Below, piece by piece: positions 1 to 39,903 of a DNA stretch of 39,903 nucleotides (positions within the stretch are counted from its first letter, which is position 1; every line of letters begins with the position of its first letter). Below the pieces are notes generated by a model. That model worked only from the letters and a program-made list of their open reading frames with translations, ran no database searches and was not told the DNA's origin. The position numbers were made by a program, and so were the translations under genes. Location of the stretch: the NCBI GenBank assembly GCA_948466395.1, contig CAOKAG010000010.1, positions 1 to 39,903 on the forward strand, written 5' to 3'. Origin of the DNA: an uncultured Mycoplasmatota bacterium. Lineage in GTDB: Bacteria; Bacillota_I; Bacilli_A; RF39; UBA660.

Positions 1-72
1 TTCCAATTTTAAATTTTTTAGAAAAACTATTGACTTTTAATAGTTAGCCTTTCTTAAGACTTTTTTCATAAC

Positions 73-95
73 CAAATAAGATTTTACCTTATTTG
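73..95 (+). terminator. Candidate hairpin terminator (CAAATAAG-ATTTTAC-CTTATTTG followed by T-rich tract)
   Basis: Perfect 8-bp inverted repeat, then TATTTTTATT on the + strand. Confidence 0.35.
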
Positions 96-130
96 TATTT
101 TTATTATAAAAGACTTATTCTTCTTTTACA

Positions 131-156
131 AAACAAAAAAACAAGCCCATTGGCTT
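131..156 (-). terminator. Candidate rho-independent terminator downstream of the 199..2127 gene
   Basis: Minus strand reads AAGCC-AATG-GGCTT-GTTTTTTTGTTTT. Confidence 0.5.
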
Positions 157-198
157 ATTCTTCAGTTCTTTATCTTTCTTAATCATGTATAGGCTAAA

Positions 199-2127
199 CT
201 AATAGGCAAGAACAACACGGAAACTGAAGTAACTATCGGCACCACCACCAGAATAGTAGAAGCTGAAGACCCCTGCACTAGACGTACTATTATAGCCGCC
301 TCCACGAACGAACCATGGATTGCCCGAGTAAACAAAGAGCGCACTATCACCGTTCCAGCCTTTTGTTTCAGCAGTAGCATCACCTAGGATTCTTGTGGTA
401 TAAGTACTAGCACTATTTGCACTGGTTGAGTAGGTATCATAATATTTTTTATTATAGGTACTTACATCACTGGATGTAAAACCAGCACTTCCTGATGTTA
501 AACTTTCTCTTACTCCTGCTACTCGATCATAAGCTCCTCCACTTAGATCATAGATGCCACTATAATTTCCTGTACTACTCGCTTTGACACTACTAGCATG
601 ACTATAAGCATAACCATCATTAGTTGAACCACTTGCACTGACACTGGTTCCTGACCAACCGGTTATGAAATTACTATTATTATTGATGTACACTTCTTCA
701 CAAGTGGTTCCATTACATTTTCCATAGATAGAATGAGTTAAGTAAGCTACCGCTCCCCATTCAGTATTTTTCATCATGTGACTATCTAGATTTCTTTTAT
801 AATTATAACTTGTTTTAAAGGCATTTGAATTTGTGATATATCTCCATGAATTGACATTCGGTTTGATTTGAACTTTGGTTGAATCATTCACATTTCCTTC
901 TGTACTACTTGATGGAGCAGTTCCTTTATAGCCTGTTTCAAACTTTCCAACCCATAACCCTTTGACGTCTCCAAAACTTGTAAATGCGGGATGAGTCATG
1001 TATTTTCCTACATCACAACTTCCATTTTCTCCACTGACATTTGGTGCGATACATTCACTACTTGAATTGGTGGTATTGGCGGTTCCAAATTTGATTTCAA
1101 ATGGTTTATTTGTCGTATTGGTTCCTAAACTTTGAATCTTATAAGCATACTTAGGTATCCAGACGAAATAACTTTCAATATCTGATTCACTAATGGTATC
1201 TCCAACTTTATATTTATTCTTGGCACCATCAAGCAAGATGACTGCATTCGCCCAATTCTTATTAGCATAATTGTACCACTCTGTTTGGGGATTAGCATAA
1301 GTCACACTTCCACCATTTCCGATTAAGATTGGCACCATCTCATCTCCTAAGTTTGGATCCGCTCCATTTAAGGTGGCTTCATTATAAAGCGATGAGAACT
1401 TTATTGTACATTTTGTATTCGCATTTAACTCACTCATAACAGGTTTCCAATTAACTCGATCCCACGTTCCACTTCCATTCTCACAAGTAAACTCGATGGG
1501 ATACACTCCTTTTTCTGGCAAAGTTGTTTGTTCTTCCCCATTGACGATGATAGTTGTAAACAAGTAATCGTTTCCCGTAAACACCACATCACATTTCATC
1601 TCTGGATCAAAAGTACTCACATTGGGTTGCCACTCTTCTTTATTCCAACTCGCACTTCCTTTATCACAAGTCATACTCGTTTCATAATTTCCTTGACTTG
1701 GAAACGCATTGACTTGTTCTCCATTGACATAGATCGTATATATACTTTCAAAATTAACACTACACTTGGTAACCTCAGTAAAACCATCAATAGTAATGGA
1801 TCCTGTCTCATAATTCCATGTTCCTGTCGCATCATGATCACAAGTAATACTGACTTTATAACCTTTCTTATCTTCTGGGATACGTGTTTGTGTTTGACCA
1901 TCCACAACAATTGCAAGTTTTAAATCATTAGCAACAAAATTAGGCACTCTTCCTCTTATCACATTAAACGCGGCTTCTTCTTTATAAAATGCAAACGTTT
2001 TAAAAAGAGTAATGACTCCTACTACAAAAAGAATGCCTAACACCGAAAACAAAATCATTCGATTTCTTTTTTTATTTTTATCAAAACTTTCTAAATTCTT
2101 TTTCTTCTTTTTATAGTCTTCAAACAT
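199..2127 (-). CDS. Membrane-anchored exported protein: N-terminal TM, three Cys-pair repeat modules, C-terminal FGE/C-type-lectin-like domain
   Basis: Start moved from 2166 to ATG at 2127 (MFEDYKKKK), preceded by AGGAAGGG. TM segment ILFSVLGILFVVGVITLF. Three modules of form I-V-(N/D)-G-...-C-...-W-...-C. C-terminal WVGKFETGYKG...MKNTEWGAVAYLTHSIYG...IYDLSGGAYDRVAGV...RGGGYN...FSFRVVLAY. Confidence 0.75.
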   Translation of the reverse strand: MFEDYKKKKKNLESFDKNKKRNRMILFSVLGILFVVGVITLFKTFAFYKEEAAFNVIRGRVPNFVANDLKLAIVVDGQTQTRIPEDKKGYKVSITCDHDATGTWNYETGSITIDGFTEVTKCSVNFESIYTIYVNGEQVNAFPSQGNYETSMTCDKGSASWNKEEWQPNVSTFDPEMKCDVVFTGNDYLFTTIIVNGEEQTTLPEKGVYPIEFTCENGSGTWDRVNWKPVMSELNANTKCTIKFSSLYNEATLNGADPNLGDEMVPILIGNGGSVTYANPQTEWYNYANKNWANAVILLDGAKNKYKVGDTISESDIESYFVWIPKYAYKIQSLGTNTTNKPFEIKFGTANTTNSSSECIAPNVSGENGSCDVGKYMTHPAFTSFGDVKGLWVGKFETGYKGTAPSSSTEGNVNDSTKVQIKPNVNSWRYITNSNAFKTSYNYKRNLDSHMMKNTEWGAVAYLTHSIYGKCNGTTCEEVYINNNSNFITGWSGTSVSASGSTNDGYAYSHASSVKASSTGNYSGIYDLSGGAYDRVAGVRESLTSGSAGFTSSDVSTYNKKYYDTYSTSANSASTYTTRILGDATAETKGWNGDSALFVYSGNPWFVRGGGYNSTSSAGVFSFYYSGGGADSYFSFRVVLAY

Positions 2128-2436
2128 AAGCGTCTTTCCCTTCCTATTATTAATACAACTAGCCATGCCTACTTTATAATTAATTCAATTATACATAACG
2201 TTCTATTAATTAGCAATACTAAAATAGAATCATCTAAGTAGATAATTGATAGCATTATTCTATCAATTTTATCAAATCTTTAATAAACCTTAACATATTA
2301 AATAAATATAATTTGTCAAAAATTGAAAAATAGACTCTAAATTAAATAAATTCCTTTATTAAACATTAAACCATTAGAGGTAATCCAAATCACTTATTCA
2401 TAACCTTATTTTTGTATACAATAAAGAAAAAAAGGA

Positions 2437-2667
2437 ATGATTATTTTGATAAAACTAAATATTGAGCAACTTTTAAAAAAGAATCAAAAATCAAAATATT
2501 GGCTGTGTAATCGTATGAATGTAACCAATCGAAATTTAAACCGTATGATTCATGGTCATACCACTGCCATCTCTTTTAAATACATTGAAAATTTATGTCG
2601 CTTATTAAATTGTACTCCTAATGATTTAATTACAATCATTTTTGAAGAAGAGGTTGTAGAAAATTAA
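2437..2667 (+). CDS. Small HTH (XRE/Cro-C1 type) transcriptional regulator
   Basis: 76 aa with helix-turn-helix pattern NVTNRNLNRMIHG...YIENLCRLLNCTPNDLI. A TTG start at 2446 is better spaced from AAAGGA than the ATG at 2437. Confidence 0.75.
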   Translation: MIILIKLNIEQLLKKNQKSKYWLCNRMNVTNRNLNRMIHGHTTAISFKYIENLCRLLNCTPNDLITIIFEEEVVEN

Positions 2668-2724
2668 TTTTTTTCTCAAAAGAATCCATTTATGTTATTA
2701 TAAAGAAAGAAAGAAGTTGAAAAA

Positions 2725-3231
2725 TTGAAAAACAAATGGATCTTACAAGTTTTTATTTTATCTTTTATTTTATCTGCTCTTTTTAGTGGCTTATCATCCT
2801 ATTTATCTAATTTAAATGTTATCATTTTAACACTCGTTTTAATAATCGTAATTTTAATAGGCATTATTTTTGATATGATAGGAGTAGCAACTTTAACAGC
2901 GAAGGAAGCCCCTTTCCATGCAAGAAATTCAAAAAAAATAAAAGAGGCTGGTGCTTGTATAAAACTTTTAAAAAACAGTACGAAAGTCTCTAGTGTCTGC
3001 AATGACATTATTGGAGACATTTGTGGCATTATCAGCGGAAGTCTTGGTGCCTCCTTATCCCTCTATTTAATTACCCTTGGAATGAATGCTTTACTCTCAA
3101 CCATCTTAATTACTTCTTTTGTTTCTTCTTTAACGGTTGGCGGAAAAGCAATTTGTAAAAACATTGCCACAAAAAAAAGTGATTCAATTGTTCTAATCAC
3201 TGGTAAAATAATCAATATTTTTAACCATTAA
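2725..3231 (+). CDS. Integral membrane protein, CNNM/CorB-like fragment-type
   Basis: TTG start at 2725; several hydrophobic helices; DMIGVATLTAKEAPFHARNSKKIKEA resembles the CNNM transmembrane family (tentative). Confidence 0.5.
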   Translation: MKNKWILQVFILSFILSALFSGLSSYLSNLNVIILTLVLIIVILIGIIFDMIGVATLTAKEAPFHARNSKKIKEAGACIKLLKNSTKVSSVCNDIIGDICGIISGSLGASLSLYLITLGMNALLSTILITSFVSSLTVGGKAICKNIATKKSDSIVLITGKIINIFNH

Positions 3232-4571
3232 TTTAATTGAATCACATATTCTCTAAATCGGTCGCCCTTTTCTTCATAATTTTTAAATTGTTCATAACTA
3301 CTAGCGGCTGGCGACAACAAACAAAGGGTATTTTTTTTTGTCACTTTTTTAGCGACTTCTACTGCTTCTTTTAACGTCTCGACCAAAAAGACTTTTTCTT
3401 TTGGTAAATAAGTCGCTATTTTATGACCCGTTGTAGGCATACATATAAAGTGTTCAATCGAAGACTTTTTCAAATAATCAATGAGCTGATCATAAGAAAT
3501 CCCTCGATCCATACCACCAAAAATAAGTGTATTGACGTTTTCCAAAGCTTCAATATCATTGATAGTGGCTTCTGGAATAGTAGACAACATGGACATATAA
3601 TACGTCACATCATCGAATGTTCCAAGGCTTTCTAAACGATACGCAAGAGTTGTAAATTGATTAGCCACTCGTATCGCCCTTTCAAGATCTAAATGAAGAA
3701 GCTCAATCACGGTTAAGGCAAAAACAATATTTTCTAAATTATGATACCCCAGCAAATTTCTCTTAAGAGTCGTATCATAAATTTTTTTATCACGAAAATA
3801 AATCGCTTTTTCTTTACGATAAACCGTACCAGTAGAATGAACTAAATCAATAGAATAAGCTTGACTTAAATAACGATTTTGAGCAACTTTTAAAGCCAAC
3901 GTTTCATTAGAAGAAGAGTAAATTCTAAAATCTTCTTCTGTTTGAAATTTAAACATATTGAGCTTAATCGTGTGATAATGTTCTACGCTTCCCGCATGAT
4001 CTAAATGATCTTCAAATAAATTAAGAATCAGGCCAATATGGGGGGATACTTTCAAATATTCAAGTTGATGACTAGACATTTCTAAAACAAATAAAGTTTC
4101 ACTATCACAATCCTTTAAAACATCAAATATTGGAATTCCAATATTACCAGCAAGAATACAATTTTTATTTTGATCTTTAATCATTTCATAAATCAGTGAA
4201 CTCGTTGTACTTTTTCCTTTTGTCCCCGTAATTCCAATCACATTTTTTCGATTAACTTCTAAGAACAGTTCCATTTGAGAAGTAATTTTATCTTTAATAC
4301 TAGAAATCGATCTATCTTTTAAAGAAATACCTGGCGTTTTAATAATTAAATCATAGTCCTCCAAAGAATCTAAATAAGCTGCTCCAGTAATTAAACTTAA
4401 ATGATCATCTTTTGTTAAAACGTCATCAACAACAGGATTTTTATCTAAAATGGTTAATGTTTGCTCTTTTAAATAGGTTCTAATAAATTGATAAGTAGAC
4501 TTTCCTTCTCTACCCATCCCCAAAATAGCAAGATTCTTCCCTTTTAACTTATTAACAATTTGTTCAATCAT
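3228..4571 (-). CDS. murD: UDP-N-acetylmuramoyl-L-alanine--glutamate ligase (MurD family)
   Basis: ITGTKGKSTTSSLIYEMI (ATP site), AGNIGIPIFD, EMSSHQLEYL, NLFEDHLDHAGSVEHYHTIK. Confidence 0.9.
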   Translation of the reverse strand: MIEQIVNKLKGKNLAILGMGREGKSTYQFIRTYLKEQTLTILDKNPVVDDVLTKDDHLSLITGAAYLDSLEDYDLIIKTPGISLKDRSISSIKDKITSQMELFLEVNRKNVIGITGTKGKSTTSSLIYEMIKDQNKNCILAGNIGIPIFDVLKDCDSETLFVLEMSSHQLEYLKVSPHIGLILNLFEDHLDHAGSVEHYHTIKLNMFKFQTEEDFRIYSSSNETLALKVAQNRYLSQAYSIDLVHSTGTVYRKEKAIYFRDKKIYDTTLKRNLLGYHNLENIVFALTVIELLHLDLERAIRVANQFTTLAYRLESLGTFDDVTYYMSMLSTIPEATINDIEALENVNTLIFGGMDRGISYDQLIDYLKKSSIEHFICMPTTGHKIATYLPKEKVFLVETLKEAVEVAKKVTKKNTLCLLSPAASSYEQFKNYEEKGDRFREYVIQLN

Positions 4572-5898
4572 TTTTTATCGCTTCCTTTAAAAGAGTTTCA
4601 AAATGTTCATTTAAATGATGCTCTTCATTCCAATAGTTTTCTAACGCTTCATGATTAGATAATTCATAATGTTCTTTATAATAGTTTAACAAAAAAGGAA
4701 GCTCTCCCTCTAAATTCCTAATCGTTTTACTAATAGCGTAATTAATTTCTTCATAGGTACCAACACAATCAAAAGGTTTATTCTCTCCATACCCCAGTAA
4801 ATCTTTAAAAGTTTCTAATAACGCTTTATTTTCAAATAAATCCTCTTTAAAAATAGCCACTAACTCTTTCTTATATAAAAAGGGACTAAGCATTGAATAA
4901 ACAAATAAACATTTAGAACAATTAGAACACCAAATCCATGGTATGTTCTTACTACCTTTATTGCAACTTTTAAAAATGGGATGATAGTTTGGCATACGTG
5001 CTAAAAGCATTCCGATTTCGTATTCATTTAAAGGACGCAAGAAAGAAAAATAATCTATATCAACTTTAAAATAACGTTTTGCATAAAGATTAAAATCACT
5101 CTCAAACTCATAAGTTTTTGAATATTGATGATTTATTTTTGTCCCCATGACATTTGATTCATTAGCACTCGATTCATTAGATAAAACAATATACTTTTTA
5201 TCATTTAGATACGCTGTTAAAAAAGAGGTAAACGCAACCATAGCACTAAAAGGCGTATGTCCATTTAAAAAACCTTTTTTATTTAACTCTACAATTTTTA
5301 AATCTAAATTTCTTTTTATTTTTAGAATCGCTTCTTCTTTTAAACCCGATTTTAAAGCACACTCAATCATAACCTCTTTAGGATTAATAATAAAAGCACT
5401 ACGATTCGGTTCATTTTTCAAAAGTTCCAAACTAACACAAGAATCTTTTCCACCCCCAACACCAATCATAACGCCTTGGCCTTTGTATTCTATCGTCTCT
5501 AATGGTATGCCTTCACCTAAACATGTTATGGTCATAAAAGTATCGATATTGACATCAATGTTATTGGTATAAAAAAATTCGCCTTGCCCTAAAAAATAAA
5601 GTTTCTTAAACCATGTTATTTGTTCTTCATTTAAAGAACCACATTTTATAATAACATGAGGAGCCATACAACATTTCCAATAACTAACTAGTTCTACCAT
5701 TCCTATGTTAAAAGCTAGGGTTTTTACTAATGAATCAACCACTTTACTTTCTTTTTTTGGTAGTTCTAAACTTGGAGTAAACACCTCTAAATTAGGAATT
5801 GAAAAATAATAAGTAATTTTAAAAAAGGCACCCTTGTCTTCAATTTTGTAATCCTCATAAATAAACGTATCATATTTTCTAATTTCTTCTAAACTCAT
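4564..5898 (-). CDS. murL: MurL-like UDP-MurNAc-L-Ala-L-Glu epimerase (PP-loop type)
   Basis: MIGVGGGKDSCVSLELL PP-loop-like motif, NESSANESNV, IWCSNCSKCLFVY; overlaps the murD start by 8 bp. Confidence 0.7.
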   Translation of the reverse strand: MSLEEIRKYDTFIYEDYKIEDKGAFFKITYYFSIPNLEVFTPSLELPKKESKVVDSLVKTLAFNIGMVELVSYWKCCMAPHVIIKCGSLNEEQITWFKKLYFLGQGEFFYTNNIDVNIDTFMTITCLGEGIPLETIEYKGQGVMIGVGGGKDSCVSLELLKNEPNRSAFIINPKEVMIECALKSGLKEEAILKIKRNLDLKIVELNKKGFLNGHTPFSAMVAFTSFLTAYLNDKKYIVLSNESSANESNVMGTKINHQYSKTYEFESDFNLYAKRYFKVDIDYFSFLRPLNEYEIGMLLARMPNYHPIFKSCNKGSKNIPWIWCSNCSKCLFVYSMLSPFLYKKELVAIFKEDLFENKALLETFKDLLGYGENKPFDCVGTYEEINYAISKTIRNLEGELPFLLNYYKEHYELSNHEALENYWNEEHHLNEHFETLLKEAIKND

Positions 5899-5968
5899 CT
5901 TATCCGTCCTTTTCCTTTATTATAAAGTATATGAAAACAAAAAAGAAGATATTTTTTCTCTCATCTTT

Positions 5969-6457
5969 TCAACAATACCATTTTTTTTCTTCTCCTAAAA
6001 AAGAAGAAGAACCATGACCAGGATAAATTTTAATTGTAGAGGGATACCTAAAAATTTGTTTTAAACTTTCTCGCATCTCTTTTTCATCTCCCCCTTCTAA
6101 GTCCATTCTTCCAATTGTGCCTTTAAATAAAAAATCACCTGTAAACATCACGTTTTCATTAGGAAAATAAAACGTCAAAGAATCTTTAGAATGACCTGGA
6201 GTAGATAGGATCTCATAGTTAAAATGTTTAATTTTATCATTAGCTTTTAACCCATACTTATTTAAAAAATAATCTAAGGCTCCAATATGATCAAAATGAT
6301 AATGCGTTACTAAAATGCCCACAACCTTTTTATCTCCAATAACGTGTTCTATTTTTTCCTTTTCATCTCCTGGATCAACGAGAACCATTTCTTCTCCCTT
6401 AGAAATAAAATAACAATTGGCTTGTAAAGGTCCAACTGGAAGCCCTTGAATTTGCAT
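5969..6457 (-). CDS. MBL-fold hydrolase (glyoxalase II-like)
   Basis: THYHFDHIGAL, STPGHSKDS, FTGDFLFKGTIGRMD, YPGHG; ATG at 6457 lies 7 nt after AAGAGGTG, so the earlier start is unlikely. Confidence 0.85.
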   Translation of the reverse strand: MQIQGLPVGPLQANCYFISKGEEMVLVDPGDEKEKIEHVIGDKKVVGILVTHYHFDHIGALDYFLNKYGLKANDKIKHFNYEILSTPGHSKDSLTFYFPNENVMFTGDFLFKGTIGRMDLEGGDEKEMRESLKQIFRYPSTIKIYPGHGSSSFLGEEKKWYC

Positions 6458-6538
6458 AAAAAACACCTCTTTAAAAAGATTATACCATTTATAAGTAAAT
6501 AATTCTAAATTTATGTTATACTTAACTAAGGTGATAAT

Positions 6539-7084
6539 ATGAATTTTTTTACATTTTTATTAATCCTTCTAATCCTAAGTGGATCAGGAGCATTGGTTTA
6601 CGTTTTTTACTTTAATAAAATGCAATACTTAAGAACCAAAATTGAACACTCAGAAAGCATTATTGATGAAACGTTACGTATTCGTTATGATTATTTAGTT
6701 CGAATTGATAACATCACAAAATCTTCTCTAAACGATAGTAAAGAATACTTTAAAGAATACATGAACTTAAAAAATAAAAACATAACCAACTTCGAATTAG
6801 ATCGAAAATTAAAAGAAGCGTTTAACATTGTCTATAAATTAAAAGATGATTTTGAAGAACTGAGTAAAAATAAAGAATTTAAAGAAATCCTAAATAGCAT
6901 TAAAGAAACCGATGAAAAAATAGCAGCGATTACAAATTATTATAATAAAAACACCAATGATTTAAATGGGTTTATTCGTAAATTTCCTTCCGCAATCATC
7001 GCTAAAATTCATAAATTTCAAATTAAACCGTTCTTTGATGGAAAAGACATGACTGATGATATTTACGATGATTTTAAACTATAA
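6539..7084 (+). CDS. LemA family protein
   Basis: N-terminal TM then coiled coil; YYNKNTNDLNGFIRKFPSAIIAKIHKF. Confidence 0.75.
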   Translation: MNFFTFLLILLILSGSGALVYVFYFNKMQYLRTKIEHSESIIDETLRIRYDYLVRIDNITKSSLNDSKEYFKEYMNLKNKNITNFELDRKLKEAFNIVYKLKDDFEELSKNKEFKEILNSIKETDEKIAAITNYYNKNTNDLNGFIRKFPSAIIAKIHKFQIKPFFDGKDMTDDIYDDFKL

Positions 7085-7903
7085 AGTTAAATTCCTTTGA
7101 TAAGTATGATCAATTAATTCAAGCATAGTTTCTCTTTCAAGAGTATAAGTTTGAATTATTTTTTTTATAAATTCTAAAGGTTTTTCTCCCATATAAGACT
7201 CTGGAAAATACAATTTTTTTTCAACAATATTTTGTAAAGCATTCATTAAATCATACTTCATAAAATCATTAACTAAAAAAGCATTGATTTTAAAAGTTTT
7301 TCTTGAAGAATCCAATAAAAAGCTAGTCACATTTACTTTAAAAGAATTTCCAGCATTTCTTTTTAAATCATAACATAATCAAGTAAATCCGTTTTTGTAA
7401 GGCGCTCATAAGTGTAAAGATAAGTTAAAATATTAAAAACTTCTAACCAATCTTTGCATAATCCATATCCTCCCCGATATTCCAGTATCGATTTTTTCAA
7501 TATAAGCCTTATGTTCTTTTTTGACTATATTTGATATAGTATTCTTATAAAAAAGCTTTTTAATCATAGGAGAAACAGTAAATTCAATTACTTTTTGTTT
7601 ATCATCAAGAGAATAATTTTCAATTTTTTGAACCAACATTTTAAATTTTTCTAAATCAAAAACCATTTTTTTCAATTGATACTTACTTTCACATAAAATA
7701 TCTTTTTCAATTATTTCTCGTAACTTTTTCTGAACATAATAAAAATGATGTTTAGACGATCCAGAAAAATAAATATAACTGTCATAACTAGATAAAACAT
7801 TATTTCTATTAAAGTCATAATTTTGAAAAGTATTCATTCCTTCATAACGATAGAATTTAGGAAAATCTTCTAACTTTAAATAAACTTCTTCATAAAGTGC
7901 CAT
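7079..7903 (-). pseudogene. Hypothetical gene broken by two compensating frameshifts (ORFs 7433..7903 and 7079..7330 are the two ends)
   Basis: The two ORFs share a frame. The gap between them translates in the +1 frame as KSILEYRGGYGLCKDWLEVFNILTYLYTYERLTKTDLLDYV, then rejoins the original frame as YDLKRNAGNSFKVNVTSFLLD. Confidence 0.6.
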
Positions 7904-8090
7904 AAAAATCCATCCCCTTTAAAAACTTCTCTATTTTACCAAAGAAAAACAACTTGTACAAGTCGTTCTAAAACAAAATATCACCAATAAAATAGACATT
8001 TGATATTCTTTTTTTCCATTTGTTTTATCTATTTTATTACACCAACAAATGACTCTTTTATTTATATCAAATCGATCTAATATCCTATTC

Positions 8091-8759
8091 CTACTTATTA
8101 CTCAAATCCCAATCAATTGGCTGTAACCCTTTTTTTTCTAAAAATTCATTGGTTTTAGAAAAAGGTTTGCTTCCAAAAAAACCATAATTAGCTGAAAAAG
8201 GACTCGGATGAGCACTTGTTAACACCAAATGCTGAGGATTAGTAATCAAAACTTTCTTTTCCTTAGCAAAATTGCCCCAAAGAATAAATACAACAGGTTC
8301 TTCTTTCTCATTTAATACTCGAATAATATAATCCGTAAGTCTTTCCCAACCTAAATTGCGATGACTGGCTGGGGTATCTTTCACAACGGTTAAAACTGCA
8401 TTAAGCATTAAAACGCCTTGCTTAGCCCATTTAGTTAAATCGCCTTCTTCATAAGGAGAAATACCCAAATCACTTTCAAGTTCTTTGTAAATATTTTTTA
8501 ATGAAGGAGGAAGTTTTATCCCTTTCTGAACTGAAAAAGATAACCCATGAGCTTCTCCTTCTCCGTGATAAGGATCTTGTCCTACAATAACGACTTTGAC
8601 CTCTTTATAAGGGGTTAATTTGAGCGCATTAAAAACATAATCCTTAGGAGGAAAAATGGTTTTACTATAGTACTCTTCTTCTACAAGATGATAAAACTTT
8701 TTAAAACCCTCACTTTCAAAGACTATTTTTAACACGTCATCCCAATCATTTTGAATCAT
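8091..8759 (-). CDS. ung: Uracil-DNA glycosylase
   Basis: VVIVGQDPYHGEGEAHGLSFSV, LNAVLTV, LTSAHPSPFSA. Confidence 0.97.
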   Translation of the reverse strand: MIQNDWDDVLKIVFESEGFKKFYHLVEEEYYSKTIFPPKDYVFNALKLTPYKEVKVVIVGQDPYHGEGEAHGLSFSVQKGIKLPPSLKNIYKELESDLGISPYEEGDLTKWAKQGVLMLNAVLTVVKDTPASHRNLGWERLTDYIIRVLNEKEEPVVFILWGNFAKEKKVLITNPQHLVLTSAHPSPFSANYGFFGSKPFSKTNEFLEKKGLQPIDWDLSNK

Positions 8760-8765
8760 ATCTAA

Positions 8766-9931
8766 CTACCTACTTTCTTGATTTCTTAAATAAAGCGCAT
8801 AAAACGCTAAAATTATTTGAAGAATAATAGACACACTACTAACTAAAAAGATATAGCGTATGCCATATAAAAGAGCTATACCACACAAGAATACACCAAT
8901 ACTTGTTGCCACATACTCAATCATTTCTTTTAAATTATTAAAAGCTAACTGATCTTCATCATTATAACGATTAACATAAGGAGCATCCGTAATATCAATA
9001 TACGCATCACTACTAAGTTCCACAAAAATAAAAGCGAGTAAAATGAGTATTTTTTGATTAAAAAGAAAAGCCGAAATATACAAAAGAAGCCGTATTCCAA
9101 ACTTTAACGAAAGATTAATGTAATTATTTTTTAAAGTAAATTTCGCAATAACTAAAGAACCTACAATGACAGAACCCATTCCTAACAGAATGCTATAATT
9201 GGAAATAGTACGTGCTGAAAAATCAAAATAATCCGCTAATAATAAAACTTGTAACTCGGTAATACAACTAAATGACATCTCCCCAAAAAACACATAGCCT
9301 AAATAGACTCGAGAAATTTTATCCTTTTTTAGATTTAAAGTTTTCAAACTTTTTCGAGATTCAACCTTCTTCTCTTTTTTTACATAGGATTCTAAATTCG
9401 TTTTATATAAAATAATAAACGTTATAAAAGTAAGAATACTAGCAATCAAAATATAAAAATTATAACTAATCTCAAAACTACCAATACTTTTTCCAAACAA
9501 AAGGCCTGTAAAAAAAATACCAATATAATAAAAAGCATCATAAATAAGATCTCGAATCGCATAAATCTTATCTTCTTTTTTTATCAACGTAATTAAAGGA
9601 TACAAGGAAATCCATAACTCCACATCAATAACATAATCAATTATTATCAAAAATTTAATCAAAACATTTAATCCAGTTTGATTTAAAAAAAATAATAAAA
9701 GCATAACAATGGCTTTAAAGAAAAACAAAGAACAAGAAAACGTCTTCAATTTATCTTTTGTAATAAATTGCGAACACAAAAATATGACCGAAACGGATAA
9801 AATAGAACATAGACTAAAAACCGTACTAACTGATTTTGTGCCATCCACAATTCTTGAAAAATATAAAAAACACCACTTGATAAGGAATACAACCCTAAAA
9901 TAACAAACTATCTTTTTAGTTCTTTATTCAA
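8766..9931 (-). pseudogene. MFS-type transporter, apparently disrupted at the 5' end
   Basis: ORF 8766..9848 is polytopic and MFS-like but lacks a normal N-terminus. A TTG at 9931 after GAAAGG reads MNKELKR-TAG-FVILGLYSLSSGVFYIFQELWMAQNQL in another frame, i.e. a stop codon plus a frameshift. Confidence 0.6.
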
Positions 9932-9966
9932 TACGACCCACATCCTTTCAAACCTAAACTCGAGTA

Positions 9967-10404
9967 TTACTTATGATAATTTTCATGATTGTTAATTTTA
10001 AATGCTCGATAGATTTGTTCAAGTAATATCCCTCGAAACAATCCATGTGGGAAAGTCATTTTAGACAGGGATAAAGGAAAATCACTTCTTTCTTTTATTT
10101 TAGCTGACAAACCTAAAGAACTTCCTATAACAAAAGTGATACAACTGGTTTTGATGAATGTAGAATCAAGCCTATTAGCAAAGGCTACACTATCTAAACA
10201 TTGACCTTCTATTTCTAAAGTAATCACATAATCTTTTTCTCCTATGTGTTTTAAAATACTCTTTTCTTCACGCTCTAAACTCTCTTCATCTTTTAATTCA
10301 ATGATTTCTATTTTATGATATTTAGAGATTCTTTTGGTATAATCAGCAACTAATTCGGTTAGATACGATTCCTTTAACTTCCCTAAACAAATAATTTTTA
10401 ACAT
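9967..10404 (-). CDS. rlmH: 23S rRNA (pseudouridine1915-N3)-methyltransferase
   Basis: MLKIICLGKLKESYL, FVIGSSLGLS, FPHGLFRGILLEQIYRAFKINNHENYHK. Confidence 0.97.
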   Translation of the reverse strand: MLKIICLGKLKESYLTELVADYTKRISKYHKIEIIELKDEESLEREEKSILKHIGEKDYVITLEIEGQCLDSVAFANRLDSTFIKTSCITFVIGSSLGLSAKIKERSDFPLSLSKMTFPHGLFRGILLEQIYRAFKINNHENYHK

Positions 10405-11159
10405 ACAACCTCAGTAATTTCAGATTGCTTAGCACATTCAATATTTGAAAAATCAATATCATATTCCTTAAACGTTTCATGAATCATTTCTAATGCTTTC
10501 TCACTGGTATTATTAATATGACTTAAATGCATTAAAATAATTTTTTTCGTATGAGGACCAATCAGTTTCGTTAAGTAAAAGGAAGAATCCTTATTCGATA
10601 AATGACCATAACTTCCCACTACTCGTGTTTTTAACCATTTAGGATAAGGTCCATTCATAAGCATTTCAATATCATGGTTACTTTCGAATAAATAAATATC
10701 TTTATCTTTTAAAAGATTAAAATATTTTCGATTAATATACCCTGTGTCCGTCACATACACAACCGATTCTTTATGACTTTCTATAATAAAATTTCTAGCA
10801 TCTGGCGCATCATGAGAAGACTTAATTGAACTAATTTTAACATCTTTTAAATAAATAGTATCTTCAAATAAAATTAAGTTTTCATACTCTTTAAGATTTT
10901 CTAAATCGGGTAACATTTCTTTACTCACATAAACAGGCGTTTTATAACGGTTAGTAAAAGTTTTTAAAGCACTTGTATGATCTTTATGGGTATGAGAAAT
11001 AATAATGGCATCAATGTCTTTTGGATTCACTTCAATACTTTCTAATTTTTCGCGTATATATTTTGCATTTTTACCTAAATCCAAAATTATTTTAGACTCC
11101 TGAGTTTCAATATAGGTAGCATTACCTTCACTACCACTGGCTAAAACAACGACTTTCAT
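10398..11159 (-). CDS. walJ: MBL-fold hydrolase of the YycJ/WalJ family
   Basis: VVVLASGSEGNATYIE, ISHTHKDHTSAL; upstream of rlmH. Confidence 0.88.
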   Translation of the reverse strand: MKVVVLASGSEGNATYIETQESKIILDLGKNAKYIREKLESIEVNPKDIDAIIISHTHKDHTSALKTFTNRYKTPVYVSKEMLPDLENLKEYENLILFEDTIYLKDVKISSIKSSHDAPDARNFIIESHKESVVYVTDTGYINRKYFNLLKDKDIYLFESNHDIEMLMNGPYPKWLKTRVVGSYGHLSNKDSSFYLTKLIGPHTKKIILMHLSHINNTSEKALEMIHETFKEYDIDFSNIECAKQSEITEVVC

Positions 11160-12658
11160 TATCTAAACAAACTCCATGGATTAATCCAAGTTCCTTTATT
11201 TGGTTCTCCTTTAGAAACACCAAAATGCAAATGTGTACCTGTTGATGAACCACTACTTCCCATATAGCCAATCACTTGACCACGCGTCACCTGATCCCCA
11301 ATATTAACGTTTACGTTATTGGTTAAATGGGCATACATAGTATAATAGCCATTCTCATGACGAATCACCACATAATTTCCATACGTCCCACCACATTGAT
11401 TACGGTAATACCCCACATTAGGACAAGTATGAAATTGATCCACCACTTCACCCGCTTGAGAAGCGTAAATAGGTGAGCCCATTCCTGTTCCAGAAATATC
11501 AATCGCATCGTGAAAAGATCCCCAACGCCATTCAAAACCAGAAGTAATAACATAAGGACGATTCGTTGGCCAGCCCCAATATTTACCATTATCTTGATAA
11601 CCACCTGTTGGTTTATATCCACCTTTTGTTGTAATTTCATTTTGAGTCTCTCGAATCACAACATCACTAATCTTATCAAAACCTTGATTCTCTTCCCCAT
11701 TTACAATTTGTGTTCTCTTACTCGTTCGAACAATGCCTGGAATTCCTACTTGTGTAACTTCACTATAATCAAGAGGTTTACTAGAATCATAAACCACTTC
11801 TTTTTCATACACCTGTTCAGCATCTTCAACAGAATAAATGCTTTCTACTAACGTCAAAATCGGATTAATCAAGGTAATATTTACTTTTTCTCCGATTGCC
11901 AAAATACTCTCTTCACTCTTATATTTAGGATTAGCAATTAAAAACTCTTTTGTATTTAACTGATTATCAGAAGAAATAGAAGCAATGGTATCGCCAGATT
12001 TTACTGTATAACTACTTTGTTCTTTATTCGAACCAAAAAGTAAAAATTGAGTGAGTTCAATAGGATCCGTATATATTTTTTGATTCACACTTATATGAGC
12101 AGGTTTAATAGTAATCGTTTCTTCAAAAAACATATTTTCAATAATACGACCTACGTCTTCAATTTCTTCTTGTTTATTATTGATGTATTTATTAAAATCA
12201 CTTTCCTCAACAAAGGCATTAATAACGTTTTTTAAAGACTCTTCGAAAATTTGGTTATTTAAAACATATAAAACTAAATCCGCTTTTCCCTCTTTATTAA
12301 ACTTAATCTTAATCACATAACCTTCAATAGTAAAATCATCTTCATCTTTAATCTTATCATAAATTTCTTGAGCACTAATGACATTTTGATTATAAGTTTT
12401 ATATTCTTTAATTTCAAAACCATTAGGAGGATAAACATGATCCACTTGATATGTTTCCTTAATCTCTTTTTGTTCTTCATTAATAAGTGCATACAACTCA
12501 TCTTGATCATTAATTAAACCTAATTTGTTTCCATTTAAATACACTTGATAAACTTTATAAGCTTGATTATAAAGTCGTTCACTAAACCCCACAATCATGA
12601 ATAAAAAAACCAGTCCCATTGTTATAAAAATGGTGCGTATTTTATCTTTCTTTTTCAT
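11159..12658 (-). CDS. M23 family peptidase with LysM and G5-like domains
   Basis: YTVKSGDTIASIS (LysM), VYDSSKPLDYSEVTQVGIPGI...(G5-like), HDAIDISGTGMGSPIYA, YAHL, GSSGSSTGTHLHFG (M23). Confidence 0.92.
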   Translation of the reverse strand: MKKKDKIRTIFITMGLVFLFMIVGFSERLYNQAYKVYQVYLNGNKLGLINDQDELYALINEEQKEIKETYQVDHVYPPNGFEIKEYKTYNQNVISAQEIYDKIKDEDDFTIEGYVIKIKFNKEGKADLVLYVLNNQIFEESLKNVINAFVEESDFNKYINNKQEEIEDVGRIIENMFFEETITIKPAHISVNQKIYTDPIELTQFLLFGSNKEQSSYTVKSGDTIASISSDNQLNTKEFLIANPKYKSEESILAIGEKVNITLINPILTLVESIYSVEDAEQVYEKEVVYDSSKPLDYSEVTQVGIPGIVRTSKRTQIVNGEENQGFDKISDVVIRETQNEITTKGGYKPTGGYQDNGKYWGWPTNRPYVITSGFEWRWGSFHDAIDISGTGMGSPIYASQAGEVVDQFHTCPNVGYYRNQCGGTYGNYVVIRHENGYYTMYAHLTNNVNVNIGDQVTRGQVIGYMGSSGSSTGTHLHFGVSKGEPNKGTWINPWSLFR

Positions 12659-14016
12659 GAATTCACTCCTTCTTCATTCGCTACTTTCAAATAATTTTTA
12701 AAACAACTTTTATCGAGTTCAAATAAAAGATTGACTAATCCCGTTGAACCTCGACGATGTTTAGCAATAATGAGATCAGCGGGAACAATCGTTTCCTTTT
12801 TCTCACTTGTTTTGGCTTGATTATAATCCGCACGATCAATAAACAAAACCAAATCCGCATCTTGTTCGATAGACCCTGACTCACGCAAATCACTTAATTT
12901 AGGTTGCTTCGATTCCCTTCGTTGTTCTACCCCACGATTTAATTGAGCAAGAGCAATAACTGGAACTTTTAATTCCATAGCCAATGTTTTTAAACTACGA
13001 GAAATGTCAGAGACTTCCACTTGTCTAGACTCAGTTCTAGCGCCACTTGTTAATAACTGTAAATAGTCGATAACCACTAAAGCCAGTCCCTTTTCACCTC
13101 TGGCAAGACTTCGACACTTTGCTTTAATTTCAGGAGCGGTAATAGACGCATTATCTTCAATATAGATATTCGTATCCGCAAGCTGACTCATGGCCTCATT
13201 AAACTTTTTCCAATCGGTATTATTAAGCATCCCTGTCTTTAATTTGTCCGCTTCAATACTTCCCACCGCACTAATCATACGATTAACCAATTGGTCCGCA
13301 CTCATTTCCAAATTAAAAATAGCAATGGCTTTTTCAGTTGTTTTCGCCGCATTCACCGCTAAGTTTAAAGCAAAAGCGGTTTTACCCATACCTGGCCTAG
13401 CCGCAATAATAATAAGTTCACTTTCATGTAAGCCACTTGTTGCTTTATCCAAATCATAAAAACCGGTTTCCAAACCCGTAATAACACTTTTATTACGAGC
13501 CAAAATCTCGATATTTTCTTGAGCTCTTCTTAACGCATCCTTAATTGTAATAAATTCACTGGTTGTTCTTGCTCGTGCCACCAATGCCACTTTTCTTTCC
13601 GCCTGATCTAAAGTCGTACTCAAGTCTTTTTCTTCTTCATAACTCTCAGTAATAATATCCGTCGCCGCATCAATTAAATTTCTTCGAATAGCTTTTTCTT
13701 TAACAATTTTAATGTAAGAATCCACATTAGAAGCATTAACCACCGAATCAATAACTTCAGAAAGATAATCTAAACCTCCAATTGCGTTCAAATTCTTTTG
13801 TTTATCCAGTTCATCCGTGACCGTTGTAATATCAATCGGTGTTCCATTTTTATAAAGATTTTCTAAAGCTTTAAAAATTTTTTTATTGGCGTCATTATAA
13901 AACATCGATTCATTGACTTCTTCAACAATCTTTTCTAAAGCCGACTTATTTAAAAAACAAACCCCTAAAATACTCATCTCAGCTTCTTTATTCTGAGGCA
14001 TTTGTTTCACAGCCAT
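12655..14016 (-). CDS. dnaB: Replicative DNA helicase
   Basis: IIIAARPGMGKTAFALNLA, VIDYLQLL, LRESGSIEQDADLVLFIDR. Confidence 0.98.
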   Translation of the reverse strand: MAVKQMPQNKEAEMSILGVCFLNKSALEKIVEEVNESMFYNDANKKIFKALENLYKNGTPIDITTVTDELDKQKNLNAIGGLDYLSEVIDSVVNASNVDSYIKIVKEKAIRRNLIDAATDIITESYEEEKDLSTTLDQAERKVALVARARTTSEFITIKDALRRAQENIEILARNKSVITGLETGFYDLDKATSGLHESELIIIAARPGMGKTAFALNLAVNAAKTTEKAIAIFNLEMSADQLVNRMISAVGSIEADKLKTGMLNNTDWKKFNEAMSQLADTNIYIEDNASITAPEIKAKCRSLARGEKGLALVVIDYLQLLTSGARTESRQVEVSDISRSLKTLAMELKVPVIALAQLNRGVEQRRESKQPKLSDLRESGSIEQDADLVLFIDRADYNQAKTSEKKETIVPADLIIAKHRRGSTGLVNLLFELDKSCFKNYLKVANEEGVNS

Positions 14017-14028
14017 AAAAGCGCCTCC

Positions 14029-14472
14029 TTACTTTTCTTTTAAATGAATCGTCACTTTAAATTGAACTTTTTTATGAAGCACAAATTGGATTTCATAAGA
14101 ACCCAAAGTGGTAATAGTATCAGATAAATGAATACATTTTTTATCTACAGAAATGCCTTGTTCTTTTAATTTATCACTAATTTGCTTAGATGAAACTGAA
14201 CCAAAAGTCTTTCCTTCCTTTCCTGTTTTTAAATAAAAAACTAAATTAGCTTTCTCAATTTTTTCTTTAACTAAAATTAAGGATTCAATTAAATTTTCTT
14301 CATTTATTTTTCTTTCTGTTTGTTCTTGCTCCAATACTTCTTTACTTCTTTTTGAATAAGGAACCGCTAATTTATTTTTAATTAAAAAATTATTAGCATA
14401 ACCATCACTTACTTCTATAATAGCATCCTTTTTTCCTTGTTTCTTTACATCCTGAAGCAATATGACTTTCAT
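14029..14472 (-). CDS. rplI: 50S ribosomal protein L9
   Basis: MKVILLQDVKKQGKKDAIIEVSDGYANNFLI. Confidence 0.97.
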   Translation of the reverse strand: MKVILLQDVKKQGKKDAIIEVSDGYANNFLIKNKLAVPYSKRSKEVLEQEQTERKINEENLIESLILVKEKIEKANLVFYLKTGKEGKTFGSVSSKQISDKLKEQGISVDKKCIHLSDTITTLGSYEIQFVLHKKVQFKVTIHLKEK

Positions 14473-14560
14473 AAAATCCCAACCTTTCGTTTCTTAAATA
14501 TTATATCACATCTTTTAAAAGAAAGAGAAAATACTAACACAAGTCTTTTATTTTTTATCA

Positions 14561-14586
14561 TAAAAAAAATAGACTTTTGTCTATTT
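14561..14586 (-). terminator. Rho-independent terminator of the rpsF-ssb-rpsR operon
   Basis: Minus strand AAATAGAC-AAAA-GTCTATTT-TTTTTATG; overlaps the end of rpsR. Confidence 0.8.
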
Positions 14587-14796
14587 AACATAAGGTATTA
14601 AAGCCATAAATCTAGCATATTTAATTTGTTGAGCAATATGTCTTTGATGTTTTGCACAAGCTCCAGTCATACGACGAGGTAAAATCTTTCCTTTTTCATT
14701 AATATATTTATTAATAATCATAACGTCTTTATAATCAACACTTTTACCAGCACACATTTGACAAATTTTTTTCTTTTTACGACGAAATTCTGGCAT
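14581..14796 (-). CDS. rpsR: 30S ribosomal protein S18
   Basis: RRKKKICQMCAGKSVDYKD...GKILPRRMTGACAKHQRHIAQQIKYARFMALIPY. Confidence 0.97.
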   Translation of the reverse strand: MPEFRRKKKKICQMCAGKSVDYKDVMIINKYINEKGKILPRRMTGACAKHQRHIAQQIKYARFMALIPYVK

Positions 14797-14813
14797 AATC
14801 TATTCTCCTTTCC

Positions 14814-15278
14814 TTAGAATGGTAAATCATCATCCGTTAAAGCAATTTCTTCTCCAAAGTCTTTGTAAGGATCTTCAGAAATATCTGAAGTTGGAAGATC
14901 ACCCGTTGAATAATGGTCAGTAGGATTAGAACTGTAATTGTTCTCTTTATTTTGACTATCACCTTTGGTTCCTAAAAAAGTAACATTATCACAAATAATA
15001 TCCGTTGTATAACGTTTTGAACCATCTTGAGCATCATAGCTTCCTGTTTGAATACGACCCTCAACAGCAACTTGCGTTCCCTTGACACAATATTTTGCAA
15101 TATTTTCAGCTTGTTTTCTCCAAGCAACACAATTAATAAAATCAGCGCCTCTTTCACCATTTTGATCCTGATAAGTACGTGTAACAGCAAGCGTAAATCG
15201 TGTAACAATTGATCCACTCATAGTACTACGCTTTTCTGGATCTCTAGCAAGTCTTCCAATTAAAATAACTTTATTCAT
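14814..15278 (-). CDS. ssb: Single-stranded DNA-binding protein
   Basis: MNKVILIGRLARDPEKR...FINCVAWRKQAENI; acidic tip ALTDDDLPF. Confidence 0.97.
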   Translation of the reverse strand: MNKVILIGRLARDPEKRSTMSGSIVTRFTLAVTRTYQDQNGERGADFINCVAWRKQAENIAKYCVKGTQVAVEGRIQTGSYDAQDGSKRYTTDIICDNVTFLGTKGDSQNKENNYSSNPTDHYSTGDLPTSDISEDPYKDFGEEIALTDDDLPF

Positions 15279-15283
15279 AATTC

Positions 15284-15574
15284 TTACTCCTCATCTAATC
15301 GAATGATTAAATGTCTTAAAATATTTTCATTTAATGAAGCTTTACGATCAAGCTCACTTCGAGCAGCATTATCAGCTTCAATATGCATAACGTAATAATA
15401 ACCACTGATTTCTTTTTTAATCGGATAAGCTAATTTTTTCTCACCAAGCTCATTAAAATCAACAACTTTACCTTTATTATCAGTCACAATTGTTTTCATA
15501 GATTCAGCACATTTTTTAATATCCGCACTTTCTTGTGCAGACTTAACAATAAACATTACTTCATATTTTTTCAT
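15284..15574 (-). CDS. rpsF: 30S ribosomal protein S6
   Basis: MKKYEVMFIVKSAQESADIK...LGEKKLAYPIKKEISGYYYVMHIEAD. Confidence 0.96.
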   Translation of the reverse strand: MKKYEVMFIVKSAQESADIKKCAESMKTIVTDNKGKVVDFNELGEKKLAYPIKKEISGYYYVMHIEADNAARSELDRKASLNENILRHLIIRLDEE

Positions 15575-15581
15575 ATTCTAC

Positions 15582-15645
15582 ACCTCCTTATGGTCTAACT
15601 CGGCTTCAGTTTTCCTAAAGCAAGGAGTAAATTCATACTCGCTTA
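15582..15645 (-). promoter_or_regulatory. Probable ribosomal S6:S18 autoregulatory leader
   Basis: Located between the rpsF promoter and RBS; minus strand ...AAGCGAGTATGAATTTACTCCTTGCTTTAGGAAAACTGAAGCCGAGTTAGACCATAAGGAGGTG, containing a CCG motif and AGACCATAAGGAGG. Confidence 0.5.
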
Positions 15646-15647
15646 AG

Positions 15648-15676
15648 ATTATAACAAAAATAACCTTTAATGTAAA
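15648..15676 (-). promoter_or_regulatory. Sigma-A-type promoter of the rpsF operon
   Basis: Minus strand TTTACA-17 nt-TATAAT. Confidence 0.8.
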
Positions 15677-15738
15677 CTATTTATTTTTTTTAAAATTATG
15701 ACTAAAACTTTATAATTGAATAACCAAAAAAATGATTT

Positions 15739-16452
15739 TCACTCATCTTTATAAGGTACTCTTATTCGTTCTAAATTAAAAAGACTTCCATCATTACTTT
15801 TTTCTTTTAGCGTGTCAAAAACTTTTTTGTATTCCCCTTTCATTTCTTCATAAGTTGGGTTAACCAAAAGTAAAAGCCTCACTAAAACCATAAATCTTTC
15901 ATGGTTCGATAAATAGCTATAAATAGCATTAATAGTAAGCGCATCTAATGCAAGAACCATTTTCATTTGTAAATAATCTGGAACTTTTAAAAAAAATCCA
16001 GCGTCATCTCCTAATTCACAAGTTAATTGATAAAACAGTTTTAAATTACCTTTAAACATCCTATTCTTTATTATATTTTCTAACAAAACGACTTGATTTT
16101 GAGACTGAATTTCTTTAAATAAAGGCCGAATCTCAACCTCGTTTTGCTTACGCTTTAAACTAGATTCATTAGCACAATCATCTAAAACATTTGTTATTTT
16201 AATGTTTTTTTTCAAAATATAGACTCTTAAAAATTCAATATCACTGGGTATAAAATTACCTGACTGAATTCTTTTTCTTTTGATATTGGCTAAAATTTTT
16301 TCTTTTTCAGAATCAAACCAAGCTTTTTCATTTTGAAATCTATAAGTATAAGAATCTATATTTTCTAAAGTTCCACTCATCACTTCATGAGGGATCGTTT
16401 CATTTTCAAAACCAAAAGTTTTTATTTCTACCATTAATCGACACAATTCCAT
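15739..16452 (-). CDS. Hypothetical protein
   Basis: 237-aa ORF with GGAGGG RBS upstream of the ATG. Confidence 0.7.
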   Translation of the reverse strand: MELCRLMVEIKTFGFENETIPHEVMSGTLENIDSYTYRFQNEKAWFDSEKEKILANIKRKRIQSGNFIPSDIEFLRVYILKKNIKITNVLDDCANESSLKRKQNEVEIRPLFKEIQSQNQVVLLENIIKNRMFKGNLKLFYQLTCELGDDAGFFLKVPDYLQMKMVLALDALTINAIYSYLSNHERFMVLVRLLLLVNPTYEEMKGEYKKVFDTLKEKSNDGSLFNLERIRVPYKDE

Positions 16453-16504
16453 AAATACCCTCCAAAATCATTTTAACAAAATGAACCAAAAGAAAAAAGA
16501 CCCA

Positions 16505-17152
16505 TTAGTCTTTTGATTTTCCAAGTAAATTCAATAAATCTAAGAAAATATTAATATAATCTAAGTATAAATTTAAAGCGCCGACGATACTTAAATTATC
16601 TTCTGGAATAGTACTGTTCTCAGCTAGTCTCTTAATCTTTTGAACATCATAAGCCGTAAATCCCATAAAGACAACCATACTAACTAAAGTTAATACAAAA
16701 TCGAATTGTTCGTAATTCAAAAAAAGATTAACTAAAAAGCAAATAATTACGCCAAATAAAATCATCATCAAATAGGTTCCTAGTTTTGTTAAATCCAATT
16801 TTGTAAAATAGCCAAGAAGACCAAAAACAAGAAAAACAACCGCCGCAATTAGAAAAACATACAAAATAGATGATAAACTATAAATAACAAAGATTGAAGA
16901 TAATGAAAGACCTGTCACAAAACTATAAATAATAAAACAAATTCTAGCCATAGTTTTACTCATCGAATGCACTTTTGCTGATAAAAAGATGACTAACAAT
17001 AACTCTACAATACATAAAACAATATAAATTGAATTTTTATAAATATTAATAATCATCGTTTCATTAGAAGCCACACCATAGCCAGTAATAAAAGTGACCA
17101 ATAGTCCTATAAACATCCAAATAAATGTTTTACTCATTAATTTACTTTCCAT
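16505..17152 (-). CDS. Bax inhibitor-1 (BI-1/YetJ) family membrane protein
   Basis: Seven hydrophobic segments; FVTGLSLSSIF, GFTAYDVQKIKRLAE, GALNLYLDYINIFLDLLNLLG. Confidence 0.88.
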   Translation of the reverse strand: MESKLMSKTFIWMFIGLLVTFITGYGVASNETMIINIYKNSIYIVLCIVELLLVIFLSAKVHSMSKTMARICFIIYSFVTGLSLSSIFVIYSLSSILYVFLIAAVVFLVFGLLGYFTKLDLTKLGTYLMMILFGVIICFLVNLFLNYEQFDFVLTLVSMVVFMGFTAYDVQKIKRLAENSTIPEDNLSIVGALNLYLDYINIFLDLLNLLGKSKD

Positions 17153-17209
17153 ACGATTCCTCCTAAATCAATATATGTATTATATCACGCTTCCATACAA
17201 AAGCAAAGA

Positions 17210-18310
17210 CTAGACATTAAAACGAAAATAAACAATATCGCCATCTTGCATCAAATAGTCTTTTCCCTCTAAATACAATTTACCACGTTCTTGAACCACT
17301 TTATCATCCTTTAATTCTTCTAAATCATTAAACTTCATAATCTCCGCTTTAATGAATCCTCTTTCAATATCACTGTGAATCAGTCCAGCACACGTTTTAG
17401 CATTCATTCCTTTTTTAAAGGTCCACGCTTTCACCTCATCACTTCCCACCGTAAAGAAAGTTTGTAAGCCTAAAAGCTCATACGTGGCAAATATAAGTTT
17501 ATCCAATCCACTAGAAGCAATCCCTAAATCATTTAAGAAAGCTTGTTTTTCACTACTTTCTAACTCAGCGAGTTCAGATTCAATTTTAGCACACATCACA
17601 ATAACCGAAGACTTTTCCTTGGAAGCATAAGAACAAACAGCTTTTGTGTAATCGTTTTCTCCCAAAACCACATCCTCTTCTAAAACATTCGCAACATAAA
17701 TCATGGGTTTTAAAGTAATAAAATTAAAAGATTTTAAAAGATTAAGCTCCTCCTCGGAAAAATCAATCAGTCTTAAAGGTTGATTATCTAATAAAGCATT
17801 TTGAGCTTTCTTTAAAGCTTCTAATTCTTGCAAGGCTTCTTTATCTTTTGTCGTCATCGCTTTCTTTTCAATCTTAGAAATACGATTTTCAATAATTTCT
17901 AAGTCCGCCAAAATAAGCTCTAAGTTAATAATCTCAATATCTCGTATAGGATCGACGTCGCCTTCAACATGAATAATAGAGGAATCTTTAAAACATCGGA
18001 CCACTTCAACAATCGCATCCACTTCACGAATATGAGACAAAAACTTATTACCAAGCCCCTCACCTTTAGAAGCCCCTTTAACCAGTCCAGCAATATCAGT
18101 AAATTCAAAAGTTGTGGGTACACAAGATTGGGGAACATATAAGTTTTCTAAAAACTCAAGTCTCGCATCTGGCACGGTAACCATACCAACATTTGGGTCA
18201 ATCGTAGCAAAAGGATAATTGGCGGCCAAAATATTTTTTTTCGTTATAGCATTAAAAAGCGTCGATTTACCAACATTGGGTAAGCCCACAATACCCGCTT
18301 TCAAAGACAT
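17210..18310 (-). CDS. ychF: Redox-regulated ATPase/GTPase YchF
   Basis: AGIVGLPNVGKSTLFNAIT, NYPFATIDPNVG, DIAGLVKGASKGEGLGNKFLSHIREVDAI, TGS-type C-terminus. Confidence 0.97.
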   Translation of the reverse strand: MSLKAGIVGLPNVGKSTLFNAITKKNILAANYPFATIDPNVGMVTVPDARLEFLENLYVPQSCVPTTFEFTDIAGLVKGASKGEGLGNKFLSHIREVDAIVEVVRCFKDSSIIHVEGDVDPIRDIEIINLELILADLEIIENRISKIEKKAMTTKDKEALQELEALKKAQNALLDNQPLRLIDFSEEELNLLKSFNFITLKPMIYVANVLEEDVVLGENDYTKAVCSYASKEKSSVIVMCAKIESELAELESSEKQAFLNDLGIASSGLDKLIFATYELLGLQTFFTVGSDEVKAWTFKKGMNAKTCAGLIHSDIERGFIKAEIMKFNDLEELKDDKVVQERGKLYLEGKDYLMQDGDIVYFRFNV

Positions 18311-18323
18311 AAATAATCACCTC

Positions 18324-19868
18324 TTATAACGTTGGAAAAGCATGAATTCCTATTGGAACCCCTACTATATACCAACCAATTAATATTGTCAATAATAGAA
18401 CAAGAGTCAAAAGACTAAATGGAAGCATATAACGAATGGATTTCAAAAGATTAATCGGTTTTCTTCCTTGATTGTATTTTTCAAGTAAAGCCAAATAAAT
18501 AACAAAATAAGCAAACAATGGCGTAAGACCAATACTGACCGACTCTCCAAAACGGAAAATAACTTGAGCAAACTCAGGAGACATCCCCGCTTTCATAAAC
18601 GCTGGAATAGCAACCCCTGATAAGATAGACCATCTTGAAAGGGAAGAAGGCAACAAAAACGTAGAAAAGACGGTAACAAAAAATAAAAGTAAAATAAGGG
18701 GAATGCCCGTAAACGAAGAATCTTCAATAAGAGTAGCTAAAAAAGTAGTGGCCACATTGCCAATATTCGTATATTTAAAAACATTAATTAAAATAGAAAC
18801 AAAGAAAATCAAAACCAGTGTCTGACCAATGCCATCCAAAGAATGACCTAAATCTTCACATAAATCTTTATTATTTCGAATCGTCTTAGCACCAATGCCA
18901 TAAAAGAAACCTAAAATAACAAAGCCCATAGTAACAATAAACACAAACCCTGTACTAAAAAAAGAATTATAGCTAAAAAGTTTATCAATATAAAAAACTT
19001 GACTCTGATCGAGCAATTTTCCTGAAAAAGGAAAACCAGGAATAATATTATACATAAAGATTAAAAAATAGATTAAGAAAGCAAACAAAGCAAAACAAAG
19101 GCCTTTTTTCTCATTCTTTCCCATAAAAAATTCTTCTTCAACTTCTGTTTCTGGAAAGTCATATTTATCCAGCTTATAAACGAGATACCTCTCGACAATT
19201 TGAGTAATAAAAATCGCCATAAGCAAAATAGCTAAAATCATAATGAATAAAAAACTTCCTACTTCAATCGCGTAATTTACATCCACCACTCTAGAAGCTA
19301 AAGTAGTCAAAGACAAAAGCGAAGAATCCATACTTGTAAAAATAATACTTAATCCATAGCCACACGTTAAACCCGCAAAAGATGCAATGATTCCTAAACT
19401 TGGATTTCTTTTACCATGTCGAAACAAAATACCTGCCAAAGGAAGCATAATCACGAAGGAAATATCACCGATAAAACTTAAAAGGATACTTAACAAAACA
19501 AGAACAAAAGTAACATGAATCTTTTTAGCATTTTTGGTAAGAAGAATAATGGCCACTTTTAAAAAGCCACTTTTTTCCATAATACCAATCCCAATTAAAA
19601 TAATCAGTAGACTACTTAAAGGCGTAAAAAGGGTAAAATTACTCACAGTACTTGTGAAAATATACTTTAAACCCCTCAAACTAAAAAGAGAAGAAACCTC
19701 AGCAATGTAGGTATTGTACTCTAAAGAAGTGGGACTAATTTTTTTAGAAGTCACCTGAACTCCCAGTAAAGACAACACGCCACTCAAAACAATTGTAACC
19801 CCAATCATAATTAAAAGGGTCATAATGGGATGTAAAGTTATTTTTTCTTTTAATTTATTTACGTTCAT
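18324..19868 (-). CDS. AbgT-family transporter
   Basis: Polytopic; MSPEFAQVIFRFGESVSIGLTPLFAYFVIYLALLEKYN; start adjusted to MNVNK after AGGTGATACAA. Confidence 0.85.
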   Translation of the reverse strand: MNVNKLKEKITLHPIMTLLIMIGVTIVLSGVLSLLGVQVTSKKISPTSLEYNTYIAEVSSLFSLRGLKYIFTSTVSNFTLFTPLSSLLIILIGIGIMEKSGFLKVAIILLTKNAKKIHVTFVLVLLSILLSFIGDISFVIMLPLAGILFRHGKRNPSLGIIASFAGLTCGYGLSIIFTSMDSSLLSLTTLASRVVDVNYAIEVGSFLFIMILAILLMAIFITQIVERYLVYKLDKYDFPETEVEEEFFMGKNEKKGLCFALFAFLIYFLIFMYNIIPGFPFSGKLLDQSQVFYIDKLFSYNSFFSTGFVFIVTMGFVILGFFYGIGAKTIRNNKDLCEDLGHSLDGIGQTLVLIFFVSILINVFKYTNIGNVATTFLATLIEDSSFTGIPLILLLFFVTVFSTFLLPSSLSRWSILSGVAIPAFMKAGMSPEFAQVIFRFGESVSIGLTPLFAYFVIYLALLEKYNQGRKPINLLKSIRYMLPFSLLTLVLLLTILIGWYIVGVPIGIHAFPTL

Positions 19869-20055
19869 TTGTATCACCTAATACTTTTTTTAATTTCCGT
19901 TCAAACTCCAATCGATCCATCATAATTTCTCGACCACAATGTTGACACTTAATTTTAATATCGACCCCTACTCTTGTAATCATCCATAAATTATCCCCAC
20001 ACGCATGCGCTTTTTTCATAATAACTAAATCGTTTAATTTATAATTTTTATTCAT
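19855..20055 (-). CDS. DUF951 family protein (YyzM-like)
   Basis: MKKAHACGDNLWMITRVGVDIKIKCQHCGREIMMDRLEFERKLKKV. Confidence 0.93.
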   Translation of the reverse strand: MNKNYKLNDLVIMKKAHACGDNLWMITRVGVDIKIKCQHCGREIMMDRLEFERKLKKVLGDTNERK

Positions 20056-20845
20056 GATGCACCTCTATCTGTTGATAAGGAATTTTAATCTTTTCCTCAT
20101 CATAAATGGTTTTAATAATTTTCAATGCCTCTCTTTTAATTTGCCATTGATCATCTTGTGAACAAGAAATACTAATAGAAAAATGGACAGCATGTTCTCC
20201 TAAAGAAGAAATCCCCATATATTTTGTTTCTTTTCGTACTCCTGTAATTTTCATAATTTCCTTTAAAATCTTTTGAATCGCTTTTTCAACGACATCCGTC
20301 TTAGATTCATAACTTGTAGGAATATCAATCACGACATTAGCACTTTTTTGACTAATATTAATAACTTCATCAATCTTGCGATTCGCTATGACTAAAACTT
20401 CACCAGAATACTTTTTTATTTTAGTAGTCTTTAATCCCATATCGATCACTTCTCCTTGAAACTCTCCAATTTTAACGTTATCTCCAACTACAAAATAATT
20501 ATCCATAATAATGGTAATACCACTGATAAAATCCTTAATGGCGTCTTGCAATGCTAAACCTAAAACCGCTCCAACGACTCCTAAACTGGCAACTAAAGCT
20601 TTCGTATCTACCCCATACAAATTTAAAATAAACAAAACCGCTAACACAAAAACCGCATATTTAAAAATATTCGAAATCATGTTAACAATCGTTCTTCGCT
20701 TTTTCTTTTCAAATTCGTTTTTACCTGAAATAATAATCTTTTCAATAACTACTTTACCAAAAGTATAAACGATAATAGAAACCAATACAATTAAAGCTAA
20801 GCCGTAAACTTCTTTTCGTCCTAAGAATTCAAAGATTACTTTCAA
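20048..20845 (-). CDS. MscS family small-conductance mechanosensitive channel
   Basis: TKALVASLGVVGAVLGLALQDAIKDFISGITIIMDNYFVVGDNVKIG. Confidence 0.93.
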   Translation of the reverse strand: MKVIFEFLGRKEVYGLALIVLVSIIVYTFGKVVIEKIIISGKNEFEKKKRRTIVNMISNIFKYAVFVLAVLFILNLYGVDTKALVASLGVVGAVLGLALQDAIKDFISGITIIMDNYFVVGDNVKIGEFQGEVIDMGLKTTKIKKYSGEVLVIANRKIDEVINISQKSANVVIDIPTSYESKTDVVEKAIQKILKEIMKITGVRKETKYMGISSLGEHAVHFSISISCSQDDQWQIKREALKIIKTIYDEEKIKIPYQQIEVHHE

Positions 20846-20847
20846 AG

Positions 20848-21738
20848 TTAATCACCCGATATTTCTATTCCCAAAATTTCAAGAATTCTTTCCAAATCTT
20901 TTTCCCGATCAAAAGGAATCTCAATTTTATGTTCTTTTATTTTTACTTTTGTACCAATCTTTTCACGCATGACCTTTTCATAAATCAAATAATGAATATT
21001 TTGTTCAGACTCTTTACGAAGCACTTTATTTTTTTTGGGTAAATTTTCTACCGCAATAAGATGTTCTAAATCTCGAACACTTAACGATTCATTTAAAACG
21101 CGATCAGATAATTGATTAACCAAAACTTCATCACTAATTTTACTTAAAGCTCTTGCATGTCCCATACTAATCGTTCCCGATTCAACCAACTGTTTTGTAG
21201 CATTAGGAAGCTTTAAAAGACCTAACATATTGGTAACATGACTTCGACTCTTTCCAAATCTTTTAGCAAATTCATCTTGTGTTAAATGACTCAGTTCAAT
21301 AATGTTTTGATAAGCTAGTGCTTCATCAATAGGATTCAAATCCTCTCTTTGAATGTTTTCAATCAATGCAATTTCCATCATTTCTTGGTCATCAAAATCT
21401 TTTATAATAGCGGGAATAACTTCAAGTCCAGCCATTTCCGAAGCTTTCTTTCTTCTCTCACCAGCAATAAGTTCATAACCTTTAATGCTTTTTTTAACAA
21501 TAATGGGTTGAACCACACCATATTCTTTGATGCTTTCAGCAAGCTCTTGTAAAGAGGCTTCATTAAAAGACTTTCGTGGCTGATAAGGGTTACTTCTAAT
21601 TTCTTGTAGAGGAATCTCTACAATGTCATTAACTTTTGTGTTATTCACAATATCTCTTTCAAAAGCATCAAAGTTAATGACTTCATTAGAAAATAATTGT
21701 TCAAGCCCTCTTCCCATCACCTTTCTTTTAGTTTCCAT
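20848..21738 (-). CDS. parB: ParB/Spo0J family partition protein
   Basis: EIPLQEIRSNPYQPRKSFNEASLQELAESIKEYGVVQPIIV, ELIAGERRKKAS, HTH TQDEFAKRFGKSRSHVTNMLGLLKLP. Confidence 0.95.
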   Translation of the reverse strand: METKRKVMGRGLEQLFSNEVINFDAFERDIVNNTKVNDIVEIPLQEIRSNPYQPRKSFNEASLQELAESIKEYGVVQPIIVKKSIKGYELIAGERRKKASEMAGLEVIPAIIKDFDDQEMMEIALIENIQREDLNPIDEALAYQNIIELSHLTQDEFAKRFGKSRSHVTNMLGLLKLPNATKQLVESGTISMGHARALSKISDEVLVNQLSDRVLNESLSVRDLEHLIAVENLPKKNKVLRKESEQNIHYLIYEKVMREKIGTKVKIKEHKIEIPFDREKDLERILEILGIEISGD

Positions 21739-22513
21739 CTCGACTAATCACTTCCTTTGCCAAATTTGCATACGCTAACGTTGCTCGACTCGTAGGATCG
21801 TATTCATTAATAGGCTTCCCATGACTCGGTGCCTCTACAAGTCGAACCAATCTTGGTATAATGGTATTAAAAACTTTATTTTTAAAATACTTTCTTACTT
21901 CCTCAATGACTTCTAAACCAATATTCGTTCTCCCATCAAGCATGGTAAGAAGAACCCCTTCAATTCTTAAATCAGGATTCATATTGGATTGAACTAAAAT
22001 AATCGTATTTAAAAGTTGCGTAATTCCCTCAAGTGCTAAATACTCACATTGTACAGGAATAATAACGGCATCACTAGCTACTAATGCATTTAAAGTGGTA
22101 ATGCCTAGAGCTGGCATACAATCAATAATAATATAATCAAAACGATCCTTAATCTCATTTAATCTTAAATTCAATTGATCATTTTGATGAAAATTTTTAT
22201 TCGCCACCATCGCTTTAACAAATTCTACTTCCACTCCCGCTAAATTAATCGTCGCTGGAATCACCGATAAATTTTTAAATTTCGTTTTAATAATGGCTTC
22301 TTTAATTGAACAAGCTCCAGTTATGACATCATAAATATCATTGTCAAAATCACTCGTATTTAAACCCAAACCCGTTGAAGCATTTCCTTGAGAGTCTAAG
22401 TCAATTAAAAGCGTTTTTTTTCCTTCACTCCCTAAGGCTGCGGCTAAATTAATACTCGTCGTTGTTTTTCCAACGCCTCCTTTTTGATTAACCAATGAAA
22501 TAACTTTTGCCAT
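21728..22513 (-). CDS. parA: ParA/Soj ATPase
   Basis: VISLVNQKGGVGKTTTSINLAAAL, LLIDLDSQGNASTGLG, DYIIIDCMPALG. Confidence 0.97.
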   Translation of the reverse strand: MAKVISLVNQKGGVGKTTTSINLAAALGSEGKKTLLIDLDSQGNASTGLGLNTSDFDNDIYDVITGACSIKEAIIKTKFKNLSVIPATINLAGVEVEFVKAMVANKNFHQNDQLNLRLNEIKDRFDYIIIDCMPALGITTLNALVASDAVIIPVQCEYLALEGITQLLNTIILVQSNMNPDLRIEGVLLTMLDGRTNIGLEVIEEVRKYFKNKVFNTIIPRLVRLVEAPSHGKPINEYDPTSRATLAYANLAKEVISRDGN

Positions 22514-22578
22514 AATACCACCTTTTTCGTTTATTTTAATTACTAAAAATATTTTAACACAATAATAATTATTTGTCT

Positions 22579-23046
22579 TTATAAAATAATTAAAATCTCG
22601 TTTATTTCCTCTTCTGAAAACAATTGCAATTGACTTAAAATTTTTTTAACTTCCCTTTTATTTTTCGTAAAAAAAAGACTCGCAAACAAAAGAAGACGTT
22701 TTTTTCTAGAAGGATGAAAAAAAGCATAAGGACAATATATTTCTAAATACCCAGGAATAAGATAAGTAAAATAACACTTAACGTGTTGATAACTAAAATT
22801 AAGATAAAACGTTTTAGAAGAATTGAAATAAGGCTTTGTATCCACAACCACGACGGTTAATAACTCTTCAGTATTCAAAAAAACAACAAAGGACAGAAGA
22901 ACATCGCTTTCTTTTACTTCCTCTTTCTTTATAACTCGAATCTGTTCTAAACCAAAAAATTCTAAAAGAAGAGAATCAAATTTTTCTCGATACTTAATTT
23001 TAGAAAAAACAGTATAAAATTGTTTTCGACCAAATATTTTTTTCAT
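22579..23046 (-). CDS. Hypothetical protein
   Basis: Start moved to MKKIFGRKQ at 23046 behind GAGGAG; no family recognised. Confidence 0.65.
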   Translation of the reverse strand: MKKIFGRKQFYTVFSKIKYREKFDSLLLEFFGLEQIRVIKKEEVKESDVLLSFVVFLNTEELLTVVVVDTKPYFNSSKTFYLNFSYQHVKCYFTYLIPGYLEIYCPYAFFHPSRKKRLLLFASLFFTKNKREVKKILSQLQLFSEEEINEILIIL

Positions 23047-23126
23047 AGCGTGGCTCCTCGAAATACAATTTTTTATTCTATTGAAACTTGATAGATCTGT
23101 AAACAAAAAGCGTTCGACCTAATTCG

Positions 23127-23154
23127 ACAAAAAAAAATCACTTTCGTGACTTTA
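23127..23154 (-). terminator. Rho-independent terminator of the CapA-like gene
   Basis: Minus strand AAGTCAC-GAAA-GTGATTT-TTTTTTG. Confidence 0.7.
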
Positions 23155-23156
23155 AA

Positions 23157-24350
23157 TTAAGAATCAAGACTCAACGTTCCTATTTTGATTTTTGGATCAT
23201 TGGTTTCATTAAGTAGAGCTTCATACTTAGCTTTCACTTTTGCAACGTCATTGCCAAGTTCACTCTTCGTTAATTTATAAAATGGGATGACTCGATACCC
23301 TTTGTGTCCTTTATGATACGTATACAATAAATCGCCTTTCACCTGATCTAATGTAATGGTAGACTGACCGTCTTCCACCACTTTATGAATATCCACAGAA
23401 GCAATTAAACCAATTTTTTTCATCAAATCGTCTTGACCTGAAATAAAATTACCTAAAGAGTAAATCACTAATGTATTTCCAATAAATTCAATAGGTTGAA
23501 TGACATGGGGATGAGATCCAATAATAACATCCACACCTAAATCACTTAAAAATTGCGCCCAATCCCGTTGTTCAGTTGTAGGAGTATGCGTGTATTCTAC
23601 GCCCCAATGCATCGCCACTAAAACCACATCTACTTTGTCGCGAACCGCTTCAATATCTTTTTGGGCTTGCTCCTTAGAAAATAAATTTACCACGTATTCT
23701 TTTCCTTTGGGTACAGGTATGCCATTCGTGCCATAAGTATAAGCTAAAAAAGCATAAGTGATCCCATTTTTTTCACCAATAGGAACTCGATTTCGATCAC
23801 TTTCAGAATCATAACTTCCCGCAGTCATAACAGAAGTTTGATTTCTCCAATACGCTACCGAATTTAAAATCGCTTTTGTCCCCTTATCAAGAGTATGATT
23901 ATTAGCAAGACTTACCAAATTAAAACCTGCTTTTATAAACGCATCGCCTACTTCTTGAGGAGAATTAAAACAAGGATAAGAAGACAGTCCTAATTCTTTT
24001 CCACCTAAAATGGTTTCTTGATTATAATAAGCCAAATCATAATTTTGAACAATAGGACGAATATCATCAAGTTGATGATCATAATTATAAGTCCCATCAC
24101 TTTTTAAACCATCTTTATAAGTTCCTGTATGATAAAGAGCGTCGCCAATCATTCCCAGCGTTAAATGGTATTCTTCTTTTTTAGGTTCCTCTACAGGAGA
24201 AGAAGGTCTCTCTTCCTGAGAAACAGAAGAAGGAGGTTTATCTTCAAAATGTCGATTCTTAAAAAACAAAAAAGCACTTCCAACACCAATAACAAATAGG
24301 AGAAGTAAGCTTAATACCTTATACTTCATCTTTAACTTACTCTTTTTCAT
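23157..24350 (-). CDS. CapA/PgsA-type metallophosphatase family protein
   Basis: GMIGDALYHTGTYKDG...YYNQETILGG...NLVSLANNHTLDKG...VVLVAMHWGVEY...VIIGSHPHVIQPIE; ATG at 24350 behind GGAGG. Confidence 0.9.
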   Translation of the reverse strand: MKKSKLKMKYKVLSLLLLFVIGVGSAFLFFKNRHFEDKPPSSVSQEERPSSPVEEPKKEEYHLTLGMIGDALYHTGTYKDGLKSDGTYNYDHQLDDIRPIVQNYDLAYYNQETILGGKELGLSSYPCFNSPQEVGDAFIKAGFNLVSLANNHTLDKGTKAILNSVAYWRNQTSVMTAGSYDSESDRNRVPIGEKNGITYAFLAYTYGTNGIPVPKGKEYVVNLFSKEQAQKDIEAVRDKVDVVLVAMHWGVEYTHTPTTEQRDWAQFLSDLGVDVIIGSHPHVIQPIEFIGNTLVIYSLGNFISGQDDLMKKIGLIASVDIHKVVEDGQSTITLDQVKGDLLYTYHKGHKGYRVIPFYKLTKSELGNDVAKVKAKYEALLNETNDPKIKIGTLSLDS

Positions 24351-24385
24351 AACGACCTCCAACTTAGAACCATTATAGCACAAAA

Positions 24386-25006
24386 TTAACGTGTGCGCTC
24401 TTTTTCCAAATAATCTCCATAATAAATGCCTTCACAACGCTCACGACAATAAGCACTGGCTAAATACATTTTACTAAATTCATAATTACATCCTTTACGA
24501 AAAGCATTAAAAACAACGAGTCCTACTAAAAATTGATTCATTAATTCTAAATTCTTTTTATATATCTGTTTTTTCAAAAAATCAACTTCTGTATTAATAT
24601 ATTGATAACTGGTTAAATCAATAAAATATCCCCCCCTCCCACTAAAGATATAATTATAGAAAATATCGTTTAAATAAAAACCATGATTAGACAAACAAAG
24701 CAACTCTTCCTTAATTTTTTCATAATCAATCACCCCTACATTTACTTTTTCTTCCTCTAAATACCTTTCTGTAAATCCAACAATTTGTTGATTTTCATAA
24801 ATAAGATCTAGAGGTTTATTAAAAACAGTTAAGTTCAATTCTGTTAATTTTATTAACCCTTCATTACTAATTCTTTTAAAATCTGAAAGTCATTTTAAAT
24901 GAAAAATTTTAATAACTTTATCATTGTAACGATAAACGGTCACTTCTTTTCCTCTTCCAATCACATTTTCTTCAGTAATATAAGAGCTTATCGCTTCATA
25001 ATTCAT
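24386..25006 (-). pseudogene. Hypothetical gene interrupted by an in-frame TGA at codon 39
   Basis: From ATG at 25006 (ATGA overlap with the DHH gene): MNYEAISSYITEENVIGRGKEVTVYRYNDKVIKIFHLK-TGA(24890-24892)-LSDFKRISNEGLIKLTELNLTVFNKP..., same frame throughout. Confidence 0.65.
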
Positions 25007-25932
25007 TCTTCATCCATCCATTCAATATTCCCAAAAATAGATTCACTCATTTTTTTTAACCAATCTTTGGGTAAAGGACTTCCTCCAGCATGTTTATGAC
25101 CTCCGCCTTCGTAAATTAAAGCTAAATCATTGACATCCACTTCTTCTTTATTAGCCCGATAACTAACAGAGCGATTAACATTAATAATAACTGCAACATC
25201 AATACTTTCATCACGACACATTTCATGACCAAGAAGACTACGATGACTCTCTGCAAAACAAATTCCAACCTTTATCCCATGAATGATACACTTCTGCATT
25301 GTACTCAATTTTTCTTTGATATAACGTTTTGTTCGTTCTTCTTCTACCTTTAATAAAATCACTTCAACGTCACTAAACGTAAACGCGTCATTTTCTTTAA
25401 TGCGTTTTAAAAACTGAGAAATAAAATCTTCTCTTCCATAAATACTATATAAATTTCCTAATTTAAAGGCCTCTTCCTTAAAAGAGGGTTTAAAATCAAA
25501 AGTATCATTTTCTCGAACCAATTCAATTAACCATTGAACACAAGGCTTTTCTAATAAAGGAGAAGCAAAATTCTTTTTTAAGTATTGATAGAACAAAGTC
25601 GTTCCACATTCCTTTCGACCATTTAAAGAATCCACCACTTGTATAAAGGAAAAACGATTCAAAAAAAGATTGCTAATATGATGATCAAATACCATCACTT
25701 TCTCTTTTAAAACCGCATCGTTCTCTATAAATTCAGCCATGTCTTCACTTATATTTAAATCTGTAATATAAATACTTTCATAACGTTCTTGATCCTCTAA
25801 AACTTTTTTTAAAACTGCCTCCACTTCATCAAGTTCCAAAGAATACGTTTCTAAATCTTTAAAAATAAGTGACCCCAAAATAATTGGAAAAGCCCCATCT
25901 AAATCCGCTACATGACTAATAATACAAATCAT
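25003..25932 (-). CDS. DHH/DHHA1 family phosphoesterase (NrnB-like)
   Basis: ISHVADLDG, VFDHHISN, GGGHKHAGGSPL. Confidence 0.85.
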   Translation of the reverse strand: MICIISHVADLDGAFPIILGSLIFKDLETYSLELDEVEAVLKKVLEDQERYESIYITDLNISEDMAEFIENDAVLKEKVMVFDHHISNLFLNRFSFIQVVDSLNGRKECGTTLFYQYLKKNFASPLLEKPCVQWLIELVRENDTFDFKPSFKEEAFKLGNLYSIYGREDFISQFLKRIKENDAFTFSDVEVILLKVEEERTKRYIKEKLSTMQKCIIHGIKVGICFAESHRSLLGHEMCRDESIDVAVIINVNRSVSYRANKEEVDVNDLALIYEGGGHKHAGGSPLPKDWLKKMSESIFGNIEWMDEE

Positions 25933-26645
25933 TTATTATCCTTCTTTCTAACAATAAAATACATTTTATTGTGAACCCGTTGTTCTTCATCTCCGATTTT
26001 ATAATCCAAAAGCTCAATTTTAAAACCACATTGCACCAAATTTTCTTTAATCTCTTCAAGACTATAAATTCTTTCAACAAGTTGATTTTCAAAAATCAAG
26101 GTTTTATTAACAAAAACTTGAATCGTCAATTCAATTAAAGCCTCTCCTAAATCATGAATCAAATACTTCACTTGCGCCTCATCACTACGGACACTAAAAA
26201 AAGGAACATCAAATTGAATCGACTCTTTTAAAACAACATCAAAAACAAAATACCCATCCTGATTTAATAAAGTAGACACTTGATCTAATAATTTTTTCAA
26301 CTCGCCTTCATGAATCAGATGATTTAAAGAATCACAAGTACAAGTGATTAAATCATAACGTTCTTCATCGTGATAATCAAGCACATCACAACATACAAAA
26401 TCAATTTCTTTATATTTAGATTTAGCCAGTTCAATCATTGACTTCGACAAGTCAACGCCTTTGGTAATCAAACCTTTGGTAGAAAAAAAATGGCATAGTA
26501 TCCCTGTTCCAGAACATAAATCTAAATGGTTTTTAATTTGAATGTTAGATTGATTCAGATAAGAATACAGCGCTTCACCCATTTTCAAGGCAAAATCATT
26601 CCATCCATACTGTTCATAAATCGACACAAAATCAGTGGTATACAT
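25929..26645 (-). CDS. Class I SAM-dependent methyltransferase
   Basis: HLDLCSGTGILCHFFS, GVDLSKSMIELAK, DLITCTCDSLNHL; ATG at 26645 just after the upstream stop. Confidence 0.88.
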   Translation of the reverse strand: MYTTDFVSIYEQYGWNDFALKMGEALYSYLNQSNIQIKNHLDLCSGTGILCHFFSTKGLITKGVDLSKSMIELAKSKYKEIDFVCCDVLDYHDEERYDLITCTCDSLNHLIHEGELKKLLDQVSTLLNQDGYFVFDVVLKESIQFDVPFFSVRSDEAQVKYLIHDLGEALIELTIQVFVNKTLIFENQLVERIYSLEEIKENLVQCGFKIELLDYKIGDEEQRVHNKMYFIVRKKDNK

Positions 26646-26646
26646 A

Positions 26647-27003
26647 TCACTTTTCTCTTTTCTTTTTGACACCATTTTTGGGAAGTTTTATTTTTAACTC
26701 ATCATAAAGTTTATACAAATATTGCACGCCATTTTCCAAATAAAAATAATGAATCACATAAAAAATAAGAAAAGCAATTAAAAAGGCAAAAGGAATTAAA
26801 AAAAGATAAGAAAGCAACCCTAAGGTCATAAATGAAAGAGTTAAAAAAGAAAAAAAGAAGGTAACCAATAAATGAATCAAACGTTCATGTTGAAAAAAAC
26901 TAATTTTTTCTAACAAATCAGTCAATTCTTTTTCTGTACACTCTTTTTTATCTTCTAAATCTTTTTCTATTTTTTTTATAAATTCTTGCATATATTTTTT
27001 CAT
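26647..27003 (-). CDS. Small membrane protein with coiled coil
   Basis: Two adjacent hydrophobic helices; coupled to the methyltransferase. Confidence 0.6.
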   Translation of the reverse strand: MKKYMQEFIKKIEKDLEDKKECTEKELTDLLEKISFFQHERLIHLLVTFFFSFLTLSFMTLGLLSYLFLIPFAFLIAFLIFYVIHYFYLENGVQYLYKLYDELKIKLPKNGVKKKREK

Positions 27004-27023
27004 AAAATCTCACTTTCTAAAAG

Positions 27024-27048
27024 AAAAAAATAGTAGAAACTATTTTTT
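27024..27048 (-). terminator. Rho-independent terminator of the 27047..28501 gene
   Basis: Minus strand AAATAGT-TTCT-ACTATTT-TTTTC. Confidence 0.65.
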
Positions 27049-28501
27049 ATAATCCTAAACGATAAGGCTGATCTAAAGTACCATTTCCACTAATCTTTTT
27101 TATATTGGCTTTTAAATAAAAGGTTGGACGAACTTCCATAGAATTAGTTGTGACACTATGATGAATGTAACCTTCATTATGAATATAACGAATTTCATTA
27201 GCTGAACTACTCGTGCTAAATGTCCATTCATTTCCTTCTTTTAACCAAGAATTTTCAGTATAAACTTGACGATTATCATAAATTTTATTTGTACGATAAC
27301 GCGTTCCAATACTATAGGCATAATCGCTTCCATACATCAAACCAACTTTACTAACATAGCTTTTAGGTTGATTTGAAAATACAGAAGTACTTCGTTCAGA
27401 AGCGTACAATAAATCGGGTGTAATCGTTTGATAGCTGGTCATTGCATCCTCTTCTGTACTACTTCCACCAATGTACCAAAGCGCATCATCTATAAAACTT
27501 TCATATTCCCCTAAGCTTGTTAAATAGCTTCCATTTAAAACCGTTGCATTTAAAGAACTCGTAACAATATTATTATTCTCTCCAAAAGCTTGTGTTTCCA
27601 AACTGGTATCTTTAATTAATTTAACTCGACGATTGTAACTTTCATTCTCTTCATTTTGAGTAGGCATGACTCCAATGATACGATACAAATGATCCGCTTC
27701 GCAAGTTTCCTCTTTTCCTAAACAAACATAATTATGAGGTTGATTTCCAACAAATCGATACTCTACCATTTCCTTAGTTTGTTGGCTTGCAATTTGCTCA
27801 AATCTTTCAATACTAGAATCTGTTTGAGCCAATGAAACTAAATAATCACTAAAAACAGAACTAATTTGAACATCTTCATCGACTTCACCACTGACATCCA
27901 ATTTTAAATAGACATATTGCCCTATAACATCTAAAGGAGCGGTTTCATCAATCCAAAGTTTTAACGTAAATTCAATCGTTTCATTAGCATGAATCATTGA
28001 AGTTTCTAAAATGGTTTTATTATCTTGATTATGTTCTGTAATTGATCCAATTAGTTTATTATCATTAATAACAATATTAGCTTCATCACTTGTATTACGA
28101 TTGGAAACCTTTTTACTTAAAGAATGTCTAATATAATTATGATCAACAAAGGTACCATCACTTGGAATCGATTCTTGATCGTTATAAATTAATAATTGAT
28201 AATTCATAGGTAACGTTCCTGTATTATGAACACTTAAAGTAAATTTACAACCAGAATCGCCTGATCCTTCACTTTCACTCATAGGCAACAAACAATTTGA
28301 ATCATCGTCCTCGTTTACAGTAATCACATTGCCATTATCGTATCGAATAACTAACGACCCCGCTTCTACAATTTGATTATTTGTATTATTATTGACTTTA
28401 AAAAATAAAGCATAACTTCCACCGATTAAAACAATGGCCATCCCTATAACTGCAAGAGCAATCATTTTAGTTTCTCTTTTAAAAACTTTTTTATAGTTCA
28501 T
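27047..28501 (-). CDS. SipW-class exported protein with TasA/camelysin-like N-terminal domain and C-terminal DUF6273-like domain
   Basis: Hydrophobic signal MIALAVIGMAIVLIGGSYALFFKV; N-terminal ~200 aa paralogous to 28592..29239; C-terminal YRIIGVM...RPTFYLKANIKKISGNGTLDQPYRL. Confidence 0.75.
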   Translation of the reverse strand: MNYKKVFKRETKMIALAVIGMAIVLIGGSYALFFKVNNNTNNQIVEAGSLVIRYDNGNVITVNEDDDSNCLLPMSESEGSGDSGCKFTLSVHNTGTLPMNYQLLIYNDQESIPSDGTFVDHNYIRHSLSKKVSNRNTSDEANIVINDNKLIGSITEHNQDNKTILETSMIHANETIEFTLKLWIDETAPLDVIGQYVYLKLDVSGEVDEDVQISSVFSDYLVSLAQTDSSIERFEQIASQQTKEMVEYRFVGNQPHNYVCLGKEETCEADHLYRIIGVMPTQNEENESYNRRVKLIKDTSLETQAFGENNNIVTSSLNATVLNGSYLTSLGEYESFIDDALWYIGGSSTEEDAMTSYQTITPDLLYASERSTSVFSNQPKSYVSKVGLMYGSDYAYSIGTRYRTNKIYDNRQVYTENSWLKEGNEWTFSTSSSANEIRYIHNEGYIHHSVTTNSMEVRPTFYLKANIKKISGNGTLDQPYRLGL

Positions 28502-28568
28502 ACTATCACCATAACCTTATCATAACAAAAATGCGATATATTTACAAGTCATTGTTAATCAATGAAAG

Positions 28569-28594
28569 CAAAAAAAACAGTCTCAAAAAGACTA
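28569..28594 (-). terminator. Rho-independent terminator of the 28592..29239 gene
   Basis: Minus strand AGTCT-TTTTG-AGACT-GTTTTTTTT. Confidence 0.7.
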
Positions 28595-29239
28595 TTCATC
28601 CTTATTTAAAATTTCCTCACCATCTTCAACAACGCCACTAACACCATAACTTAAATAAACATATTGTCCAATAATATCTACTGGTGCCGTTTCATCAATC
28701 CAAATATTTAATGTATAACGAATCGTTTCATTTGATGGAATAACCGCTTGTTTTTCTAAAACTTTTTTGCCATCTGAATCGGTTTCCAACGTACTAAGTA
28801 AACTTGCATGACTTAACGTGACTCCTGATGCCTCTCCTGTTTGTTTAATTAACGTGATTTTTATATAATTAGGATCGACAAAAGTAGCACCTTCAGGCAA
28901 AGAGGAAGCATCATTAAAAATAGTTAAATCATAATTCATGGGCAATGACCCTCGATTATGCACTGTAAAAGAAAATTGACAGCCTTCACTCCCTGCACCA
29001 CTGACATCATCTTTTGGAATCAAACAACTTTCATCATTGGCATCCACATCACTTAAATCGATAATATTGCCATTAGTATACTCAATAACTAATGAACCCG
29101 CTTCTATAACTTGATTATTTTTATTATGATGAACTTGAACAAATAAAGCATAACTTCCACCAATCAAAACTATTGCCATACCAATAACAACAAACGCAAT
29201 AACCTTAGTTTCCCTCTTAAAAATATTTTTAAAGTTCAT
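28592..29239 (-). CDS. TasA/camelysin-like exported protein
   Basis: VIAFVVIGMAIVLIGGSYALFVQVHHNKNNQVIEAGSLVIEY...FTVHNRGSLPMNYDLTIFND. Confidence 0.75.
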   Translation of the reverse strand: MNFKNIFKRETKVIAFVVIGMAIVLIGGSYALFVQVHHNKNNQVIEAGSLVIEYTNGNIIDLSDVDANDESCLIPKDDVSGAGSEGCQFSFTVHNRGSLPMNYDLTIFNDASSLPEGATFVDPNYIKITLIKQTGEASGVTLSHASLLSTLETDSDGKKVLEKQAVIPSNETIRYTLNIWIDETAPVDIIGQYVYLSYGVSGVVEDGEEILNKDE

Positions 29240-29345
29240 ACTATCACCATATTATAATCATATCAAAACTGTTTATATTTTACAAGTAAACACCTTTAAC
29301 TTTTTCCATTGTTTTCAAAAAATAGACAAATAAAAAAGAAAAAGA

Positions 29346-30170
29346 TTACCTTCTTCTATTTCTTCTAAATTCAGCTTTCGTATTTTTATAAAAGTTTTTG
29401 CTTAACATATCATCAGAATCCATTGCTTCAACAATTCTAGTTTTCTTTTTTGTAATAATAGGTTCAATAAATGCTTCATGTGAATTTAAATTCAATTTTT
29501 TCTTTAATCTTTCCTTACGAATCAATTCACTTTTCTCTTTATCCTTTTTTATCCGTTCATTACTTTCATTCATTTCATTAATCTTATTTTTAACACCTAC
29601 TAATTTGAAAATTTTCAAAATATCTGAAACGATAATAAATAAAGCTGGAATAATAATAGCAATCAACCATCCACCTTTTTTAGATAAAAATTCTTGAACT
29701 TTCCCAAGTTTAGGAATACGTAGAATTACTTTCCCTATTACATTATCAAACTCGGCTGGAGCAGTATCTGGACTTAAATTATTATCCCCTTGTGTCCTAT
29801 AAGCTACACCTAAATCCGTTTTGACGACTTCAATAACACGATGGGTAACCGTTAAACCTTTTGAAAGTGAACTTGTCGAAACAAAAGTAATGACGTCTCC
29901 CACTTTAATTTCTTTAGGACTTTTAACTCTTTTTGAAATCACTACATCATATATATTGATATTGGGTTCCATGGAGCCACTAACAATGGTATATAAGGAT
30001 ACAAAAGGTTCAAATTTTTCTCCTTTACGTTCATAAAGTTTATTATTAATAGTATAATAAGCTAAAAATAGAGCAAGCAATATTAAAATAATTAAAGCTG
30101 TCCATGTAATAACATTAAGGGCAAATTTAAAAAAACCTTTAAAACCACTATAATTTTCTTTTGCTTTCAT
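29346..30170 (-). CDS. sipW: Signal peptidase I, ER/SipW type (Ser-His)
   Basis: YTIVSGSMEPNINIYDVVISK, VGDVITF, TVTHRVIEV (His where Lys is found in classical Lep), GDNN. Confidence 0.9.
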   Translation of the reverse strand: MKAKENYSGFKGFFKFALNVITWTALIILILLALFLAYYTINNKLYERKGEKFEPFVSLYTIVSGSMEPNINIYDVVISKRVKSPKEIKVGDVITFVSTSSLSKGLTVTHRVIEVVKTDLGVAYRTQGDNNLSPDTAPAEFDNVIGKVILRIPKLGKVQEFLSKKGGWLIAIIIPALFIIVSDILKIFKLVGVKNKINEMNESNERIKKDKEKSELIRKERLKKKLNLNSHEAFIEPIITKKKTRIVEAMDSDDMLSKNFYKNTKAEFRRNRRR

Positions 30171-30230
30171 ATTGCAAACCCTTCCTATTCTATTTTATTA
30201 TAAAATAGCCCGCCTAAAATTACAAGAAAA

Positions 30231-30252
30231 AAAACTCTATTTAGAGTTTTTT
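30231..30252 (-). terminator. Rho-independent terminator of the DGD-repeat gene
   Basis: Minus strand AAAACTCTA-AA-TAGAGTTTT-TTTT. Confidence 0.75.
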
Positions 30253-30253
30253 A

Positions 30254-32362
30254 CTATTGGACAATTTCAGCAACAAGCTTAGCTGTAAACTGTTTTCCTT
30301 GATCAACATCTTGATTGACATCTAAATTATGAAATTGATAAACGATTTCATAACTATAAGTTGTCTTAGCTGGAATAATAATCCTTTCAACTAATTTAGA
30401 ATCAGTTTTAGGTGCATCAAAGGTTCCTTCTACAATTCCATCTCTCTTAAGTGTATAAGTAAAACCACCTGGCATCGTAAATGTATTGGTTACATCTATC
30501 CAATTAATATTAAAGATTAAAGTTTCATTAGATTGATTTTCAATAGTAAATTTTTGTGTATCAGTCCATCCTGGCTCAATATCTAAGGCTTCTATAGCTT
30601 TAATATAAGTAACATACAAAATGGCATTTTCAGAAGGATCAACGTCAATAATTGGATCATCATCGCAATTAACGTCACAAATACCATCCCCATTGGTGTC
30701 AATATTTTTATCAGGCTTTCCATCGCCATCCGTATCACAATTTAAGTCACAAATGCCATCACCATTATTATCTATATTTATATTTGGCTTTGGTGGAGTC
30801 GGAGGGTTAACTGGTGGAGTTACACCACAATGAATATTGCAAATTCCATCTCCAGTCAAATCAATTTTAATATCAGGTTTACCATCATCATTCGTATCAC
30901 AATTTAAGTCACAAATGCCATCACCATTGGTGTCTTGATTCACAAGATTTTTATCGGGTTTGTTATCGCCATTCGTATCCACATTAAAATGAGGTTTATT
31001 ATCGCCATTATAATCGAGATTAAGATCAGGCTTTCCATCTCCGTTTGTATCAACGTTAATATTAGGTTTACCATCTCCATCTGTATCAATATTCAGATCA
31101 GGTTTACCATCCCCATTGGTATCAATGTTCAAATCAGGTTTACCATCTCCATTTGTATCACAATTCAAATCGCATTTTCCATCACCATTCGTGTCTTGAT
31201 TCACAAGATTATCATCTGGTTTACCATCACCGTCTTTATCGATGTTAACATCTGGAATTCCATCGCCATCCGTATCGATGTTTAGATCAGGCTTTCCATC
31301 ACCATTCGAATCAACATTTAAGTCAGGGATACCATCGCCATTCGAATCACAATTCAAGTCACAAATACCATCGCCATTCGTGTCTTGATTACTTAAATTT
31401 TTATCAGGTTTTCCATCACCATTGGTATCGATATTTATATCGGGTTTGCCATCGCCATTCACATCAATATTAATATCAGGCTTTCCATCACCATTCGTAT
31501 CGATGTTTAGATCGGGTTTGCCATCGCCATTGGTATCGATATTTATATCGGGTTTGCCATCGCCATTCACATCAATATTAATATCAGGTTTTCCGTCACC
31601 ATTCGTATCACAATTTAAGTCACAAATGCCATCGCCATTCGTATCTTGATCACTTAAATTTTTATCAGGTTTACCATCACCATCCGTATCAACGTTAACA
31701 TCTGGTTTATAATCGCCATTTACATCAATGTTAATATCAGGTTTCCCGTCGCCATCGGTATCAACGTTAATATCAGGTTTTCCGTCACCATTCACATCAA
31801 TATTAATGTCAGGTTTACCATTCCCATTGGTATCAATGTTAATATCGGGCTTGCCATCGCCATCCGTATCAATATTTAAATCGGGCTTACCATTTCCATT
31901 CATATCTACGTTTAAATTTGGGTGTCCATCGCCATTCGTATCACAATTCAAGTCACAAATACCATCGCCATTGGTATCTTGATTAATTAAATTTTTATCG
32001 GGTTTACCATCGCCATCCGTATCTAAATTAAATAGAGCTTTGTGATTCCCATTATAATCTAAATTAATATCAGGCTTGCCATCGTCATCCGTATCACAAT
32101 TCACATCACAAATACCATCATTATTTAAATCTATATTTAAATCTGGAATTCCATCACCATCGGTATCAATATTTAATTTTGATTCAACTACATTTCCTCG
32201 AAATTTATAATAAGTATAACTTCCAAGCACACAAACACACATTATAATAGCTACTAACAAAAAAATAATAATCAATCTTCTTTTTTTATCTTTTTGTTCA
32301 TCCTCTTGCAATAAAACATATTGTTCTTGATAATCATTCAGATCTTTCTCTTTATCATCCAT
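30254..32362 (-). CDS. Giant-repeat surface protein: N-terminal TM, about 40 DxDGDGxPD-type (TSP3/dockerin-like) calcium-binding units, C-terminal beta domain
   Basis: Repeats of NIDTNGDGKPDI (12 aa); nine C-x3-C pairs (e.g. ICDLNCD); Pro-rich hinge PPVNPPTPPKP; C-terminal ~130-aa domain with SipW-substrate-like features. Confidence 0.85.
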   Translation of the reverse strand: MDDKEKDLNDYQEQYVLLQEDEQKDKKRRLIIIFLLVAIIMCVCVLGSYTYYKFRGNVVESKLNIDTDGDGIPDLNIDLNNDGICDVNCDTDDDGKPDINLDYNGNHKALFNLDTDGDGKPDKNLINQDTNGDGICDLNCDTNGDGHPNLNVDMNGNGKPDLNIDTDGDGKPDINIDTNGNGKPDINIDVNGDGKPDINVDTDGDGKPDINIDVNGDYKPDVNVDTDGDGKPDKNLSDQDTNGDGICDLNCDTNGDGKPDINIDVNGDGKPDINIDTNGDGKPDLNIDTNGDGKPDINIDVNGDGKPDINIDTNGDGKPDKNLSNQDTNGDGICDLNCDSNGDGIPDLNVDSNGDGKPDLNIDTDGDGIPDVNIDKDGDGKPDDNLVNQDTNGDGKCDLNCDTNGDGKPDLNIDTNGDGKPDLNIDTDGDGKPNINVDTNGDGKPDLNLDYNGDNKPHFNVDTNGDNKPDKNLVNQDTNGDGICDLNCDTNDDGKPDIKIDLTGDGICNIHCGVTPPVNPPTPPKPNINIDNNGDGICDLNCDTDGDGKPDKNIDTNGDGICDVNCDDDPIIDVDPSENAILYVTYIKAIEALDIEPGWTDTQKFTIENQSNETLIFNINWIDVTNTFTMPGGFTYTLKRDGIVEGTFDAPKTDSKLVERIIIPAKTTYSYEIVYQFHNLDVNQDVDQGKQFTAKLVAEIVQ
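30640..32176 (-). repeat. Coding tandem repeat, 36-bp basic period with 45-bp variants
   Basis: Recurrent + strand words such as ccatcgccattcgtatc and tttatcaggtttaccatc; translated period 12 aa. Confidence 0.9.
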
Positions 32363-32420
32363 GGAAAACTACTCTCCTTACTTTAAGTAAGTATAACATA
32401 GAATAGTTTAATCTTCAACA

Positions 32421-32446
32421 AAAAAAAATCTACAACTTGTAGACTT
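32421..32446 (-). terminator. Rho-independent terminator of the TasA-like gene
   Basis: Minus strand TCTACA-AGT-TGTAGA-TTTTTTTTT. Confidence 0.75.
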
Positions 32447-32456
32447 TTTACACTAA

Positions 32457-33089
32457 TTATTTAACTTCTTTAAATCCAACTTGAACACTAAATGTTTGAC
32501 CAGCTTGATTATTTTCACCACTAGGATTTTGAACAACATCTTTATTTTCATATTCAATTACAATATAATAAGTTTTATCAAAATCTGGTGTAACCGTTAC
32601 ATCATGAGTAACCACTGTATTACCAGTAAACGTTCCATTACTTACTGCTACTTTATCTGTATCAGTACAAGTAGTAGTCATAAAATGTTGTAAACCTGTT
32701 TCATCAGTCGTTTCAGTTGGAACACCACAAGTTACTTCTTCTTCATAAATTGAATATTTTATATCTGAGCCAAAAGCAGCTGGTATATTAGGAGTTAAGG
32801 TTATTTGTGTTTTAATGGAAGCAGCCTCTGTATCCTTTCCACCTGTAATCTTAACGGGTTTAACCACTTTATAACCAGGCAATACGCCATCAGTAGGTGA
32901 AACATCACTTCCTAAATCCATTGATGCTGTTGCAGTCGTCTTACTTTTAACAGTAGTGGTTGGCTTCCCTCCAGTGCTCTCATTTGTACTAACTGATGCT
33001 GTAAAATAAGCAAAAGTTGCACCTACAACCGCCACTAATAATGTTGCAATTGCAATAACTGTTAATAATATAGTATTCTTCTTTTCCAT
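32457..33089 (-). CDS. TasA/camelysin-like fibre subunit candidate
   Basis: MEKKNTILLTVIAIATLLVAVVGATFAYFTASVSTN signal; 210 aa beta-rich; AAGGAGG RBS; own terminator. Confidence 0.75.
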   Translation of the reverse strand: MEKKNTILLTVIAIATLLVAVVGATFAYFTASVSTNESTGGKPTTTVKSKTTATASMDLGSDVSPTDGVLPGYKVVKPVKITGGKDTEAASIKTQITLTPNIPAAFGSDIKYSIYEEEVTCGVPTETTDETGLQHFMTTTCTDTDKVAVSNGTFTGNTVVTHDVTVTPDFDKTYYIVIEYENKDVVQNPSGENNQAGQTFSVQVGFKEVK

Positions 33090-33189
33090 AATCTATGTCC
33101 TCCTTACTATAAAAATGTTATCAAAAATAAAGAAGGATTGCAATACCTTTTTATCTAGTTTACAATTAAAATCACTTTTTTAATTTAAA

Positions 33190-33437
33190 AGAAAAAACGA
33201 CCAATAAAATAGTATGGATTTACTTTTTATTCCTTCATCAATAGCACTATTCACCATTTATTACTCGATTTATTATTTGTTCTTTTTCATAGTTATTATA
33301 ACGCTTTCAAATCCATGTTTATTAATTAATTTTTCTAAAAATTGGACGATCAACTGTAGTGTTATACTTGATAATAGAATATGTTTTTTTCTATCATAAT
33401 ACAAATTCACTTTATCTTTATAACTTAATTTTCCCAT
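33190..33437 (-). mobile_element. Decayed IS3-family-type OrfA (transposase HTH subunit) remnant
   Basis: Multi-frame translation: MGKLSYKDKVNLYYDRKK... / LEKLINKHGFESVI / KEQIINRVINGE / SAIDEGIKSKSILFYWS, in the order expected for IS3 OrfA. Confidence 0.55.
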
Positions 33438-33675
33438 ATAAAAACCGCATTTCTCTTGTCCAAGAAATGAGATTCATATCACCAAAGTTAAGTAGTTCTT
33501 TTTTTATTTTATGCAAGTTTCCTTAACCTATCATACTTTTATCAAGTTCATCGAAAAAGTTCAAGTTTTCTATCAATTTAGAGCGATTGGTTAAGCTATT
33601 TCAAACTTTTTCTCACTAATGAGAAATTAATAATTCAATATCAATTTCTAGTAATATTTTAACATAATTAAATTT

Positions 33676-34374
33676 TTATGAATTAAATATCCATTCTATT
33701 ATTAATTGCTTAATTTCATAATATTCTTGTTCTTCAAATTGCATATTGGCTATACAAAATCTTTTTGATGCTATATGTGAACAAAACATACACTCATACA
33801 AATCAAAGCAGTCTTGAATAAAGAATGAATGACTTACTTTATTAGAACAAATAACATTATAACTATTACTACAATCTTTCGAGTCATCGCATCTTATACA
33901 GAAATTACAAGTGCCAGACCTTTGAGATGCAAGTAAGAATTCACTATTACCACAAGAGTCGCAATAAATCATATTTTTTGAATCACTGCAGTCGGTACTT
34001 CTATAAACATTTTCACATCTATAAATCGTATCACTTTTTGCTACATGAATAGAGTCATAAACTCTTTCAGTTGTAGTTAAGTTAATGGTGTTCCATATAT
34101 CAATTAATTCTTGTAAGTTATTTATATCCTTTTTTGGGAGCATCCAACCTGTCTTTTCATCCCTTTTTTCCATATTTTTATTCGTTATGAATCTACCACT
34201 ATTAATAGAGTCTGCCCAAGTTATTTCATTTGTAGTTGAATCATTTACTTGCTTGGGTAATTTAACATCAAATGCGAACTTTTCTAATAATGTATCTAAA
34301 GAATAATTATTTTCTTTATCAAATATACTTTTAAATATTTTATCAACAATTTCTAATGCTTTATTATCATTCAT
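33676..34374 (-). CDS. Cys-rich short-repeat protein, partner of the HerA-like ATPase
   Basis: CENVYRSTDCSDSKNMIYCDSCGNSEFLL...CIRCDDSKDCSNSYNVICSNKV...CFDLYECMFCSHIASKRFCIANMQFEEQEYYE; starts 3 nt after the ATPase stop. Confidence 0.75.
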   Translation of the reverse strand: MNDNKALEIVDKIFKSIFDKENNYSLDTLLEKFAFDVKLPKQVNDSTTNEITWADSINSGRFITNKNMEKRDEKTGWMLPKKDINNLQELIDIWNTINLTTTERVYDSIHVAKSDTIYRCENVYRSTDCSDSKNMIYCDSCGNSEFLLASQRSGTCNFCIRCDDSKDCSNSYNVICSNKVSHSFFIQDCFDLYECMFCSHIASKRFCIANMQFEEQEYYEIKQLIIEWIFNS

Positions 34375-34377
34375 TTT

Positions 34378-36234
34378 TCACACACCTTTCTTGCTTGTTG
34401 AATTAGATAGTAAAATATCTTTTAAACTGACATTACTATTTAAACTAAAATTAGTTTTAGAATTATTTATATTATTGTTGTTATTTTCATTGCTGTTATC
34501 ATCTATAATTGTTCTTTTAATTCTAGGAATGCTAGTATAATCTAATGTAATCCCTTTAAATGCTGGTAATAATACCCCATTTGAATCGATTCTAACAATA
34601 CATTCTCTGTTATTTAGTTCAGTTAATAATTTAATCTTTCTATCTTTAGAATCATCTAGAGGTATTTTCATATTAAAGTTATCAACTAATACATTAGCAT
34701 CTAATTTTGATACTCTAAATATAAAATAGTTTATTACATTAGCAAATATAGAGTTCTTTAATTCATCAGATATTTGGTTAAAATATTGTCCCGCTAGTAT
34801 TAAAGATAAATTATATTTTCTTGCTTCTGATAAGTACCTAGACAAAATGGGATTTTCAACAACAGCAACCTCATCAATAATAAATATTATATGTTCATCA
34901 ATCTCTCGTTTTTGAATAATAGTCAATAACTGTTGCATTATTAATCCTGATATAGTTTTAGTTACTTTATCCCCAAGTTTTGTTCTATCTAGTGAGAATA
35001 AAGTTAAGAAATTATCATGTATTGTATTTTTTAAATTTTCATTATTTTGCTCTGAATTAAATACTGGTATCATTTCCATTTCATCTATAAACCCTATAAT
35101 TGGAGAGATAGCATCACCATAAGATTTAGTTTTTAAATCATTAAAATCTGATAAAAAAAAATCTATTACACTAATAGGTAAGCTATATTTTAACTTCTTT
35201 ATTAATTCATTTCTATACTCTAAATCTAAAATAAGTTTTCTTAAATTTCTAAAATTAAATGATTCATCAGTTAATAGTAAATGTATAGAATGTCTTAAAA
35301 CTCTTTCTAGTTTTGAATTGTATTGGTCAGCAATTAATGATTTTAATAAATCTAATAATAATTCTGTAGAGGCTACAATATCATCATTATTATTAATAAA
35401 TAAGTCAATGCTATCTAAATTACTTTTAAAGTCAATTACCTTCCCAATACCACCTATATCATTTTCAAGTGCAGCATGAGGATCAATGACTACAACTTTA
35501 TATTTTTGGCGTATATTTTCATTTTTATTAATATTATTGATTAAAAGACTTATAAATTTAGATTTACCACATCCAGAAGAGCCCATTATGATAGAGTGTT
35601 TATCAAAACTAAAATTATTTTGATTAAGGTAGAAATCACCTTGTAAATAAGGAAATGTATCAACAGAGAGTAATGCGTTATTAGAGTCAGTATTTAATAA
35701 ATGTACTATTTTATTTATTTCTAAATATTTAGGAGAACTTTTATAAAAATATCTTTTATTCCCTTCAAAGTCTGCTGATAATATACTTGTTGGAACAGCA
35801 AATATAACATTATATATTTTTATTACACCATTTTTATTAAGAAAAAATCTTATTTTAGACTTAATTTTATCTTCAAATAGTTTTAAAAAACTAATTTCAA
35901 GATATTCAAGAGTTCCTTTATTTCTAATCTCACTATAATTTATTAGGTCAATAATACTACTACCAACTTTAGGCAGAGAAAGTAATGTATAGTTATGCTT
36001 AGGTGCTTTTATTTCTTTAGTAGATTTTAACAAAAATGAATTTAAATTATTTATTGTTGCAGGAAAACTACATCTAGTTTTAACAAAGTATCTTATTTGG
36101 TTTCTATCGTTAGTGATAATTATCTTCCATTTTCTTAAAACACCATTATAATTTGATATTGTGTTAATTAACTCTAACCATTCTTCCTTTGAAATAAATT
36201 TTTTAGTTAGATATATTTCTGACGTTAACCCCAT
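34378..36234 (-). CDS. HerA/VirB4/TraC-like P-loop ATPase
   Basis: Walker A IIMGSSGCGKSKF, VVVIDPHAAL, Walker B HIIFIIDEVAVVENP, sensor-like LSLILAGQYFNQI. Confidence 0.85.
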   Translation of the reverse strand: MGLTSEIYLTKKFISKEEWLELINTISNYNGVLRKWKIIITNDRNQIRYFVKTRCSFPATINNLNSFLLKSTKEIKAPKHNYTLLSLPKVGSSIIDLINYSEIRNKGTLEYLEISFLKLFEDKIKSKIRFFLNKNGVIKIYNVIFAVPTSILSADFEGNKRYFYKSSPKYLEINKIVHLLNTDSNNALLSVDTFPYLQGDFYLNQNNFSFDKHSIIMGSSGCGKSKFISLLINNINKNENIRQKYKVVVIDPHAALENDIGGIGKVIDFKSNLDSIDLFINNNDDIVASTELLLDLLKSLIADQYNSKLERVLRHSIHLLLTDESFNFRNLRKLILDLEYRNELIKKLKYSLPISVIDFFLSDFNDLKTKSYGDAISPIIGFIDEMEMIPVFNSEQNNENLKNTIHDNFLTLFSLDRTKLGDKVTKTISGLIMQQLLTIIQKREIDEHIIFIIDEVAVVENPILSRYLSEARKYNLSLILAGQYFNQISDELKNSIFANVINYFIFRVSKLDANVLVDNFNMKIPLDDSKDRKIKLLTELNNRECIVRIDSNGVLLPAFKGITLDYTSIPRIKRTIIDDNSNENNNNNINNSKTNFSLNSNVSLKDILLSNSTSKKGV

Positions 36235-36270
36235 AATCCGTCACCTCAGCAATCAGTATATCAAAAACTC

Positions 36271-36304
36271 AAAATAAAAAACTGACTTTTTAATAATCAG
36301 TTTT
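36271..36304 (-). terminator. Rho-independent terminator of the AraC-family gene
   Basis: Minus strand AAAACTGA-N11-TCAGTTTT-TTATTTT. Confidence 0.65.
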
Positions 36305-36310
36305 GTCAGT

Positions 36311-37105
36311 TTAATAAATTGCAACTAGAAAATCTGTTACGCCATTGTGATAATATTCTAATTCAGGTAATTCCTTTAAGTTATATTTAACTGATGGTAA
36401 GAACTCTCCATAAAATTTATGGGATATTTCTTGTATATCTTTAGCATTCTGTGAATTAATTCTAAATCTAATCCACTTACTTTTAGGTATTTTAATATGT
36501 TCAAATTTTTCAATTTTCTTATCGTATAAGCAATAATACTTTTGACTTTCTTCACGTTCTATATCATAGGTAATCATTCCATATTTAACCTCGCCATACT
36601 TCTTTAAATATCTATTTTCAGTCTGTCTAAAAAATGTTGGTGCATCTTTGCCAATTTCATCATTGTTAGTATCAATACCAACACCATATAAATTTATTTC
36701 ATCTAGATTTATTATTTCATAATCTAATTCAGTAGTAAAGTTAATATCTTCATTAAAAACGATTCTAGGAAAAATTCTTAACTTTGTTTCTTTATTTACT
36801 AGACTAGGTTTGATACCATGAAATTTTTCAAATGATCTTGAAAAGGATGTGGCATTATCATATTGGTATTTTACAGCAACATCTATTACTTTTAAATTAC
36901 CTTCATATAAATCGTATCCTGCACAAGACAGCCTTCTTTTTCTAATATATTCAGATAAAGAAATACCTGCTATCATAGTAAATAACCTTTGCATGGCATA
37001 GACATTAACACCTAACATTTTTGCTAGAACTTCATAATTAATTTTTTCTTCTAAGTTTGCATCAATATATTTAGTAATTCCATTTAAACTTTTATAAATA
37101 TTCAA
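36311..37105 (-). CDS. AraC-family regulator with GyrI-like effector domain
   Basis: Two-helix AraC HTH INYEVLAKMLGVNVYAMQRLFTMIAGISLSEYIRKRRLSCAGYDL...VAVKYQYDNATSFSRSFEKFHGIKPS; TTG start at 37105 after AGGGGATG. Confidence 0.88.
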   Translation of the reverse strand: MNIYKSLNGITKYIDANLEEKINYEVLAKMLGVNVYAMQRLFTMIAGISLSEYIRKRRLSCAGYDLYEGNLKVIDVAVKYQYDNATSFSRSFEKFHGIKPSLVNKETKLRIFPRIVFNEDINFTTELDYEIINLDEINLYGVGIDTNNDEIGKDAPTFFRQTENRYLKKYGEVKYGMITYDIEREESQKYYCLYDKKIEKFEHIKIPKSKWIRFRINSQNAKDIQEISHKFYGEFLPSVKYNLKELPELEYYHNGVTDFLVAIY

Positions 37106-37136
37106 AGTACATCCCCTATATAATATTATAACAAAA

Positions 37137-37634
37137 TCATTTTTCAAAATCATCACTTTTATCCTTATTTTTATTGTTTTGAATAATTTCAATATCATCG
37201 TCATCTATGAAATCATCATATTTATTGTAGCGAAGAATTTAACTTGTAAGAATTTAATAAGCTTCTTCCATAACTCTTTAAAGTAATCCACTATTTTTTT
37301 GTATTTCTGATACCTTCTCTTCTAATTCTTCAATTCTATCATCACGAATTTTTATTTTCTTTTTCAAATTCCTAACTTCATTAGAATGTTCTCTTAAATG
37401 ATCTTCATATTTTTGTAAGACTATATTTATATCATTTGCCTCTCTCAAATTGAATGCAGTGTCATTAGTTTGCTCTATGTATTTTCTTATTTTGTTAACT
37501 TCTTCATTTGAAATAGTGAAATTATTTTTATTCATTATTGTTGGTTTTAGATTATCAATAATATCATTAATCTCATTAGATTTATTTTGTAATTCATCAG
37601 TTTTATTATTTAAGAAGAAGTTAATACAAATCAC
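37137..37634 (-). pseudogene. Frameshifted coiled-coil C-terminal remnant, tentatively of a MobV/Pre-type mobilization protein
   Basis: ORF 37278..37634 (coiled coil) continues in other frames as IVDYFKELWKKLIKFLQVKFFA / RYNKYDDFIDDDDIEIIQNNKNKDKSDDFEK*. Confidence 0.5.
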
Positions 37635-37740
37635 TTATATTTAGTTAATTGTTTAATAAAGGTTTCGAAATCCTTTAATTCTAATTTATTTGATAGATTA
37701 CCTACATATAAAGTTTTAGAGTAGTTAAATGCAAGAAAAG

Positions 37741-37902
37741 TTATTCTTTAATACTATGGGGCTCGGCATCACTCAAATTCGTTCTAGTAATATTATGAAT
37801 ATTAATAATAGTGGGTTTTGTATTACAAAAATCACATATAAATTCTATTTTCCTTTTTAACTCACACCCAATCTCTAATTCCTTTGTAGTAATATTAATC
37901 AT
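37741..37902 (-). CDS. Small 53-aa hypothetical protein
   Basis: Hand translation: MINITTKELEIGCELKRKIEFICDFCNTKPTIINIHNITRTNLSDAEPHSIKE; weak RBS ACAGGG. Confidence 0.35.
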   Translation of the reverse strand: MINITTKELEIGCELKRKIEFICDFCNTKPTIINIHNITRTNLSDAEPHSIKE

Positions 37903-37931
37903 TTAAACCCTGTTCTTTCCAAACTTAAACA

Positions 37932-37968
37932 CTAAAAAAGTACCAACTTCTCTTTGAAATTGATACTT
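37932..37968 (-). terminator. Strong rho-independent terminator downstream of the tRNA-Cys remnant
   Basis: Minus strand AAGTATCAATTTC-AAAGA-GAAGTTGGTACTT-TTTTAG: 13-bp stem with two G-U pairs. Confidence 0.8.
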
Positions 37969-38014
37969 ATGTATTTTAAATCCTAAACTATAAAAGTTCG
38001 GACAGATTTCCCAA

Positions 38015-38058
38015 TGGAGGGCCTAGTCGGATTTGAACCAACGATCAGGGAGTTGCAG
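38015..38058 (-). pseudogene. Orphan 3' half of tRNA-Cys(GCA), from anticodon loop to CCA
   Basis: Minus strand CTGCAAC-TCCCT-GATC-GTTGG-TTCAAAT-CCGAC-TAGGCCC-T-CCA: anticodon GCA, T-arm pairs, discriminator U73, encoded CCA; no matching 5' half upstream. Confidence 0.8.
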
Positions 38059-38093
38059 ATATAACCTTTACAATAGAATTTGTCATTTTTTTG

Positions 38094-38108
38094 AATTAAA
38101 TCGTCACA
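38094..38108. repeat. 15-bp direct repeat, left copy (AATTAAATCGTCACA)
   Basis: Perfect match to 39486..39500. Confidence 0.85.
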
Positions 38109-38120
38109 ATTTCGTCAATA

Positions 38121-39311
38121 TTAAATATTATCTAATGACTCTAATAGTAAAAAATCTTTTAATTTTATATGAGTTACCATGCTTGTAGAGTAATCAATCT
38201 CATCATTTGTTATAATGACTTTTTTTATCGTATTATCTAAGTTTTTGAATGCATTAAATTCTCTATTGTATGTTTTTTCATCAGCAATACTATAAGCAAC
38301 TTGAATATAATATTGCTTATTATCTTTAAAAATTAAAAAATCAATTTCTTTATCATTATTGTGAAATACATTAATATTGTAACCCATAAAAAGTAATTCA
38401 TTATATACTATGTTTTCTAAGTTATGAGTTAAATCATAACGATTGTCCATACATCTAATAGAGTTAAAAGCAACATCAGAATTATATATTTTAAAATAAT
38501 AAGCTAGTTCATTTTTAGTTTTGGTAGAATATGGTTTTATTCTTTCAATAATATAGGCTTCTTCTAAATAATTCAAATACTTAATAATTGTGTTAATAGA
38601 GCCATCAATGTGCTCATTTTTTAAGTAGCCTTCTATAGAACGAGCAGAAAAAATTCTAGAATTGGATTTTAAAACATAATTTGTAATTCTTTTAAAAAGT
38701 TCCATGTTTTGTATTTTAAATCTACTGATCAAATCTTTTTCAACAATAGAACTATTAATTTCATTTAAATATTTAATTTTGTCTGCTTCTTTTTGAAATT
38801 CAAATCTTTTAGGAAATCCTCCCCAGATCAAATAGTCCATAATACTACAACTAATTTTTAATTCTTGGCAATATTCCATTATCTCTTTATAAACAAATGG
38901 TCTAATCTGAAATGAAACATATCTTCCACTAAATTCTTTTGTAAACTCATTTGATAGTAGTTTAGAATTAGATCCAGTAATAAATACAGAGTGATTATCT
39001 AATCTTAAAGTTTTACAAGCAAGTTGCCAATCTTTAACTTCCTGAATTTCATCAAAAAACAAATAGTTTTTTCCATTTTTTCTATTTTTATTTATATACT
39101 CTAGTAATTGTTTGGCGTTTGAAATGGTAGATATAATTCTTTCATCTTCAAAATTCAAATAAATAACATTATCACTTTTATTTTTAATTTCTTCCATAAT
39201 TTGTTCTAAAATAATAGATTTACCAGATCTTCTAATTCCCATAATAATTTTAATTAAGTCTGAATCATAAAATCCTCGAATTTGTTCTAAATAGTGTTCT
39301 CTTTTTATCAT
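38121..39311 (-). CDS. AAA_14/DUF4143 ATPase
   Basis: IIMGIRRSGKSIILEQI, NYLFFDEIQEVKDWQ, VFITGSNSKLLSNEFTKEFSGRYVSFQIRPF, C-terminal EIDFLIFKDNKQYYIQVAYS. Confidence 0.93.
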   Translation of the reverse strand: MIKREHYLEQIRGFYDSDLIKIIMGIRRSGKSIILEQIMEEIKNKSDNVIYLNFEDERIISTISNAKQLLEYINKNRKNGKNYLFFDEIQEVKDWQLACKTLRLDNHSVFITGSNSKLLSNEFTKEFSGRYVSFQIRPFVYKEIMEYCQELKISCSIMDYLIWGGFPKRFEFQKEADKIKYLNEINSSIVEKDLISRFKIQNMELFKRITNYVLKSNSRIFSARSIEGYLKNEHIDGSINTIIKYLNYLEEAYIIERIKPYSTKTKNELAYYFKIYNSDVAFNSIRCMDNRYDLTHNLENIVYNELLFMGYNINVFHNNDKEIDFLIFKDNKQYYIQVAYSIADEKTYNREFNAFKNLDNTIKKVIITNDEIDYSTSMVTHIKLKDFLLLESLDNI

Positions 39312-39327
39312 TTAACCACCTTGGCAA

Positions 39328-39357
39328 TATTATACTGAACAATTTTTCATAATTCAA
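39328..39357 (-). promoter_or_regulatory. Promoter of the DUF4143 ATPase gene
   Basis: Minus strand TTGAAT-18 nt-TATAAT, then AAGGTGG RBS and ATG. Confidence 0.6.
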
Positions 39358-39358
39358 T

Positions 39359-39386
39359 AAAATTGTTCAGCGTGCTGAACAATTTT
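39359..39386. promoter_or_regulatory. Perfect 13-bp inverted repeat operator AAAATTGTTCAGC-GT-GCTGAACAATTTT, with extra half-site at 39335..39347
   Basis: Seen directly; abuts the -35 box, and CTGAACAATTTTT falls in the promoter spacer. Confidence 0.85.
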
Positions 39387-39485
39387 GCAAAGAAATAACA
39401 TTTTGTTCAAAATTATTATGTTTAATTAATTAAAATATTTTAAGCCTAATTGTTTAACTTCTAATATAAATTTGAAAATTTTGAA

Positions 39486-39500
39486 AATTAAATCGTCACA
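39486..39500. repeat. 15-bp direct repeat, right copy (AATTAAATCGTCACA)
   Basis: Perfect match to 38094..38108; similarity appears to continue imperfectly beyond it. Confidence 0.85.
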
Positions 39501-39523
39501 TATCCTCACATTTTCTTAATTAT

Positions 39524-39903
39524 CTAAAACATAGTTTTTTCAATTACATAATAAGGAATATCATCAATGTTCATTGTGATTTGTTCCATGGTATCTCTAT
39601 CTCTAATAGTAACCAAACCATTTTCTAACGTCGTATCATCAATGGTAATACAAAATGGAGTACCAATCGCATCTTGCCTTCTATATCTTTTACCAATAGA
39701 GGATGAATCATCCATTGTACACATAAAATAATTATTCAATTTGTCATAAACTTCTTTGGCTTTCTCTGAATGAATCTTTTTAATTAATGGTAATACAGCA
39801 ACTTTATATGGTGCTAATGCTGGATGAAGTTTTAATACATCTCTAATGCTTCCATCATCTAAAGTTTCTTTTTTTAAAGCATCACATAAGAATACAAGCA
39901 TCA
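39524..39903 (-). CDS. glyQS: Glycyl-tRNA synthetase (single-chain type), C-terminal part, truncated by window edge
   Basis: LHPALAPYKVAVLPL, YRRQDAIGTPFCITIDDTTLENGLVTIRDRDTMEQ anticodon-binding domain. Confidence 0.92.
   Translation of the reverse strand, partial: MLVFLCDALKKETLDDGSIRDVLKLHPALAPYKVAVLPLIKKIHSEKAKEVYDKLNNYFMCTMDDSSSIGKRYRRQDAIGTPFCITIDDTTLENGLVTIRDRDTMEQITMNIDDIPYYVIEKTMF

Follow-up and report, generated by a model that had tools for sequence, protein, structure and literature searches.

A gene cassette of uncultured gut Bacilli pairing a HerA/TrwB-superfamily ATPase with a Cys-rich partner and a Rob-like regulator: a possible inducible protection machine

Introduction

Ring ATPases of the HerA superfamily, in company with new partners, have repeatedly proved to be immune machines. 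The closest described counterparts of the locus studied here are the HerA-effector systems, DUF4297-HerA and Sir2-HerA (Nezha), in which a HerA-superfamily ring ATPase and a dedicated partner form a two-gene operon of patchy, accessory distribution; DUF4297-HerA provides the precedent for a HerA ring and its partner acting in defence (PMC11291478). A RecA-like core with an all-helical insertion is also found in the TrwB/VirD4 coupling proteins and in VirB4.

The window analysed here, 39,903 nucleotides in length, is an entire 39.9-kb contig (CAOKAG010000010.1) of an uncultured Mycoplasmatota bacterium (GCA_948466395.1) whose genome assembly measures 1.36 Mb and is 90% complete. A preliminary description of the window had proposed a two-gene module of a HerA-like ATPase (A) and a Cys-rich repeat protein (B). 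This pair resembles the HerA-effector systems in operon layout and accessory distribution, and the best fold matches of A are HerA proteins. It differs from them, however, in that B is a predicted beta-solenoid devoid of a nuclease or NADase signature, the N-terminal domain of A is unmatched by HerA models, a Rob-like regulator accompanies the pair and the loci do not lie in defence islands. No account of such a cassette turned up in a limited search of the literature.

Results and Discussion

Organisation of the R-A-B cassette

The features of the cassette, all on the minus strand of the window, are as follows.

33676-34374, minus strand: B, 232 aa; Cys-rich, acidic protein
34378-36234, minus strand: A, 618 aa; HerA/VirD4-superfamily ATPase
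36255-36260, minus strand: TGA-TATACT, probable -10 box of a promoter of A itself, with no TTGACA-like -35
36276-36312, minus strand: inverted-repeat element AAACTGAC-AAAACTGAT-TATTAAAAA-GTCAGTTTTTT; candidate operator for R, overlapping A's -35 region
36311-37105, minus strand: R, 264 aa; AraC-family HTH_18 with a C-terminal GyrI-like/Cass2 ligand-binding domain
37125-37130, minus strand: TATAAT, probable -10 box of the promoter of R; the loci become homologous about here

Both open reading frames of the proposed pair were found where they had been placed, with a gap of 3 nt and with the motifs quoted for them, and in relatives the A and B genes overlap or lie within ~25 nt of each other. Neither has a paralogue of note elsewhere in its own genome. 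The pair had been regarded as a two-gene unit with an intergenic region of its own; instead, a third conserved gene, R, lies directly upstream on the same strand, and the supposed intergenic region (36235-36310) is the junction with this gene. When the genes around the loci were clustered, R was the sole further recurrent neighbour, and 56 of the 67 loci with sufficient upstream sequence have it immediately or closely upstream of A in the same orientation. Among 147 related genomes, R homologues of at least 50% identity were restricted to those carrying A-B, being present in 11 of these 13; one genome (G061) has none and in the other (G002) the contig is cut just upstream. Mapped on the A tree, the presence of R changed independently about ten times. 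Whatever its role, the proper object of study is the three-gene R-A-B unit with its element and not the A-B pair.

Co-conservation, distribution and selection

Separate searches with A and with B matched the identical 13 of the 147 related genomes. When GTDB genomes were scanned using the alignment of B, 156 relatives emerged; in the best 80 of these 156 loci, which were inspected, A stands directly before B in the same orientation, wherever the contig reaches far enough, with the exception of a decayed locus (L117) in which A is lost and B truncated. A and B, whose co-conservation had been named as one point on which the module would stand or fall, are therefore strictly linked, and the proposal of an undescribed unit of an ATPase and a Cys-rich protein has held up. 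Further decayed copies have A split (L067) or B split (L098); together with L117, G228:C29:12116-12652, G502:C21:10703-11089 and G539:C61, these cassettes with split reading frames and stop codons indicate recurrent loss.

B is present in 47 of the 385 genomes of the order (~12%) and in 24 of its 117 genera, all within a single family, and is missing from the remaining 338 genomes; no further B was found outside this family among 296 genomes of the class. In the genus of the window itself, 4 of 22 genomes carry the cassette, and the closest named records include Candidatus Coprovivens, Ventrenecus and Onthousia. Pairwise-distance matrices of the three proteins were correlated (A-B 0.92, A-R 0.85, B-R 0.89). 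In most pairs dN/dS was ~0.1 in A as in R and lay at 0.03-0.08 in B, the numbers being small in the closest pair, from which it follows that all three genes are functional and under purifying selection, with B the most constrained. At the level of sequence, co-inheritance, gene order, the inverted-repeat element, intact ATPase motifs, purifying selection and a multitude of chromosomal contexts are thus all in evidence.

Genomic context and movement of the cassette

The flanks of the loci, diverse and unrelated chromosomal genes, formed 33 context groups on the upstream side and 42 on the downstream side, and most loci consist of R-A-B only. The eroded mobile context ascribed to the unit is therefore no feature of the module, and a mobile-island or defence-island setting was not borne out either, since housekeeping genes make up most of the neighbours and, out of 137, only a handful match defence models. 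The preliminary description was right that the usual HerA partners NurA and Sir2 and T4SS genes are absent: none of these, nor a relaxase, was seen adjoining the cassette among the neighbours of ~80 loci, and complete conjugation clusters around A, envisaged there as a possibility in relatives, were likewise not seen in these loci.

Homology between loci is limited by the B stop codon on one side and ends near the R -10 box on the other. Two loci (L048 and L049) have the upstream flank in common and differ downstream, while the window and another locus (L050) have a common downstream flank and differ upstream. Comparison of the loci revealed no terminal repeats, shared ends or conserved recombinase around the cassette, and a conjugative or transposable element, the transposon ends of which were sought, was rejected on the grounds that neither a recombinase nor terminal repeats bound it. 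In a genome of another genus (G063), A, B and R are 84%, 88% and 77% identical to those of the window, respectively, as against 66% for YchF, which is 84-86% identical within the window's genus. This excess of cassette identity over YchF identity points to lateral exchange of a naked R-A-B cassette, with the caveat that G063 is 71% complete and the contig may be misbinned. An origin in viruses was also considered and rejected, as relatives of the A-B pair were found neither in viral contigs (four protein-based scans) nor in phage records (queried with A, matches up to E 5 included), and plasmid matches of A are distant, core-only and not relatives of the pair. An empty-site comparison via the second glyS copy (G019, G020) and the TasA-like gene failed because the flanks are not syntenic.

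The ATPase A

A is an intact superfamily ATPase with its core in the HerA/TrwB/VirB4 superfamily. The Walker A residues G218-S220-G221-G223-K224-S225 and the Walker B acids D454 and E455 are invariant in 68 relatives (GSSGxGKS and DE), confirming the Walker motifs first noted in the window, and all 68 A proteins match Pfam DUF87 and TrwB_AAD_bind, with TraG-D_C also matched. The AlphaFold2 model (mean pLDDT 87.2) predicts an N-terminal alpha/beta domain (1-190) and a RecA-like core (~210-565) with an all-helical insertion (~286-393), followed by a disordered Asn-rich linker (575-600) and a conserved C-terminal motif, LKDILxxNSTSRK (604-616). The top structures retrieved by Foldseek were HerA (4d2i, 4e-13), DndH, VirB4 and TrwB, with HerA, VirB4 and TrwB in the range 1e-10 to 1e-13; the match to 4d2i spans 523 columns, but with an rmsd of 11.6 and a TM score of 0.41, and HerA models match A around the core only.

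With TrwB/VirD4 and VirB4, A shares the core with its helical insertion and the TrwB_AAD_bind match in 68 of 68 proteins. In contrast to them, it is always paired with B, and relaxase and T4SS genes are lacking. Over 19-residue stretches, mean hydropathy peaks at 1.46 in A and at 0.84 in B; neither protein is thus expected to have a membrane segment. A is basic (pI 8.9). In PADLOC, all 68 A proteins matched Mad8 of MADS best (down to 4.5e-18); the match is, however, limited to the ATPase core, A having 618 aa against the 314 positions of the model. Membership of MADS, prompted by this match, was rejected, as no complete mad1-mad8 set, methyltransferase included, adjoins and Mad3-like matches were limited to 2 of 137 neighbours.

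The partner B

The AlphaFold2 model of B, of high confidence in the best of five models (mean pLDDT 91.6, against 70-77 for the other four), has a strand every six residues, and the B alignment independently gives the same period. The protein would comprise an N-terminal helical part, a hexad-repeat beta-solenoid at ~100-190 and a C-terminal helix at 215-231. Autocorrelation of Cys and Ser over 78 relatives reached 0.43 at lag 6 and 0.54 at lag 12, values equalled in 0 of 2000 permutations. The regular Cys/Ser spacing that had caught the eye in the window is thus above chance, and the beta-solenoid suggested from it agrees with the predicted fold and its hexad periodicity. The folds of both A and B are taken here as predictions. 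C195-X2-C198-X-H200-X6-C207 is invariant in the 78 sequences, and this CX2CXHX6C signature is plausibly a metal site.

B (pI 4.9) matched no Pfam, NCBIfam or PADLOC family, stray weak Pfam matches of single relatives being mutually inconsistent, and Foldseek found no fold match at E<=1e-3 in the PDB or in the viral structures of BFVD; weak similarity was seen to GlmU/LpxD-type hexapeptide beta-helices (E 3.5e-3). Like hexapeptide beta-helix and pentapeptide-repeat proteins, B is predicted to be an acidic hexad-repeat solenoid. It differs from them in having no acyltransferase or pentapeptide signature and no Pfam match, in its richness in Cys, and in its additional N-terminal helical part and invariant CX2CXHX6C. 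Three other leads were discarded: a weak PHROG match, which probably stems from the Cys-rich repeats, the other matches of that family being CNNC-type repeats or unrelated proteins; a match in phage FL-1, which is a low-complexity Cys-repeat frame; and the idea that the C-terminus belongs to a wider FNKQYSKEEY-motif family, for which viral contigs yielded no match.

The regulator R and the inverted-repeat element

R matches Pfam HTH_18 (4e-15), Cass2 (3.4e-10) and GyrI-like (2.1e-9), which is the domain architecture of Rob. An alignment of 29 relatives and a GGGGATG ribosome site place its start at a TTG at 37105, the 297-aa reading frame called initially starting too early. Near this start, most R-containing loci share a block, TATGnTAAAATA...AGGTGATG, and farther upstream the DNA is unrelated. 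R has in common with the Rob/MarA-type AraC regulators the N-terminal HTH_18, the C-terminal GyrI-like/Cass2 domain and a candidate site near the -35 of its target; unlike them, it is apparently a dedicated local switch, with a 15-mer site present once in the genome.

The ~76 nt between R and A hold the conserved element, AAACTGACAAAACTGATTATTAAAAAGTCAGTTTTTT, then a promoter-like box, TGATATACT, and a strong ribosome site. In short form the element reads AACTGAC..AACTGAT..GTCAGTTTTTT. A fuzzy pattern, which had a background of 170 matches in 2.1 Mb on both strands with module copies included, detected it in 54 of the 56 loci with R and in 0 of the 10 without (Fisher p=3e-10). Its 15-mer half, ACTGACAAAACTGAT, is unique in the genome with one mismatch allowed, and the circuit thus appears to be local.

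The element could merely be an intrinsic terminator of R with no bearing on the control of A-B, and in most loci its position would allow this. It has the shape of a terminator, with a U-run directly past the R stop and an RNA hairpin of -8.1 kcal/mol (z -2.2), and it is gone whenever R is gone. However, in a locus where four genes separate R from A (L088) the element still stands in front of A, and where a transglutaminase-like gene lies between them (L078) identical copies precede both targets. In a genome devoid of A-B (G010), a 42% identical R homologue is followed by a repeat of the same shape and a transglutaminase-like gene. These three arrangements speak for an operator that precedes the gene under its control. 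Conservation extends to the loop half-site AACTGAT, and A has a TATACT box, in a block conserved across the loci with R, without a TTGACA-like -35, as would be the case for an activator-dependent promoter. Changes in the arms, assessed by eye for compensation, are mostly one-sided, which counts against a terminator hairpin without deciding between operator and terminator. Taken together, we consider a mere terminator unlikely, at perhaps three parts in ten of our belief, and infer that the element is the R operator controlling A-B.

Other genes also stand behind regulators of the R family. A nitroreductase is first behind R at four loci (L077:619-1194, L091:5334-5912, L109:1458-2027 and L112:5538-6113), where it is also the first gene past the element. 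At L078:2450-6880 and L201:516-2289 the gene behind an R-family regulator is transglutaminase-like and comes with an inverted repeat of this kind, and a gene of the transglutaminase-like cluster follows B at L085:8776-9648.

Possible role of the cassette

A self-regulated, horizontally exchanged chromosomal gene cassette is, tentatively, the best explanation of R-A-B as a whole. In the mechanism we envisage, R would act as a Rob-like AraC activator whose GyrI-like domain binds a ligand, and its binding to the inverted-repeat element before A would switch on A-B. A would assemble as a HerA/TrwB-type ring ATPase working only together with B, and B, an acidic beta-solenoid in which a Cys/His cluster probably binds metal, would cap the ring or recruit for it, possibly through contact with the conserved C-terminal tail motif of A. 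The complex would be cytoplasmic and act on nucleic acid, a protein substrate being less likely. Its function would be inducible protection, with invading DNA the likeliest threat. Ring assembly, the A-B contact, the substrate and defence as the purpose are all conjectural parts of this scheme.

Defence against foreign DNA is our leading guess because of precedents such as DUF4297-HerA, and by this analogy a defence role is possible, on circumstantial support. Against it, no nuclease or other toxic domain can be recognised in B, and the mostly housekeeping neighbours, few of which match defence models, do not favour it. The co-targets, nitroreductase and transglutaminase-like genes, together with the Rob-like regulator, suggest chemical stress as well as phage. 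The cassette could accordingly be a chemical-stress or antimicrobial-resistance unit in which a drug, bile acid or bacteriocin is the signal perceived by R, the target shielded by A-B is DNA or a protein, and the nitroreductase or transglutaminase-like enzyme (behind R-family regulators in L077, L091, L109 and L112, and in L078 and G010, respectively) is an optional detoxifying companion. The Rob-type architecture of R with its ligand domain agrees with this, and the strong purifying selection on B suits a housekeeping-like protection better than an arms race. Yet no HerA/TrwB ring ATPase is known to serve a chemical-stress or resistance pathway, neither a transporter nor a modifying enzyme is conserved, and most loci have R-A-B only; we put this explanation at little better than one chance in four.

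The preliminary description had also entertained DNA transfer or surface export. A DNA-transfer, DNA-uptake or secretion remnant, with A as coupling protein and B as its docking partner, would explain the TrwB_AAD_bind and TraG-D_C matches and the TrwB/VirB4 folds, but A has no expected membrane segment and so no N-terminal anchor, no relaxase or other transfer gene was seen in ~80 loci, the pair was not found in phages, its plasmid matches are distant and core-only, and the three-gene unit is self-contained in ~40 contexts. The context largely rules out such a remnant, which we regard as very improbable, and the hydropathy values and the neighbours likewise tell against transfer or export. 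Less remote, though still improbable, is a host maintenance factor in DNA repair, chromosome segregation or recombination, akin to HerA-NurA and repeatedly gained and lost. Purifying selection on all three genes and the housekeeping-type neighbours would be expected of it; on the other side stand the absence from 338 of 385 genomes of the order, regulation that looks inducible and the lack of a nuclease partner among the genes found. An inducible defence machine, with mobile genetic elements as its likeliest target, remains the role we prefer, with somewhat less than even confidence. Somewhat more guarded is the full proposal, that R-A-B is an undescribed ligand-inducible cytoplasmic machine of uncultured gut Bacilli, joining a HerA/TrwB ring ATPase to a new class of metal-binding beta-solenoid in immunity against mobile elements or chemical stress.

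The system is compact, with one sensor, one motor, one partner of no known family and one candidate operator, and it occurs in ~12% of the genomes sampled from one order of uncultured gut bacteria. With a partner that is seemingly a solenoid and not an enzyme, and with control by a putative chemical sensor, what stands to be learned is a new logic of defence or a new way of responding to chemical stress.

Other features of the window

Directly downstream of the cassette, 29346-33089 (minus strand) encodes a SipW-like signal peptidase, a 702-aa repeat protein with ~12-residue DTNGDGKPDLNI repeats of calcium-binding type and a TasA/camelysin-like protein of 210 aa, probably a surface-fibre cluster; homologues of the 210-aa protein occur in genomes of the same genus at 30-57% identity. 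Two large minus-strand reading frames, at 199-2166 (655 aa) and 27047-28501 (484 aa), have no Pfam match at E<=1e-5. An ATPase with AAA_14 and DUF4143 (38121-39311, minus strand) lies outside the conserved cassette. At the end of the contig, 39524-39901 (minus strand) holds the C-terminal part (HGTP_anticodon) of what seems to be a second glycyl-tRNA synthetase gene; it shares 93-95% identity with copies in two genomes of the same genus and 62% with the other copy in its own genome.
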